Assembly (NCBI GenBank): GCA_018607365.1
Contig: JABBBT010000033.1
Span: 1-59,278 of the forward strand
Origin: SAR86 cluster bacterium
GTDB taxonomy: Bacteria > Pseudomonadota > Gammaproteobacteria > Magnimaribacterales > D2472
Reading direction: 5' to 3'
Length of the DNA: 59,278 nucleotides
Positions 1 to 59,278 of the stretch are shown piece by piece. The notes below the pieces were generated by a model. The model saw nothing but the letters and a program-made list of their open reading frames with translations, ran no database searches and was not told the DNA's origin. Positions within the stretch are counted from its first letter, which is position 1. Each line of letters starts with the position of its first letter. A program made the position numbers and the translations under genes.

Positions 1-60
1 GCTGAAGAAGTTGTAGCTGAAGAGGCTCCTGCTGAAGAAGTTGTAGCTGAAGAAGCTGAA
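1..60 (+). repeat. Two-copy 30-bp tandem repeat coding for an acidic AEEVV unit
   Basis: Bases 1-30 and 31-60 are near-identical, differing only around the 24th base and the last three bases. They encode the acidic Ala/Glu/Val part of the L19 N-terminal extension. The array may continue left of the window. Confidence 0.85.
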
Positions 61-447
61 GAAACAGCGCCTGTCATATCAACTGTTGAAAGGTCACCTG
101 CCCAGATTGTTAGTGATTTTGAAAAAAAACAAATTAAAACAGATCTTCCTTCATTTAGACCTGGTGATACTGTTGTTGTATCTGTAAAGGTTAAAGAAGG
201 AGACAGAACAAGACTCCAGGCTTTTGAGGGTGTTGTAATGGGTGTTAAACAAGGCGGCCTCAATGCATCTTTTATTGTTAGAAAAATTTCTAGCGGTATT
301 GGAGTTGAGAGAACATTTCAAACGCATAGCCCAATGATTGATTCTATTGTAGTCAAAAGAAAAGGCGATGTTCGTCAAGCAAAATTATTTTATCTAAGAG
401 ATAGATCAGGTAAATCTGCAAGAATCAAAGAAAGACTCGATAAGTAA
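1..447 (+). CDS. rplS: 50S ribosomal protein L19 with acidic N-terminal extension (5' end outside window)
   Basis: Frame 1 is open from base 1 to the TAA at 445-447. About residue 33 onward is a full-length L19: [40 protein letters not shown] and the C-terminal ARIKERL all match the family. L19 sits at the 30S-50S interface. Upstream lies an Ala/Glu/Val-rich acidic stretch made of two near-identical ten-residue units ([20 protein letters not shown]), encoded by two 30-base tandem copies at 1-30 and 31-60. The usual bacterial protein is about 115 residues, so the extension is extra. The start codon is left of the window. The stop abuts the xerD ATG directly, implying co-transcription. Confidence 0.95.
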
Positions 448-1338
448 ATGCCAAAAGATATCAAAAAGGATCATTTAATTGAATCCTTTTTAGATTCTTT
501 ATATATTGAAAAAGGGCTTTCACAAAACACCGTTCAATCTTACAAAAATGATATTTCTTCATTTGCTGCTTGGGTTGAAAAGTATCCTGATATACCGCTC
601 GCAAAAACAACCAAAAGTAATATAAATCAATATATAGCTCATTTGTTTAAAAGTGGCTTAAAAAGCTCTTCAGTAAATAGAAAAATATCAACTATCAAGT
701 CTTTTTTCATATTTTTATTAAAAAAGAAACATATTTTATTATCCCCAGTTGAGGATATTGATATGGTAAGGCAGGAAAAGTATTTACCTGTATCTATGTC
801 TGAAAAAGAAGTAGAGCTTCTTTTAAAAAGTCCTAGTCTTGATAGTTTTATTGGAAGAAGAGATAGGGCCATGATTGAAATGCTGTATGCAACGGGTATG
901 AGAATTTCTGAATTGATAAACCTAAAAATTACAGATGTTGATTGTAACAGGCTGATAGCTAAAGTAATGGGTAAAGGTTCAAAGGAAAGATTAATACCTT
1001 ATGGAGAGATAGCTGCAGACCATCTAAATATCTATCTTCAAGACAGAAAAGATATTAATTCCAATGAAATTTTTTTAAGTAATAGAGGAAAGAAGATAAC
1101 TCGTGGTGCTTTTTGGAATAGAATTAAACTTTATTTAAGAAAAGAGAATCTCAAAGAATCTATTTCACCTCACACGCTTAGACATGCATTTGCTACACAC
1201 CTGTTAAATAGAGGTGCGGACCTTAGATCTGTTCAGATTTTGCTTGGACATAGTGACTTATCAACAACGCAAATATATACTCACATTGCTAAAAAAAGAT
1301 TAGGTGAAATCCTTAAAAAACATCACCCTAGAGGTTAA
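448..1338 (+). CDS. xerD: Tyrosine recombinase XerD
   Basis: A 296-residue site-specific recombinase that, with XerC, resolves chromosome dimers at dif. The N-terminal SAM-like DNA-binding domain spans about 1-110. Catalytic residues are visible: R152 (ATGMRISEL), K176 (GKGSKERL), H242 and R245 (PHTLRHAFATH), H268 (LGHSDLS) and nucleophile Y277 (TTQIYTH). XerD rather than XerC is supported by FWNRIKLY, by the C-terminal KKHHPRG and by dsbC following, as in enterobacteria and pseudomonads. Its ATG immediately follows the rplS stop with no spacer. Confidence 0.95.
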   Translation: MPKDIKKDHLIESFLDSLYIEKGLSQNTVQSYKNDISSFAAWVEKYPDIPLAKTTKSNINQYIAHLFKSGLKSSSVNRKISTIKSFFIFLLKKKHILLSPVEDIDMVRQEKYLPVSMSEKEVELLLKSPSLDSFIGRRDRAMIEMLYATGMRISELINLKITDVDCNRLIAKVMGKGSKERLIPYGEIAADHLNIYLQDRKDINSNEIFLSNRGKKITRGAFWNRIKLYLRKENLKESISPHTLRHAFATHLLNRGADLRSVQILLGHSDLSTTQIYTHIAKKRLGEILKKHHPRG

Positions 1339-1340
1339 AA

Positions 1341-2054
1341 ATGAAAATACGTAATTTGTTATATATATTTATATTGTTTAGTAACTTTGCTTTTTCAGAT
1401 GAAGCTTTAATTGCATCTAACTTAAAAAATATCTTACCTCCTGACGCAAGTATTGAGAGCATAGAGCCATCTTCTTTCAAAGGGATCTATAAAGTTTATT
1501 ATGGCGACCTTCAGCCTATATATGTTTCAGAGGATGGTAGTTTTTTTATATATGGTGATATGTATAAAATTGGTGCAAGTGATATCACAAACATCACAAA
1601 AGAAGAAATTAAAGGAAGACGTTCTGATATTCTAAATTCTATCCCATCAAACGAGCTCATAACCTTTAAGTCAAGTAATGAATTATTTTCAATAACTGTT
1701 TTTACTGATGTTGATTGCGGCTATTGTAGAAAACTTCATTCACAAATTGATGAGTACAATCAAGCTGGCATAACTATAAAATATGCAGCTTTCCCAAGAT
1801 CAGGTATTGGAACTCAGACTTTTACAAAGATGGTAGGTGCATGGTGCTCAAAAGATCCTAAGCAAGCCATGACCGACTTAAAAAACGACAAAAAGATGAA
1901 TCTAGAATTTTGTGATGAGCAGCCAATTGCAAGACATTATATTATTGGACAAAAGCTTGGCATCAATGGGACCCCTGCAATAATAACTCCAGATGGAGAT
2001 TTAATTCCTGGCTATGTTTCACCTGAGGAATTGCTTTTACAAATCAAAACGTAA
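1341..2054 (+). CDS. dsbC: Periplasmic disulfide isomerase DsbC
   Basis: A 237-residue DsbC/DsbG family protein that reshuffles wrong disulfides in periplasmic proteins. Residues 1-19 form a signal peptide. An N-terminal dimerisation domain is followed by a thioredoxin fold with the CGYC active site at C126-C129 and the cis-Pro region NGTPAII. A DsbD-type electron donor is encoded at 36597-38585. It begins 2 bases after xerD, in the conserved xerD-dsbC order. Confidence 0.93.
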   Translation: MKIRNLLYIFILFSNFAFSDEALIASNLKNILPPDASIESIEPSSFKGIYKVYYGDLQPIYVSEDGSFFIYGDMYKIGASDITNITKEEIKGRRSDILNSIPSNELITFKSSNELFSITVFTDVDCGYCRKLHSQIDEYNQAGITIKYAAFPRSGIGTQTFTKMVGAWCSKDPKQAMTDLKNDKKMNLEFCDEQPIARHYIIGQKLGINGTPAIITPDGDLIPGYVSPEELLLQIKT

Positions 2055-2057
2055 ATC

Positions 2058-3248
2058 ATGCCAGACCAACATTTTACTAATGCAGAAAAGCTACCTCCAT
2101 ATATTTTTGCTCAAATTAATAAGCTAAAACAGATTGCAAGATCAAATGGTGAGGATGTTATTGATTTTGGAATGGGAAATCCAGATCAGGCTACTCCTAG
2201 TGTAATTGTTGAAAAATTAATTGAAGCTGTTAGCAACCCATCAACTCATAGATATTCACAATCAGCAGGCCTGCCAAAATTAAGAGAAGCTATAAGTAAT
2301 TGGTACTCAAGAAAATATTCAGTTGATTTGGATGTTAATAATGAAATTGTTACTTGTATGGGATCAAAAGAGGGTATTGCGCATCTCTCACTTGCAACTC
2401 TTTCAGATAATGATGATGTCTTAGTGCAATCACCCACATACCCAATTCATTCTTATGGGGTGGTAATTGCTGGTGCAAACCTTCGTTCAATACCTTTGTG
2501 TGAAAATCTTGACAGCTTTTTGGTTGATATTGAATCAGCCATTCAAAACGGTATAAAAAAACCTAAAATGATAATTATCAATTTTCCTTCTAACCCAACA
2601 ACACAGTCAGCCGGCCTGGACTTTTTTAAGAAAATTGTTGAAATTGGAAAAAAGTATGATATCTGGATTGTGCACGACTTGGCATATGCTGACATTGTTT
2701 TCGATGGCTATAAGGCGCCATCCATTCTTGAAGTTGATGGAGCTAAAGACATTGCAGTTGAATTTTTTACATTATCCAAATCTTACAACATGCCTGGATG
2801 GAGAGTAGGGTTTTGTTGTGGCAATAAAAAATTAGTTCAAGCGCTAACTAAAATAAAATCCTATATGGATTATGGCACTTTTACTCCTATCCAAGTTGCT
2901 GCTATCAAGGCTCTCAATGACTGTGATCAAGATGTTATTGATATATGCTCTATGTACAAATCAAGAAGAGATGAGCTTTGCAATGGATTAAACAGAATAG
3001 GCTGGGATGTTCAAAAGCCACTTGCTACAATGTTTGTTTGGGCAAAGATTCCTGATAAATATCTTCATCTAGGCTCATTAGAATTTAGTAAGTTACTAAT
3101 AGAAAATGCTAACGTTGCTGTGTCTCCAGGGGCTGGATTTGGAATAAATGGAGATGAGTATGTTCGATTTTCATTAATTGAGAATGAGCATAGAATTAAA
3201 CAAGCAATTAGAGGGATTAAAAACTTTTTTTCAATGGAAATAAAATGA
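2058..3248 (+). CDS. alaC: PLP-dependent aminotransferase, AlaC-like (glutamate-pyruvate type)
   Basis: A 396-residue class I aminotransferase. The PLP-binding lysine is K241 in TLSKSYNMPGWRVGF. DFGMGNPD near the N-terminus, the HRYSQSAGLPKLR segment, NFPSNPTT and YVRFSLIENE are typical of the AlaC (YfdZ) branch, which makes alanine from pyruvate and glutamate. The gene lies between dsbC and hom, and its TGA overlaps the hom ATG (ATGA), so the two are translationally coupled. Exact substrate preference cannot be read from sequence. Confidence 0.8.
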   Translation: MPDQHFTNAEKLPPYIFAQINKLKQIARSNGEDVIDFGMGNPDQATPSVIVEKLIEAVSNPSTHRYSQSAGLPKLREAISNWYSRKYSVDLDVNNEIVTCMGSKEGIAHLSLATLSDNDDVLVQSPTYPIHSYGVVIAGANLRSIPLCENLDSFLVDIESAIQNGIKKPKMIIINFPSNPTTQSAGLDFFKKIVEIGKKYDIWIVHDLAYADIVFDGYKAPSILEVDGAKDIAVEFFTLSKSYNMPGWRVGFCCGNKKLVQALTKIKSYMDYGTFTPIQVAAIKALNDCDQDVIDICSMYKSRRDELCNGLNRIGWDVQKPLATMFVWAKIPDKYLHLGSLEFSKLLIENANVAVSPGAGFGINGDEYVRFSLIENEHRIKQAIRGIKNFFSMEIK

Positions 3249-4513
3249 AATCATTAAATATAGGTATATGCGGATGGGGTAATGTTGCTACTGGAATGTT
3301 CAAGGCTCTTAATGATAATGCAGATGCAATCAAGTTAAATTCTGGATGTTCTTTTGAAGTAAAAGTCATTGGTGCAAGAAGAGACAATCCTAAATGCAAT
3401 CCTGGAGATACAAAAATATTGAGAGACATATTTGAAGTTGTTGATTGTGATGTAGATGTAATTGTTGAGCTTATTGGTGGTGTTGATGTTGCCCGAGAGC
3501 TAATATTGAAGGCTATAAGCAACAAAAAACATGTAATCACTGCTAATAAGGCTGTCATATTTCATCATGGAGATGAAATATTCAACGCTGCAAATAAAAA
3601 TGGGGTTAAAGTTCTTTTTGAAGCAGCTGTCTGCGCAGGTACTCCAATAATAAAACTTCTTAGTGAAGAATTAGCTGCAAACAATATTTCAAAAATATCA
3701 GGGATGTTGAATGGAACTTCTAATTTTATTCTCTCCAATATGGAAGAAGGAAGTGAATTTAAACCCACGTTAGAATTAGCTCAAAAAGAGGGTTATGCAG
3801 AGCCAGATCCTGCATTTGATATTGAAGGTATGGATGCTGCCCATAAAATTGGAATTTTATCTTCAATAGCTTTTGGCACACCCCTTCCGCCTGAAGATTT
3901 TTATATCGAAGGTATAACAAGCATTGAAAAAAGTGATTTTACATATGCAAGTGATATGGGTTATACGATTAAACATTTGGCGGTGGCTAAACTTGAAAAT
4001 GAGTCTTTAGAGCTTAGGGCGCACCCGGCGCTTATTAGAAAGTCCTCCCATTTAGCTAACTTAACGGGTGTTAGAAATGGAATGGAAATCGATACAGATT
4101 TAATTGGCAAAATTCATATTGCTGGTTCTGGAGCAGGCCAAGAATCAACTGCTTCTGGTCTCATATCTGACTTAGTGCATTTATCTAACTGCCCTGATGT
4201 CTCATCTGATGAGAGTCAAAAAGTTAAAACAACATATAAATTAAATAATTTTAATGATTTAGTTTTTCAATATTATTTTTATCTTGAAGCAGAAGATAAG
4301 CCTGGTGTAATGGCTTCAATAACATCAATGTTGGCATCAAAAAAAGTTGGAATTGAGTCAATAGTTCAAAAAGAAGATCATGGCAAAAATTCTGTACCAA
4401 TTATTTTAATTACAGACCCATTCAAGGAACATGATCATGCTGAATTACAAAAAGAGTTACTAGAGTTAGACTCAGTCAAAGCAGTAAGATCAATAAGAAT
4501 AGAAGCTGAATAG
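3245..4513 (+). CDS. hom: Homoserine dehydrogenase
   Basis: A 422-residue monofunctional homoserine dehydrogenase (aspartate semialdehyde to homoserine). The NAD(P)-binding glycine motif GICGWGNVATG is at residues 7-17. ANKAV, the catalytic-domain GMLNGTSNFIL and the EGYAEPDPAFDIEG segment follow. The C-terminal 75 or so residues form an ACT domain (YLEAEDKPGVMASI), a likely site of threonine feedback. No aspartokinase domain is fused. Its ATG overlaps the end of the aminotransferase gene and thrC follows 2 bases after the stop. Confidence 0.95.
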   Translation: MKSLNIGICGWGNVATGMFKALNDNADAIKLNSGCSFEVKVIGARRDNPKCNPGDTKILRDIFEVVDCDVDVIVELIGGVDVARELILKAISNKKHVITANKAVIFHHGDEIFNAANKNGVKVLFEAAVCAGTPIIKLLSEELAANNISKISGMLNGTSNFILSNMEEGSEFKPTLELAQKEGYAEPDPAFDIEGMDAAHKIGILSSIAFGTPLPPEDFYIEGITSIEKSDFTYASDMGYTIKHLAVAKLENESLELRAHPALIRKSSHLANLTGVRNGMEIDTDLIGKIHIAGSGAGQESTASGLISDLVHLSNCPDVSSDESQKVKTTYKLNNFNDLVFQYYFYLEAEDKPGVMASITSMLASKKVGIESIVQKEDHGKNSVPIILITDPFKEHDHAELQKELLELDSVKAVRSIRIEAE

Positions 4514-4515
4514 TA

Positions 4516-5904
4516 ATGTTATTCCACAGCACCAGAGGCGGAGATAATAACAGGACTTTTGAAGAAGTTTTGATGCAAGGTCTTGCAAGTGATGGTGGAT
4601 TATTTATGCCAAATGAATGGCCTCAAGTAGACTTAGATCATTTGAGAACTTTAAAAACATTTAGCGATATTGCAAATTATATAGTTCCAAAATTCACCAA
4701 ATCATCCTTCTCAGATGAAGAGGTAACTGAGCTCCTAAACTCTACATGGCATAACTTCTCTGAAGAAAATTTAGTAAAAATACAAAATTTAGATGAATCA
4801 AATGCAATTTTAGAGCTTTTTCATGGCCCAACCGCTGCGTTTAAAGATTTTGGCCTTCAACTTGCAGCCGCATTTTTTAATATGTCATTAAATAGACAGA
4901 ATAAAACAGCTATCGTATTTGGTGCCACCTCAGGGGATACCGGTTCTGCCGCAATAGATGCATGTAAAAGGTTTGATTCTATTAAAAGCTTCATCTTATT
5001 ACCCGAAGGCAATATGTCAGACGTTCAAAGAAGGCAGATGACAACGGTAGACAGCCCTAATGTATATACTTTATTAATTGATGGAACCTTTGATGATTGT
5101 CAGACGATCGTAAAAAAAGCCTTTAGTGAAAGGCCATTTCTTAAAAATGATCAATTTCTTCTTGCAGTAAATTCAATTAATTGGGTTAGGATAATTGGCC
5201 AGATTTGTTACTATTTTTACGCATCGTTAAAAATTTCAGAATTTAAAGAACCGCTAAACTTTTCAGTACCAACTGGAAACTTTGGTAATGTTTTTGCTTG
5301 TTACTCTGCTCATAAAATGGGGATGCCATTAAATAAGATCTTAGTTGCTGTCAATGATAATAATATTCTACATAGATTTTTTTCTAATAATGATTACTCG
5401 AAGCAAAAAGTCTCGGAGACTGTGTCTCCAAGTATGGATATTAGTATTGCTAGTAATTTTGAGAGACTGGTTTATGATTTTTACACTAATAGGAATGCTA
5501 AATCATGTATGAAATTTTATTCAGATTTCCCAGAGATTCCTATAAAAATAGAAGATAGTATGTGGAGTAAATCAAAAGACTTATTTTTAAGTTATTGTGT
5601 TGATGATTTTTCTACTGTTAACGCTATGAAAGACTCATATACTGATTTCAATTACTTAATGGATCCTCACACAGCTGTTGCCTCTAAGGCGGTTGAGCAG
5701 CTTAAGGATAAGCTTGAAGGAAAAACTGTAATACTCTCAACAGCTCATCCTGCAAAATTTCCTGATGTTATTCATAATGCAGGTCTTAAAATAAAAGATA
5801 CTCCGGATTCTCTATCTGTTATTTTTGATAAAAAAGAAAAAATATATAATTTTCCAGCATCTAAAGATGCAATTTTTGAATTTATAACCTCGCATAATAA
5901 ATAG
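4516..5904 (+). CDS. thrC: Threonine synthase
   Basis: A 462-residue PLP enzyme converting O-phosphohomoserine to threonine. STRGG at residues 5-9, GLASDGGLFMP and the PLP lysine K110 in HGPTAAFKDFGLQ are diagnostic. ATSGDTGSAA and SVPTGNFGN are the phosphate-binding loops. The length fits the longer proteobacterial class. With hom it makes a hom-thrC pair without thrB nearby; homoserine kinase must be elsewhere. Confidence 0.95.
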   Translation: MLFHSTRGGDNNRTFEEVLMQGLASDGGLFMPNEWPQVDLDHLRTLKTFSDIANYIVPKFTKSSFSDEEVTELLNSTWHNFSEENLVKIQNLDESNAILELFHGPTAAFKDFGLQLAAAFFNMSLNRQNKTAIVFGATSGDTGSAAIDACKRFDSIKSFILLPEGNMSDVQRRQMTTVDSPNVYTLLIDGTFDDCQTIVKKAFSERPFLKNDQFLLAVNSINWVRIIGQICYYFYASLKISEFKEPLNFSVPTGNFGNVFACYSAHKMGMPLNKILVAVNDNNILHRFFSNNDYSKQKVSETVSPSMDISIASNFERLVYDFYTNRNAKSCMKFYSDFPEIPIKIEDSMWSKSKDLFLSYCVDDFSTVNAMKDSYTDFNYLMDPHTAVASKAVEQLKDKLEGKTVILSTAHPAKFPDVIHNAGLKIKDTPDSLSVIFDKKEKIYNFPASKDAIFEFITSHNK

Positions 5905-5906
5905 AA

Positions 5907-7004
5907 ATGGATTCCATAGAATTAAAATCAAGTCTTAGTAATTTAAAAAATCGGTTAAATGAAATAAGGGAAGGTATTTTTGATGTTTCATCTAAAGAGC
6001 AAAGGCTTGAACAGATCGAGTCTGATCTTTCAAAAGAAGAGGTGTGGTCTGATCTTGAGCTATCGCAAAAAATTAGCAAAGAAAAAACAGCAATAGAGAA
6101 ATCACTTGTAAATTTTAAATCCGTAGAAGAGAGAGTATCTGATGGCTTGGTATTTCTTGAAATTGCAGAAAGTGAATCTGATATGAAATCAATAGAAGAA
6201 ATAGCTAAGGATTTTTTAGTGCTCGAAGAGGCTGTTTCCAGTTTAGAGTTCAGTAGAATGTTTACTAATAAAATGGATCCAGCATCAGCATATGTAGAAA
6301 TACAGTCTGGCTCTGGAGGGACTGAAGCTCAAGATTGGGCGGAGATGTTATTAAGAATGTATTCCAAATGGGCAGAAAATAGAGGTTTTGATATTGATAT
6401 AACAGAAATATCACACGGAGAAATTGCAGGCATAAAGTCAGCTACTCTTCATGTCAGCGGCGATCACTCATATGGCTGGCTTAGAACTGAAACAGGCATT
6501 CATAGGCTGGTAAGAAAATCACCATTTGATTCTGGTAGCAGGCGTCACACCTCTTTTGCATCTGTTTTTATATCACCCGAAGTTGATGATTCTATTGAAA
6601 TTAATATTAACAATGCAGATATTAGAATTGATACCTATAGGGCGTCTGGAGCTGGCGGACAACATGTTAATAAAACAGATTCGGCAGTTAGGCTTACTCA
6701 CATACCAAGTGGCGTTGTAACCCAGTGTCAAAGTGGAAGATCGCAACATAAAAATAAAGAAAGTGCACTTAAACAATTAAAATCAAAGCTATACGAGTTA
6801 GAATTACAAAAACAGAATGAAGAGAGACAAACACTTGAGGAAAGTAAGTCAGATATAGGATGGGGAAGCCAGATTCGATCTTATGTTCTCGACCAATCAC
6901 GAATAAAAGATTTAAGAACGGGTTATGAAACGGGAAATACATCAGCAGTTCTCAATGGCGATCTTGATGAGTTTATGAAAACAAGTTTAAAAGCAGGAGT
7001 TTAA
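5907..7004 (+). CDS. prfB: Peptide chain release factor 2, without programmed frameshift
   Basis: A 365-residue RF2 that terminates at UGA/UAA. The stop-codon recognition tripeptide SPF is in RKSPFDSGSRRHTSF and the GGQ motif in ASGAGGQHVNKTDSAVR. The gene reads in one frame from ATG 5907. In E. coli the +1 shift lies at codons 25-26 (CUU UGA C). Here codons 24-26 are ATT TTT GAT, so the same place is read straight through. A purine-rich AGGGAAGG lies just upstream (5967-5974), like the internal Shine-Dalgarno of the shift site. prfB-lysS order matches E. coli. Confidence 0.95.
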   Translation: MDSIELKSSLSNLKNRLNEIREGIFDVSSKEQRLEQIESDLSKEEVWSDLELSQKISKEKTAIEKSLVNFKSVEERVSDGLVFLEIAESESDMKSIEEIAKDFLVLEEAVSSLEFSRMFTNKMDPASAYVEIQSGSGGTEAQDWAEMLLRMYSKWAENRGFDIDITEISHGEIAGIKSATLHVSGDHSYGWLRTETGIHRLVRKSPFDSGSRRHTSFASVFISPEVDDSIEININNADIRIDTYRASGAGGQHVNKTDSAVRLTHIPSGVVTQCQSGRSQHKNKESALKQLKSKLYELELQKQNEERQTLEESKSDIGWGSQIRSYVLDQSRIKDLRTGYETGNTSAVLNGDLDEFMKTSLKAGV

Positions 7005-8438
7005 ATGTCAGAAGAAAATATAGGTGGCGAAGAGGGAATCATTGAGGAAAGAAGAAAAAAGCTTGAAGTCCTTAGAAATAATAAAAAAGCATATGTAAAT
7101 AATTTTTTAAAAGAAAACTATGCTTCAGATATTCACTCTCAAAATAGCACTTTTACTAAAGAAGAGTTGGTAGAAAAAAACATAGAAAATATTTCAGTTG
7201 CTGGCAGAGTAGTTCTTATGCGTGTTATGGGCAATGCAAGTTTTGCAACAATAAGAGACTCTAGTGGAGATATCCAAATATATGTAAGTAAGAATACAGT
7301 TCCCTTAGAACTTTATGAAGATTTCAAAACCTGGGATCTTGGCGATATTATCGGTGTGAAGGGTAAATTATTTAAAACCCGAACTGATGAACTTACGATC
7401 GAGGCTAGTGATGTTATTTTAATTACAAAGTCTATTAGACCTATGCCTGACAAATTTAAAGGCCTTTCAGATATCGAGACCAGATACAGGCAAAGATACT
7501 TAGATTTAATGAGTAATGAGGATTCTAAAGAAGTTTTTATTAATAGAACCAAGATTATTGAATCTGTAAGAAATTCTTTAAAAAATAGAGATTTTATTGA
7601 GGTAGAAACTCCTATGATGCATCCAATCCCTGGAGGGGCTGTTGCAAGGCCCTTTGTAACTAAACACAATGCATTAGATAGAGAGTTATTTTTAAGAATA
7701 GCTCCAGAGTTATATTTAAAAAGGTTGCTTGTTGGTGGTTTTGAGCGCGTTTTTGAGATAAATAGAAGCTTTAGAAACGAAGGTCTTTCTACAAGACATA
7801 ACCCAGAATTTACAATGCTGGAATACTATGAGGCTTTTACAACACTGGAAAAAACAATAGAGTTTACTGAAAATATGATTAAATCAGCTTCAGATGAAAT
7901 CAATGATGGGCATAAAGTGATGTGGGGTAATGATGAAATTGATTTGTCTAATTTTAGAAAATGTAACCTTACAGATCTTGTCCTTGAAGAAAATAAAAAC
8001 ATTAGCAAAGAAGATATAAATAAGCTTGGAGGTAAAGAGCTTTTAGAGCTATTTGAGTCAACAGTAGAAGATAAGCTTATCCAACCAACCTTTGTCATAG
8101 GTTACCCTGTTGAGGTTTCTCCACTATCAAGAAGAAATAATGAAAATCCAAACATAGCAGATAGATTTGAACTATTTATTGGTGGAAAAGAGATTGCCAA
8201 TGGTTTTTGCGAGCTAAATGATCCTGATGATCAGGCTGAGAGGTTTAAAGAGCAAGTAAAAGCAAAAGATACAGGTGATAAAGAGGCGATGTCTTATGAT
8301 GAAGATTACATTATTGCATTAGAGCATGGAATGCCGCCTGCGGTTGGAGTGGGAATAGGCATAGACCGTCTCGTTATGATGATTACCAATCAAACATCAA
8401 TAAGGGATGTTCTTTTATTTCCTCAGCTTAAGTCTTAA
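7005..8438 (+). CDS. lysS: Lysyl-tRNA synthetase (class II)
   Basis: A 477-residue class II synthetase. It has an N-terminal OB-fold anticodon-binding domain (about 55-150), RYRQRYLDL, motif 2 FRNEGLSTRHNPEFTMLEYY, and motif 3 in GVGIGIDRLVMM near the C-terminus. It is slightly shorter than E. coli LysS (505), mostly at the N-terminus. It starts directly after the prfB stop and closes the plus-strand run; the next gene converges 7 bases later. Confidence 0.95.
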   Translation: MSEENIGGEEGIIEERRKKLEVLRNNKKAYVNNFLKENYASDIHSQNSTFTKEELVEKNIENISVAGRVVLMRVMGNASFATIRDSSGDIQIYVSKNTVPLELYEDFKTWDLGDIIGVKGKLFKTRTDELTIEASDVILITKSIRPMPDKFKGLSDIETRYRQRYLDLMSNEDSKEVFINRTKIIESVRNSLKNRDFIEVETPMMHPIPGGAVARPFVTKHNALDRELFLRIAPELYLKRLLVGGFERVFEINRSFRNEGLSTRHNPEFTMLEYYEAFTTLEKTIEFTENMIKSASDEINDGHKVMWGNDEIDLSNFRKCNLTDLVLEENKNISKEDINKLGGKELLELFESTVEDKLIQPTFVIGYPVEVSPLSRRNNENPNIADRFELFIGGKEIANGFCELNDPDDQAERFKEQVKAKDTGDKEAMSYDEDYIIALEHGMPPAVGVGIGIDRLVMMITNQTSIRDVLLFPQLKS

Positions 8439-8445
8439 TATTAAA

Positions 8446-9660
8446 CTAATTCCCAGATGGTATATCTTTAAATGGTAAACCTTTATCTGCTCTTGGGTCT
8501 TGAGGAAGTCCTAAGACTCTCTCAGATATAATATTCTTAAGAATTTCATCTGTACCTCCGGCTATTCTTAAACCAGGGGCTCCAAGCCAAGCATTTTGAA
8601 AACTTTGTATTTCATTATTTTCTGGTTTTAGCATTCCTGCCATATCTAAAGAGTCAATTCCAAAATTACCAATATCTTGAAGCTTATTAGCACTTACTAT
8701 TTTGGTTATAGATGCTTCAGGGCCAGGTGTTTCACCTTTAGAAAGGGCAGACATAGTTCTTAATTTAGTATTTTTAAGACCATTAGCTTCACAATACCAG
8801 TCAGCTATAGATTCTCTAGCAGCCCTATTATTAATTAGATATTCTCCAGAATCATCTTGTTTTTTAGCCCAATTAAATGCTTCTTTTACATCAGCACCAT
8901 TAGCATCTCCAACTGCTAGTCTTTCATTCATTAGAGTTGTAATTGCAACCTTCCAACCATCTCCGATAGCTCCTAGTCTTTGAGAATCAGGTATTACAAC
9001 GTCAGTAAAATACACTTCATTAAAGCTAGAACCTCCAGTTATTTGTTTTATTGGCTTGACCTCAATTCCTGGAGATTTCATATCAACAAAGAAAAAAGTC
9101 ATACCTTTGTGTTTTTCAAGATTTGGATCATGTCTCACAACCAAGATGCCGTAATCACAAAAATGAGCACCAGAAGTCCATACTTTTTGGCCATTTATTA
9201 TCCAATTATCACCATCTTGTGTAGCCTTGCTTCTTAGGCCTGCAACGTCAGACCCTGCAGATGGCTCTGAAAATAACTGACACCATATTTCAGTACCTTC
9301 AGCCATTGATGGTAAAAATCTTTCTTTTTGCTCATCGGTTGCATACTCCATCATTACTGGGCCACACATACCAAGCCCAATTTCAAATATACCTCTTGGT
9401 ACATTAAATTTTGATTCTTCTTCTGCCCAAATAATTCTTTCTATTGGTGATGCAGCAATTCCTCCATATTCTTTTGGCCAATGAAGCATTGCCCAGCCTG
9501 CATCATATTTTTTCTTTTGCCACTGTTTGGCAACCTCTAAAAAATCTATATCAGAAAAACTTTCTCTACTGCTACTTGATTTTGGTTCTGCATTTTGTTC
9601 AAGCCATTCTCTGCAGGTTTTTCTAAATTGAGCTTGTTCTGTTGTGTCATTAAAATCCAT
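8446..9660 (-). CDS. Acyl-CoA dehydrogenase (larger member of an adjacent pair)
   Basis: A 404-residue acyl-CoA dehydrogenase. N-terminal helical domain, then WCQLFSEPSAGSDVAGL and INGQKVWTSGAHFCDYG (flavin and substrate contacts), and C-terminal LRIAGGTDEILKNIISERVLG. A GGAAG Shine-Dalgarno precedes ATG 9660. It lies 9 bases downstream of a second, shorter ACAD in the same direction. Such pairs often form alpha2-beta2 enzymes acting on bulky acyl-CoAs such as steroid or isoprenoid side chains; that use here is inference. Confidence 0.88.
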   Translation of the reverse strand: MDFNDTTEQAQFRKTCREWLEQNAEPKSSSSRESFSDIDFLEVAKQWQKKKYDAGWAMLHWPKEYGGIAASPIERIIWAEEESKFNVPRGIFEIGLGMCGPVMMEYATDEQKERFLPSMAEGTEIWCQLFSEPSAGSDVAGLRSKATQDGDNWIINGQKVWTSGAHFCDYGILVVRHDPNLEKHKGMTFFFVDMKSPGIEVKPIKQITGGSSFNEVYFTDVVIPDSQRLGAIGDGWKVAITTLMNERLAVGDANGADVKEAFNWAKKQDDSGEYLINNRAARESIADWYCEANGLKNTKLRTMSALSKGETPGPEASITKIVSANKLQDIGNFGIDSLDMAGMLKPENNEIQSFQNAWLGAPGLRIAGGTDEILKNIISERVLGLPQDPRADKGLPFKDIPSGN

Positions 9661-9669
9661 TTTTACTTC

Positions 9670-10782
9670 CTAATATGTGTTTGATTTTTCTAAGCCGCTA
9701 ACTAATTTTTCTTTCCAGTTCGGCAATGAGCCGATATTTACCGACAGAAGCTTAGACCTTTTGTAATAGAGGTGACAGTCATACTCCCAAGTAAAACCAT
9801 TTCCTCCGTGAGTTTGAATATTTTCTTTTGAACAAAGTTGAAAAGCTTTGGTTGAACTTACTCTTGCAGTTGCTGATGCAACAGATAGATCTGATGAGTC
9901 TGTAGACAAAGCCCATGCTGCATAATATGAATTTGATTTAGCTAATGTTATAGCAACATACATATCAGCTAATTTGTGTTTAATTGCCTGAAAGGAACCA
10001 ATTTGTCTCCCAAATGCATATCTTTCTTTTGCATAACTTGTTGCCATATCTAATGAGGCTTGAGAGCCACCAATTTGTTCAAAACTAAATAAAACTGCTG
10101 CTTGGTCTAAAAGGTTCTCATAGAAATCCCAGCCATTTGAATCATCGCCAATTAGTATGCTTGGAGTATTGTTGTATTCAACTGAAAAATGACCTCTACT
10201 TTCATCTATCGTATCTTGATGCTCAATAATTACTGAATCAGAAGAATGATCAACCAACCTTATGCATATGCCAGAGGTAGAATTTGAAACAACTAGTGAA
10301 TGTGTAGCTATTCCAGCATCAGGAACAGCAATTTTTCTTCCAGTTAAAAGGTTATTATCAGTTAATGTTTTAATATTAGTTTTTGAAGGAGCAAAAAGAT
10401 CTTCTGTTACCGCTAAAGTTCCAATAATATCTCCTGATATTAATCTTGGAAGAATTTCTTGTTTAACTTCTTCACTTGCATATTTAATAATTGCTTCTGT
10501 AAATAAATAAACTGAAGATGAGAAGGGTACAGGAGCTAAGTATCTTCCGAGCTCTTCTGCCACAACACATAATTCAAGGTGACCCAAGCCCAATCCTCCA
10601 TACTCCTCAGGTATTCTTATGCCAGTCCATCCTAATTCAACTATCTTGTTCCATAACTCTTTGTCTATGCTCTGCTTATCCTCAAGAACTTTTCTACTCC
10701 TATTAATAGAGCCTTCTTTTTCTAAAAACTTTCGGGCTTCACTTTGAAGGAATTTTTGGTCATCTGAGAAATCTAAATTCAT
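9670..10782 (-). CDS. Acyl-CoA dehydrogenase (shorter member of an adjacent pair)
   Basis: A 370-residue acyl-CoA dehydrogenase family protein. It has the N-terminal EYGGLGLGHLELCVVAEELGR segment, RYAFGRQIGSFQAIKHKLADM and QTHGGNGFTWEYDCHLYYKRSKLL. The middle beta domain is diverged: the usual TEP.AGSD consensus is replaced by TEDLFAPSK. That fits a partner subunit in a heteromeric ACAD. It is the first gene of a minus-strand unit whose promoter must lie in the 59-bp gap before 10842. Confidence 0.85.
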   Translation of the reverse strand: MNLDFSDDQKFLQSEARKFLEKEGSINRSRKVLEDKQSIDKELWNKIVELGWTGIRIPEEYGGLGLGHLELCVVAEELGRYLAPVPFSSSVYLFTEAIIKYASEEVKQEILPRLISGDIIGTLAVTEDLFAPSKTNIKTLTDNNLLTGRKIAVPDAGIATHSLVVSNSTSGICIRLVDHSSDSVIIEHQDTIDESRGHFSVEYNNTPSILIGDDSNGWDFYENLLDQAAVLFSFEQIGGSQASLDMATSYAKERYAFGRQIGSFQAIKHKLADMYVAITLAKSNSYYAAWALSTDSSDLSVASATARVSSTKAFQLCSKENIQTHGGNGFTWEYDCHLYYKRSKLLSVNIGSLPNWKEKLVSGLEKSNTY

Positions 10783-10841
10783 ATTTATCTAAATAGTTAA
10801 TGTAAAATATATTATAAAGTAGTTTTTTTAATAATTAATAC

Positions 10842-11492
10842 ATGAATCAAACAATGAAACCAAATAAATCATCGCCGGCATATCTAAAACAAAAGACATC
10901 AGGCGGTCTATTTGTAGGTTTTTTATATGTTTTAGTTTTTATGAGTATTCTAGCGTTGGGTATTTGGCAAAATATTGAATCTAAATCTAATAAAGAATCA
11001 TTAAACTCTATCAATGAAAGACTAATCGTTATCGAAGAGCAAATAAATATTGCTGATGAGATTAACAATGACTCACTTACTGATATATCAGCATCCATTC
11101 AGTTTCTTGATAAAGAGGTAAGAAAACTTTGGGATCTAAGTAATAAAAGAAATAAAGTGAATATAACTAAATTAACAGAAACTACAAATAAAATTAATGG
11201 CTCTATAAAAAATATAGAAATTTCAATAAAAGAAGCATCTAAAAAGATAGAATCTAATAAAGAAGATATCGTGAGCACTTCAAAAGATTTATCAGATCTT
11301 TTAAAAACTAATTCAGAAATTAATGATTTAGAAATAGCTTTAAGAGCGCTCGAAACCCAAATGATTTTGATGGATGATTCAGTAAGAGCTTTAAATAATT
11401 ATAAAACTCAACTAAATCAAACAATCTCTGAAATTCAAACTCAAATTTATTCTGCATCTCAAGAGGTATTAGAAATTGAAAACCAAGATTGA
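10842..11492 (+). CDS. Membrane-anchored coiled-coil protein of unknown function
   Basis: 216 residues. I do not recognise a family. A single transmembrane segment lies at about 22-42 (GGLFVGFLYVLVFMSILALGIW) after a short polar N-terminus with basic residues. The rest, about 45-210, is rich in E, K, N, I and L with heptad-like spacing and no Cys, and is predicted to be long coiled coil on the far side of the membrane. It is transcribed divergently from the ACAD pair. It could be a cell-envelope or division scaffold; nothing in the sequence decides this. Confidence 0.7.
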   Translation: MNQTMKPNKSSPAYLKQKTSGGLFVGFLYVLVFMSILALGIWQNIESKSNKESLNSINERLIVIEEQINIADEINNDSLTDISASIQFLDKEVRKLWDLSNKRNKVNITKLTETTNKINGSIKNIEISIKEASKKIESNKEDIVSTSKDLSDLLKTNSEINDLEIALRALETQMILMDDSVRALNNYKTQLNQTISEIQTQIYSASQEVLEIENQD

Positions 11493-11523
11493 CAATAGTT
11501 TTAAATAATAGTTTTATATATTC

Positions 11524-11736
11524 ATGAACAAAACTTTACTACAAGTTTTTCTACTGCTTGCCTTTATTCCACTAGCAATTTTAGTTGGTTATGGGGTGCT
11601 AGTGGTTGCTCCAATATTTTGTTGCTTTCTTGCAATAAATTCATATAAGTTCAAAAATTACAAAGAAATGTATATCTGGATGAGTGTTGGAGTTCTTTCA
11701 TTTTTATTAGCTCTTTTTATGCTGGGTGTTCTATGA
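11524..11736 (+). CDS. Small two-helix membrane protein, unknown function
   Basis: 70 residues with two hydrophobic segments (about 5-37 and 50-69) separated by a short polar loop SYKFKNYKEMY. Its stop overlaps the ATG of the next gene (ATGA at 11733-11736), which supports translation. No recognised family. Confidence 0.6.
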   Translation: MNKTLLQVFLLLAFIPLAILVGYGVLVVAPIFCCFLAINSYKFKNYKEMYIWMSVGVLSFLLALFMLGVL

Positions 11737-12119
11737 TTTTAAAAGGAATAATTCTTATCCTATCGATTTTTATGCTCTTGTTAGGGTTATTAAATGTTCT
11801 TACTCCAGGAGTAAACAATATTTTCATTCCTATTGAGATCAATGACCTAGATACGCGAATAATGGTTAGAAGCTTATCTGGCATTCTTATTGGAATTGGG
11901 TATTTATCTATTAGATTTATCTTCTCCTCTTCAAGAGTTCAAATTGGAAATGTTTTGCTGTCCATAACATTGTGCGCATTATTTTCAAAAATTTTTAGCT
12001 TTATATATGATGGTTTTACAACTTATTCAGTAACTGTTTTCTTTTTTGTAGTCTGTTATGGCATATGCTTATATTACCTTCAGAAAAAAAGAAAAAATCA
12101 GCTTGATTTTAATCTGTAA
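11733..12119 (+). CDS. DUF4345-like four-helix membrane protein
   Basis: 128 residues with four hydrophobic segments. The pattern of N-terminal helix, LTPGVNNIF, then RSLSGILIGIGYLSIRF resembles DUF4345 proteins. It is translationally coupled to the 70-residue gene before it. A second protein of the same general type lies at 22074-22496. Function unknown. Confidence 0.6.
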   Translation: MILKGIILILSIFMLLLGLLNVLTPGVNNIFIPIEINDLDTRIMVRSLSGILIGIGYLSIRFIFSSSRVQIGNVLLSITLCALFSKIFSFIYDGFTTYSVTVFFFVVCYGICLYYLQKKRKNQLDFNL

Positions 12120-12158
12120 TTCCTGCCATAAAACCTCCCAAATAATTAATATTATCTA

Positions 12159-12164
12159 TATAAT
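12159..12164 (+). promoter_or_regulatory. -10 box for tRNA-Leu
   Basis: A perfect TATAAT followed by a GC-containing discriminator, with the expected start about 4 bases before the mature tRNA end. No convincing -35 element is seen 16-18 bases upstream. Confidence 0.55.
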
Positions 12165-12174
12165 GCTCCCATCT

Positions 12175-12259
12175 GGGGATGTGGTGGAACTGGTAGACAC
12201 GCTTGGCTTAGAACCAAGTGCCGCAAGGCGTGGGGGTTCGACTCCCTCCATCCCTACCA
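12175..12259 (+). tRNA. tRNA-Leu (anticodon UAG)
   Basis: An 85-nt type II tRNA. Acceptor GGGGATG pairs with CATCCCT with a G1-U72 end pair. The D arm contains GGTAGA, the anticodon stem is CTTGG/CCAAG with loop CTTAGAA giving anticodon UAG, and there is a long variable arm (TGCCGCAAGGCGT). The T arm is GGGGG-TTCGACT-CCCTC and CCA is encoded. Confidence 0.95.
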
Positions 12260-12331
12260 ATTAAGTAGATTGACTCTTTAGTTAAAAGCCCAAGAGACCT
12301 ATAATCCAATTACACACTTAATAATATTTAC

Positions 12332-13483
12332 ATGACATATTCAAAGAAAGATGAATCTATAAATAATCACTTTTTAAATGAATCCGATGCAATAGAAAGG
12401 ATTTTTAATCATATCGATAATGGAACCACCGATCTTGGTGATACAACTTGGAAAGAGCCGGTAAGTAATTATTATTCAAAAGATCGTTTTGATGCTGAAA
12501 TTTCTTTACTGAGAAGATCTCCTATTCCTTATTGTCCCTCAGCAGGGTTACCTGAAAATGGAAGCTATATAGCTAGAAGGGCATCAGGAACACCCTTGTT
12601 AGTGGTTAGAGGTGAGGATGGTATCGTTAGAGCCTTTATAAATGCATGCAAACATCGTGGTATGAAAGTTGCTGATGGAAGTGGGTGCAAAAAGAAAGCT
12701 TTTGTTTGTCCATATCATGCATGGGCTTATGGCTTAAATGGAAAGCTTAAAAACATTCCAGGCCAAGAGGCCTTTCCAGATTTAGATACCAATGATTTGG
12801 GGCTTACAGAAATAAGCGCAATTGAAAAGGGTGGAATTGTATATGTAATGCAGGAAGGAAAGATAGAAGATCATATGTTAGAAAACGCTATTGATTTTTT
12901 TGAACCTGAACAAAAAATGTTTAGTTATGGCGAGGTTGTCGATGAGGCTAACTGGAAACTATTAACAGAAACTCTTCTAGAGGGCTATCATATAAAATCT
13001 CTTCATAAAGATACTTTTTATCCTTTTGGCCTAGATAATATCAATCTTGTAGAGATATCTGGCTCCAACTCACGAGTTATTTTTCCTTTCAAAAGAATAG
13101 AAAAAATAAGGCATATAGATCCAAATGAAAGAAAATTAAATGGTGTTGCTACTTCAGTATTCCATCTATTTCCTAATGCAAGCGTTTCTATTTTATCAAA
13201 GCATTCAAGTCTAACAATCATGGAGCCCTTATCACCATCCAGTGTAAAAATAGTTAGTTATCTTATATACAATCCAAAATTAAATGGCAAAAATATATCC
13301 CTTGAAGAGGCAGAGAAGGATGCTCAGTTTGTTAATGAGTCAGGTCAAAATGAAGACAGAGAAGCTGCCAGAGCAATACAAGAAACAGTCACAACTTCAG
13401 CTAATACATATCTTACTTTTGGTTTTTTTGAAAAAGCAATTGTTAACTTTCATAAACATCTGACCCTAAGCCTTAATAAATAG
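12332..13483 (+). CDS. Rieske (2Fe-2S) non-heme iron oxygenase, large subunit
   Basis: 383 residues of the ring-hydroxylating/aliphatic Rieske oxygenase alpha-subunit family. The Rieske cluster ligands are C106/H108 (NACKHRG) and C126/H129 (VCPYHAWAYG). The mononuclear iron site is marked by H220 and H225 in LLEGYHIKSLH, with a likely Asp ligand near the C-terminal EDREAARAI. The substrate is not readable. No reductase or ferredoxin partner is adjacent, so electrons must come from elsewhere. It stands alone between tRNA-Leu and the arginine operon. Confidence 0.88.
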   Translation: MTYSKKDESINNHFLNESDAIERIFNHIDNGTTDLGDTTWKEPVSNYYSKDRFDAEISLLRRSPIPYCPSAGLPENGSYIARRASGTPLLVVRGEDGIVRAFINACKHRGMKVADGSGCKKKAFVCPYHAWAYGLNGKLKNIPGQEAFPDLDTNDLGLTEISAIEKGGIVYVMQEGKIEDHMLENAIDFFEPEQKMFSYGEVVDEANWKLLTETLLEGYHIKSLHKDTFYPFGLDNINLVEISGSNSRVIFPFKRIEKIRHIDPNERKLNGVATSVFHLFPNASVSILSKHSSLTIMEPLSPSSVKIVSYLIYNPKLNGKNISLEEAEKDAQFVNESGQNEDREAARAIQETVTTSANTYLTFGFFEKAIVNFHKHLTLSLNK

Positions 13484-13496
13484 AGTCACTGACAAG

Positions 13497-13524
13497 TTTA
13501 CAAACTATTATTTATATATATACT
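13497..13524 (+). promoter_or_regulatory. Sigma-70-type promoter of the arginine operon leader
   Basis: TTTACA at 13497-13502 and TATACT at 13519-13524 are separated by 16 bases. Predicted transcription start is around 13531, only about two bases before the leader-peptide ATG at 13533, so the leader peptide may be read from a nearly leaderless transcript. Confidence 0.6.
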
Positions 13525-13532
13525 GATTTGCA

Positions 13533-13577
13533 ATGATTAACACAAATACACGATTAAGACGGGTTCCCGCTTTATAG
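13533..13577 (+). CDS. Arginine-rich leader peptide (14 aa)
   Basis: A 14-codon ORF, MINTNTRLRRVPAL, ATG 13533 to TAG 13575-13577. Three of four consecutive codons (7-10: CGA TTA AGA CGG) are arginine, two of them CG-type codons that look uncommon in this AT-rich sequence. The stop codon overlaps the start of the antiterminator strand at 13576. This is the layout of ribosome-mediated attenuation as in his, leu and trp leaders. No Shine-Dalgarno is visible; translation may start near the transcript 5' end. Confidence 0.72.
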   Translation: MINTNTRLRRVPAL

Positions 13578-13628
13578 CTGGGTCTTTTCTATTGTGAATT
13601 AGACCCAGCTTATGCTGGGTTTTTTTTT
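13576..13628 (+). promoter_or_regulatory. Transcription attenuator: alternative antiterminator and terminator hairpins
   Basis: Strand A, AGCTGGGTCT (13576-13585), can pair over 10 bp with strand B, AGACCCAGCT (13601-13610). Strand B also forms ACCCAGC (13603-13609)-TTAT-GCTGGGT (13614-13620), followed by at least eight T, a rho-independent terminator. The two pairings are mutually exclusive. A ribosome stalled on the Arg codons would leave A free to capture B and allow read-through. A ribosome at the leader stop would cover A and let the terminator form. Confidence 0.8.
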
Positions 13629-13646
13629 ATAAAAATAAAGGTAATT

Positions 13647-14648
13647 ATGAAAAATTTTATTTCTACGCAGGATTGGTCAAAATCAGATCTACAAGATATT
13701 TTAGATTATGCAAAAGAGCTAAAAGTAAATAAGTTTCAGGATAATTTAAAAAATAAATCTATTGCATTGATGTTTTTTAATCCATCTATGAGAACTAGGA
13801 CTAGCTTTGAGCTTGGCATCCAGCAATTAGGAGGACTTGCAGTAGTCCTTCATCCTGGAAAAGATGCTTGGCCAATTGAATTCAAATTAAATGAAGTCAT
13901 GGATACAGATTCAGAAGAACATATTATAGAAGTTGCAAAAGTGCTCTCTGAATATTGTGATTTAATAGCAATAAGGGCATTTCCTAAATTTATTAATCTT
14001 GAAGAAGATTTATCAGATAATGTTATTAAAAGTTTTGCAAAGTATGCAACTGTTCCAGTAGTTAATATGGAAACTATTACCCATCCTTGCCAAGAGCTTG
14101 CTCATATTTTAACTATGCAAGAACAGCTAGGCGATCTTTCTGGAAAAGATTACTTATTAACTTGGACATATCATCCAAAACCTTTAAATACTGCAGTAGC
14201 AAATTCATCCTTATTAATTGCAAGCAAGTTTGGTATGAACGTTAAGTTGCTTTGTCCCACAGAAGATTATTTACTTCATGATACATATATGCAGAATGCA
14301 GAAGAAAACTGTAATGCTAATGGCACCTCATTCTCAATAACTCATGACATCAAAGAAGGTTATAAAAATGCTGACGTTGTTTATGCTAAGAGCTGGGGTG
14401 CTCTTAGTTATTATGGAAATCCTGAGGATGAAAAGTTAATCAGAGATAGATATAAGCATTTTATTGTTAATGAAGAAAAAATGGCAATGACTAATAATGC
14501 TAAATTCAGTCACTGTCTTCCTCTAAGAAGAAACATCAAAGCAACAGATGGAGTTATGGATTCTGATTATTGTGTTGCCATACAAGAAGCAGGAAATAGA
14601 ATGCACGTTCAAAAATCACTACTATCAACTTTATTAAAGGATAAATAA
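13647..14648 (+). CDS. argF': N-acetylornithine carbamoyltransferase
   Basis: 333 residues, closely resembling the Xanthomonas enzyme that makes N-acetylcitrulline from N-acetylornithine and carbamoyl phosphate. Carbamoyl-phosphate loop FNPSMRTRTSFE, then HPGKDAWPIEF, METITHPCQELAH, TWTYHPKPLNTAVANS, FSHCLPLRRNIKATD. As I recall the family literature, Glu92 (acetyl) versus Pro90 (succinyl, Bacteroides) sets specificity; the aligned residue here is E90 in DSEEH, predicting the acetyl substrate. The lysine carboxylated in Xanthomonas is also present (NIKATD). First gene of the arginine operon, 19 bases after the attenuator T-tract, with an AAAGG ribosome site. Confidence 0.93.
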   Translation: MKNFISTQDWSKSDLQDILDYAKELKVNKFQDNLKNKSIALMFFNPSMRTRTSFELGIQQLGGLAVVLHPGKDAWPIEFKLNEVMDTDSEEHIIEVAKVLSEYCDLIAIRAFPKFINLEEDLSDNVIKSFAKYATVPVVNMETITHPCQELAHILTMQEQLGDLSGKDYLLTWTYHPKPLNTAVANSSLLIASKFGMNVKLLCPTEDYLLHDTYMQNAEENCNANGTSFSITHDIKEGYKNADVVYAKSWGALSYYGNPEDEKLIRDRYKHFIVNEEKMAMTNNAKFSHCLPLRRNIKATDGVMDSDYCVAIQEAGNRMHVQKSLLSTLLKDK

Positions 14649-14651
14649 AAA

Positions 14652-15842
14652 ATGAAAAAAATTGTATTAGCTTTTTCAGGCGGATTAGACACAAGTTTCT
14701 GTGTTCCATACCTAATTGATAAAGGTTTTGAGGTTCATACTATATTTGTAAATACTGGGGGAACACCAAAGAAAGAGGAGGAAAAAATTACCAAAAGAGC
14801 AAATGAACTCGGAGCGAAAAAACATATTAATGTAAATGTTGATAATCTTTTATGGAATCAAATTATCAAGCCATTAGTTTGGTCTGGCGCTTTATATCAA
14901 GATAAATATCCAGCACTATGCTCGGATAGGTATCTTATAGTTTCAGAAGCAATAAAGCTCTGTAAAAAATTAAATACCAAATATATTTCTCATGGCTGCA
15001 CAGGAATGGGTAATGATCAGGTAAGGTTTGATCTCTCAATTCAAGCATTTGGCAAATACAAGACCATTACTCCTATAAGAGAAATACAAAATAAAGTTAA
15101 TGATGTAAGGGGGTATGAGCAGAAATATCTAGAAGATAAAGGTTTCAAGGTGTCATCTATACACTCGAAATATAGTATCAATGAAAACCTTATGGGGGCT
15201 ACTGTTTCTGGATCTGAAATAGACGAATGGAAAGAACCTTCCAAAGAAAGCTATATCCTTTGCAATACACCAGACAAATACCCCTCTAAATTAAAAAAGA
15301 TAGTAATAGAATTCTCAAAGGGTGAGGCTAAAAAAATTGATGGTGTTGCTATTAAAGGCCCAGAGCTATTAAGAATACTAAACAAGTTAGGTGGCAAGTA
15401 TGGCATTGGGAGAGAAATTTTTGCCAGCGACACGATTATAGGAATTAAGGGAAGATTTCTTTTTGAGTCTCCTGGTATAAATATACTTCAGTCTGCACAT
15501 AGAGCTTTAGAGGAATCTATTTTTACTGATAAACAAAACTTTTTTAAGCCTATTGTCGGTAAAAAATGGGTTGAATTAGTTTATGGTGGCTTTTATTTTG
15601 ACCCTTTAGCAAGAAATCTCGAAAATTTTTTACAAGATATTGAACTGCCTGTGAACGGCAAAGTAACAATGTTACTTTCACCAGGAAAGTCAGAAGCAGT
15701 AGCTGTTGAAGCTAAAAAAATACTAGTTAGTAAAGAAGCCATATATGCTCAGTCTGCCTCATGGGGTGTCGAAGAGTCAGCTGGTTTTATTAAATTACTT
15801 GGTCAAAGCACTGCAACTTGGACAGATATAAATAAAAAGTAA
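14652..15842 (+). CDS. argG: Argininosuccinate synthase
   Basis: 396 residues. The ATP-pyrophosphatase P-loop SGGLDTS is at residues 9-15. SHGCTGMGNDQVRFD and the citrulline/aspartate-binding regions follow. It condenses citrulline and aspartate. It starts 3 bases after argF'. Order and sequence type resemble the Xanthomonas arginine cluster. Confidence 0.94.
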   Translation: MKKIVLAFSGGLDTSFCVPYLIDKGFEVHTIFVNTGGTPKKEEEKITKRANELGAKKHINVNVDNLLWNQIIKPLVWSGALYQDKYPALCSDRYLIVSEAIKLCKKLNTKYISHGCTGMGNDQVRFDLSIQAFGKYKTITPIREIQNKVNDVRGYEQKYLEDKGFKVSSIHSKYSINENLMGATVSGSEIDEWKEPSKESYILCNTPDKYPSKLKKIVIEFSKGEAKKIDGVAIKGPELLRILNKLGGKYGIGREIFASDTIIGIKGRFLFESPGINILQSAHRALEESIFTDKQNFFKPIVGKKWVELVYGGFYFDPLARNLENFLQDIELPVNGKVTMLLSPGKSEAVAVEAKKILVSKEAIYAQSASWGVEESAGFIKLLGQSTATWTDINKK

Positions 15843-15843
15843 A

Positions 15844-17154
15844 ATGAACCAAAACTTTACTAAAGACACTATTTTAAAACTCCTCAGCGGGATGAGCAGT
15901 GAAAAAGAGATAAGAAAGTACTTAGATAGATTTTCTTCTGATGACTTTAGGTTTGCTGTAATTAAAGTTGGTGGAGCGGTAATAGAAAATGATTTAGAAA
16001 ATTTAATATCCTCTTTAGTATTTTTAAATGAAGTTGGCCTTAGACCAATTATTGTTCATGGAGGTGGTCCTAAGCTTTCAAGAGCACTAGAGGAAAAAAA
16101 AATACAGTTTTCATTTAAAGATGGCCAAAGAATTACTTCTAAAGAAGTACTAGATGAAGCTATTGATGTATTTAAGGCTGAAAATCAAAAAATTACATCT
16201 GCCTTGATTGAAAAGAATGTATCGGCTGTATCTTTGATTGATGATATTTTTAAGTGCATCATTCAAGATGAAGAATTGGGATTCGTTGGGTCTATTATTG
16301 AAACTAATTCAAATAAAATTAGGGATATTATTTCAAATGGAGGAGTTCCAGTAATAGCTCCAATGGGATATACAGATAAAAAACAAATAGTAAATATTAA
16401 TGGCGACAAGGCAACTCAGGCACTGGCAAAAGAAATATCTCCTGATAAAGTGATTTTTTTAAGTGAGATTGGGGGAATCCTTGATGGTTCAGATAACTTA
16501 ATCTCAACGATAAACATTAAAGATGATTATGAGAGATTAATGTCTGAAGGATGGCTCCACTCAGGAATGAAACTTAAGCTTAAAGAGATTAAGCTTCTCC
16601 TTGATCATCTTCCTTCTAACAGCTCGGTATCAATAACAAAACCTCTCTATTTAAATAGAGAACTTTTTACCGATGCTGGCTTTGGAACCTTGGTAAAGGC
16701 GGGCCATCACATAGATAAACTTAAAGAGTTAGATAATGTAAATAAAGACCACATTACCTCAATCCTAGAATCAGCATTTAAAGGAAAACTCGATAAAAAT
16801 TATTTTATTAATCAAGACAAAGAATATTATGTAAGTGGTTGTAGTAGAGCTTTGATAGCGATATCTCACTATCAAAAGATAGCTTATATGGATAAATTCG
16901 CAGTTAAAGCTGACGCTAGAGGAGAGGGGCTTGGTAATGCTATATGGAATAGGATGACAGCTGACCACAAAAAGGTTTTTTGGAGATCTAGACCAAATAA
17001 TTCAATAAACTTCTTTTATAAGAATGTTTGTGATGGCTTTCAAAAAACCAATGAATGGAATATCTTTTGGATTGGTATTAATAATCTAGATGAGCTTACC
17101 GAATGCATAAGAATGGCATCTAATCAACCTGAAACAATTGCATATGAAAAATAA
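15844..17154 (+). CDS. argB: Fused acetylglutamate kinase / N-acetylglutamate synthase
   Basis: 436 residues. The N-terminal amino-acid kinase domain (about 30-285) has KVGGAVIEND, the glutamate-binding HGGGPKLS and VNINGDKATQAL. The C-terminal 140 or so residues form a GNAT acetyltransferase domain with MDKFAVKADARGEGLGNAIW, the acetyl-CoA-binding segment. This is the bifunctional NAGS/K layout known from Xanthomonas, supplying the first two steps of the pathway and usually the arginine feedback site. It overlaps argC by 11 bases. Confidence 0.9.
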   Translation: MNQNFTKDTILKLLSGMSSEKEIRKYLDRFSSDDFRFAVIKVGGAVIENDLENLISSLVFLNEVGLRPIIVHGGGPKLSRALEEKKIQFSFKDGQRITSKEVLDEAIDVFKAENQKITSALIEKNVSAVSLIDDIFKCIIQDEELGFVGSIIETNSNKIRDIISNGGVPVIAPMGYTDKKQIVNINGDKATQALAKEISPDKVIFLSEIGGILDGSDNLISTINIKDDYERLMSEGWLHSGMKLKLKEIKLLLDHLPSNSSVSITKPLYLNRELFTDAGFGTLVKAGHHIDKLKELDNVNKDHITSILESAFKGKLDKNYFINQDKEYYVSGCSRALIAISHYQKIAYMDKFAVKADARGEGLGNAIWNRMTADHKKVFWRSRPNNSINFFYKNVCDGFQKTNEWNIFWIGINNLDELTECIRMASNQPETIAYEK

Positions 17155-18085
17155 AATCAATATAGCGATGATTGGTGGTAGAGGTTTTGTAGGTCAGGAG
17201 ATAATTTCTATACTAAATGACCACCCAATATTTATGCTAAGTAAAGTTTTTTCTAAAACAGCTGCAGGTAAAGTAGTAGAGGGCTACAAGAAATCATCTA
17301 ATCTAAAGTACTGCCTTCTTGATATATCAAATTTGCAGTTAGAGGATATTGATATAGCAATCATGGCATTGGCTAATGATGAATCTGAATCCTATATAAA
17401 CATTATTAAAAAAGATTATCCAAATATAATATTTATTGATCTAAGCTCTGACCATAGATTAGATAAAACATGGGATTATAGGGTTCCCGAGCTTGCAACA
17501 AAAAAAGCAACTAAATTCATCAGTAATCCAGGATGCTATGCATCTGCAATACAATTTTCTTTGGCACCAATCAAAAATCTTATTTCTGGAAGAGTTAGTT
17601 CTATAGGCATCTCTGGTTATAGTGGAGCTGGAGCCTCACCAAATGACAAAAATAACCCTGTCAATCTTAAGAATAATATTATTCCATACTCTCTTACAAA
17701 TCATCTTCATGAGCAAGAGGTTTCAAAGCAATGCTATGAAGAAATATCTTTTAGCCCTCATGTCGGCAATTTTTTTAGAGGTATTCTTATAACATCTCAT
17801 ATACAACTTAAAACAAGTCAAACGAATCAAGAAATTTTAGGAACCTTTATTGATTTTTATCAAAACTCTAAATTAATCGAAGTTCTAGATGATATACCTA
17901 TGATTAATAAGGTTGCTAATACCCACAAGGTTTTAATAGGCGGAATATCTATTGATAATTCAGGAGTAAACTTAACAGTATGTTGCGCTCTTGATAACTT
18001 GCTTAAGGGAGCTGCTACACAAGTTATACAAAATCTTAATTCAGCATGTAGCCTAGATGAATTAATAGGAATAAATTATGAATAA
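17144..18085 (+). CDS. argC: N-acetyl-gamma-glutamyl-phosphate reductase
   Basis: 313 residues from ATG 17144. A TTG two codons upstream (17138) is possible but less likely. NADP motif MIGGRGFVGQE, DLSSDHRL, the catalytic cysteine in SNPGCYASA (about C131), GYSGAGASP. It makes N-acetylglutamate semialdehyde. It overlaps the fused kinase/synthase by 11 bases and argH by 8, so translation is coupled along the operon. Confidence 0.94.
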   Translation: MKNKINIAMIGGRGFVGQEIISILNDHPIFMLSKVFSKTAAGKVVEGYKKSSNLKYCLLDISNLQLEDIDIAIMALANDESESYINIIKKDYPNIIFIDLSSDHRLDKTWDYRVPELATKKATKFISNPGCYASAIQFSLAPIKNLISGRVSSIGISGYSGAGASPNDKNNPVNLKNNIIPYSLTNHLHEQEVSKQCYEEISFSPHVGNFFRGILITSHIQLKTSQTNQEILGTFIDFYQNSKLIEVLDDIPMINKVANTHKVLIGGISIDNSGVNLTVCCALDNLLKGAATQVIQNLNSACSLDELIGINYE

Positions 18086-19361
18086 AAAACTATGGAATAA
18101 CAAAACAAGTAATATATCTGAGGAAATTACGTCTTTTTTAGCTGGTGAAGATATTGAGTTGGACAAATTTATATTCATTTATGATGTCGATGCATCTCTA
18201 GCCCATGTCAAAGCTCTGCAGTCTATAGGGATAATAAAAAAAAATGAGCTAACAAAGCTTAGTAAAGCTCTTAAAGTTCTAAGAACGAAGTTTATTAACG
18301 GCACATTTAAGTTAACTAATAAATATGAGGATTGTCACTCAGCCATTGAGTTCTATTTGACTAAAGAGCTTGGCGATCTTGGTAAAAAAGTTCATACAGG
18401 TAGAAGTAGAAATGATCAGGTAATGGTGGCAATGAGATTATTTGCTAAAAAAAATCTTATTGAATTTAAAATAAAGAATAAATTAATTGCTGAAACTTTT
18501 TTAAACTTAGCAAAGAAACACAAAGATTTACCAATGCCAGGATATACTCATCTTCAAAGAGCCATGCCTTCTTCATGGGGCTTGTGGTTTTCTTCATATG
18601 CTGAATCCTTCATTGATAATGTAGATCTAATTAACAATACTATTGATTGGGTTGATTCAAACCCATTGGGAAGTGCGGCTGGTTATGGAGTTGCAATACC
18701 ATTAAATAGAGACTTAGTAACCAAGGAGTTAGGTTTTAGTAGAACTCAGTTAAATAGTTTGTATGTCCAGAATAGCAGAGGTAAGTATGAGATGCAGATA
18801 CTTAATACCTTGAAGCAATCAATGTTAGATATAAGAAAATTTTCATGGGATATGAGTTTATTTTTATCACAAGAATTTGATCTATTATCTATTGATAGTA
18901 AGTATTCAACAGGATCGTCAATTATGCCTAACAAACACAACCCAGATGTCATAGAGATATTAAGAGCAAATTATTCAATTTTAGCTGGCTTTTCATCGGA
19001 ACTGGAAAATTTACTCTCTCTTCCTAGTGGTTATCATAGAGACCTTCAATTAACTAAAAGAAGTCTAATAAATGGTTTTCACACTTCACTTAAATCATTA
19101 GATATTATCCCAGCTTTACTAAAGACAATTAAGATAAACAAAACTAACTCCAACAAATATATAGATAATGAAATGAAAATGACTGACAAAGTTTACTCGC
19201 TTGTTTCTGATGGAGTTCCTTTTAGAGATGCATACAGTCTAGTAAAAAATTCTGATGACCATTCTTTATTACCTGAAAGAAAATCTTTAAATCACTCTAT
19301 GGGATCGCCAGGAAATTTGAATCTCAATTTGTTAGAGAAGAGACTAAAAAAGCAAAAATAA
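18078..19361 (+). CDS. argH: Argininosuccinate lyase
   Basis: 427 residues, fumarase/aspartase superfamily. HTGRSRNDQV at 106-115, PGYTHLQRA, and the signature GSSIMPNKHNP at 279-289 holding the catalytic serine. It releases arginine and fumarate. It is the last gene of the arginine operon; argD and the acetylcitrulline deacetylase argE' are not in this window. No obvious terminator follows in the 47-base gap. Confidence 0.95.
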   Translation: MNKKLWNNKTSNISEEITSFLAGEDIELDKFIFIYDVDASLAHVKALQSIGIIKKNELTKLSKALKVLRTKFINGTFKLTNKYEDCHSAIEFYLTKELGDLGKKVHTGRSRNDQVMVAMRLFAKKNLIEFKIKNKLIAETFLNLAKKHKDLPMPGYTHLQRAMPSSWGLWFSSYAESFIDNVDLINNTIDWVDSNPLGSAAGYGVAIPLNRDLVTKELGFSRTQLNSLYVQNSRGKYEMQILNTLKQSMLDIRKFSWDMSLFLSQEFDLLSIDSKYSTGSSIMPNKHNPDVIEILRANYSILAGFSSELENLLSLPSGYHRDLQLTKRSLINGFHTSLKSLDIIPALLKTIKINKTNSNKYIDNEMKMTDKVYSLVSDGVPFRDAYSLVKNSDDHSLLPERKSLNHSMGSPGNLNLNLLEKRLKKQK

Positions 19362-19408
19362 AATATATAAGTTACTATGATTTAGTAGTTTTATTGGATA
19401 TTTAGTTT

Positions 19409-20683
19409 ATGCAAATACCTGTTAGATTCAGAGTTATTTTTATGTCATTCTTGGCTGTTTTTATTTGCTACATAGATAGAGTGAATATTTCAGTTGCCAT
19501 TATCCCAATGCAAGAACAGTTTGGCTGGAGTGAGTCTCAGGTAGGCATTATTTTTTCTTCTTTTTATCTAGGTTATATTTTTACTATGACTATTGGTGGA
19601 TTTTTAGCTGATAGATATGGTGGCAAAATAGTGCTTGGGTATGGCCTTCTTCTTTGGTCATTATTTACAGTTTTAACTCCAGCATTTGCATATAATGGAT
19701 TTTTTGCAATCTTAACAATAAGAGTCTTAATGGGTCTAGGTGAGGGCATAACCTTTCCTTCTTGGCATGCCTTATATGCTAGATGGATTCCTTTTGAAGA
19801 GAGAACAAGATCAATTGCAATTACAAATAGTGGTATTTCTGTTGGGACTGTTTTTGGATATCTTGTAACAAGTTTAATAATTGCTAGCTATTCATGGGAG
19901 TGGGTCTTTTACTCTTTTGGAATGTTGGGAGTAATTTGGTTCTTTTTTTGGCAGCAAAACGTTACATCATACCCAAGTGACCATAAAGATATATCCTCCA
20001 AAGAGCTTGATTTTATAATTAGAAAGGCACCTGCAAACTCTTCAGCCCCAAAAATTTCTATATTAAAAGTAATAACAAATCTTCCTTTTCTGGCGATAAC
20101 AGTAGCTACCTTTTGTCATAATTGGGCATTATTTATCTTTCTTTCTTATTTACCAAAATTTATTAATAGCCCTGAATCATTAGGAGGATTAGGAATAGCT
20201 TTAGATTCTAGTGTTTTTATCTTTTTAATTTTAATTCCAAGTTTTTTTTCAGTAGTCTCCCTTATTGCTGGAGGTTTTTTAGCAGACAACCTTATAAAGA
20301 AAAAATATCAAGTCATTAAGGTGCGCAAAGTTCTTAACTCTATCGGTTTCTTTGGATCTGCCTGTTGTTTATTTTTAATACCATTTCAAGATTCACACCT
20401 TTTTATAATTTCTCTTTTATGTGCAACAAATATTTGTACTGGAATTGCTGCTGGAGGTTTTGGAGTCAATCATGCTGATTTAGGTCCAAGATATACAGGG
20501 ACATTGGTTGGTATCTCTGGAAGTCTAGGCATGATCGCAGCAGTGATTGGTCCATTAGCTGCAGGCTTCATACTTGATATAACTAATTCTTGGGAATTAA
20601 TATTTCATATATGCTCATACATGTTGTTGTTTGGTGGTATTTTCTATCTGATTTTTGCAAGTACTGATAAGCAATTCGAATAA
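19409..20683 (+). CDS. MFS transporter, anion:cation symporter (ACS) type
   Basis: 424 residues with about 12 membrane segments. The N-terminal RVIFMSFLAVFICYIDRVNISVA and the MFS loop motif GGFLADRYGGK (between helices 2 and 3), plus RVLMGLGEGITFPSWHALYARW, place it in the ACS/SLC17-like branch that carries organic anions. Substrate unknown. It follows argH by 47 bases and might be read through from the arginine operon, but a link to arginine is not supported. Confidence 0.82.
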   Translation: MQIPVRFRVIFMSFLAVFICYIDRVNISVAIIPMQEQFGWSESQVGIIFSSFYLGYIFTMTIGGFLADRYGGKIVLGYGLLLWSLFTVLTPAFAYNGFFAILTIRVLMGLGEGITFPSWHALYARWIPFEERTRSIAITNSGISVGTVFGYLVTSLIIASYSWEWVFYSFGMLGVIWFFFWQQNVTSYPSDHKDISSKELDFIIRKAPANSSAPKISILKVITNLPFLAITVATFCHNWALFIFLSYLPKFINSPESLGGLGIALDSSVFIFLILIPSFFSVVSLIAGGFLADNLIKKKYQVIKVRKVLNSIGFFGSACCLFLIPFQDSHLFIISLLCATNICTGIAAGGFGVNHADLGPRYTGTLVGISGSLGMIAAVIGPLAAGFILDITNSWELIFHICSYMLLFGGIFYLIFASTDKQFE

Positions 20684-20717
20684 TATTATCACTTATGAAT
20701 TTAAGTTATAATGAACA

Positions 20718-21491
20718 ATGGACACAAAACTAGAGATAGCAAAAAACTGGCTTCCAAGATATACAGGAATGCCATTAGAAATGTTTGGCGATTATATCTT
20801 AATCACTAATTTTAAAGACTATGTTATAAAATTTGCTGATAGATTTAACTGTGATGTTTATGGCGAAGGAAGGGCTATGCAAGCCTCCACTAATAGCGAT
20901 GGACTAACAATTATTAACTATGGCATTGGATCACCCAATGCTGCAACGATAATGGATTTACTTGTTGCTGCAAAGCCTAAAGGTGTTCTTTTTCTTGGAA
21001 AGTGCGGTGGGTTAAAAAATTCTTCAGAAATAGGTAATTTTATTCTGCCAATCGGCGCTATAAGAGGAGATGGAACTTCAAATGATTATTTTCCACCCGA
21101 AGTCCCTGCATTACCCTCATTTAAACTTCATAAATTCGTTTCAGACATCATAATTGAGAAAGAAAGTGATTATAGAACTGGAGTTATTTTCACTACTAAT
21201 AGAAGAGTATGGGAGCATGACAAACGCTTTCTTAAGAGACTTAAAAAGACAACTGCTATTGGTGTTGATATGGAAACCGCAACTGTATTTTCTGTTGGTC
21301 ACTTTAATGAAATTGCAAGAGGGGCATTGCTATTAGTTTCTGATGTTCCATTAACCCCTGAGGGAGTTAAAACAGAAACATCTGATAAAGAAGTGACCCA
21401 AAAGTGGGTAGATTTACATCTAGAAATCGGTATTAAGGCTATGACCGATATTGGCAAAAGTGGAGAAGAGATAAAGCACTTTAAATACTAG
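20718..21491 (+). CDS. amn: AMP nucleosidase, short form
   Basis: 257 residues of the purine nucleoside phosphorylase superfamily. YGIGSPNAATIMDLL, GKCGGLK, NFILPIGAIRGDGTSNDYFPPEVPALP and IGVDMETATVF with SDVPLTPEGVKT match the catalytic half of AMP nucleosidase, which cleaves AMP to adenine and ribose 5-phosphate. The N-terminal regulatory domain of E. coli Amn (484 aa) is absent, as in other short forms. Confidence 0.82.
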   Translation: MDTKLEIAKNWLPRYTGMPLEMFGDYILITNFKDYVIKFADRFNCDVYGEGRAMQASTNSDGLTIINYGIGSPNAATIMDLLVAAKPKGVLFLGKCGGLKNSSEIGNFILPIGAIRGDGTSNDYFPPEVPALPSFKLHKFVSDIIIEKESDYRTGVIFTTNRRVWEHDKRFLKRLKKTTAIGVDMETATVFSVGHFNEIARGALLLVSDVPLTPEGVKTETSDKEVTQKWVDLHLEIGIKAMTDIGKSGEEIKHFKY

Positions 21492-21495
21492 TTGT

Positions 21496-21996
21496 TTAGA
21501 GAGCTAATCTTTGAAAGTAGTTAAATATATCCTGTAGACTTCTTTCTCTTGCTGTAGTCCACTCTTTTGTAGATGAGCTATTTAGAATATTCATTTCTTT
21601 ATCAAATACAATAACTCTAGGCACTCCTTTTTCTCTAGCAACTCCAAAATAATCCATAAGTTCCATATTTTTATCATATCTTCCAACATCAATATGCATA
21701 ATCTCAAAGTGCTCTGACATAAACTTTTTGATAGAAGGTACTTGCAGTGAACCATCTAATATTCTGCAATCTGGACACCAGTTTCCGCCAAATATTATAA
21801 TTGGTTGCTTTGATTTGCTTGTTGTAGCTTCCATAAATTTTTTAACATCTATCTCAGTACAGATCTCCCCATCATATGGAAGTGGCAGAGGAATACTTAG
21901 CTTATCTTCTGGATTAAGTAGAATTGTTTGTGAATTTAAATCGATAGTCATAAAAATAATTAGTAAAGAAAATATTTTTTTTAATTGTTTTTTCAT
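21496..21996 (-). CDS. Exported thioredoxin-like protein (CPDC)
   Basis: 166 residues. An N-terminal hydrophobic segment (about 7-22) looks like a signal peptide. The thioredoxin fold has the active site WCPDC in IIFGGNWCPDCRILD and a cis-Pro in KGVPRVIVF. The partner is unknown. It converges with the AMP nucleosidase gene, leaving 4 bases. Confidence 0.78.
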   Translation of the reverse strand: MKKQLKKIFSLLIIFMTIDLNSQTILLNPEDKLSIPLPLPYDGEICTEIDVKKFMEATTSKSKQPIIIFGGNWCPDCRILDGSLQVPSIKKFMSEHFEIMHIDVGRYDKNMELMDYFGVAREKGVPRVIVFDKEMNILNSSSTKEWTTARERSLQDIFNYFQRLAL

Positions 21997-22073
21997 GATG
22001 TTAGTTTAATATTAAAAGCATATTGTGAAGATTGTCTTCCGGTATTGCAATAACTTTTAATAATGGCATTTAA

Positions 22074-22496
22074 ATGATTTGGTTAGTAAGATTTTATTTA
22101 TTCTTTATGGGGATTACCTACTTACTAATAGGTTTATGGGCTATTTTAGATCCCTTATTTATCTCCATGGAGATATCCGCTCCTTCTTTTTTAGATGCGG
22201 TTGGATTGAGTATAACTTCAGAAATTGGTTACTCTGAAATTGCGGGATTATATGGTGGTTTAAACATTGGTATTGGTCTAATGTGTATAGTGGGGATTGC
22301 TAAGGAAGCTATTGGTATTTTTTCAATAAAATTTCTTACATTCTTAGCAGGGTCAATTGCGTCTGGTAGAGTACTATTTTCATTACTGCCATCATCACCA
22401 ACTTTCTTTAATAGTTTTTTTGTATTCGAAATTTGTGCAGTAGCTATAGGTTTATGTTTTTTAAGAGTATTAAGTGGATCTAAATCAGATTACTAA
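22074..22496 (+). CDS. DUF4345-like membrane protein
   Basis: 140 residues, four hydrophobic segments. Y-S-E-I-A-G-L-Y-G-G-L-N-I-G-I-G-L around 55-70 and SGRVLFSL fit the DUF4345 pattern (a G-rich second helix followed by a conserved Arg). Its 3' end overlaps the convergent antiporter gene by 17 bases. Function unknown. Confidence 0.65.
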   Translation: MIWLVRFYLFFMGITYLLIGLWAILDPLFISMEISAPSFLDAVGLSITSEIGYSEIAGLYGGLNIGIGLMCIVGIAKEAIGIFSIKFLTFLAGSIASGRVLFSLLPSSPTFFNSFFVFEICAVAIGLCFLRVLSGSKSDY

Positions 22497-23430
22497 TATT
22501 TAATATATAAATAAAATATCCTAATACAAAGCAGCAACCAATCAATCTAATAGTCTTTATTCCAAAATACTTAGATGAATACATTGTCGCAACCAAAATA
22601 AATAATAAAGTAACTAACAACATTACTAAATAATCTCTAGAGTAGATTGTTGGATGAAGAGAGGTATTGGAAAAAAATCCAAGAATTGGAACAACCAAGG
22701 CTATATTCATAACATTTGAACCAATTACATTTCCAATTACCATATCATTTTTATTTTTGGTTATTGCTGATATGGTTGCTGCTAATTCTGGCAAGCTTGT
22801 CCCAATTGCAATAATAGTTAATCCAATAATTAATTGAGGGACATTTAATAATATCGCTATAGACTCTGCATGTATGACTGCAAAATGAGATCCTCCTATT
22901 AAAGCTATTAAACCAATAGCAAGAAATAAACTGGTATTACTTATTGGAGAGTCTGGGTCTTCTATTAAGGGGCTAGTGTCTTCATGCGATTTAAATTTAT
23001 ATGTTATTAAAATAAATAAGAAGAATAGTAATACAAAAGTAATACTTTCATATGAAGTGATCTTTAGGTCTTGCAAGCTTAACCCCAATAAAATGGCTCC
23101 TAATAGAAATGGTAGGAACTGAATAAAAGAAGTTTTAGATGGCTTAATACTTATCCCAATGCAAGAAACGCCAAATATAAGAGCAATATTTGAAATATTA
23201 GAGCCAACAACTGTGCCCATGGCTAATTCTTCACTATTATTAATTACTGATGAAATACCTACAAAAATTTCTGGGGCAGAAGTGCCGAGCGCCACTATTG
23301 TTAAACCAATGGTTAATTCACTCATGCCAAGTTTTTTTGCAAGAAGTGATGAGTTATCAACAAATTTGTCAGCACCCCAAACCAAAACTGCTATAGAAGT
23401 AAGAAGGCCGACCAGATGAAATGTAAACAT
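22480..23430 (-). CDS. Calcium/sodium antiporter (CaCA family, YrbG-like)
   Basis: 316 residues, about ten membrane helices in two inverted halves. The two alpha repeats are clear: GTSAPEIFVGISSV with GSNISNIALIFG in the N-half and GTSLPELAATISAI with GSNVMNIALVV in the C-half. The acidic Glu of each repeat (PEI, PEL) binds the cation. It exchanges Ca2+ against Na+ or H+ at the inner membrane. Confidence 0.9.
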   Translation of the reverse strand: MFTFHLVGLLTSIAVLVWGADKFVDNSSLLAKKLGMSELTIGLTIVALGTSAPEIFVGISSVINNSEELAMGTVVGSNISNIALIFGVSCIGISIKPSKTSFIQFLPFLLGAILLGLSLQDLKITSYESITFVLLFFLFILITYKFKSHEDTSPLIEDPDSPISNTSLFLAIGLIALIGGSHFAVIHAESIAILLNVPQLIIGLTIIAIGTSLPELAATISAITKNKNDMVIGNVIGSNVMNIALVVPILGFFSNTSLHPTIYSRDYLVMLLVTLLFILVATMYSSKYFGIKTIRLIGCCFVLGYFIYILNISNLI

Positions 23431-23564
23431 ATCCTATTTTACATCAGAGAAATGGCTTTAAAAAAATATTTTGTTTAATTATCCGTCAATATATTTTTTA
23501 GGTGGTAGTTTTATAAAAATGCAATATATAATAAGCAGTCAAACATACACATAAGGATAAAATA

Positions 23565-24362
23565 ATGGAAATTAATAGCTTATTTAACGTTACTGGAAAA
23601 GTTGTTGTTGTTACCGGTGGATCAAGAGGAATTGGAGAAATGATAACTGCTGGTTTTTTAGCTAATGGTGCCAAAGTGTATATTTCAGCTAGGAAAGCAC
23701 CACCTCTTATGGAAAAAGCAAAAGAACTATCTGAAAGGTATAACGCAGAATGTATAGCAATACCATGCGATCTTAGTACTTTAGAGGGCATGGATTATTT
23801 CACACAACAAATTACAGAAAAAGAAAATGGTATTGATTTTTTAATTAATAATGCTGGAGCTGCTTGGGGAGAACCCCTAGAAGATTTTTCTGAAACTGGT
23901 TGGGATAAAGTAATGGATCTTAATGTAAAAAGTATTTTCTTCTTAACTCAAAAACTTAAATCACTTCTAAAAACAAATGCAACAATTGATGATCCCTCAA
24001 GAGTCATAAACATAGGATCTATCGATGGACTAAATGTTCCAGCCTTTGAAACATATTCCTACAGCACATCTAAAGCTGCAGTTCATCATTTAACAAGAGT
24101 ACTTGCCAACAAACTTGTAAAGGAAGATATTCTTGTCAATGCAATTGCCCCCGGACCATATCCTAGTGCAATGCTTGGGTCTGCAGTGAATTCGGATTAC
24201 TCTTTCATAGCAGAAGCCAATCCAAGAAAAAGAGTTGGTACCCCTGAGGATATAGCTGGGCTTGCAATATTTTTATGCTCTAGAGCAGGTGCTTATACAG
24301 TTGGTGAGACAATTACATCTGATGGTGGATTAGTAAAGACCGCAGGGCACAAGCTAGGTTAA
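23565..24362 (+). CDS. Short-chain dehydrogenase/reductase
   Basis: 265 residues, classical SDR. The nucleotide motif TGGSRGIGE is at about 17-25, NNAGA at about 95, the catalytic serine in NIGSIDG, and YxxxK in YSYSTSKAAVHHL. The arginine-containing cofactor region (ISARK) suggests NADP(H). It resembles 3-oxoacyl reductase or alcohol dehydrogenase types; substrate not determined. An AAGGATAA ribosome site and an AT-rich promoter with TATAAT near 23527 lie upstream. Confidence 0.85.
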   Translation: MEINSLFNVTGKVVVVTGGSRGIGEMITAGFLANGAKVYISARKAPPLMEKAKELSERYNAECIAIPCDLSTLEGMDYFTQQITEKENGIDFLINNAGAAWGEPLEDFSETGWDKVMDLNVKSIFFLTQKLKSLLKTNATIDDPSRVINIGSIDGLNVPAFETYSYSTSKAAVHHLTRVLANKLVKEDILVNAIAPGPYPSAMLGSAVNSDYSFIAEANPRKRVGTPEDIAGLAIFLCSRAGAYTVGETITSDGGLVKTAGHKLG

Positions 24363-24364
24363 AA

Positions 24365-25267
24365 CTATTTTTTAGCATCTATAAAAGCTTTAATAATAAG
24401 ATCTTTCATCCAAAGGTGACCGCCATCTCCTTCGTCGCTTTTGTGCCATATCAGGAAATATTCCATTGATGGTATTTCTATTGGCACCTCAATAAAAGGA
24501 AGATTATTGGCAATTGCAAAACTCCTAGTGCCCATTAAGACAAGATCTGTTGATCTTAATATTTGAGGGGCAATTAAGAAATGTTGACAGCGAAGGGCCA
24601 CCTCGCGCCTATATCCTATTTTATCTAGCTCTAAGTCAATTAAATGCAAACCTCTTCTTCTGTTAGAGACGTGCAGATGCCTTTGATTTAAGATATCTTC
24701 AATAGTAATATTTTTAATATCAGCGAGATGATGTCCATCTCTATGCATTGCGACCCAATCATCTTCAAATACCTTAAATGAATCAATCTCATCAGATACA
24801 GGAATAACTGGATCCACTACGAAATCTAAATTATTTGTAGCAAGCGCATGAACTTGGTCTGATCTGCTATAAGCATAGCTACCAAGAGATACACTTGAAG
24901 CCTTTTTATCTATCTCATTCATGATAAACGGAAGGACTCTTCCCTCAGAAACATCTCCTAATGAAAGTTTGAATGTTCTCTTTGATATCTTTGGATCAAA
25001 TGTATCAGGCTCATTAACACTTAGTTGCATAAGTGATAATGCATTTTGAATATCTTTAATAATATTTTCTGTTTTCTGAGTTGGAACCATCCCAGAACCA
25101 GTTCTAATAAAAAGGTCATCATTAAATTTTTCTCTTAATCTGGATAGAGCATTACTAACAGCTGGCTGAGTTATACCCACAACTTCTGCAGCTTTGGTTA
25201 AACTGCCCTCGGTGTATATTGCATTCAAAATAACAAATAAATTTAAATCAAATGAACTAATTTTCAT
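24365..25267 (-). CDS. LysR-family transcriptional regulator
   Basis: 300 residues. The N-terminal winged helix-turn-helix (about 6-65) reads FDLNLFVILNAIYTEGSLTKAAEVVGITQPAVSNALSRLREKFNDDLFIRTGSGM, close to the NodD/NahR-type group. A periplasmic-binding-like effector domain follows. It is divergent from the acyl-CoA dehydrogenase at 25419 and converges with the SDR at 24362. By family habit it probably regulates the divergent ACAD gene and itself. Confidence 0.9.
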   Translation of the reverse strand: MKISSFDLNLFVILNAIYTEGSLTKAAEVVGITQPAVSNALSRLREKFNDDLFIRTGSGMVPTQKTENIIKDIQNALSLMQLSVNEPDTFDPKISKRTFKLSLGDVSEGRVLPFIMNEIDKKASSVSLGSYAYSRSDQVHALATNNLDFVVDPVIPVSDEIDSFKVFEDDWVAMHRDGHHLADIKNITIEDILNQRHLHVSNRRRGLHLIDLELDKIGYRREVALRCQHFLIAPQILRSTDLVLMGTRSFAIANNLPFIEVPIEIPSMEYFLIWHKSDEGDGGHLWMKDLIIKAFIDAKK

Positions 25268-25314
25268 ATTTACCTCTTTTCAAAATTACTAGCTGATATT
25301 TTGTATTTTTTGAT

Positions 25315-25341
25315 ATAGCTTTGTTGTTAACATAGAGCTAT
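25315..25341. promoter_or_regulatory. Candidate LysR operator between regulator and ACAD genes
   Basis: An inverted repeat ATAGCT (25315-25320) / AGCTAT (25336-25341) encloses a palindrome TGTTAACA (25325-25332). It lies in the 151-bp divergent gap, about 50 bases upstream of the LysR start. LysR proteins commonly bind T-N11-A dyads in such gaps. No binding data; sequence inference only. Confidence 0.45.
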
Positions 25342-25418
25342 TATTAGTTAAATCAATAAACATACTATTCATCAGACTTATAATGGTAACAAATATAAGT
25401 ATATAAAGGGAGATTTAA

Positions 25419-26666
25419 ATGATGTCAGAACTAAGACCAATTGCTCAAGATTTAATAAAAAGAGTTGATGATTTTATTCAGAATGAAATTGCTCATAATG
25501 AAAATTTATACCACGAACAATCGAAAGATGAAAATGGAACATGGGTAGTACCTCCAATTATGGAAGAGATGAAGGCAAAAGCAAAAGCTGCTGGCTTATG
25601 GAATCTTTTTCTACCTGAAAGTAAAAATGGTGCGGGTCTGACTAACTATGAATATGCTCATTTAGCAGAAATTATGGGTGCATACGGTATTGCATCTGAA
25701 GTATTTAATTGTTCAGCTCCTGACACAGGAAATATGGAAGTTTTAGAAAGATATGGAAATGATGAACACAAAGAAAAATACTTAAAACCACTTTTAAATG
25801 GTGACATACGTTCTGCTTTTGCAATGACAGAACCTGGTGTTGCATCATCAGATGCTACTAATATAGCGTCCTCAGCTGTCTTAGATGGTGATGAATACGT
25901 TATCAATGGAGAAAAGTGGTGGACATCTGGGGCTGGAGATCCTAGATGTGAAATATTAATTTTCATGTGCGTAACGAATCCAGAAAATCATAGACACCAG
26001 AGACAATCTCAAATTTTAGTTCCCATGAATTCTGAGGGAATTGAGATTCAAAAGATGATGCATGTATTTGGTTATGATGATGCACCTCACGGTCATGGCC
26101 ATATTAAATTTACAAATGTACGAGTTCCAAAAGAAAATCTATTATTAGGTGAGGGTAGAGGTTTTGAAATTGCTCAGGGAAGGCTAGGGCCGGGCAGAAT
26201 CCATCATTGCATGAGAGCAATTGGTCTCGCTGAAAGAGCTCTAGAAATGATGTGTAGGCATGGTATGGAAAAAGTTGCTTTTGGAAAACCATTAGTCCAG
26301 CTTGGTGGCAATATGGACATTATTGCAAACTCAAGAATTGAAATAGATCAAGCAAGATTGCTTACACTAAAAGCTGCTCAAATGATGGATACAGTTGGAA
26401 ATAAAGTGGCTGCAAGTGAAATAGCTCAAATTAAAGTTGTAGCTCCAAACGTATGTTGTGATGTATTAGATAGGGCTATTCAAATGCATGGTGGCGCTGG
26501 TGTTTCACAGGTATATCCACTTGCACAAATGTATGCCCATATGAGAACTCTAAGACTTGCAGATGGTCCGGATGAAGTTCATAGAAGAGCTGTAGCAAGA
26601 CATGAGCTTGGCAAATATATGGTGAAAGATTCAGGTGTAGAGTCTTCAAACATATCCAGAAGCTAA
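25419..26666 (+). CDS. Acyl-CoA dehydrogenase, ACAD10/11-like
   Basis: 415 residues. [16 protein letters not shown] and [19 protein letters not shown] are the flavin/substrate segments; [39 protein letters not shown] and [18 protein letters not shown] at the C-terminus are typical of the ACAD10/11 branch, in which Asp in the last motif is catalytic. It probably acts in beta-oxidation of unusual or hydroxylated acyl-CoAs. A strong AAAGGGAG ribosome site precedes ATG 25419 (a second ATG follows at 25422). Likely target of the divergent LysR. Confidence 0.87.
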
Positions 26667-26673
26667 CCTTATT

Positions 26674-28083
26674 TTGACAAATAATTTCAATTTAGTTTTT
26701 TACGACACTGAAACGACTGGGATTCAGAAAGACTTTAGTCAAATTCTTCAATGCGGATCTGTTCTAACTAATAGTTCATTAGATACATTAGATGAGCAAA
26801 ATATAGGATGTGCTCCTTTACCCTGGGTTATACCTCAACCTATGGCAATGATTACTAACAAAAAGATAGATCTTTTTAATTCAAATATATCTCATTATCA
26901 AATGATGAAGGATCTTCAACTTCAATGGAAAGAATGGTCTGCACAAAACCCATCAATATTTATAACTTATAACGGGCATGCTTTTGATGAAGAGCTGGTT
27001 AGAAGACAGTTTTTTTGGAACCTATTGGAACCTTATACGACTAATACCAATGGTAATGGCAGACTAGATTTAATGTTAATGATTCATAATATTGCTGCAT
27101 ATTTTTCTGATGAAATATCTATGCCATTATTTGAAGGAGGTCCGGGCATTAGTTATAAGTTAGAGCATTTAGCCATAGAGCATGGTATTGATGCAGGTGA
27201 TGCGCATGATGCAATAGCCGATTGTAATCTTATGATTGAGATGTGCAGAATTATCAAGGAAAGACTACCTGAGGTATTTGAATCCTTTGTGAATATTTCA
27301 ACAAAGCCTGGAATTAAATCTTTGCTTTATTCTGAAGAATTTTTAGCATTGGGTGAAATTCATAGAAGGCATACATTTAAGTACCCAGTGGTTTTATGTG
27401 GTGCTGATGCTAGTAGACCTAATGAAATTGTTTTCTATGATTTAAGTTATGATCCTGAAGACATACTCGATTTAGACTTTACGGAAATAAATAAATTAAT
27501 TCAATCAAAAGGCCGAGACGGACCCCTTAAAAAATACAAAATTAACAAAACAATCCCCGTATGTTCTTCAAAATATCTTAAAAATCCAGATGTTTTTGAT
27601 ATAGAATTTTCTGAATTACAAAGAAGAGCAGATTTAGTTAGATCAGATAAAGATTTCCAACAAAAAGTATCTCAAGCTATGGAAGATAGGATGATGAGTT
27701 TTCCTGAGTCTGAGCATATTGAAGGAACCATATATTCAGGTGGTTTTCCTTCATACAAAGATAAAGATTTAATGCAAGAATTTCATATGTCTAAGGATCT
27801 TAATCATTTAGTAAAAATTTCTAGAAACTTCGAAGATGAAAGATTGAGAATTTTTGCAGAAAGAATAATATGTACTGAATATTCAACGAATATACCTGAT
27901 GATATTAACAATAGGTATCAGGAACTCATAGATGAGAGAAATGGAACAGACGGTTTGTGGGGCTCAATAGACAAATCCCTATTACAAATTGAAAAATTGC
28001 TAGTTGAAAGAGACGATGCTGAGAGTCAAAAAATACTTAGCGCTACTAAGATAAAAATTGAGTCTATGAAAGTAGGTTTATAA
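26674..28083 (+). CDS. sbcB: Exodeoxyribonuclease I
   Basis: 469 residues. The DEDDh exonuclease domain (1-185) shows YDTETTG (ExoI motif), TYNGHAFDEELVRRQFFW, and HDAIADCNLM with the catalytic H and D. The SH3-like and C-terminal helical domains of ExoI follow. It degrades single-stranded DNA 3' to 5' in repair. The only start in reach is TTG at 26674, 8 bases after the ACAD stop; no ATG occurs before the ExoI motif. Confidence 0.9.
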   Translation: MTNNFNLVFYDTETTGIQKDFSQILQCGSVLTNSSLDTLDEQNIGCAPLPWVIPQPMAMITNKKIDLFNSNISHYQMMKDLQLQWKEWSAQNPSIFITYNGHAFDEELVRRQFFWNLLEPYTTNTNGNGRLDLMLMIHNIAAYFSDEISMPLFEGGPGISYKLEHLAIEHGIDAGDAHDAIADCNLMIEMCRIIKERLPEVFESFVNISTKPGIKSLLYSEEFLALGEIHRRHTFKYPVVLCGADASRPNEIVFYDLSYDPEDILDLDFTEINKLIQSKGRDGPLKKYKINKTIPVCSSKYLKNPDVFDIEFSELQRRADLVRSDKDFQQKVSQAMEDRMMSFPESEHIEGTIYSGGFPSYKDKDLMQEFHMSKDLNHLVKISRNFEDERLRIFAERIICTEYSTNIPDDINNRYQELIDERNGTDGLWGSIDKSLLQIEKLLVERDDAESQKILSATKIKIESMKVGL

Positions 28084-28195
28084 AAAAATGGAGGACTAAG
28101 TCCTCCATTTAGACTAGCAAATTCTAATAGGGGGGAGACGTTGCTAGCTGCACGTATTGTATTAATACTTTCATTCTTATCAATACAATTTCCTC
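28082..28195 (-). ncRNA. Candidate small RNA with C-rich loop and rho-independent terminator
   Basis: Read on the minus strand, three hairpins follow each other. ATTGTATT/AATACAAT occupies 28189-28156. TTGCTAG... with CTAGCAA/TTGCTAG at 28147-28114 has a loop containing UCUCCCCCC (28138-28130). The hairpin ATGGAGGA/TCCTCCAT at 28108-28088 runs into seven T (28088-28082). The U-tract lies on the minus-strand side only, so the terminator serves a minus-strand transcript, yet no protein gene lies upstream of it there. The C-rich loop could pair with Shine-Dalgarno sequences. The 5' end and promoter are not resolved. Confidence 0.5.
28088..28108. terminator. Hairpin terminator downstream of sbcB, strong only on the minus strand
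   Basis: A near-perfect inverted repeat of 10 bases centred at 28098. On the minus strand it is followed by seven T. On the plus strand, after sbcB, it is followed only by TTTAG, so it would be a weak terminator for sbcB. Confidence 0.7.
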
Positions 28196-28276
28196 TAATA
28201 ATCCATTTATCGCTAGGAGATAATATATATATTTAAAGAACATATTTTTTTGGAACACTGAAGATAATAAATTCTG

Positions 28277-28282
28277 TATAAT
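28277..28282 (+). promoter_or_regulatory. -10 box for tRNA-Val(GAC)
   Basis: A perfect TATAAT whose predicted start (about 28289) lies five bases before the mature tRNA. No good -35 box at 16-18 bases; TTGGAA at 28250 is too distant (21). Confidence 0.5.
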
Positions 28283-28293
28283 ACTTTTCTCTT

Positions 28294-28372
28294 AGACCCG
28301 TAGCTCAGTTTTGGTTAGAGCGCCGCATTGACATTGCGGAGGTCGATGGTTCGAGTCCATTCGGGTCTACCA
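28294..28372 (+). tRNA. tRNA-Val (anticodon GAC)
   Basis: 79 nt. Acceptor AGACCCG pairs with CGGGTCT. D stem GCTC/GAGC, anticodon stem CCGCA/TGCGG with loop TTGACAT (anticodon GAC), T arm GATGG-TTCGAGT-CCATT, encoded CCA. Confidence 0.95.
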
Positions 28373-28457
28373 CTTTATTTTAAATACCAAGAACCTTTAA
28401 TGACTTGCACTTAAAAGTTATGAGAATGCTAAACTCTTTAAATATTATTATAGGATT

Positions 28458-29222
28458 ATGCCAATAATTAAAGCTAACAACCTTGTAAAAACATACAAGG
28501 ATCCAAAAGATTCAAATAAATACCTTAAAGCTGTTGATGGAATATCTCTGTCTATTAATGCAGGGGAAATTTATGGGATATTAGGTCCTAACGGAGCAGG
28601 AAAAACTACAACACTTGAAATGTTAGAAGGTCTTAAAGATATAGATGATGGAACAGCTTTTATTAATTCAATTAATGTAAGTATTAATCCCTATCAAGTT
28701 AAGCAGGTTATTGGAGTCCAGCTTCAGGCAAATGAGTATTTCGATAATATGAGCTTATCCGAATTACTTAACTTATTTAGTGCCTTATACGGTTCATCAA
28801 ATGATCCCATGGAGCTTTTAAATAAAGTCAATTTAGGGGACAAAGCTAACGCAAAAGCAAACGAGCTATCAGGTGGTCAAAAGCAAAGATTTTCTATTGC
28901 CTGCGCATTGGTTAATAACCCACTAGTATTATTTTTAGACGAACCAACTACAGGGCTCGATCCACAGGCAAAGCGAAGCTTGTGGGACCTAGTCTTAGAT
29001 TTAAATAAAATGGGGATGACCATTGTTTTAACTACTCATAATATGGAAGAAGCTCAAGTATTATGCCAAAGAATAGCCATAATGGATTATGGAAAAATTA
29101 TTGCTGAAGATACTCCTCAAAATTTAATTCTACAACATGCTCCAGACAAGCAGAGAGAGGTCATTAGTGGAAATATGGAAGATGTTTTTATAGCTTTAAC
29201 AGGTCATGGATTAAGGGATTAA
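28458..29222 (+). CDS. ABC transporter ATP-binding protein (ABC-2 exporter)
   Basis: 254 residues. Walker A GPNGAGKTTT, Q-loop region VIGVQLQ, signature LSGGQKQR, Walker B VLFLDEP, D-loop GLDP and switch histidine TTHN are all intact. The class is that of drug/antibiotic or lipid exporters of the CcmA/DrrA type. Its permease starts one base after its stop. Substrate unknown. Confidence 0.9.
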   Translation: MPIIKANNLVKTYKDPKDSNKYLKAVDGISLSINAGEIYGILGPNGAGKTTTLEMLEGLKDIDDGTAFINSINVSINPYQVKQVIGVQLQANEYFDNMSLSELLNLFSALYGSSNDPMELLNKVNLGDKANAKANELSGGQKQRFSIACALVNNPLVLFLDEPTTGLDPQAKRSLWDLVLDLNKMGMTIVLTTHNMEEAQVLCQRIAIMDYGKIIAEDTPQNLILQHAPDKQREVISGNMEDVFIALTGHGLRD

Positions 29223-29223
29223 C

Positions 29224-30312
29224 ATGTTTAATAAACCTCAAGCTTATTTAACAAAGGTATTTATCCAAATTTTTTTAAGAAATAAGCAATATATTATTTT
29301 TAGCCTCATTCTTCCTCTTTTAATTTTAGGAATAGTTGGGCTCAATGAGGGCGATACTGATCCTATAGATATTGGTTTAGTTAACAATTCTGAATCAAAC
29401 TTATCTCAAGAATTTATAGAGCAATTGACTTCGAGTAATCTATTTAATGTTGAACAAGACAGCGAAGATAAATTACGAACAGATTTAATTAATGGTGACT
29501 TGATGGTTGTATTAATTATTCCTAGAGCCATGGATATTGAAGTAGACAATTTAGATATTAAGCTTTTGGTAGATAAATCTCAAACTCAATTTATTCAGAC
29601 CATAGAACCAATTCTTAATCAATCTCTCTTATCTATTGAGCGTCAAATCACGGGTAATATTCCTATGTTTAAATTGGTAGTAGAGGATGTTAAATCAAGA
29701 ACATTAAGTTATATCGATTTTCTTTTACCAGGAATTATGGCTTTTATGCTAATGAACTTGAGTATTGCTGGAAGTGGTTTTAATGTAGTTGAATTTAGGC
29801 GAAGGGGCATTCTTAAGCGTCTTTTTGTTACCCCAATAAAACCTATTGATTTTGTTATAGCTATAGTAATAGCAAGAATGGTAATAGTTTTGGGTCAGTT
29901 GAGTATTATTTTTAGTTTTGCTTTATTTATATTGGATGTAAATGTAGTTGGCAATATTTTTAATTTATATTTCGTGATAGTGTTCGGTATTCTAATGTTT
30001 TTAACTTTAGGTTTTTCATTAGGTAGCTTAGCAAAAACACAAGAAAGCGTTGGAGTTATGGCAACAATATTTATATACCCACAATTAGTATTATCAGGGG
30101 TGTTTTTTCCTTTAGAATCCTTACCAGTATTCATACAACCATTCGCAGAAATTTTACCTCTAACCTTGGTAGCTGATGCAATGAGATCAATTGCTAACGA
30201 CGGACTGCAGCTAATGGATATTTATTCAAACTTTATCGGTATAGCGTTTTGGATAGTTATTGGGATGCTAGTTTCTACAAAGTTATTTGTTTGGAAAGAG
30301 GTGGCTGGCTAA
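29224..30312 (+). CDS. ABC-2 type permease
   Basis: 362 residues. One N-terminal membrane helix (about 20-40), a large extracytoplasmic domain (about 45-165), then five C-terminal helices starting at IDFLLPGIMAFMLMN. The FRRRGILKRLFVTPI loop and the GVFFPLESLPVFIQPFAEILPLT segment are typical of ABC-2 permeases (YhhJ/DrrB-like). It pairs with the ATPase before it and converges with the pseudoazurin operon. Confidence 0.88.
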   Translation: MFNKPQAYLTKVFIQIFLRNKQYIIFSLILPLLILGIVGLNEGDTDPIDIGLVNNSESNLSQEFIEQLTSSNLFNVEQDSEDKLRTDLINGDLMVVLIIPRAMDIEVDNLDIKLLVDKSQTQFIQTIEPILNQSLLSIERQITGNIPMFKLVVEDVKSRTLSYIDFLLPGIMAFMLMNLSIAGSGFNVVEFRRRGILKRLFVTPIKPIDFVIAIVIARMVIVLGQLSIIFSFALFILDVNVVGNIFNLYFVIVFGILMFLTLGFSLGSLAKTQESVGVMATIFIYPQLVLSGVFFPLESLPVFIQPFAEILPLTLVADAMRSIANDGLQLMDIYSNFIGIAFWIVIGMLVSTKLFVWKEVAG

Positions 30313-30327
30313 ATTATATAAATTTTT

Positions 30328-30765
30328 TTACAAGCTATTTATATAAGACTCCAATCTGTCTTTATTCATAACAAATGAAGACTTCTTGATTTCTGCAATA
30401 GCTTTTAATGACTCTAAATTGTCAACATTTTTTCCTACTCTAATTAGCCCTACCATAGCCATCATAGAATGTGGCGTACATTGATAACCGTAAACACCTG
30501 GCACATCAAATGTAACACTTATATTTTTACTTAAAGACCCACTCCAAGACGATGCACCATTTGGGATCATGCCGTCAATTGACTCAGAGTTATGAGCAGC
30601 ATCAGTTGCTTCAAAGATAACAGTATCACCAACATCAACATCAAGAACAGATGGCTCAAAAATCATAATACCTTCAGGGCCTTGATTAAGCATTTTAACT
30701 ATATGAGTTTCAGCCGTTATACCTAGGCTGATAAAAAAAGTTATAGTTATAAATATATTTTTCAT
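30328..30765 (-). CDS. Pseudoazurin-like blue copper protein
   Basis: 145 residues with a signal peptide (1-18). Cupredoxin fold with type I copper ligands: His in DAAHNSES and Cys, His, Met in YGYQCTPHSMMAM. It is a periplasmic electron carrier, usually donating to oxidases or denitrification enzymes; no nitrite or N2O reductase is in the window. Its ATG overlaps the TGA of a 51-codon membrane ORF upstream, which in turn overlaps a 60-codon ORF. Confidence 0.88.
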   Translation of the reverse strand: MKNIFITITFFISLGITAETHIVKMLNQGPEGIMIFEPSVLDVDVGDTVIFEATDAAHNSESIDGMIPNGASSWSGSLSKNISVTFDVPGVYGYQCTPHSMMAMVGLIRVGKNVDNLESLKAIAEIKKSSFVMNKDRLESYINSL

Positions 30766-30917
30766 AATAGTTTCTCAGTAATAATTAATAAAATTGTAAT
30801 GATAGATAAGAAAAGAAATCCTAAAATAATAGATGTTATTAATATCTTAAGAGGGGAAGGAGAAAAGCTATCATCACCACCACCAACTCCTATCAAAAGT
30901 TTGAAAACTCTAATCAA
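30762..30917 (-). CDS. Small single-pass membrane protein (51 aa) coupled to pseudoazurin
   Basis: 51 codons with TTG start at 30917-30915 and TGA at 30764-30762. Its start overlaps the TAG of the upstream 60-codon ORF (TTGATTAG) and its stop overlaps the pseudoazurin ATG (ATGA). The N-terminus is MIRVFKLLIG, then a Gly/Asp/Ser/Pro-rich GVGGGDDSFSPSP, then one hydrophobic helix (about 24-47). The double overlap and clean membrane helix argue that it is a real gene. No family recognised. Confidence 0.6.
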   Translation of the reverse strand: MIRVFKLLIGVGGGDDSFSPSPLKILITSIILGFLFLSIITILLIITEKLL

Positions 30918-31092
30918 AGACTATTCCAGTAAGCATCATAGAAAATAGCATTAAAGCCAACACAACTACTTGTATAGCAGCAGGTATAACTACAAACATT
31001 ACTAATGGATCAAACTTCATTGCCATAAAATAGTCTGTTTGACTCCATTCTAAAGCCTCTTGAGGGGTGGCGTTCTTAACTTGCGTGTTCAA
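30910..31092 (-). CDS. Small membrane protein (60 aa) heading the pseudoazurin operon
   Basis: 60 codons starting at TTG 31092-31090, with GGAG about 8 bases upstream as ribosome site. The polar N-terminus (ATPQEALEWSQTDYFMAMKF) is followed by one long hydrophobic helix (about 29-58) ending in VFD. First gene of the set 60 aa, 51 aa, pseudoazurin. No family recognised; an accessory subunit of a membrane redox complex is conceivable but unproven. Confidence 0.6.
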   Translation of the reverse strand: MNTQVKNATPQEALEWSQTDYFMAMKFDPLVMFVVIPAAIQVVVLALMLFSMMLTGIVFD

Positions 31093-31231
31093 TATATAGC
31101 TCCATATGTTGTTAAAACGTCTTTATTATATATATTTATAATTATATATCAATAAAACTTATAATATTAATTGTATTATTTAATTCATATAGAATAAAAA
31201 AAATATATAATATTTTTTTAAGGAAAATCAA

Positions 31232-32422
31232 ATGGCATCTACTCCCAAATTTTTAATATTTTTTAATGTAATATTTCTTGCCTCATTAAGTTCAAGTGAT
31301 ATGTATTACCCTGAAAACGTATGGGAACTATCATCCCCAGAAAGCCAAAATGTTGACTCAGAAAAAGTTAATAAACTTATAAATCTATCTTTTAATGATC
31401 AGTCTACTTTGGGCGTAGTTATTATAAAAAATGGAAAAATTATTGGAGAAAGATATGCAGATGGTTATGACTCCTCTTCTCATGGAACATCATGGTCAAT
31501 GGCTAAAAGTTACTATGCAGCTCTGATTGGTATCTCTATTGAAAAAGGTGAGATAGGAAGCCTTGATGATAAAGTTGGAAAGTACCTTAACTATTATAAT
31601 GACGAAAGATCAGAGATCACAATTAGGGATCTTTTAGATATGTCTAGTGGTTTAGATTTCCCTGCCCATGAACATGAAAAAATGTTTTTTCAAAGCAATC
31701 ATTTGGATTATGCAAAATCTGTTGGAGTTGAAAAAAATGCAGGTCTTAAATGGGAATATAACAATGTAAATTCAATGATTATTGGTGATATTCTCCATTC
31801 TGTAACTGGAGTTAAAGCGGACAAGCTTCTTTCTAAAAGAATATTTGAACCAATTGGAATGAAAGATTTTAAACTTTGGAAAGATGAATATGGAAATGTT
31901 CTTACTTACTGTTGCGTAGATATGTCTGCCCAAGAGTATTCAAAGTTTGGCTTACTATTTGCTAGAAACGGTCAATGGAACGGAAAGCAAATAATACCTA
32001 AGGCTTTTATAGATGAGACATTTAAAGTTGTTTGGGGCTTCACGCCAGAAAGTCCAAGAAGAGGCTATTCATTGCATTGGTGGATTTCTAAACATGACGA
32101 TGAAAGTAAAATATTTAATACGTCTGGTAAGTTTGGCCAATACACCTTTGTAGATAGAGAAAATGATGTTGTTTTTACAAGAATAACTAAATACGCTCAA
32201 AATAATGATGGCGATATTCAAAAATGGGGGCCGCTAAAATATTTTAGATGGGCAGGAGTATCAACCGCTGTAATGACAGCGAGAACCCTTTTAGACCTTG
32301 GTATTATTAAAGAGGGGACTGATGTAGTAACTCCTATAACTGAAGAAATAGGCGAGTCTAAAGAGTTTTACCAAGATTATGAAAAAATTATAGATGCAAT
32401 GGCAGACTTAAGTAGAGATTAA
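31232..32422 (+). CDS. Exported serine hydrolase, class C beta-lactamase family
   Basis: 396 residues with a signal peptide (about 1-22). The SxxK motif is S89-M-A-K92 (TSWSMAKSYY); YxN is in KWEYNNVNS; a late HWWI lies where the third motif is expected. Most like esterase/6-aminohexanoate-dimer hydrolase types rather than true beta-lactamases. Physiological substrate unknown. An AAGGA ribosome site precedes ATG 31232; the 139-bp gap before it is extremely AT-rich. Confidence 0.82.
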   Translation: MASTPKFLIFFNVIFLASLSSSDMYYPENVWELSSPESQNVDSEKVNKLINLSFNDQSTLGVVIIKNGKIIGERYADGYDSSSHGTSWSMAKSYYAALIGISIEKGEIGSLDDKVGKYLNYYNDERSEITIRDLLDMSSGLDFPAHEHEKMFFQSNHLDYAKSVGVEKNAGLKWEYNNVNSMIIGDILHSVTGVKADKLLSKRIFEPIGMKDFKLWKDEYGNVLTYCCVDMSAQEYSKFGLLFARNGQWNGKQIIPKAFIDETFKVVWGFTPESPRRGYSLHWWISKHDDESKIFNTSGKFGQYTFVDRENDVVFTRITKYAQNNDGDIQKWGPLKYFRWAGVSTAVMTARTLLDLGIIKEGTDVVTPITEEIGESKEFYQDYEKIIDAMADLSRD

Positions 32423-32601
32423 TCTTCTTTCTGTTTTTTTATTAAATAAGCTCCCATATCTTTTTTCCATTCTTCAAGATAGTAGCCGTCATTGCCATGC
32501 TTGTTTAGATATTTAAAAAAAACCCTCCCATCTTCATCTTCAAAACCAGCCTCAAAAGGTTTTCCTGTTAGCTTATTTGGTCTTTTAAAAGAATCATCCA
32601 T
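32419..32601 (-). CDS. Small soluble protein (60 aa), unknown
   Basis: 60 residues, charged, with FEAGFEDEDGRVFFKYLNKHGNDGYYLEEWKKDMG. Its ATG overlaps the stop of the preceding ORF (AATGGATGA), suggesting coupling at the end of the SLC13 operon. Its end overlaps the convergent hydrolase gene by 4 bases. No family recognised. Confidence 0.55.
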   Translation of the reverse strand: MDDSFKRPNKLTGKPFEAGFEDEDGRVFFKYLNKHGNDGYYLEEWKKDMGAYLIKKQKED

Positions 32602-32860
32602 TATTTTTTATTATTTGTTTAAAAATTAGAGCAACTTCTTTTGTTCTATCTTTAGATCTTTTAGATAAAGAAAAATACTCATCTATTAATGAGTATAAGA
32701 GGTAATGCGGTTGTTCTGAGTATTTTACTCCATCTGCAAATGATACAAATGCAACAGTTTTCTTATTATTAAACTTTTTTAAATTATGCTTTTTGTCATG
32801 CATAGTGATGCAGACTTTTTTAATTTTTTTAAAATACTCTTCAAGACTTTCGTCTTCAAG
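32594..32860 (-). CDS. Small soluble protein (88 aa), unknown
   Basis: 88 residues from ATG 32860; a TTG at 32893 inside the end of the SLC13 gene would give 99. Lys-rich, with IKKVCITMHDKKHNLKKF and VAFVSFADGVKY, no membrane segment. It lies between the SLC13 transporter and the 60-residue ORF, overlapping the latter. No family recognised. Confidence 0.55.
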   Translation of the reverse strand, partial: LEDESLEEYFKKIKKVCITMHDKKHNLKKFNNKKTVAFVSFADGVKYSEQPHYLLYSLIDEYFSLSKRSKDRTKEVALIFKQIIKNNG

Positions 32861-32879
32861 CATAGTTGGAAATTTCAAC

Positions 32880-34646
32880 CTAAGTCCAGACAAATAAAAT
32901 CATTGGAATCGAAACAGTAATAATTAGTAAATCTAATGGTAGGCCTAACCTCCAATAATCAGTAAATTTATAGTTACCAGGTCCCATTATTACAGTATTA
33001 CATTGATGACCAATAGGCGTTAAAAATGCACAGCTTGCACCCACTGCCACGACCATTAAGAAAGGTTCAATTGCATAACCTAGCTCTATTGCAATTCCTG
33101 CAGAGATTGGAGCCATTATTACTGCCGTTGCTGCATTATTTATAATATCAGTAGTGGCCATTGTTATGACTAATATCAAAAATAATAACCAAAAGAGACT
33201 CATATCAGCTGCATATAATGAGATGTTTGATGATATTACATCACTCAGGCCGGTTGTCTGAAGAGCAGTTCCAATTGGAATCATTGCAGCAAGCATTATT
33301 ATTATTGGCCAATCAATATCTCTATAGAAATTGCTATCAATAATTTTAATTCTAGCAAAGCCTAAAACACATAAAAGAAATGCTGCTGATGTTGGAAGAA
33401 CATTTAAGGCAACTAAGATAATCGAAGTCGTAAAAAATACTAAACCTTTTAATAATCTACTTCTACTAGGAATTGTTTGAAGTTCTCTCTGTCTTAGAGG
33501 CATTAGGCCAAGATGTTTTATTTTATTAGTTACGTCTTCTTCATCAAGATCCCTAACACCTAAAAGCAACACATCTCCTGCTCTAAATGTTTCTCTAGTT
33601 AGCCTTGTTCTATATCTTGCTCCTTTTCTCCAAAGACCAAGTAGATTGAGCTCTTCATATGCGAGTTTTAAGAAAAAATCATACTTTCTTCCAATTAATC
33701 TAGAGCCTGGGGTTATCATGGCTTCAATTTCTTCTAAATCTTCATCTTTAAAAGAGTGAAGCTCCTCTGGAATAGAAAAACCAAATACATCAAGAATTGT
33801 TCCAATTTCATCGGGTGGGGTTTTAATTACAAGGATTTGATCGGGTTTAATTCTTAAATTATTTTTAACTTTCTTCACACCCCCTGACTCACTTACTATG
33901 CCAATAACTTCTGTATCCTCGCCAGCTTCTTTTTTAAATGCGGATAAGGTCATTCCAATAGCTGAACTGTCTTCATTTACTGATACTTCAAATAAATACC
34001 CCTTAAGATCTATTAACGCTGAGCCTGAATTAGAATTTTCTCTTAGTTGAATAAATTTATTTCCAATAACAGCGATAAATACAATACTTAGAAGTGTAAT
34101 GACGAGACCAACATAGGAAAAATCAAAAAAATTGAAGCCAGCACTTGAAATTGTTGATTTATACTCAGAAATAATTATGTTTGGAGGCGTTCCAATGGTT
34201 GTATTCATTCCACCTAAAATACAGGCAAATGCGAGTGGCATTAAAAATCTAGAAGGGTGCCAGTCCATCTTTTGACAAATATTTAGTGTTATAGGAAGAA
34301 GAATGGCAAGGGCACCAATATTATTAATAAATGAAGATAATATTGCAGCTATTAACAACAGAGAAATCAAAAATTGAAATTTAGTAAAACTCCTTCCGCC
34401 AATAATTTTTCCAACAAGGCCTGTTAGCCCAGAATTTTTTAGGCCTTGGCTAATAATAAGTACCAGTGCAACGGTAATAACGGCAGGATGGGCAAAGCCA
34501 TCAAATGCTTGATTTGAAGGAATAACTCCTAAAATAATAAGTGTGACCAAGGCAGCTGACGCTAAGGCATCATATCTAAATTTACCCCAAATAAATAAAC
34601 CTAATAATGAAACAATTGTTATCGATAATATATATTGGTCACTCAT
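32880..34646 (-). CDS. SLC13-family permease with TrkA-C domains
   Basis: 588 residues. The membrane halves (about 1-190 and 395-588) carry SFINNIGALAILLPI and TDIINNAATAVIMAP, the paired N-N motifs of the DASS/SLC13 carriers (sulfate, dicarboxylate or phosphate with Na+). Between them lie two TrkA-C (RCK-C) domains (about 205-290 and 300-385), the layout of bacterial Na/sulfate-type permeases. It is preceded by MscS and followed by two small ORFs on the same strand. Confidence 0.87.
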   Translation of the reverse strand: MSDQYILSITIVSLLGLFIWGKFRYDALASAALVTLIILGVIPSNQAFDGFAHPAVITVALVLIISQGLKNSGLTGLVGKIIGGRSFTKFQFLISLLLIAAILSSFINNIGALAILLPITLNICQKMDWHPSRFLMPLAFACILGGMNTTIGTPPNIIISEYKSTISSAGFNFFDFSYVGLVITLLSIVFIAVIGNKFIQLRENSNSGSALIDLKGYLFEVSVNEDSSAIGMTLSAFKKEAGEDTEVIGIVSESGGVKKVKNNLRIKPDQILVIKTPPDEIGTILDVFGFSIPEELHSFKDEDLEEIEAMITPGSRLIGRKYDFFLKLAYEELNLLGLWRKGARYRTRLTRETFRAGDVLLLGVRDLDEEDVTNKIKHLGLMPLRQRELQTIPSRSRLLKGLVFFTTSIILVALNVLPTSAAFLLCVLGFARIKIIDSNFYRDIDWPIIIMLAAMIPIGTALQTTGLSDVISSNISLYAADMSLFWLLFLILVITMATTDIINNAATAVIMAPISAGIAIELGYAIEPFLMVVAVGASCAFLTPIGHQCNTVIMGPGNYKFTDYWRLGLPLDLLIITVSIPMILFVWT

Positions 34647-34664
34647 TAAGAAGTATTGATATTG

Positions 34665-35750
34665 TTATTTAGGCATACTCTCAACATAAAGTGATGTTGA
34701 TGGGTATGCAAATTCTGAATTATTAGCTTTAACAATTTTCATAATATTAAATATCAGATTTTCTTTCACTTCATTGTATGCTGCAAAGCCCACCGGGTCT
34801 GAGTAGGCAACAATTAAAATATCAATAGAACTAGCACCTAACTCAACAACTCTTACTACTGGATCTAAGTCAGGATCAGATACAAAGTCGTCACTATTGA
34901 TAATATATTCCTTGATTTCTGTTCGTATTAACTCTAATTGCTCAACAGAGGTAGAGTAGATCAAATTGATTTTCCAATTTAGTCTTCTGTTAAACATATC
35001 TCCGTGATTAATAACTTTTACATCAGAGAGATCTTTATTTGGTATTGTCATTGGTGCAGTATCAAATGTTCTTATGACCGTTGATCTAAAACCAATTGTC
35101 TCAACTATTCCATGAAGTTGTCCTGACACCTCTATACGATCTCCTGGTTGAAATCTGTGTTCACCAATTATAAGAATTCCAGCTATTAAATTTTTAAAGA
35201 AATCTTGAGCTCCAAGAGCAACTGCTACAGAAAAAAGTCCCAGTCCGGCTACTAATGGACCAATTTGAATACCAAAAATATCTAAAATTATTGCTATACC
35301 AATTACCCAAACTAAGAAACGTGATGCTCTTTCTAGCCACATTTGCATTGATGCAGTAAGCCAAGCGCTAGTAGATAGAGCAACAAAAATAGGCTTTACA
35401 GCATTAGAAAGGGCACTAAAAATAGTAAAAATGACAAAAGCCTTAACAATGTTTGTAGCAATATCCCCAACAAGACCCTCAATAGGCAAGATTAATGTAC
35501 ACAAATAAAAGGCAATCGTAACGGGTATGAGTCCTATTGGTTTTCGAAGCGCACTCAGTATCTCATCATCAATTTTTGATTCTGTCTTATCAGCTAGCCT
35601 ACCTAATGCATTTAATATTACAGAAATAACGAAACCTCTGAATAAAAATGCTATTAAAATAACAGCTAGTGAGGATATTATTGAGCCTAGGTCTATTCCC
35701 AGAAAACCTCTATTCCAAACCTGACTAACCAGTTCTAAAAAATTGTCCAT
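34665..35750 (-). CDS. MscS-family mechanosensitive channel
   Basis: 361 residues. About four N-terminal membrane helices, then the pore-lining segment and VAGLGLFSVAVALGAQDFFKNLIAGI, followed by the beta domain with FQPGDRIEV, GIVETIGFRSTVIRTFD, TIPNKDLSDVKVINHG. It releases solutes under osmotic downshock. Lies 18 bases upstream of the SLC13 gene on the same strand. Confidence 0.9.
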   Translation of the reverse strand: MDNFLELVSQVWNRGFLGIDLGSIISSLAVILIAFLFRGFVISVILNALGRLADKTESKIDDEILSALRKPIGLIPVTIAFYLCTLILPIEGLVGDIATNIVKAFVIFTIFSALSNAVKPIFVALSTSAWLTASMQMWLERASRFLVWVIGIAIILDIFGIQIGPLVAGLGLFSVAVALGAQDFFKNLIAGILIIGEHRFQPGDRIEVSGQLHGIVETIGFRSTVIRTFDTAPMTIPNKDLSDVKVINHGDMFNRRLNWKINLIYSTSVEQLELIRTEIKEYIINSDDFVSDPDLDPVVRVVELGASSIDILIVAYSDPVGFAAYNEVKENLIFNIMKIVKANNSEFAYPSTSLYVESMPK

Positions 35751-35815
35751 ATTTAATATTCCATTTTAATTACATTAAAAATCTTTTTGCCATATTAAGC
35801 AAAACTTATTTGATA

Positions 35816-36517
35816 CTATTTAGCCAACTTATCTTTAATAGCATATGGTATATATATTAAATAGAACATTGCTATTGCAAGTGGCGTAGTGATTAAAAGA
35901 TGAAGGGGAGGTTCTGGAAATGCATCCATTAAGCTTGCGCCTGCAGGTTTCGCTATTAAGTACCAATAATTAGCTGGCTCTCCCAGTATAAGATTAATTA
36001 AATATACTATAGGAAGAAGAACAAAGGCTGTTATTGCAGAGACAGTTAATATATCTTTTGCATAAGGACGGTTTCCAAGAGATATTGTTGCATACATAAT
36101 TCCTATAATAATCATTCCGTGACCTATCATAAAAAATGCATAATCAAGATCAATAACTGGAATATCTGGGGTAATAATTGCCATAGATGCTCCAGCTAAT
36201 CCCCAAAAAAATGCACATTTATAAAGAATTTTTGGACCACCTAAAAGAAAAGTTGCTAAAAATATTTCAGATAAATCACACATATGTATTGGTAAAATTT
36301 CTCTCCAGTTATAAGGATTTTGAAGAAGGTATAAATCTTTATAGGGTGAAATAATTACATGCGACAAGATAATAAAAGCAATAATTTTAGAAATTAATGA
36401 CTTGTTTGATGTGGATTGATTTTTGCAAGCTAAAGGGAGGAATATAGCAACAGATGCAATTAAAGCCATTGTTATTAAATGAATATTTCCAAAAAGTATA
36501 AAAGGACTAGCATTCAT
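35816..36517 (-). CDS. TIGR02206/YwaF-like integral membrane protein
   Basis: 233 residues with six or seven membrane helices. FGNIHLITM near the N-terminus, NWREILPIHMCDLSEIFLATFLL and FWGLAGASMAIITPDIP are typical of the TIGR02206 (YwaF) family. Role unknown. First gene of the minus-strand group including MscS. Confidence 0.75.
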   Translation of the reverse strand: MNASPFILFGNIHLITMALIASVAIFLPLACKNQSTSNKSLISKIIAFIILSHVIISPYKDLYLLQNPYNWREILPIHMCDLSEIFLATFLLGGPKILYKCAFFWGLAGASMAIITPDIPVIDLDYAFFMIGHGMIIIGIMYATISLGNRPYAKDILTVSAITAFVLLPIVYLINLILGEPANYWYLIAKPAGASLMDAFPEPPLHLLITTPLAIAMFYLIYIPYAIKDKLAK

Positions 36518-36596
36518 ACCATCTCTCCCAAAAATAATAATATTCGTGATTATAAATGTTTTTAAATATTATCTCCAAAAAAAACAAGGAAAGGAT

Positions 36597-38585
36597 TTAT
36601 TGGCTGATTATGTCTAGAACAAGATTTTCAGTAAGAATGGCTGGTAAAAGTATAGATTCATCCATTCCTGGCCTCCAAAATACATAAAGAGGCACTCCAC
36701 TTCTTCCATATGTATTTAGAACTTTTAATATTTCTTTGTCTCTATTAGTCCAATCAGCAACGACATATTCGATATTATTGCTTTCCATATAGTCCACAAC
36801 AGATGGTCTTGAAAGGGCAATTTTGTCGTTTGCTTGACAGGTAATACACCATGCAGCAGTGAAGTTAATTAAATAAGCCTGGTCGTTTTCTTTAAATGTA
36901 TCTTCTATATTTAAATTCCATGAGAGCTTGTTGCTGGTATTTTTTGCTTGAACGACGTCGCTAATCTCAGCATTTTTTATTGTATATAATTGGTTTGTTG
37001 TAATGAGAAGCCCAATTAAAATTATTGATATTTTTATGTATTTAATTCTTAACTTGCTAAATACCCAAAAAAGTAGACTTATCATAAGGAGGCTAATTAG
37101 TAAGTTTATTAATGCATCCGTTCCGGCTTGAATGCTAAAAACCCATATTAACCATAGTGATGTTGCAAACATTGGAAAAGCAAAGAACTCTTTTAAAGTC
37201 TCCATCCATTGACCTGGTTTTGGAAGTGCTGAAATTAGCTCAGGCCTTACTGATAGTATTAAGTATGGAATACAAAAACCTAATCCAAGTGATATAAAGA
37301 TAGGTAATGTTACAAAAGATGGTTGAATCAATGCATAACCAATTGCCGCTCCCATGAATGGTGCAGTGCATGGAGATGCAACAATTACAGCTAAAACTCC
37401 AGTTAAAAAAGAACTCGAATAATCTGTTTTATTAGATCCCACACTACCAAGTCTGGTCAGTGATGCTCCGATATTAATATCCGATAGCAGAACAAGACCA
37501 ATCATAAACATTAATATGCTTAAGGTAGCAACTATAAGAGGTGACTGTAATTGAAAGCCCCAACCTATAAATAAACCACTATTTTTTAAAACCAACAAAA
37601 TAACAGCAATAGCTACAAATGACAAAATGACGCCAAGAGAAAATAGCAATGAGTGATTTCTTATTTTATTTTTTGATTCACCGCCCATAGAAATAAAACT
37701 TAATACTTTAAGAGATATGATAGGAAATACGCAGGGCATTAGGTTTAAGATTAATCCTCCTAAAAATGCAAAAAGAATTGCGGAAAGAACTGAAAGTGTC
37801 TCAGGTGATTCATCAGCTTGCGATAATGAGGCACTAATAATAAATGACTCATCATTAACATTTAAAATACCCTCAATAGATTTCGGTGTATCGATACCCT
37901 TATTTAGTGGAACTATGAGCAACCAATTATTTTCTTCTTTTATTAAAGTCTGTTCACTTGCATGAAGAACCGTGTCTCTTTGGTTGATATAAAAATATAT
38001 TTCTTCAACATCTTGATTGAATGAAAACCTCAATTCTAGATCATTATTTTTAAGGGTTGGTAAGACTGGTAAAGTAGTTGATGGTAATTCATTGAACGCG
38101 TCATCAAGTCTAGAATCATATAACAAATCAGCATAGGACGTTTCTATGAAGGCTCTTTCTGGGACGCATATATCATCACAAATAAGGAAATCTATATCGG
38201 CTATAAATCTCTCTGTCTCACTGCCTTGCGGAATATTTATTTTTATTGGAAATATAACAAAATTTTCATAGCCATATGTCATTAATGGTGGGTATGGAAT
38301 TAAGCTAGGTGTAGGCCATAAAATAGGGCCTATTTCGAAACTTTCAGGAACATCCCATGTAATCTCTACAGGTCCCCCTGAGTCTCCAGGATTTTTCCAA
38401 TAGGTATGCCAATGATTTTGCATATCCATCTTGATGCCAATAATTAATTCATTTGCAGCAGTTTGATTGATGGAACTCTTTACAATAGACACTTCAGCAT
38501 GTCCTGTGCTTACGGTATTAGCGAATATAAAGTTCGAGCAAGTAATTAGCAGCAAACAAAGCTTAATCATTTTCATATAAAACAT
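36597..38585 (-). CDS. DsbD/ScsB-type thiol:disulfide interchange protein
   Basis: 662 residues. Signal peptide, then a periplasmic N-terminal domain (about 25-260) of ScsB type (HWHTYWKNPGDSGGP, ICDDICVPE), a membrane core of eight helices with the cysteine motifs LMPCVFPIISLKVLSF and ASPCTAPFMGAAIGYA, and a C-terminal thioredoxin domain with AAWCITCQANDK. It moves electrons from cytoplasmic thioredoxin to periplasmic partners such as DsbC. Start ATG 38585; M4 at 38576 is also possible. Confidence 0.88.
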   Translation of the reverse strand: MFYMKMIKLCLLLITCSNFIFANTVSTGHAEVSIVKSSINQTAANELIIGIKMDMQNHWHTYWKNPGDSGGPVEITWDVPESFEIGPILWPTPSLIPYPPLMTYGYENFVIFPIKINIPQGSETERFIADIDFLICDDICVPERAFIETSYADLLYDSRLDDAFNELPSTTLPVLPTLKNNDLELRFSFNQDVEEIYFYINQRDTVLHASEQTLIKEENNWLLIVPLNKGIDTPKSIEGILNVNDESFIISASLSQADESPETLSVLSAILFAFLGGLILNLMPCVFPIISLKVLSFISMGGESKNKIRNHSLLFSLGVILSFVAIAVILLVLKNSGLFIGWGFQLQSPLIVATLSILMFMIGLVLLSDINIGASLTRLGSVGSNKTDYSSSFLTGVLAVIVASPCTAPFMGAAIGYALIQPSFVTLPIFISLGLGFCIPYLILSVRPELISALPKPGQWMETLKEFFAFPMFATSLWLIWVFSIQAGTDALINLLISLLMISLLFWVFSKLRIKYIKISIILIGLLITTNQLYTIKNAEISDVVQAKNTSNKLSWNLNIEDTFKENDQAYLINFTAAWCITCQANDKIALSRPSVVDYMESNNIEYVVADWTNRDKEILKVLNTYGRSGVPLYVFWRPGMDESILLPAILTENLVLDIISQ

Positions 38586-38601
38586 TTTACCTTATGAATT
38601 G

Positions 38602-38624
38602 AAAAGGGGCGCTTTTTGCGCCCC
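38602..38624 (-). terminator. Rho-independent terminator after hsp20
   Basis: On the minus strand GGGGCGC (38624-38618), loop of five A, GCGCCCC (38612-38606), then TTTT. It lies 20 bases beyond the hsp20 stop and just upstream of the DsbD-like gene. Confidence 0.85.
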
Positions 38625-38644
38625 CTTAAATATATTTAAAAAAT

Positions 38645-39097
38645 CTATTTGTTACTAATTCTTTTTGGAGATTTGATCTCAATTTTTTTAGATTTTTTTT
38701 CTTCTGGGATTATCTTTTCTAAATTAATAGTCAAAAGTCCATTTATTAATTCCGCACCTTGAACAATGACATCCTCTGAAAGAGTAAATTGTTGTTTAAA
38801 AGCTCTTTGTGCTATACCTTGATATACAACTTCATTCGTTCCATTCACTACTTCAGTTTTAGCTCCATCATAACTTATAGAAAGCACTCCATTTGCGAGC
38901 TCAACATCAATATCTTCTTTTGTAAGGCCTGCAACAGCAATTTCAATTGAAAAAAAGTTACCATCTTTTCTAATATTGTATGGGGGGTAGTTTGAAGATC
39001 TGTCTGTTGATTCAGATAGTCTTTGCAATCTATCAAATAGTGGTTCAAATCCTAGTACTCTTGTTGTAAACAACGGATCAGTAAAATTAAGTATCAT
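38645..39097 (-). CDS. Small heat-shock protein Hsp20
   Basis: 150 residues, IbpA-like. The alpha-crystallin domain (about 35-130) has PYNIRKDGNFFSIEIAVAGLTKEDIDVE and the terminal A-F-K-Q-Q-F-T-L strand; the C-terminal tail contains the IEI-type I-x-I motif (KKIEIKS). It binds unfolding proteins. A strong AGGAGGA ribosome site precedes ATG 39097 within a possible thermometer hairpin. Single-gene unit closed by its own terminator. Confidence 0.93.
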   Translation of the reverse strand: MILNFTDPLFTTRVLGFEPLFDRLQRLSESTDRSSNYPPYNIRKDGNFFSIEIAVAGLTKEDIDVELANGVLSISYDGAKTEVVNGTNEVVYQGIAQRAFKQQFTLSEDVIVQGAELINGLLTINLEKIIPEEKKSKKIEIKSPKRISNK

Positions 39098-39146
39098 AAT
39101 AGTCCTCCTTTATAAGCGACTGTTAGTAGCACCCCGAAGGCATGCT
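39097..39146 (-). promoter_or_regulatory. Candidate RNA thermometer in the hsp20 5' UTR
   Basis: On the minus strand a UUCG-capped hairpin (39146-39128) is followed by TAACAGTC (39125-39118) pairing with GACTATTA (39104-39097), one C-A mismatch, ending on the start codon. The loop holds most of the Shine-Dalgarno. Small heat-shock genes are often controlled by such elements (ROSE, fourU); this one matches neither motif exactly. Confidence 0.4.
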
Positions 39147-39189
39147 TATTAAAATATGGAAACCCAAATGGCATTTCCTTACAACTAAG

Positions 39190-39215
39190 TTATGGTCATT
39201 TATACTTTTTACAAG
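39190..39215 (-). promoter_or_regulatory. Possible sigma-32-like promoter for hsp20
   Basis: On the minus strand CTTGTA (39215-39210) and GACCATAA (39197-39190), 12 bases apart, loosely match CTTGAAA and CCCCATNT. Weak evidence. Confidence 0.3.
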
Positions 39216-39288
39216 TGCATTCGGACTAGTTTCTTTATTCTGCTAAAATATTAGTGAAACTTTAATGAATAACTTTGGTCAAACCTAT

Positions 39289-39693
39289 ATGAATAAAATA
39301 TTACTAACTCTTGCATCTATGTTACTTTTGCCAGCATTAATTTCAGAAGAAACTAAAATACAAAAACCGGCTCTAGGAGATATTTGGCAGTTAGAAACTA
39401 GAAGTAGTAGATTATCTAATTCTGGTAGTGAGGTTTTATATTATTTACCAAGCGATGCATATAATACTTACAGAGCGAGAAAATTTAATGACTGGGATGA
39501 ATTTTCAGTTGTAGATTCTCGTGATATTGAAAAACTTAATACTGGATATAAAATACAACTCATAGAATCAAAATTTAATTCTAAAATTTATAAAGTTAAG
39601 TTGCTTGATGGTATGAATAAAAATAGAAACTACTTTATGATCGCAGAAGAGCTGGAACGTAATTATAAACTTATGGAGAATGTCGATGAATAA
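39289..39693 (+). CDS. Exported protein of unknown function
   Basis: 134 residues from ATG 39289, chosen because it opens a clean signal peptide (MNKILLTLASMLLLPALIS); an upstream in-frame ATG at 39265 would put eight polar residues before it. The mature part has no recognised domain. It is divergent from hsp20 and its end overlaps the following lipoprotein gene. Confidence 0.6.
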   Translation: MNKILLTLASMLLLPALISEETKIQKPALGDIWQLETRSSRLSNSGSEVLYYLPSDAYNTYRARKFNDWDEFSVVDSRDIEKLNTGYKIQLIESKFNSKIYKVKLLDGMNKNRNYFMIAEELERNYKLMENVDE

Positions 39694-40147
39694 AAACATA
39701 CTAACCCTATTGATGATTTCATTATTTGCAGCCAGTTGTGTAAATACCTCTTATGCCCCTGATGTTGTTTCAAGAGGTGATGCACAAAAACAACAGTACG
39801 TTGTTTTGGGTAAGGTTATAGATATAACTGAAGTGGTTATCGAAGGTGATAGACAAAAAGGAGCAGTTGCTGGTGCTCTAATTGGTGGTGTTGCTGGAAA
39901 GGGAGTAACAGAATCAGAGACTGAATCTGATATAGCTTCGTTAATTGGTGGCCTGATTGGGTCTGCGGCGGGCGCAGAAATAGGCTCTAAAATAACAAAA
40001 AAAAATGCAATCGAATTGCTTATAGAAACAGATGCTGGAAAGCTTATATCCATCATTCAAGAAACTAGTTCATATAATTTTTTAAAAAATCAAAAGGTAA
40101 GAATTATTAAACGAAATGGTAAATCAAGAGTCGTACCATTTGACTAA
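39686..40147 (+). CDS. Glycine-zipper outer-membrane lipoprotein (SlyB-like)
   Basis: 153 residues from ATG 39686 (ATG 39680 also in frame). Lipobox LFAASC gives a lipoprotein. A glycine-zipper 2TM-like segment follows: AGALIGGVAGKGV then IGGLIGSAAGAEIGSKI. Resembles SlyB/Pcp family proteins. It overlaps the preceding exported-protein gene; recX begins directly after its stop. Confidence 0.75.
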   Translation: MNKNILTLLMISLFAASCVNTSYAPDVVSRGDAQKQQYVVLGKVIDITEVVIEGDRQKGAVAGALIGGVAGKGVTESETESDIASLIGGLIGSAAGAEIGSKITKKNAIELLIETDAGKLISIIQETSSYNFLKNQKVRIIKRNGKSRVVPFD

Positions 40148-40588
40148 ATGACTTTAGAAATAGAATCAAATATTTATAACAAAGCTCTGGATATTATCTC
40201 AAGAAGGGAGCATTCTGAAAAAGAGCTAGAAAATAAACTTTTAAAAAAATTTGAGTTCCCTGATGAAATCTATTCGGTTATTGAAAGGCTAAAAATAAAT
40301 AACCTTGTTAACAATGAGCGCTATGCAGAAATGTATGCTCGTATAAGAAAAAGAAAAGGTTTTGGACCAAAGAGGATTGGTTATGAGCTATCTAGCAGGG
40401 GTATAAATGATTCCATATCATCTGTAGCTCTTGATGAAGTTGGCGGTTGGAAGGGTGCGGCTCTAGATGCGTTTAATAAAAAGTATAGAGATGGTGTTGC
40501 TAGTGACTTTAAGAGTAGATCAAAGCAAAAAGTTTTTTTACAAAATAGGGGCTTTAGTTTTCAAGAAATTGACTCAGTTTTTAGCTAG
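40148..40588 (+). CDS. recX: Regulatory protein RecX
   Basis: 146 residues, mostly helical with the three RecX repeats; SRREHSEKELENKLLKKF and NNERYAEMYARIRKRKGFGPKRIGYELSSRGI are diagnostic. It modulates RecA filaments. recA is not adjacent; here it precedes dnaX, 21 bases away. Confidence 0.88.
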   Translation: MTLEIESNIYNKALDIISRREHSEKELENKLLKKFEFPDEIYSVIERLKINNLVNNERYAEMYARIRKRKGFGPKRIGYELSSRGINDSISSVALDEVGGWKGAALDAFNKKYRDGVASDFKSRSKQKVFLQNRGFSFQEIDSVFS

Positions 40589-40609
40589 GTCATGTTATGA
40601 TTTATCGCT

Positions 40610-42229
40610 ATGTCCTATGAGGTTTTAGCAAGAAAATACAGACCAGCAAACTTTGAAGAAGTTGTTGGCCAAGAGCATATTGTTCAAGCCATATCTAACG
40701 GCATTTCTCAAGAAAGAATACATCAATCATATATTTTCTCTGGCACAAGAGGTGTTGGAAAAACGACTCTTGCAAGAATTTTAGCTAAATGTTTGAATTG
40801 CCTTTCTTTTGAAAATCCCACTTCAAAACCTTGTGATGAATGCACAAATTGTAATGAAATAAAATCAGGTCGAAATCTAGATTTCCTTGAAATTGATGCT
40901 GCTTCCAAGACTGGAATAGATGATATGAGAGATCTGTTAGAAACTGTTCCCCAGTCACCATCGAGTGGGAGATATAAAGTTTATTTAATAGACGAGGTGC
41001 ATATGCTATCTAAAAGTAGTTTTAATGCACTTTTAAAAACATTGGAAGAACCTCCTTCTCATGTTGTATTTATATTTGCGACAACAAATCCAGAAAAAAT
41101 ACCAAAAACAGTTCAATCAAGATGCCTGCAACTTAATCTCAAAACTGTTGGAGGATCAACTCTTACCAATCATCTTCAAAAAATTATTGAATTAGAAGAT
41201 ATTTCTTATGATCAAGAAAGTATTGAACTTATTGCATCTTCAGCATCTGGATCTGTTAGAGATGCCTTAACGCTTCTTGATCAGGCAATAGCCCATGGAA
41301 ATGGCATTCTAGATTCAAATAACGTTAATAAGTTATTAGGAACAATAGATAATACACTTTTGATTTCTTTGTTAGATTCTATTATTGATGGACGCGGCGA
41401 AGAAGCGTTTAATTATTTATATAAAATTGAAGAATTATCTCCAGAATATGAAGTAATTTTAAAGAATATTATTTCAATAATTCATCAAATATCACTGTAT
41501 CAGGTTCTAGGAGATTCAAAAGACCAATCAATACAAGCATTAGCCAATAAAATTGATGCTGAGTTTTGTCAATTACTGTATGAGATAGCTGTAAATGCGT
41601 ATTCAAAATTTAGCGTTCATCCCAATGGAAAAGAGGCACTAGAAATATGCATACTAAGAATGCTTGCTTTTAACCCACTTCATAAAATAGAAGAAAGCGG
41701 TGTCAAGACAGCCCCTATAGCTGGTGAAAAAAAAAATTTAAAAATTGATACTCTTAAAGTACAAAATATTAAAGAAGATAAAATAGAAAAAGATAGTCAT
41801 ATATCGCAAAATAAGATACCTAGTTCTTCAGGTAATCAGGCAGTAAAAATTACTACAAAAGATGAATGGATTATTTTTTTTAATACCTTAGATTTAAGTC
41901 CTTTTGCTAGAAATTATTTTGGATACTTATCTTTTAAGGAACTGTCTGGAAATATTCTGATTTTAAATACTAATGATGAAGAAAACAGTATTCCTGAGAA
42001 TGTTTTTAAAGAATTTAATTTGATCTGTAGAGAAAAACTAGAATGCGATATTGAGATAAAAATTGAGCATGGCGATACTTCATCATCGCCAATAAATTTA
42101 CATAATAAACAACAAGCTGACACCCAAAAAATTGCAGAAAAATCTATTTCTTCAAATCAATCGATTCAAAACTTTCTAAAAAAACATAATGGAAATATTG
42201 ATGAAGGCTCAATAAAGCCAAGAGGATAA
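40610..42229 (+). CDS. dnaX: DNA polymerase III subunit tau/gamma
   Basis: 539 residues. AAA+ clamp-loader core: Walker A GTRGVGKTTLA, zinc-binding cysteines (CLNC...C..C), Walker B LIDEVH, SRC motif VQSRC; domain III ends near residue 365. A C-terminal tau-specific region follows. A run of ten A at 41727-41736 sits at codons 373-375, directly after domain III; both shifted frames stop at once (TAA 41739-41741, TGA 41746-41748), so slippage would give a gamma-like 376-379-residue form. Confidence 0.93.
   Translation: MSYEVLARKYRPANFEEVVGQEHIVQAISNGISQERIHQSYIFSGTRGVGKTTLARILAKCLNCLSFENPTSKPCDECTNCNEIKSGRNLDFLEIDAASKTGIDDMRDLLETVPQSPSSGRYKVYLIDEVHMLSKSSFNALLKTLEEPPSHVVFIFATTNPEKIPKTVQSRCLQLNLKTVGGSTLTNHLQKIIELEDISYDQESIELIASSASGSVRDALTLLDQAIAHGNGILDSNNVNKLLGTIDNTLLISLLDSIIDGRGEEAFNYLYKIEELSPEYEVILKNIISIIHQISLYQVLGDSKDQSIQALANKIDAEFCQLLYEIAVNAYSKFSVHPNGKEALEICILRMLAFNPLHKIEESGVKTAPIAGEKKNLKIDTLKVQNIKEDKIEKDSHISQNKIPSSSGNQAVKITTKDEWIIFFNTLDLSPFARNYFGYLSFKELSGNILILNTNDEENSIPENVFKEFNLICREKLECDIEIKIEHGDTSSSPINLHNKQQADTQKIAEKSISSNQSIQNFLKKHNGNIDEGSIKPRG
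41727..41736 (+). promoter_or_regulatory. Ten-A slippery run in dnaX
   Basis: Frame is GAA AAA AAA AAT. The A10 run allows transcriptional slippage or -1 ribosomal shift. Placement at the end of domain III and immediate stops in both other frames fit production of a short gamma-type subunit. Confidence 0.55.
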
Positions 42230-42230
42230 A

Positions 42231-42827
42231 ATGCATCAAGACTTATTAAATGACCTAATTAATGCTCTAACCATTCTTCCTGGTGTTGGTAAAAAGTCTG
42301 CTCAAAGAATGGCATTATATTTGCTCGATAAAAACAAAGATGGAGCAAGTATTCTTGCCAAGACGATGCAGGAGGCTGTAGAAGAAATTAGCAGGTGTAA
42401 TAGATGTAGAATGCTTACGTCTAATGACTTATGTAAAATATGTGCAGATACTTCTCGTGATGAGGACAATATATGTGTTGTTGAAAGCCCCTCAGATGTT
42501 CTTGCAATAGAATCAACAGGAGGTTTTAGAGGTAAGTATTTTGTTTTACTTGGAAGACTTTCTCCTATAGAAGGAGTTAGTCCTGAAGACCTAGGCATTA
42601 ATGATTTTCTAAATTTAATTGCTAAAGAGCAAACAAATGAGGTAATCCTTGCAACAAGCTCTACAGTTGAGGGGGATGCAACCGCAATGTTTATAAAAGA
42701 TCATATCAATAATATAAAAGTTTCTAGGATATCTTATGGTATTCCTATAGGTGGAGAGTTAGAGTACGTTGATGGAAATACTATTGCTAGGGCAATTCAA
42801 GGGAGAACAGAAATAAATGACGATTAA
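42231..42827 (+). CDS. recR: Recombination protein RecR
   Basis: 198 residues. Helix-hairpin-helix [20 protein letters not shown], the zinc-finger cysteines (CNRC...LCKIC), and a Toprim domain with [12 protein letters not shown] and the E-G-D-A-T segment. Acts with RecF/RecO in gap repair. It follows dnaX after one base with an AGAGGA ribosome site; YbaB, usually between the two, is absent. Confidence 0.94.
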
Positions 42828-43386
42828 ATCAGATAAGTGGATTACCAAAATGTCTGCTGAGTATAAAATGATAGAGCCTTTCTCAAAAAATCAAGTAAGG
42901 CTTGATGAGAATGACCAAAAACTTATTTCATATGGAGTTTCTAGTTACGGATATGACGTCAGATGCTCCAGCGAGTTTAAGGTTTTCACAAATATACATT
43001 CAGCTGTTGTTGATCCAAAATTCTTTGACGAAAAAAGCTTTGTAGATATCCAATCCGATGTATGCGTTATTCCACCAAACTCTTTTGCATTAGCAAGAAC
43101 CGTTGAGTATTTTAGAATACCTAGAAACGTGCTCACCATATGCCTTGGGAAATCTACTTATGCAAGATGTGGAATTATTGTAAATGTAACTCCTCTTGAA
43201 CCTGAATGGGAAGGACATGTAACTCTTGAATTCTCAAATACAACCAATTTGCCTGCTAAGATTTATGCAGGTGAGGGCGTGGCCCAAATGTTATTTTTTG
43301 AATCAGATGAAGAGTGCGAAACAAGTTACAAAGATAGAGATGGTAAGTACCAAGGCCAAACTGGCGTTACATTACCCAAAACTTAA
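42817..43386 (+). CDS. dcd: dCTP deaminase
   Basis: 189 residues. The N-terminus MTIKSDKWI matches the family, fixing the start. [41 protein letters not shown] (catalytic Glu) and [11 protein letters not shown] are diagnostic. It supplies dUTP for thymidylate synthesis. It overlaps recR by 11 bases and the convergent DUF3108 gene by 15. Confidence 0.95.
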
Positions 43387-44055
43387 TATTTCTATAAGTT
43401 CTAAGGTTTGATTTCTATCTTTTCCCGTATCCACTATCTTAAGAAACATAAAATTTAAATCTGGTGCGATGTAATAGATTGTTTCTCTATCGTCTGTTTT
43501 TCTTATCCTCTTTAAAATAATACATTCGTAATCGGTCTCATTAAAAGTATAAATATCTTTTCCTGTCACCTCATAAAAATTTTTTTCTACTTTACCCGAT
43601 TCTATTTCTAGAAGATTTATGGAAAACTTATCAAGACCAGATATTAGGTTAATCCTGATCTTAATTTGAGCATTTAATGGATCAAGTATCTCTTTATTTA
43701 TATCAAATTCTTCTTGCCACTCTTCTCTTCCAGTTGATTGAATAGTATTACCTGCATAATCAAATACAATATCTTGATCTCTATTAACAAAACGAGGTTT
43801 TACTCTAATTGTATAGCTGTTAGTTTTTAGAATCCCCTCATTAATATTAAATTCTGAACCAATCATCATGCTTGCTAGCAAGTTTTTAGCTTTGAAATTT
43901 AATGAATATTTACCATCATTTATTTCAAGCTTTCTAATTCCCTTGATTGAAATCTCATCTGATGTATAAAAATATTTAGCAGAGTATTCATTGATTGATT
44001 CTGCGTTCATATTAAAAAAAGTAAAAATTAATAAAAAGATTAAATTAAATTTCAT
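43372..44055 (-). CDS. DUF3108 exported protein
   Basis: 227 residues with a signal peptide (1-18). The beta-rich domain with Y-S-A-K-Y near the start, [30 protein letters not shown] and [17 protein letters not shown] fits DUF3108. This family often follows purN in gammaproteobacteria, as here, where it overlaps purN by 11 bases. Function unknown; envelope role likely. Confidence 0.8.
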
Positions 44056-44692
44056 AAGAATTACAAATATATCCTCTTGGATGACTATTATTTTTAAAAT
44101 TCACATTACCATTTTCCATATATATATCATTTTTACAGATAAGGTTTATTATTTTAGGATAAATAATATGCTCAACCTGATGGATTCTATTAATTAATTC
44201 TTCGATATCTGCATGGGCATTAACATCAATTCTTCCTTGAGCAATTATAGGGCCAGCGTCCAACTGTGATGAGACATAATGTATCGTAACGCCATGAATT
44301 ATATCTTGATTTTTTACCACCTTGCTATGAGTATTCAATCCTGGATATTTTGGCAAAAGAGATGGATGTATATTTATTATTTTTCCATAGAAATGATCTG
44401 CTGTTTTCTTACTAAGTATTTTCATAAAGCCAGCCAATACAATCAAATCAGCTTCGATTTCCATTAAGGAGCTAAATAGTGTTTTATCAAATTCTTCTCT
44501 GGAATTAAAAGAGTCATCACTAATTATTTTTGTTGTTATGCCTGCTTTCATAGCTCGTTGAATGCCATAGGCATTTTCTTTATTGCTAATAACACTTACT
44601 ATTTCGCCATCAATATTGCCAGATTTACACGAATCGATAATGGCCTGTAAGTTAGAACCGTTACCAGAGATCAAAATAATAATTTTTTTCAT
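44045..44692 (-). CDS. purN: Phosphoribosylglycinamide formyltransferase
   Basis: 215 residues. LISGNGSNLQAII at the N-terminus, the catalytic INIHPSLLPKYPGLNTH and GVTIHYVSSQLDAGPIIAQ. Transfers formyl to GAR in purine synthesis using 10-formyl-THF. It lies 3 bases after purM on the same strand. Confidence 0.95.
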   Translation of the reverse strand: MKKIIILISGNGSNLQAIIDSCKSGNIDGEIVSVISNKENAYGIQRAMKAGITTKIISDDSFNSREEFDKTLFSSLMEIEADLIVLAGFMKILSKKTADHFYGKIINIHPSLLPKYPGLNTHSKVVKNQDIIHGVTIHYVSSQLDAGPIIAQGRIDVNAHADIEELINRIHQVEHIIYPKIINLICKNDIYMENGNVNFKNNSHPRGYICNSYEI

Positions 44693-44695
44693 TAT

Positions 44696-45730
44696 TTAAA
44701 GGTATTTAACAGGATAATCGGTATTTTTTTTAACGACCTCACCAATTATAAAGTTTTTATACCCATGATCACTAATATCTTTTTGAATAGAATCCACATC
44801 ATCTCTATTTACAATCAAAACCATACCGATACCACAATTGAAAACTCTATACATGTCTTCCTCTTTAAGATTTCCCTTTTCTTGCAGCCATAAAAATATC
44901 TCAGGCATTTCCCATGCATTTTTATTTATTGTTACAGAAAAATCTTTTGGTATGGATCTGGGAATATTTTCTGTTAAGCCGCCACCGGTTATATGAGCCA
45001 TCCCATTAATATTATGATCTGCTAGTATCTTCATTATTAAAAAAGGGTATAGATGTGTTGGCTTAAGAGCCATTTCTGTAATTTTATTAAATTCTTTATT
45101 ATTTAAATTAGATTCACTTATTATTTTTCTTATTAATGAAAACCCATTAGAGTGCGGGCCGCTGGATTCAATTCCTATAAGGATATTCCCAGAATCTATC
45201 AATTTATTTGTTAAGATATTTTTCTCATCAACACACCCAACAGAAAAACCGGCTAAATCAAAGTTATTACCAACGTAATGACCAGGCATTTCAGCAGTTT
45301 CTCCACCTAAAAGTGCACACCCTGAATCACGACAGGCTTTTGCAATACTTTTAATAATTACAGCAGCTTCTTCAACGTCAAGCTTTGATGATGCAAAATA
45401 GTCTAAAAAAAATAGAGGCTTTGCACCACATACAATAAGATCATTTACACACATCGCAACTAGATCTTGGCCAATATAGCTTAGATTCTTTGTTTCTTGA
45501 GCAAGAGCTACCTTGGTCCCAACACCATCTGTGCATGCTACCAAAACAGGATTTTCATAATCTTTATCAAGCTTAAACATACCAGCAAAGCCACCAATGT
45601 TACCTAAGACATTTGGACCATGAGAAGATGCAACATCATCCTTAATTTTGTCAACCAAATTATTGCCAGCCTCAATATCAACACCTGCAGATTTATAAGG
45701 ATCATTATTATCTATAATTTCTTTTGTCAT
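44696..45730 (-). CDS. purM: Phosphoribosylformylglycinamidine cyclo-ligase
   Basis: 344 residues. YKSAGVDIEAGN, CTDGVGTKVALA, GQDLVAMCVNDLIVCGAKPLFFLDYFA, LLGGETAEMPG and GGGLTENIPR are typical AIR synthetase motifs. First gene of purM-purN-DUF3108. Its start lies within a few bases of the divergent DUF2066 gene. Confidence 0.95.
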   Translation of the reverse strand: MTKEIIDNNDPYKSAGVDIEAGNNLVDKIKDDVASSHGPNVLGNIGGFAGMFKLDKDYENPVLVACTDGVGTKVALAQETKNLSYIGQDLVAMCVNDLIVCGAKPLFFLDYFASSKLDVEEAAVIIKSIAKACRDSGCALLGGETAEMPGHYVGNNFDLAGFSVGCVDEKNILTNKLIDSGNILIGIESSGPHSNGFSLIRKIISESNLNNKEFNKITEMALKPTHLYPFLIMKILADHNINGMAHITGGGLTENIPRSIPKDFSVTINKNAWEMPEIFLWLQEKGNLKEEDMYRVFNCGIGMVLIVNRDDVDSIQKDISDHGYKNFIIGEVVKKNTDYPVKYL

Positions 45731-45744
45731 TTAGAATACCTAAT

Positions 45745-46779
45745 GTGAATCAATCGAAAAGCAAATTGCCTAAACATTTATTAGTAATCTTTATTATCTT
45801 TTCTAATTTCTCCTTTGGGAAGGAATTTAATGAACTTTTTACTGTTTATGAGCCTATTAAGGAATCTTCACAAATTGAAAAATCAATTAATTCCTCATTT
45901 AATAATATGGTTTATAGACTAAGTGGATCATCATCCCCATCAAATGTATGGAAAATTATAAATTCGGGTGTAAAAAGAAAAGACCTTATTCTTAGCTACT
46001 CTATAAAAAAGATTGATAATCAATCATATTTACAAGTCGTATTTGACCAAAAAAAGTTTATAAATCAGCTAGCAGCATTGTCTATACCAATAGTTAACTA
46101 CTCAAGGCCTGTTTTATTTTTTTTAATAGAAGTTGATTCGGGCTCAAAACGCCCATATTTTTTAACTGATACTACTGAGCTTAGTGAGATAGACAAAGTA
46201 ATCATAGAATCACTTAACAAGTTTTCTACCAATAGAGGGATATTTTTAGAGCTACCAGTATTTGATCTGCAAGACACACAAGACCTATCTTCATTAACGA
46301 TCTTATCTAATCCTGTTAATAGAATTTCATCTAAATATAATTTTGATCAACTGATAAAAATAAAATTTACAAAAAGTGGAATTAATAATTGGTATGCTTC
46401 TGGTGATTTAGAATACTCAACATCATCTGAAAATTCTACCGATGAAATCTTAGCAGTTTTTGATAAATACTTGAGCGAATTAATAGACTCTAATTTAAGT
46501 AAACTAAACATCAAGCCTGAAAAAAAATCTTCATTAGATATTTTCATAAATGATGTTTATTCATATGAGGATTACATTAATTCAAGGGATAGGCTCAATA
46601 AAACTATTGGTATATCATCAATTGATATTATGAGTTTTCAGAATAATACAATCGCATACAAGGCAAACACTATTGGTAATTTAGATAATCTTATCAATGA
46701 GTTTGAGGATAGTAATTATTTTAAAATCCTTAATCTAGATAAAAATAAAAAATTAATTTTTTTAAAGCATCAAAGATGA
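45745..46779 (+). CDS. DUF2066 exported protein
   Basis: 344 residues from GTG 45745, chosen because it gives a normal signal peptide (basic KSKLPK, then LLVIFIIFSNFSFG). A TTG at 45724 would overlap the purM start. NNMVYRLSGSSS and the following beta-rich region fit DUF2066, conserved next to purM in gammaproteobacteria. Function unknown. Its TGA overlaps the next ATG. Confidence 0.78.
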   Translation: MNQSKSKLPKHLLVIFIIFSNFSFGKEFNELFTVYEPIKESSQIEKSINSSFNNMVYRLSGSSSPSNVWKIINSGVKRKDLILSYSIKKIDNQSYLQVVFDQKKFINQLAALSIPIVNYSRPVLFFLIEVDSGSKRPYFLTDTTELSEIDKVIIESLNKFSTNRGIFLELPVFDLQDTQDLSSLTILSNPVNRISSKYNFDQLIKIKFTKSGINNWYASGDLEYSTSSENSTDEILAVFDKYLSELIDSNLSKLNIKPEKKSSLDIFINDVYSYEDYINSRDRLNKTIGISSIDIMSFQNNTIAYKANTIGNLDNLINEFEDSNYFKILNLDKNKKLIFLKHQR

Positions 46780-47327
46780 GCAAATACTTCATATTTATAC
46801 CGAACCTCTTATCCCTTCTAAGGATTGGTTTAGTCTATCCAATTTTGAACAACATCTTTCTAGGTGAGTTTGTTATTAGTTTTATTTATTTCATGGTTGC
46901 AGCTTTTACAGATGCTTTAGATGGGTTCCTTGCTAGAAAAATGCATTGGCAAACTTATCTTGGAACTATTCTAGACCCAGTAGCTGACAAGTTACTTCTT
47001 TCAGGTACTATTTTTATATTGTGGCTCAATGAATATATTCCTCTTTATATTTTTATTATTTTTTTTGGAAGAGACCTTGTTATTCTCCTCGGTGCAGCAG
47101 TTCATATGACGTTAATTGAAACTGAAACGCCTTCACCAAATATTTTAGGAAAAATTACAACCACTCTTCAGGTCATTTATATTCTTTTAGTCATGCTCTT
47201 ACAGATACTTCAATATAATATTTCTTTGATTGGATTAGATATTTTTATAATTTTAATAACTATTTTAAGCCTTATTGTTTACTCTAAAGACTGGTTCATC
47301 AGCCTTAATAAATACCATAATGAGTAA
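46776..47327 (+). CDS. CDP-alcohol phosphatidyltransferase
   Basis: 183 residues with about five membrane helices. The signature D-x2-DG-x2-AR-x8-G-x3-D-x3-D is seen in DALDGFLARKMHWQTYLGTI and LDPVADKLLL. Transfers phosphatidyl or a similar group from a CDP-alcohol, PgsA-like, but the alcohol cannot be read. Coupled to DUF2066 upstream (ATGA) and overlapping hda by 8 bases. Confidence 0.88.
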   Translation: MSKYFIFIPNLLSLLRIGLVYPILNNIFLGEFVISFIYFMVAAFTDALDGFLARKMHWQTYLGTILDPVADKLLLSGTIFILWLNEYIPLYIFIIFFGRDLVILLGAAVHMTLIETETPSPNILGKITTTLQVIYILLVMLLQILQYNISLIGLDIFIILITILSLIVYSKDWFISLNKYHNE

Positions 47328-48006
47328 CCCCAAACAATTAACATTTCCATGGAATAAATCCTTTCATTCTTCTTTTGAAAGTTTCTATGTTGATCCTCAA
47401 AATGAGCAACTAATATCAAGTCTTAAAAATATTTCGATAAATGAAAATATTTATATTTATGGTTTAAAAAATTCTGGGAAGACTTACTTACTCCAATCAC
47501 TGTGCAATGAATACAGTAAGAGTAATAAATCTTCATTATTTTTACCCTTAATAGATGTTATTAAGCATGGAATTGAAATTATTGATTCTATTGAAAATAT
47601 GGATTTAGTTTGCATTGATGGGTTAGAAATCATTTCTCACAACAAAGAGTGGGAGGTTGGACTGTTTAATTTAATTAACAATGCTCTTCAGACAGGCTGT
47701 AGGCTTGTTTTTACTTCATCAAGTGAAGAGGGCAAAATTAATTTTTCTTTGGCTGATCTTGATTCAAGAATTAGAAAATTTCAAAGCTATGAAATTTTTT
47801 CTATAAGTGACGAGCATCTTTTCAAAGCATTAAAAAAAATATCGAATCTTAGGTCTATAACTCTTGGTGAGAAGGAAGCTCAGTATTTAATTACATATAC
47901 CAAAAGAAATATAGCCGATCTTGTTAACATCCTTGAGAGCCTCGATCAGCTATCAATAGAAAATAAAAGGAGGATCACCATCCCCCTTATAAAAGAATTA
48001 CTCTAG
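47320..48006 (+). CDS. hda: DnaA regulatory inactivator Hda
   Basis: 228 residues from ATG 47320 (an upstream in-frame start at 47275 lies deep in the preceding gene). The N-terminal clamp-binding motif QLTFPW is at 6-11. AAA+ domain with Walker A GLKNSGKTYLLQ, LVCIDGLE in Walker B position, and ADLDSRIR sensor region. With the beta clamp it promotes DnaA-ATP hydrolysis. The purM/DUF2066/CDP-transferase/hda neighbourhood is conserved in gammaproteobacteria. Confidence 0.88.
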   Translation: MSNPKQLTFPWNKSFHSSFESFYVDPQNEQLISSLKNISINENIYIYGLKNSGKTYLLQSLCNEYSKSNKSSLFLPLIDVIKHGIEIIDSIENMDLVCIDGLEIISHNKEWEVGLFNLINNALQTGCRLVFTSSSEEGKINFSLADLDSRIRKFQSYEIFSISDEHLFKALKKISNLRSITLGEKEAQYLITYTKRNIADLVNILESLDQLSIENKRRITIPLIKELL

Positions 48007-49827
48007 ATCACACTCAAAGCAATAAGCTAGTACACTTTTTTCTTTAGGATTGATTAACTTGAAGTGTTTCGGTAGGACTGAGTTAAGAAAATCAATTCTT
48101 GGATCAGAGCTAATTTTAAAATCTACTTTTTCCAGAAGCCCATTAATAAATAATTCAAATGGATCCATTGGTTTTTCATACGTCTTCAGATTATAGTCAG
48201 TTATCTCTGCCATATTTGCAGCAGATGATATGGCTTCCTCTAAACCACCAATAGCATCTACAAGCCCTAGTTCGAACGCTTTATTTCCAGCCCAAATTCT
48301 TCCACCAGCTATAGGAAGAACATCTTCATATGCCATGTCTCTATTATTAGCTACTTTAGTAACAAATTTGAAATAAGTGTTATCAATACTGGCTTGAATC
48401 ATAGTTTTGACATTATCTGGCATTGCTAATCTTTCATCCCATTCTCCAGCTTTTGTTGAACTAACCCCGTCCACTCGAATTTCAGCCCAATCATATAAGC
48501 CATCTAAAGTTGGAACAATTCCATAAACCCCAATCGACCCAGTAAGAGTATCGTTTTCTGCCCATATCTCATCTGAGTTTGTTGTAACCCAGACTCCACC
48601 AGATGCAGCTATATCTCCCATTGAAGAAACAATTGGTCTTCCTGTATTTTTAAATTCATCTAATGCATTAGTAATTAATTCACTTGCCCAGACATCACCA
48701 CCAGGACTATTCACTCTTAACACCATTGCTTTAACTGAATCATCGTCTGTAGCATCTTGTATATTCTTTACAATAGTATCTGAGCCAGCAACACCATAAG
48801 CTACCTCACCTGTCATAATCGCACCCTCTACATTTATAACAGCAATATTATTAGAAGATTTATTTTCTTTTTCATCTAATGTGGAAAGGTAGTCATATAT
48901 TGAAATGCTATCAGGAAAAGAGAACCTATCATCTTCATTATTTGGATATTCACTGAACATCCAAGCTTTTAGCTCTTCCCTTGTAACAACATGATCAACA
49001 AGGCCTAAGTTTTTTGCAACTTCAGCTGTTTCAGGGTTAGTAGTCATCATTTCCATGGCATTGTCGCCATAATTTTGGATAGACCCTTTAGGTAAATCTC
49101 TACCTGTTTCCATAATAGAAGTCATTTTTTTCCACATAGGGTTTGCAAACTCATTCCAAGCTAATTTATCAGCATCTGACATTGAATCTCTTGTATATGG
49201 CTCTGGACCAGATTTAAAATCTCCTGCAGTAAAAATATTAAAATTTAGTTTTATATTCTCATAAAAATCTACGTAATATTCTCTTTTTCTAGAAAAACCA
49301 AAAGCTTCAACACCGCCATAGTTGTTAACAAAAACTTCATTAGCTTGCGAGCTAATAAGATATGCATTATTTCCATAACCTTCAGCGTAAGCGATTACTC
49401 TTTTCCCACTATCTTTAACATGCTTAACAGCATCTGCAAGCTTAAATGCTGAAGACCAATACATTCCCAGTTCAGAAACGTTTAAATATACCGCGCTTAA
49501 ATCATCATCAGTTGCTGCATTATTTAACACATCTAGTAAATCCTGAAGTTCATGTTGCTCAACTTGCCCACCTCCAGAAATAATTTGATCTAATGAAATA
49601 TCACTACTGTTCACTCCTGAGTCAACAACAACGCCAATAGGCTTAAACCAAAGAATCTTATCTTTTGTATCTACTTTTTCTTCCCCACCAAATGAAGATG
49701 CTAGTCCACCCAAGATTGAAAAGGTCAGAACAACAAGAACTATTGCGGTCACACTGTTTAGTAATATTTTTCTTGTTAACGCTAGGAAATCACTAGCCTT
49801 ATTCCATATTGATTTATTGTTACTCAT
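47998..49827 (-). CDS. sppA: Signal peptide peptidase SppA, long (67K) type
   Basis: 609 residues. One N-terminal membrane anchor (about 20-45), then tandem S49 domains. The catalytic lysine K205 (AGDFKSGPEPY) is in the N-half and the serine S409 (SMGDIAASGGVW) in the C-half, matching E. coli K209 and S409. It degrades cleaved signal peptides. It converges with hda, overlapping by 9 bases. Confidence 0.93.
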   Translation of the reverse strand: MSNNKSIWNKASDFLALTRKILLNSVTAIVLVVLTFSILGGLASSFGGEEKVDTKDKILWFKPIGVVVDSGVNSSDISLDQIISGGGQVEQHELQDLLDVLNNAATDDDLSAVYLNVSELGMYWSSAFKLADAVKHVKDSGKRVIAYAEGYGNNAYLISSQANEVFVNNYGGVEAFGFSRKREYYVDFYENIKLNFNIFTAGDFKSGPEPYTRDSMSDADKLAWNEFANPMWKKMTSIMETGRDLPKGSIQNYGDNAMEMMTTNPETAEVAKNLGLVDHVVTREELKAWMFSEYPNNEDDRFSFPDSISIYDYLSTLDEKENKSSNNIAVINVEGAIMTGEVAYGVAGSDTIVKNIQDATDDDSVKAMVLRVNSPGGDVWASELITNALDEFKNTGRPIVSSMGDIAASGGVWVTTNSDEIWAENDTLTGSIGVYGIVPTLDGLYDWAEIRVDGVSSTKAGEWDERLAMPDNVKTMIQASIDNTYFKFVTKVANNRDMAYEDVLPIAGGRIWAGNKAFELGLVDAIGGLEEAISSAANMAEITDYNLKTYEKPMDPFELFINGLLEKVDFKISSDPRIDFLNSVLPKHFKLINPKEKSVLAYCFECDLE

Positions 49828-49889
49828 ATTTTTTTCTCCAAAAATTGATAATCATATTAGTAGATGTATTTAATATTGTAAAGTTAACT

Positions 49890-50219
49890 TTACATATTTC
49901 TTAATGTTCTAGGACCATAAAGACAATGAATAAAGAACAAAATTATTAAAATTATCTCACTAAGATCAAGAAAATGAGGAACTATTCCAAATACTCGCAA
50001 CGATGCTGATAGAAAATAAATTAACAGAATAAAACAAAAGCTTTGATACGACTTTACAGAGTTGATCTTTGCAAAGAAATAAAAAACTATAAAAGGGGAA
50101 ACCCAGATAATAAAAAAAATAAAATTAATCTTGTAGCTCACTAATGCAAGCAACTTTATAGAAACTAAAAGCAATATAAAAATATTAGTAATTTTTTTGT
50201 ATTTAGAAACACTAAGCAT
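49890..50219 (-). CDS. DUF2069 membrane protein
   Basis: 109 residues, four hydrophobic segments, matching the size and layout of DUF2069 proteins commonly found after wrbA. Overlaps the end of wrbA by 8 bases. Function unknown. Confidence 0.7.
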   Translation of the reverse strand: MLSVSKYKKITNIFILLLVSIKLLALVSYKINFIFFIIWVSPFIVFYFFAKINSVKSYQSFCFILLIYFLSASLRVFGIVPHFLDLSEIILIILFFIHCLYGPRTLRNM

Positions 50220-50808
50220 TAAAAACCTTAATAAGATTTGTTATTCTTTTTCCTGTCTCTTTGGCAATCAAATACTCCTCAGGCGTTAATGAATTGGAAT
50301 TATTTACACTTTCAACATGAGAGGGCCCATAAGGCGTTCCTCCAGATTGGGTTTCTCCAAGCTCTTTTATTGAATAGGGTGTTCCATGAATAATCATTCC
50401 ATGATGCAGCATGTATGTAATTAGATTATATAGAGTTGATTCTTGACCTCCATGCATTGAGCTTGTTGATGTAAATGCAAATCCAGGTATTCCTTCAAGT
50501 GCATTAGCTGCCCAAAGGTCACCAGTTGTATCAAGAAAATATTTCATGGGCGCAGCCATAGAACCAAACCTAGTTGGAGACCCAAGTGCTAGACCACTGC
50601 AGTTAATTAGATCTTCTTTTGTGCAGTAGACTTCATCTTGATCTGGTATTTTTGATTCTGTAGCCTCACTTACCGCAGACACTTTTGGAACAGTTCTAAT
50701 CTTAACCTCTACTCCACCTGATTCAGCGCCATCTGCTATTGCATGAGCTAGGTTTCTAACAGAACCACCAGCTGAATAAAAAAGAATTAGTAAATATTTA
50801 TTTTCCAT
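50212..50808 (-). CDS. wrbA: NAD(P)H:quinone oxidoreductase, WrbA-type flavodoxin
   Basis: 198 residues. FMN phosphate-loop region ILFYSAGGSVRNLAHAIADG (Tyr/Ser variant of the flavodoxin P-loop), LGSPTRFGSMAAPMKYFLDTTG, FTSTSSMHGGQESTL and SGGTPYGPSHV fit WrbA. Two-electron quinone reduction protects against redox stress. Divergent from the TlpA-like gene by 27 bases. Confidence 0.88.
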   Translation of the reverse strand: MENKYLLILFYSAGGSVRNLAHAIADGAESGGVEVKIRTVPKVSAVSEATESKIPDQDEVYCTKEDLINCSGLALGSPTRFGSMAAPMKYFLDTTGDLWAANALEGIPGFAFTSTSSMHGGQESTLYNLITYMLHHGMIIHGTPYSIKELGETQSGGTPYGPSHVESVNNSNSLTPEEYLIAKETGKRITNLIKVFNA

Positions 50809-50835
50809 ATCTGATAATTAGCCTAAAATGTCTGA

Positions 50836-51288
50836 ATGAATAATAAAATTATAACCTTCTTCTGTCTTATCTTTTTAATGGGATGTCAAAATAATGACAT
50901 TGAGGTCCTCAACGGGTCTGATACATCTTTTGGCAAACTTCAGGGTAAATGGATTGTTGTTAATTATTGGGCAGACTGGTGCGCGCCATGTATAAAAGAA
51001 ATTCCAGAGTTAGTAGAATTTGCTGAAGAAAATAAAGATATCCTTGTTTATGCCTTTAACTTTGATGAGTTAGACTCTGACGATCTTGCTCCTATTGCTA
51101 AAAAATTTAAAGTAGATATCCCATCACTGATATCTCATCCAAGAGAGATTTGGGGGATTCAAACGCCGCCAGCAGTTCCAGCTACTTTTTTTATTAACCC
51201 CGAAGGAGTTTTAGTAAAATCATTTTTTAGACCCCAAACAAAAGATAGTCTCAATGAAATCTTAGATGGACTCCAAAAGAGTGCTTAA
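50836..51288 (+). CDS. TlpA-like thioredoxin lipoprotein
   Basis: 150 residues. Lipobox IFLMGC near residue 17, then a thioredoxin fold with WADWCAPCIKEIPEL and cis-Pro in TPPAVPATFFI. A membrane-tethered periplasmic thiol reductase, possibly in cytochrome c or envelope thiol maintenance. Ends inside the convergent M23 gene (27-base overlap). Confidence 0.82.
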   Translation: MNNKIITFFCLIFLMGCQNNDIEVLNGSDTSFGKLQGKWIVVNYWADWCAPCIKEIPELVEFAEENKDILVYAFNFDELDSDDLAPIAKKFKVDIPSLISHPREIWGIQTPPAVPATFFINPEGVLVKSFFRPQTKDSLNEILDGLQKSA

Positions 51289-52059
51289 ATAATTGTCTTT
51301 TAGCAAAGATTCTGGATTGATTCTTATCTCGTTTAAATAAACAGTCCAATGCAAATGTGGTCCTGTAACTCTTCCTGTTGAGCCAACTTTACCTATGAGA
51401 TCTGATTGTTTAACAATATCCCCTTTGTTAACAAGAATTTCAGAAAGATGGCTATAAGATGAAAGCAACCCATAGCCATGATCTAGAATTATATAATTCC
51501 CTCCATAAAAAAAATTACCTGTAAGAATTACTTTTCCATATGCAGGAGCAATAATTGGCGACCCCTCTGGAGCTGCTATATCTAATGCTAGGTGTGGAGA
51601 TCTAGGAGAGTTATTGATGAATCTTTTTTTACCATATCGACTAGAGATTATTCCCTCAACAGGACTTATAAAATCAAGAAGTGGCTTAAAGTTATTAGAG
51701 TAGGTTTTTACAGCATCTTTTATAAGTCTAGATTCTTTATAAGCTCTAGCTGCATCCTCATTATTTAGGTCTACTTGAGAAAGGTTATCTATTGTTATTC
51801 TTGACTCTCCAAAATCTTTTTTTTGAATATTGATCTGTATGTCATACAAGTCCAAAGATAGATTGGTATTGTTATAAGGAATTGGAATAATAATAACTTT
51901 ATTAAGATCATCCTCAACAACCAATTCATTAGAGATTATATTTTCAGTAGATTTTTTTAGCTTAATTGCAATTAATTCACCAGGTATTGCAGAATATTCA
52001 GCATTAATTAGCAAAGTAAAAGTATATAGAAAACAGAGTAAGAGTTTATTTTTTATCAC
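51262..52059 (-). CDS. M23-family peptidase, LytM/NlpD-like
   Basis: 265 residues starting at GTG 52059 inside the 3' end of xseA (14-base overlap). Signal peptide (1-20), then a C-terminal LytM domain with zinc ligands in HLALDIAAPEGSPI and GPHLHWTVY. A cell-wall peptidase or, like some members, an amidase activator; both metal motifs are intact, favouring an active enzyme. Confidence 0.88.
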   Translation of the reverse strand: MIKNKLLLCFLYTFTLLINAEYSAIPGELIAIKLKKSTENIISNELVVEDDLNKVIIIPIPYNNTNLSLDLYDIQINIQKKDFGESRITIDNLSQVDLNNEDAARAYKESRLIKDAVKTYSNNFKPLLDFISPVEGIISSRYGKKRFINNSPRSPHLALDIAAPEGSPIIAPAYGKVILTGNFFYGGNYIILDHGYGLLSSYSHLSEILVNKGDIVKQSDLIGKVGSTGRVTGPHLHWTVYLNEIRINPESLLKDNYLSTLLESI

Positions 52060-53413
52060 TAGTATTTTTAACCTCCATATCTAGAAAACCCTCACTAAGT
52101 CTTGCGGTAAGATTTTCGCCTACAAGAACATCAGAGTTAGTTTTTATAGCCTGGCCATTTTTATTTTGGATAATGGCATAACCTCTATCAAGAATTGATA
52201 ATGGATTTAAGATAAGCAGGTTTTTATTTGATTCTTTTATTTTTAGCTCTTTAATAGAGAGCTTATTTTTAATATTAATCTCAATTAGTTTTGATATATT
52301 TTTAATTCTAGAATCTAGCTTTTGAAGAAGGTTTTTAGGGTTGCGCTCCATCAATCTAGAATAATAAGTATTTAATTTTTGAAATTCTGTTTTAGTATTA
52401 AATTGTATATTCTGTTTTAACCTAAGCTCAAAGCTATCTAGCTTTTGGTTTTGTTCTCTTAGCTTTATTAGTGGGCTTTTTAAATCAGACTTTATTGAAT
52501 TTATTGCATGTCTCTTCAATTTAAATAAGTGAGATGCTCTGGATACTAATTTTTCAAAATAATCTTCAAGCCTGTCAAAGGCTTTAAAATTAAATTCAGT
52601 AACTAATTCTGCTGCTGCTGTTGGTGTTGGAGATCGTGTATCTGAAACGAAGTCGCAAATTGTAAAATCTATTTCATGCCCTACGCCTGATATTGTTGGT
52701 ATTGGAAACGCAAATATCTCTCTAGCAAGCTCTTCATTGTTAAAACACCATAAATCCTCTATAGAGCCACCGCCGCGTGAAAGTATGACCACATCAATTG
52801 GGTTGTCTTTGTTATTCTCATTGAATAACAATATTCTGTTTAGTGCTTTTATCATTGTTCTAGGAGCAGTATCACCTTGGACAACAGATTTACTTAAGGT
52901 GACTTGAGCTGAAGGGGCTCGTCTTTGAATAGTGCTTAATATATCTTGAAAAGCTGCTGTTGACGATGATGTTATTACTCCAATATGTTTTGGTGAGTCT
53001 GGGAGATGAAGTTTATTTTCTAAATCAAACAAACCTTCGTTATCAAGTTTCTTTTTAAGATCTTCGAACTGCTGCATTAGGTTGCCAGAACCTGCTTGTT
53101 CAATAGATTTAACCATTAACTGATATCTACCTGAGGCCGGGTATATGCTTACCTGCCCTTTAAGTATGCACTTGTCTCCATTTTCAGGATTAAAATTTAG
53201 TTTTGATGCTTGAGATCTCCACATTGCACATCCAATGGCACCATCTTCATCTTTTAATGTGAAATAAATGTGACCTGAACTAGGTCGAGACATGTTGGAT
53301 ATTTCACCAACAACCGAAATATTGTTAAACGCATTTTCTAATAAATATTTCGCAGATCTATTTAACTCTCCTACAGAGATAATTTCTATTTTCTGATCTA
53401 CAATGTTATTCAT
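52046..53413 (-). CDS. xseA: Exodeoxyribonuclease VII large subunit
   Basis: 455 residues from ATG 53413 (a TTG two codons earlier at 53419 is possible). The N-terminal OB fold has GEISNMSRPSSGHIYFTLKDEDG; the catalytic domain has GVITSSSTAAFQDIL, VVILSRGGGSIEDLWCFNNEELAREI, GVGHEIDFTICDFVSDTRSPTPTAAAELV; a long coiled coil follows. With XseB it degrades single-stranded DNA. xseB is not nearby. Confidence 0.95.
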   Translation of the reverse strand: MNNIVDQKIEIISVGELNRSAKYLLENAFNNISVVGEISNMSRPSSGHIYFTLKDEDGAIGCAMWRSQASKLNFNPENGDKCILKGQVSIYPASGRYQLMVKSIEQAGSGNLMQQFEDLKKKLDNEGLFDLENKLHLPDSPKHIGVITSSSTAAFQDILSTIQRRAPSAQVTLSKSVVQGDTAPRTMIKALNRILLFNENNKDNPIDVVILSRGGGSIEDLWCFNNEELAREIFAFPIPTISGVGHEIDFTICDFVSDTRSPTPTAAAELVTEFNFKAFDRLEDYFEKLVSRASHLFKLKRHAINSIKSDLKSPLIKLREQNQKLDSFELRLKQNIQFNTKTEFQKLNTYYSRLMERNPKNLLQKLDSRIKNISKLIEINIKNKLSIKELKIKESNKNLLILNPLSILDRGYAIIQNKNGQAIKTNSDVLVGENLTARLSEGFLDMEVKNTSDKK

Positions 53414-53430
53414 TTTCAAATTATAACTTC

Positions 53431-54312
53431 ATGATTAATAATTTTCAGCGTTCAAATTATTTTCTTATGCTAGCAACAGGCGCAATGCTAATTGGTTTTG
53501 CTCCAATATTTGTTAAATGGAGTGAATTGTCCCCATCTTCTATAATGTTTTACAGAATGGTGTTTACATTACCATTCTTATTTATCTTAAATTTTTACCT
53601 CAATAAAAAAATCTCATTTAGCTTAAAAAATAAAAAAACTATATTTTATTCTGCGATAGCATCCATGGCTTTTACCTTTGATTTAGTTTTGTGGCACTAT
53701 GCAATGGATATAACCTCAGTTTCAAATGCAACAATTATTGTAAATTCTGCACCCATACTAATAGCTATCTTGAGCTATATCTTTTTTAAAGAGAAGCCCT
53801 CTAAAGGTTTTGCATCATCATTTTTCATCACCTATATTGGTATTATTGGACTAATAATCTTTTCAAATAATTATCTTAACGGAAAAATACTAGGGGATAT
53901 TTTATGTCTATTTGCTGCACTTGGTTATGCGGTATATTTGTTAATAATATCTAAGCTTGGAAAAGAAACTGCATTAAACATAATATTTTATACAACCTTA
54001 TTTTGTAGTATTTTTGCTCTTATACCAATGCTTCTTGAATCTGGTAACAAATTTCCAACAACAAGTTTTGAATGGAAGAATTTATTCTTGCTAGCTTTTT
54101 TATGTCAGTTTGGGGGACAATTTTTAATTACATATGGTATTGCAAATATATCAGCATCTAGTGGTTCCATAGGTTTATTAATGCAGCCATTAACAGCAAC
54201 AATTTTAGCCTCATTTATCTTTTCAGAAATATTAAATACCAATCAAATACTATTTGTACTCATTACTCTTTTTGGTATTTATAGAGCTAGAATAAGCCTT
54301 TCAAAAAATTAA
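53431..54312 (+). CDS. EamA/DMT-family transporter
   Basis: 293 residues with ten membrane helices in two EamA halves (about 8-140 and 150-290). IGFAPIFVKWSELSPSSIMFYRM and the late SGSIGLLMQPLTATILASFIF are typical. Usually exports metabolites or amino acids; substrate unknown. Only 17 bases separate its start from the divergent xseA start, so promoters must overlap coding sequence. Confidence 0.85.
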   Translation: MINNFQRSNYFLMLATGAMLIGFAPIFVKWSELSPSSIMFYRMVFTLPFLFILNFYLNKKISFSLKNKKTIFYSAIASMAFTFDLVLWHYAMDITSVSNATIIVNSAPILIAILSYIFFKEKPSKGFASSFFITYIGIIGLIIFSNNYLNGKILGDILCLFAALGYAVYLLIISKLGKETALNIIFYTTLFCSIFALIPMLLESGNKFPTTSFEWKNLFLLAFLCQFGGQFLITYGIANISASSGSIGLLMQPLTATILASFIFSEILNTNQILFVLITLFGIYRARISLSKN

Positions 54313-54421
54313 ATTGTCATCAATTAAGCATATTATTTTTATAAATATAATAGTATTATTAGCAGCCTAATTTAATGGTTAAAAATTAATACCAAGTTTT
54401 GAACTTTAATTAGACAAAAAA

Positions 54422-54498
54422 GGGTGATTAGCTCAGTTTGGTAGAGCATCTCGTTTACACCGAGAGGGTCGGCAGTTCGAACCTGTCATCACCCACCA
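54422..54498 (+). tRNA. tRNA-Val (anticodon UAC)
   Basis: 77 nt. Acceptor GGGTGAT/ATCACCC, D stem GCTC/GAGC, anticodon stem TCTCG/CGAGA with loop TTTACAC (UAC), T arm with TTCGAAC, encoded CCA. Confidence 0.95.
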
Positions 54499-54546
54499 TT
54501 TGAGTTGAATTTTTATTATTTATATATATTATTCACTCAACTAAGT

Positions 54547-54621
54547 GGTCCGGTAGTTAAACGGTTATAATTCCGCCCTGTCACGGCGGTGTTCGGGGTT
54601 CGATTCCCCGTCAGACCGCCA
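54547..54621 (+). tRNA. tRNA-Asp (anticodon GUC)
   Basis: 75 nt. Anticodon stem CCGCC/GGCGG with loop CTGTCAC (GUC), T arm CGGGG-TTCGATT-CCCCG, discriminator G and encoded CCA. The acceptor GGTCCGG against TCAGACC has a C5-A68 mismatch and a G7-U66 wobble. The D stem GTTA/TAAT is AT-rich but paired. Confidence 0.92.
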
Positions 54622-54628
54622 CTTTATT

Positions 54629-55036
54629 ATGAATATTATTACTTTAAGCCTTTTAATACTTATCTACTCTTTGGTTTTAGGTATTATATTTGCCCAAGTA
54701 ATACTTACAGCACCTGTGGTATTCAAAGTTCTCGATAATCAAAACGCATCTTTATTTCTTAGAAAAATTTTTCCTAGATATTATTTATTGCTAACACTTT
54801 TAACTCTCCTAGCGCTATTAATCTCATATCTTTTTTTTGACACTATTGATATTTATTTAGCCTTAACGGCTGTTTCTTTTTCTTTTCTTGGTTATATTAT
54901 TATTCCAGTAACAAATGCATCTAGAGACAGAGGCTGGGACAAGTTATTTAAAGGGCTTCATAACTTGAGTGTGCTTAATACTCTGATAATCTTATTAATA
55001 TCTATCACTCAAGTTGTTAGAGTTTCTTTTTTATAA
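54629..55036 (+). CDS. DUF4149-like membrane protein
   Basis: 135 residues, four hydrophobic segments. APVVFKVLDNQNASLFLRKIFPRYY and the late RDRGWDKLFKGLHNLSVLNT fit DUF4149 (TMEM205-like) proteins. Starts 7 bases after tRNA-Asp. Function unknown. Confidence 0.75.
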   Translation: MNIITLSLLILIYSLVLGIIFAQVILTAPVVFKVLDNQNASLFLRKIFPRYYLLLTLLTLLALLISYLFFDTIDIYLALTAVSFSFLGYIIIPVTNASRDRGWDKLFKGLHNLSVLNTLIILLISITQVVRVSFL

Positions 55037-55050
55037 TTCTACCCAACACT

Positions 55051-55079
55051 TGAATTTTATAATTTCAACACCAATTAAT
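55051..55079 (+). promoter_or_regulatory. Possible heat-shock (sigma-32-like) promoter for htpG
   Basis: CTTGAA at 55051-55056 and CACCAATTA at 55071-55079 are 14 bases apart, approximating CTTGAAA and CCCCATNT. Position just upstream of htpG supports it; the -10 match is partial. Confidence 0.4.
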
Positions 55080-55099
55080 AGCTAATTAAAGGAGTTAAT

Positions 55100-56923
55100 A
55101 TGGCTAGAGCAAAAACAAAGACATTTCAGACAGAAACTAAGCAGCTGTTAAAGCTGATGATTCACTCTTTATATTCAAATAAAGAAATCTTCTTAAGAGA
55201 GCTTGTATCTAATGCATCAGATGCGATTGATAAATTAAGATTCAAATCGGTAGAGGACAAATCAATTTCAAAAATGAACAATGATTTAAAGATCGATGTA
55301 AAAATTTTTAAAGATGAAAATAAAATTGTTATTTCTGATAATGGAATTGGGATGTCAGAAGAAGAAATTATCCAAAATATTGGAACAATTGCTAGATCTG
55401 GTACATCATCTTTTCTTGACAATATTACAGGCGATAAACAAAAAGATTCAAATCTTATCGGTCAATTTGGTGTGGGTTTCTACTCTGTGTTTATGGTGGC
55501 AGATAGAGTACAAGTCCTATCAAAATCTGCATATGAATCGTCTAATGAGGCCATATTATGGGAAAGCTCTGGTGAAGAAAAATATAAACTTGAGCAATCA
55601 ACTAAAGAATCTAATGGCACAGATATTATTATATATTTAAACGAAGACAATCATGAGTTTGCTGAAGAAGGTAGAGTTAAATTTTTGCTAGAAAAATATT
55701 CCCAATATATAAATTTCCCTTTAAATCTAATTTCCGAATCAGGTGAGGTAAATAGAATAAACGATTCAGAGGCTTTATGGTTAAAACCAAAAAGATCAAT
55801 AAAAGATGAGGAATATAATGACTTTTACAAATTCACTACATTTGATCAAGAAGATCCTTTGTTTTGGGTGCATAACAAAGTTGAAGGTAAGAGTGAATAT
55901 ACTAATTTATTATATGTTCCATCTAAACCGCCTTTTGACTTATGGAATAGAGAGTCACCCAGAGGTGTAAAACTTTATATACAAAGAGTATTTATAATGG
56001 ATGATGCATCACATTTCCTTCCTTTATATTTAAGATTTGTTAGAGGTATCATCGATACCAGCGACCTTCCATTGAATGTTTCGAGAGAAATTCTTCAAGA
56101 GCATCACTTGGTTGATACGATTAAAAAAGGCGTTACAAAAAAGATACTAGACTCGTTGGTAGCATTAAAGAAAGACTCTTTTGATAAATATAAAAATTTC
56201 TGGAAAGAGTATGGCTTGGTTCTCAAAGAGGGAACTGCCGAGGATTTTGAAAATAAAGAATTAATTGCAAGCCTTTTATTGTTTTCATCAACTTATTCCG
56301 AAAAGGATTCTCCAGAAAACACACTAGATGACTATATCGCGAGAATGACAGAGGATGATAATAAAATATATTATTGTGTAGCTGATACATATCAAGCAGC
56401 AGCTAATTCTCCTCACATAGAGGGCTTAAAATCTAAAGGGAAAGAAGTTTTATTATTAACTGATAGAATTGATGAATGGCTAATGACTGGTCTTATTGAA
56501 TATAAAGGTAAGGAGTTGGTCAATGCAGCAAAAGAGGAGATAACCGAAGCGGAACAGAAAAAAGTTTCAGAGTCAGATCAAGATCTAGTTTCTAAAATAA
56601 AAAAACATCTGGATAGCAAGGTTTCTGAGGTTATAGTAAGTTCTAGATTAACAGATTCTGCCTCATGTTTAGTTGTCCCTAAAAATGAACCAGGGGCTCA
56701 ATTAAGAAGAATTTTAGAGGCCTCAGGACAAACCATGGAAGCGTCTAATCCAATTTTTGAAATTAACTCAAAACATAAGCTATTAAAAAAGCTTAAAGAT
56801 CTTAAGGGTAAGCAATTTAACTCATTTGTAGATTTCCTATATGACTATGCTGTTATTGCGGAAGGTGGATCTCCTCAAGACCCTTCAAAATACCTAAGAC
56901 AGCTTGATAAATATTTATCATAA
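55100..56923 (+). CDS. htpG: Chaperone HtpG (Hsp90)
   Basis: 607 residues. GHKL ATPase motifs: FLRELVSNASDAIDKLR, ISDNGIGM, IGTIARSGTSSF, GQFGVGFYSVFMVADRV. Middle domain with SDLPLNVSREILQE and C-terminal dimerisation domain are complete. An AAAGGAG ribosome site precedes ATG 55100. It refolds or remodels client proteins with DnaK. Confidence 0.96.
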   Translation: MARAKTKTFQTETKQLLKLMIHSLYSNKEIFLRELVSNASDAIDKLRFKSVEDKSISKMNNDLKIDVKIFKDENKIVISDNGIGMSEEEIIQNIGTIARSGTSSFLDNITGDKQKDSNLIGQFGVGFYSVFMVADRVQVLSKSAYESSNEAILWESSGEEKYKLEQSTKESNGTDIIIYLNEDNHEFAEEGRVKFLLEKYSQYINFPLNLISESGEVNRINDSEALWLKPKRSIKDEEYNDFYKFTTFDQEDPLFWVHNKVEGKSEYTNLLYVPSKPPFDLWNRESPRGVKLYIQRVFIMDDASHFLPLYLRFVRGIIDTSDLPLNVSREILQEHHLVDTIKKGVTKKILDSLVALKKDSFDKYKNFWKEYGLVLKEGTAEDFENKELIASLLLFSSTYSEKDSPENTLDDYIARMTEDDNKIYYCVADTYQAAANSPHIEGLKSKGKEVLLLTDRIDEWLMTGLIEYKGKELVNAAKEEITEAEQKKVSESDQDLVSKIKKHLDSKVSEVIVSSRLTDSASCLVVPKNEPGAQLRRILEASGQTMEASNPIFEINSKHKLLKKLKDLKGKQFNSFVDFLYDYAVIAEGGSPQDPSKYLRQLDKYLS

Positions 56924-56925
56924 TT

Positions 56926-57951
56926 ATGATTACAAACAAAGTTGCAGTTTTAGGTGGAGGAAGTTTTGGAACAGTTCTTGCAAATATTGCAGCTTCCAAT
57001 GGAAGTGATGTATATCTTTGGGTCAGAGATTCAGAACAGGCATTAAGAATCAACTCCGAAGGCGCAAACTCTGTTTATCATCCGGAATTACAGTTATCTT
57101 CAAATATCCATGCATCTGAAGATTTAGATGAGGTCATCAAAGGCTCATCAATTATTTTAGTTGCGACCCCAAGTCTAATATTTGAGAATATTATTCAAAG
57201 AATAGCACCTAAAATTAATAAAGGGGCTCATATCATTTCATGTACCAAAGGTATTAAATTAGATCCATTCAGATCTATGTCAGATATTATTTCAACAAAC
57301 ATAAATATCAATGATAATCAGATCGGGGTTTTAAGCGGTCCTAACTTAGCAAGAGAGATAGCTGAGAACAAAGTATCTGGAACTGTTATAGCCAGTAGCA
57401 GTAAAGATTTAATAAATGATGTTAAAGAAATTCTCTCCTCAGAAACATTTAAGGTTTATTCAAGTGATGACTTACAGGGTGTTGAATTAGCAGGAGCATT
57501 AAAGAATATCTATGCCATTATATGTGGCATGGCAGATTCCATGGAAGTTGGAGAAAATGCATTAGGATTAATTTTAACTAGAAGTATGGCAGAAATGAGT
57601 AGGTTTGCAGTAGCGAAGGGAGCAAACCCAATAACTTTTCTAGGTCTTGCAGGCATGGGCGACTTAGTCGCAACATGTACTTCTAACCTTTCAAGAAACT
57701 ACCAACTTGGGTATCATCTAGGAACTGGTTTAAATTTAGAAAGCGCAAAAGAAAAAGTAGGTCAAGTAGCAGAGGGCATCAGAACACTTGAAGTTATAAA
57801 AAATGAATCATCGAGCCTTGGTATTAAAATGCCACTTGTCGATTCTTTGTATAATATTATTTATGAATCAGCTGAAACCAAGACATTGATTGATGATCTT
57901 GTTAATAATCCGAACGAAGTTGATGTAGAATTTAAACATAGAGGAAATTAA
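56926..57951 (+). CDS. gpsA: Glycerol-3-phosphate dehydrogenase [NAD(P)+]
   Basis: 341 residues. NAD motif VLGGGSFGTVLA, SCTKGIKLD, LSGPNLAREIAEN, catalytic-lysine region LAGALKNIYAIICGMAD, TFLGLAGMGDLVATCTS and QVAEGIRTLEVI. Makes sn-glycerol 3-phosphate for phospholipids. Begins 2 bases after htpG. Confidence 0.95.
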   Translation: MITNKVAVLGGGSFGTVLANIAASNGSDVYLWVRDSEQALRINSEGANSVYHPELQLSSNIHASEDLDEVIKGSSIILVATPSLIFENIIQRIAPKINKGAHIISCTKGIKLDPFRSMSDIISTNININDNQIGVLSGPNLAREIAENKVSGTVIASSSKDLINDVKEILSSETFKVYSSDDLQGVELAGALKNIYAIICGMADSMEVGENALGLILTRSMAEMSRFAVAKGANPITFLGLAGMGDLVATCTSNLSRNYQLGYHLGTGLNLESAKEKVGQVAEGIRTLEVIKNESSSLGIKMPLVDSLYNIIYESAETKTLIDDLVNNPNEVDVEFKHRGN

Positions 57952-57954
57952 ATT

Positions 57955-58371
57955 ATGGAAATTAATAGAGAAGAAGTTAAAGAAGAAGTTTTTAAATTAG
58001 GAAAATGGACTCGTTTTGTCTTTATGTTTTTCTATGCATTTGTATTAAATTTTGTTATTTCTGTATCTATTGGTCTTGCTTTTATTCAGTTCTTATTTTA
58101 CTTATTCACCTCTAAGGTTAATGAGTCCTTATCTGATTTTAACAATCACTTATTTTTGTTTGTAAGTGATACTCTAAAATTTCTTCTGTTTGAAACAGAT
58201 GATAAGCCTTTCCCTTTTAAGAAGTCGAAAGAGTCTGAAGAAGATTCACATGAAGTTGTTGATGGCGAGGTAAATGAAGTACAAGATGCCTCTGAAGATG
58301 TTATTGAATCAGATGAGGTTGAAGAAGTATCAGAAGAAGTCGTTCAGGCTGAAGAGGACTCTAAGTCTTAA
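57955..58371 (+). CDS. DUF4389 membrane protein with acidic tail
   Basis: 138 residues. Two hydrophobic segments (about 19-55) with [31 protein letters not shown] and the DUF4389-like end [10 protein letters not shown]. Residues 90-138 are a highly acidic Glu/Val/Asp tail ([15 protein letters not shown]), similar in style to the L19 extension at the other end of the window. Ends inside the convergent folD gene. Function unknown. Confidence 0.75.
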
Positions 58372-59200
58372 TTTTTTGTGCGGACTGAAGAGTTTGCAAT
58401 ATTAGAGTATTGATCGTCATAGGGCCCACACCGCCTGGCACTGGCGTATATGCAGACGCTTTAGATTCAATATTCTCCAAATCAATGTCACCACATTTTT
58501 CTGGGTGATAACCAGCGTCTATAACAACGGCATTATCTTTAATCCACTCATATTTGATAAATTCAGGAATTCCAACAGCCCCAACCAAAATGTCTGCTTG
58601 CTTAATAATTTCTTCTATTTTTTGAGTTCTTGAGTGACAAATAGTTACTGTTGCATTTTTATTTAGTAGCATCATAGCCATTGGTTTTCCAAGAATTGGA
58701 CTTCTTCCAACAACAACGGCATTCTTTCCTTGAATTTCTATTTCATAGTGCTCAAGCAGTCTCATTATTCCTGCAGGAGTACATGAGCCAAAAGCAGGCA
58801 AACCCATTGCCATATTTCCAAAACCAAGGCATGTAACACCATCAACATCTTTATTAATATCTATCGCATCAAAGCATTTTCTTTCATCAATTTGAGAAGG
58901 TACAGGGTGTTGAAGAAGTATCCCATGAACCCCTTCATTATTATTAAGGCTATTTATTGAGCTGAGTAACTCCTCAGTGGTGGTCGACTCAGGTAGCTCA
59001 ACAGCAATAGACTCCATACCGACTCTTTTACAAGTATTTCTTTTCATTCGAACATATGTCTCAGAGGAGGGGTCACTACCAACAAGAATTGTTGCTAATG
59101 TTGGGTTAATGCCCTTATTTTTTAGATCAGATACTTCATTTTTAATACTATCTTCAGAAATATGAGCTAAGTTTTTACCATCTAATATAATTGCTGCCAT
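58361..59200 (-). CDS. folD: Methylenetetrahydrofolate dehydrogenase / cyclohydrolase
   Basis: 279 residues. The [16 protein letters not shown] segment with catalytic Lys, [72 protein letters not shown] and [11 protein letters not shown] are diagnostic. Supplies 10-formyl-THF, used by PurN encoded in this window. The 78 bases from its start to the window end show no further gene. Confidence 0.95.
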
Positions 59201-59278
59201 AGAAATATTATGTCATTAATAAATATTTATGCATATGATGATTGCTTATTTTATCTATTAACTTTAATATTTGCACCT

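Follow-up and report, generated by a model that had tools for sequence, protein, structure and literature searches.

A predicted small RNA with a C-rich loop, conserved in a SAR86 family, and its candidate targets among membrane protein leaders

Results and Discussion

The gap between sbcB and a tRNA-Val gene in this SAR86 genome probably contains, on the minus strand, a SAR86-specific gene (copy S) for a trans-acting small RNA (sRNA) that would operate independently of Hfq and ProQ by blocking ribosome binding. The gene, its promoter, structure, conservation and paralogy, as well as its complementarity to mRNA leaders, can be read from the sequence. The first-pass annotation of the window (the whole stretch of 59,278 nucleotides analysed) had predicted an unannotated minus-strand sRNA at this place, and the prediction is borne out by family-wide conservation, stem covariation, a conserved loop core and promoter and the occurrence of a second locus. 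The features of the locus, in window coordinates, are the following:

26674..28083, plus strand: sbcB (exonuclease I), convergent neighbour of the sRNA; the name is that of the first-pass annotation
28082..28088, minus strand: T7 tract, intrinsic terminator; T-rich in relatives as well
28082..28149, minus strand: predicted sRNA of about 68 nt, with predicted ends (distance from the -10 element, covariance models R1 and R2, fold z -6.1)
28086..28110, minus strand: terminator hairpin P2, AAAUGGAGGAC UUA GUCCUCCAUUU (fold and covariation)
28113..28148, minus strand: hairpin P1, GCUAGCAA / UUGCUAGU, closing the C-rich loop (covarying pairs)
28124..28135, minus strand: seed CCCCCCUAUUAG in the P1 loop (conserved core, complementary to target leaders)
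28156..28161, minus strand: -10 element TACAAT, after a 16-bp spacer; TATAAT in most relatives
28178..28183, minus strand: -35 element TTGATA of the sRNA promoter, best promoter-like site of the region (10/12)
28294..28372, plus strand: tRNA-Val(GAC), divergent neighbour of the sRNA

Promoter, terminator and fold

The gap extends from the end of sbcB at 28083 to tRNA-Val at 28294 and, in agreement with the earlier statement that it holds no protein gene on the minus strand, no open reading frame of at least 50 aa is found there on that strand. The position of tRNA-Val(GAC) is kept in 13 of the 14 relatives with an S copy whose loci reach that far. The three consecutive inverted repeats initially described are all present on the minus strand, but the RNA with three hairpins that had been drawn from them was rejected: the outermost repeat contains TTGATA-16-TACAAT, the top promoter match of the region (10/12), is not conserved as a hairpin and, as a repeat, is shared by the window genome with its nearest relative alone. 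Since this repeat is the promoter, the sRNA has two hairpins, and the position of the promoter places it at about 28149 to 28082. Among relatives, the DNA-based alignment evidences a conserved promoter with a spacer of constantly 16 bp.

The middle repeat forms P1 and exposes, as claimed, a C-rich loop, which reads CGUCUCCCCCCUAUUAGAA. In P2, positions 28110-28100 pair with 28096-28086 and the stem runs into the T7 tract (28088-28082), which indeed follows the last hairpin on the minus strand only, as the plus strand reads TTTAGACTAG at this point and not a U-tract. A minus-strand stretch of 122 nt folds with -33.9 kcal/mol (z -4.6), and the refined 68-nt RNA (28149..28082) with -25.3 kcal/mol (z -6.1), a value equalled by 0/200 shuffles. 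The last hairpin is also the only terminator-like site detected between 27000 and 29500; since shuffled sequences average 1.2 such sites, the scan alone is not proof, which is supplied instead by conservation.

Conservation and covariation

A DNA search of 60 relatives recovered the region in 15 genomes besides that of the window, nearly all of the same genus. By DNA the sRNA is present in 16 of the 18 genomes of the genus (61 genomes searched). The covariance search that had been proposed extends this distribution to the whole family: model R1, built from the alignment of the relatives found by DNA, detects the sRNA in 99/107 family genomes (E<=0.01), comprising all 10 genera, and matches the window at 28078-28151 with an E value of 2.6e-14, while model R2, built from 78 sequences, detects it in 96/107 (E<=1e-4). 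Searches with both models beyond this one SAR86 family gave no convincing sRNA match. The best match in the class outside the family (G295, E 8.6e-6) was rejected, being without a C-rich loop; weak matches of about 1e-4 in families f2-f4 were not accepted, and antisense model matches to the terminator palindrome were discarded. In a pattern scan of named genomes the matches were SAR86 cluster records, among them SCGC AAA076-P13 and SAR86B.

In the alignment of relatives the stems vary on both sides, the 3' end is T-rich and the core of the C-rich loop, CCCCCUAUU, is nearly invariant. Both stems, P1 and P2, covary. Across the 78 sequences, 13 of the 19 pairs have changed on both sides (6 of 8 in P1 across the family) and the covariation amounts to 0.212, against 0.110 in shuffled alignments (0/500) and at most 0.062 in slid controls. 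As this alignment was fitted to the model, and hence leans towards structure, the cleaner test is that of the 15 sequences not fitted to the model, where the covariation is 0.214 versus 0.130 shuffled. The Rfam scan of the sRNA returned no family at the gathering threshold, and the matches at E<=10 (sraA, plastid, Listeria) lie under the thresholds of their own families and were rejected. We regard the predicted sRNA as a genuine SAR86 RNA family, hitherto undescribed, whose predicted mode of action is of a known type.

Two gene copies and a shared promoter element

The sRNA gene occurs at two loci. Copy S, beside sbcB, is found in genomes of genus g1, in G018 (g2) and in G019 (g3), whereas copy A is family-wide and present in all genera; the window genome itself has a copy A (G000:C52:20205-20285), of which its copy S is a paralogue. 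The promoter is conserved at both loci. Promoter, loop and stems are retained at the second locus although its gene context differs, which indicates that it is the RNA that is conserved and not the neighbourhood of sbcB. The absence of any gene behind copy S argues for the RNA as the product in its own right.

At copy A the order is sRNA, a hydrophobic open reading frame of 25-33 aa and a glutathione peroxidase gene (PF00255), with a gene resembling rpiA, as judged by eye, on the opposite strand beyond the latter. The small reading frame is found behind copy A in 77 of 78 loci and in most of these the sRNA ends 13-17 nt ahead of its start codon. It represents an unannotated, conserved microprotein (for example MKKYQEIFETVILASFFVISVMAIAPIT; in the window genome at locus L051, just downstream of copy A), and a Pfam search with the sequence from relative G010 gave no match. 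In G015 a third sRNA copy is observed (L126, G015:C10:19910-19988), without an intact microprotein reading frame behind, and it may be either a real copy or assembly contamination.

Alignment of 80 A-type promoters, anchored on TTGAT/TTGCC, yields the consensus TTTTATAAATAnTATTGATAATTAATTATAAATATATATAATAATA, in which TTGAT and the AAT of the -10 element are invariant; its core forms an almost perfect inverted repeat, which overlaps the -35 element. The S promoter of the window has lost most of this repeat and kept the -35 and -10 elements. The repeat bears a likeness to Fur/PerR half sites, although its spacer is of 2 bp, and we do not assign it to either operator.

A close copy of the promoter and inverted repeat, TATTGATATATAATTATAAATATATATAATAA, is also found in the window at 31154-31120 on the minus strand, preceding the minus-strand reading frames 31092-30910, 30917-30762 and 30765-30328, which correspond to two small hydrophobic proteins and a blue copper protein of the plastocyanin/azurin family (PF00127). 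The same arrangement of promoter and cupredoxin is seen in G018 at 448422. This promoter match before the blue copper operon in both genomes places the sRNA probably in a small regulon with the glutathione peroxidase and the cupredoxin, and the shared element suggests, at the level of sequence, a common regulator of the sRNA and the cupredoxin operon.

Predicted targets

Target prediction was carried out on the genes called in G018 and G023, two near-complete relatives of 1.2 Mb each, by computing the duplex energy of the sRNA loop against positions -120 to +30 around each start and comparing 888 reciprocal best pairs. The leaders complementary to the loop CCCCCUAUUAG and conserved between genera are those of the light-driven proton pump proteorhodopsin, TonB-dependent receptors for nutrients and a 72-residue membrane protein. 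In fact, proteorhodopsin (PF01036) ranks first of the 888 pairs (-25.8 and -25.4 kcal/mol in G018 and G023, respectively), followed by a TonB-type receptor, named by sequence and not by family search (-19.7 and -19.9 kcal/mol), and by the 72-aa protein (-18.1 and -19.6 kcal/mol). The real top-1, top-3 or top-5 sums were reached by 0/300 shuffled loops, 150 of them fully shuffled and 150 preserving CCCCC. Also, 5 of the 9 occurrences of TAATAGGGG in G018 fall within leaders, versus 0.57 expected, as do 5 of the 7 occurrences of ATAGGGGG in G023, versus 0.44. The suggestion that the loop could pair with Shine-Dalgarno sequences is thus supported, in that conserved leaders with complementary G-runs exist. 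A third leader candidate in G018 belongs to a protein related to DMSP demethylase, under its cut-off.

The best conserved candidate target is the ribosome-binding site of the 72-residue protein, CUAAUAGGGGGG, which in the window genome would form 12 bp with the seed. The 11-nt seed complement TAATAGGGGGG has two sites only in that genome, namely the opposite strand of the sRNA gene and this leader, and seven further sites in relatives. Directly before the ATG the leader reads CCTAATAGGGGGGAA in most family members and differs in families without the sRNA. Loop UAUUA goes with the leader UAAUAGGGG (g1, g2, g5), UAUG with CAUAGGGG (g7) and UAUA with UAUAGGGG (g3). G023, with UAUG opposite CAUAGGGGG, and G019, with the UAUA of its S loop opposite UAUAGGGGG, are as expected of co-changing partners; loop and leader therefore appear, from these sequences, to change together in two genera. 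When loops and leaders are swapped, the leader of a genome is sometimes better matched by a foreign loop than by its own, and the G-run does much of the pairing. Sister families without the sRNA have G-rich ribosome-binding sites before the 72-aa gene too, e.g. AUGGGGGAGAU, which indicates that part of the G-run is older than the sRNA, the AAUA extension alone being family-specific. The protein itself (L296, L305, G000:C42:17202-17414) is glycine-rich, hydrophobic, frequently encoded in tandem pairs and conserved across SAR86, and has no match in Pfam or NCBIfam.

In the proteorhodopsin leaders of most family members GGGGGAG is located about 45 nt upstream of the start codon. The site is absent from those of families f2-f4 and from those of G019 and G024, several g1 leaders pair over 7 bp only, and the leader of the window genome is interrupted by a contig end. 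Full-length co-folding with the sRNA gave -11.7 kcal/mol for the 72-aa leader and only -4.0 kcal/mol for one proteorhodopsin leader. A short hairpin follows GGGGGAG (L206-L222, L229-L232) and is conserved in the family; together they may belong to a leader switch. Switching by an anti-Shine-Dalgarno element is not claimed, as folding shows it in G018 and not in G023.

From these features we infer transcription of the sRNA, its pairing in the cell, the sign of the regulation and its signal. Minus-strand transcription from a sigma-70 promoter would yield an RNA of about 68 nt ending at its own intrinsic terminator, whose 5' hairpin would expose the C-rich loop for pairing of the seed with G-rich leaders of several mRNAs. 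The seed would cover the ribosome-binding sites of the 72-residue membrane protein and of the TonB-dependent receptors, and would pair with the G-run upstream of proteorhodopsin. The likely outcome would be that these abundant membrane proteins are translated less, neither Hfq nor ProQ being involved.

Comparison with known systems

Hfq, which an Hfq-dependent sRNA requires the genome to encode, was detected in 0/41 genomes of the SAR86 order, of which 22 are at least 90% complete, absence in a single incomplete genome not being proof; likewise ProQ was detected in 0/31, and control genomes were positive in both searches. Among the Hfq-dependent sRNAs of enterobacteria, CyaR and OmrA/B repress outer-membrane receptors. 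The SAR86 sRNA resembles them in its intrinsic terminator, conserved short seed, pairing with ribosome-binding sites and outer-membrane protein targets, as predicted, but differs in that no Hfq or ProQ is detected in its order and in that its seed lies in a closed hairpin loop.

The first-pass annotation had recognised a theme of RsaE/RoxS and of C-rich alphaproteobacterial sRNAs; the working principle is shared, whereas membership of either family is not supported. RoxS/RsaE, FsrA and CsfG are sRNAs of Firmicutes with C-rich regions (PMC8216469), and the likeness consists of a structured short RNA directing an exposed C-rich region to G-rich ribosome-binding regions of several mRNAs, which in SAR86 is found at the level of complementarity, in species in which Hfq does not serve as a general sRNA hub, and with at least two C-rich RNAs per genome. 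Unlike these, the SAR86 sRNA has 68 nt and a single C-rich loop with a seed reaching into UAUUAG, is confined to the gammaproteobacterial SAR86 and has no sequence or Rfam match to the group, the RoxS/RsaE model giving none at the gathering threshold or at E<=10.

The Cuckoo RNAs, CcsR1-4 and SmelA075/A099 of Alphaproteobacteria have CCUCCUCCC loops (PMC3927594, PMC10253847). Both place an anti-Shine-Dalgarno motif in the loop of a hairpin, come in paralogous copies and have a genomic link to a small-protein gene and a stress context, in SAR86 the peroxidase gene. However, the SAR86 loop is CUCCUCUCCCCCUAUU or variants thereof, each locus has one C-rich hairpin and not tandem hairpins (PMC3927594), the small protein at copy A is the hydrophobic peptide of 25-33 aa and not a DUF1127 protein (PMC10253847), and the RNA would have its own promoter instead of being processed from a co-transcript.

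Alternative explanations

As expected of a trans-acting sRNA, the intergenic locus combines a promoter and an intrinsic terminator of its own, a compensatory structure with a conserved unpaired seed, and a conserved leader complementarity above the shuffled control. A conceivable, if unlikely, alternative is that the RNA acts mainly in cis, as leader or attenuator of the microprotein-peroxidase operon, copy S being a by-product or a decoy that titrates leader-binding factors. Indeed, copy A sits immediately before these two genes, its terminator lies in a place compatible with attenuation, and pairing of the C-rich loop with the GGAGGG terminator arm is conceivable in principle. However, copy S retains promoter, loop, stems and terminator across three genera with no reading frame behind it, the trans targets are conserved, and the terminator arm differs between copies with an unchanging loop (GGAGGAC/GGAGAGC/GGAGGGC), so that the two do not coevolve within the sRNA.

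We give very little credence to a mere sbcB terminator or bidirectional transcription boundary with hairpins formed by chance: the last hairpin does begin 3 nt past the sbcB stop codon, between two plus-strand units, but the T-tract belongs to the minus strand and the plus has none, loop and upstream promoter are conserved beyond the needs of a terminator, and the same RNA with the same promoter at an unrelated second locus contradicts it. Just as improbable is a cis-antisense RNA regulating sbcB through its 3' end, which the predicted sRNA touches at the stop codon, given that the overlap is of about 2 nt and most family members are located away from sbcB. Least probable of all is a decoy titrating a protein, of the CsrB/RsmZ type with GGA in loops on either strand. 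The opposite strand does have AGGGGGGAGA in a loop; however, promoter and T-tract are both on the C-rich strand, which is the one predicted to be transcribed, and CsrA gave 0 matches in 19 genomes of the sRNA-bearing family, being found within the SAR86 order in families f2 and f3 only, two of the four.

Significance

SAR86 are among the most abundant surface-ocean bacteria and proteorhodopsin was first found in them (PMC11582366). Our literature search, whose scope did not include subscription papers such as the early metatranscriptomic sRNA surveys, found no description of a regulatory RNA in SAR86 and no report of an sRNA for proteorhodopsin. A broader scenario, which we put forward tentatively and hold to be rather doubtful, is that a leader RNA of the microprotein-peroxidase operon was duplicated and became an sRNA that coordinates phototrophy by proteorhodopsin, nutrient uptake by TonB receptors and the small membrane protein, of an abundant type, with a redox-linked regulon of glutathione peroxidase and blue copper protein, by means of a single promoter element common to them, in a streamlined marine lineage that lost Hfq and ProQ. 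As for the trans-acting sRNA itself, if our reading is true it would be a concrete, testable regulator of SAR86, with one short seed and named mRNA leaders, and the first cultured SAR86 isolate, HIMB1674, together with public ocean metatranscriptomes, is the place to seek it. It would also be a case of regulation by base pairing in a lineage of Gammaproteobacteria that has neither Hfq nor ProQ.
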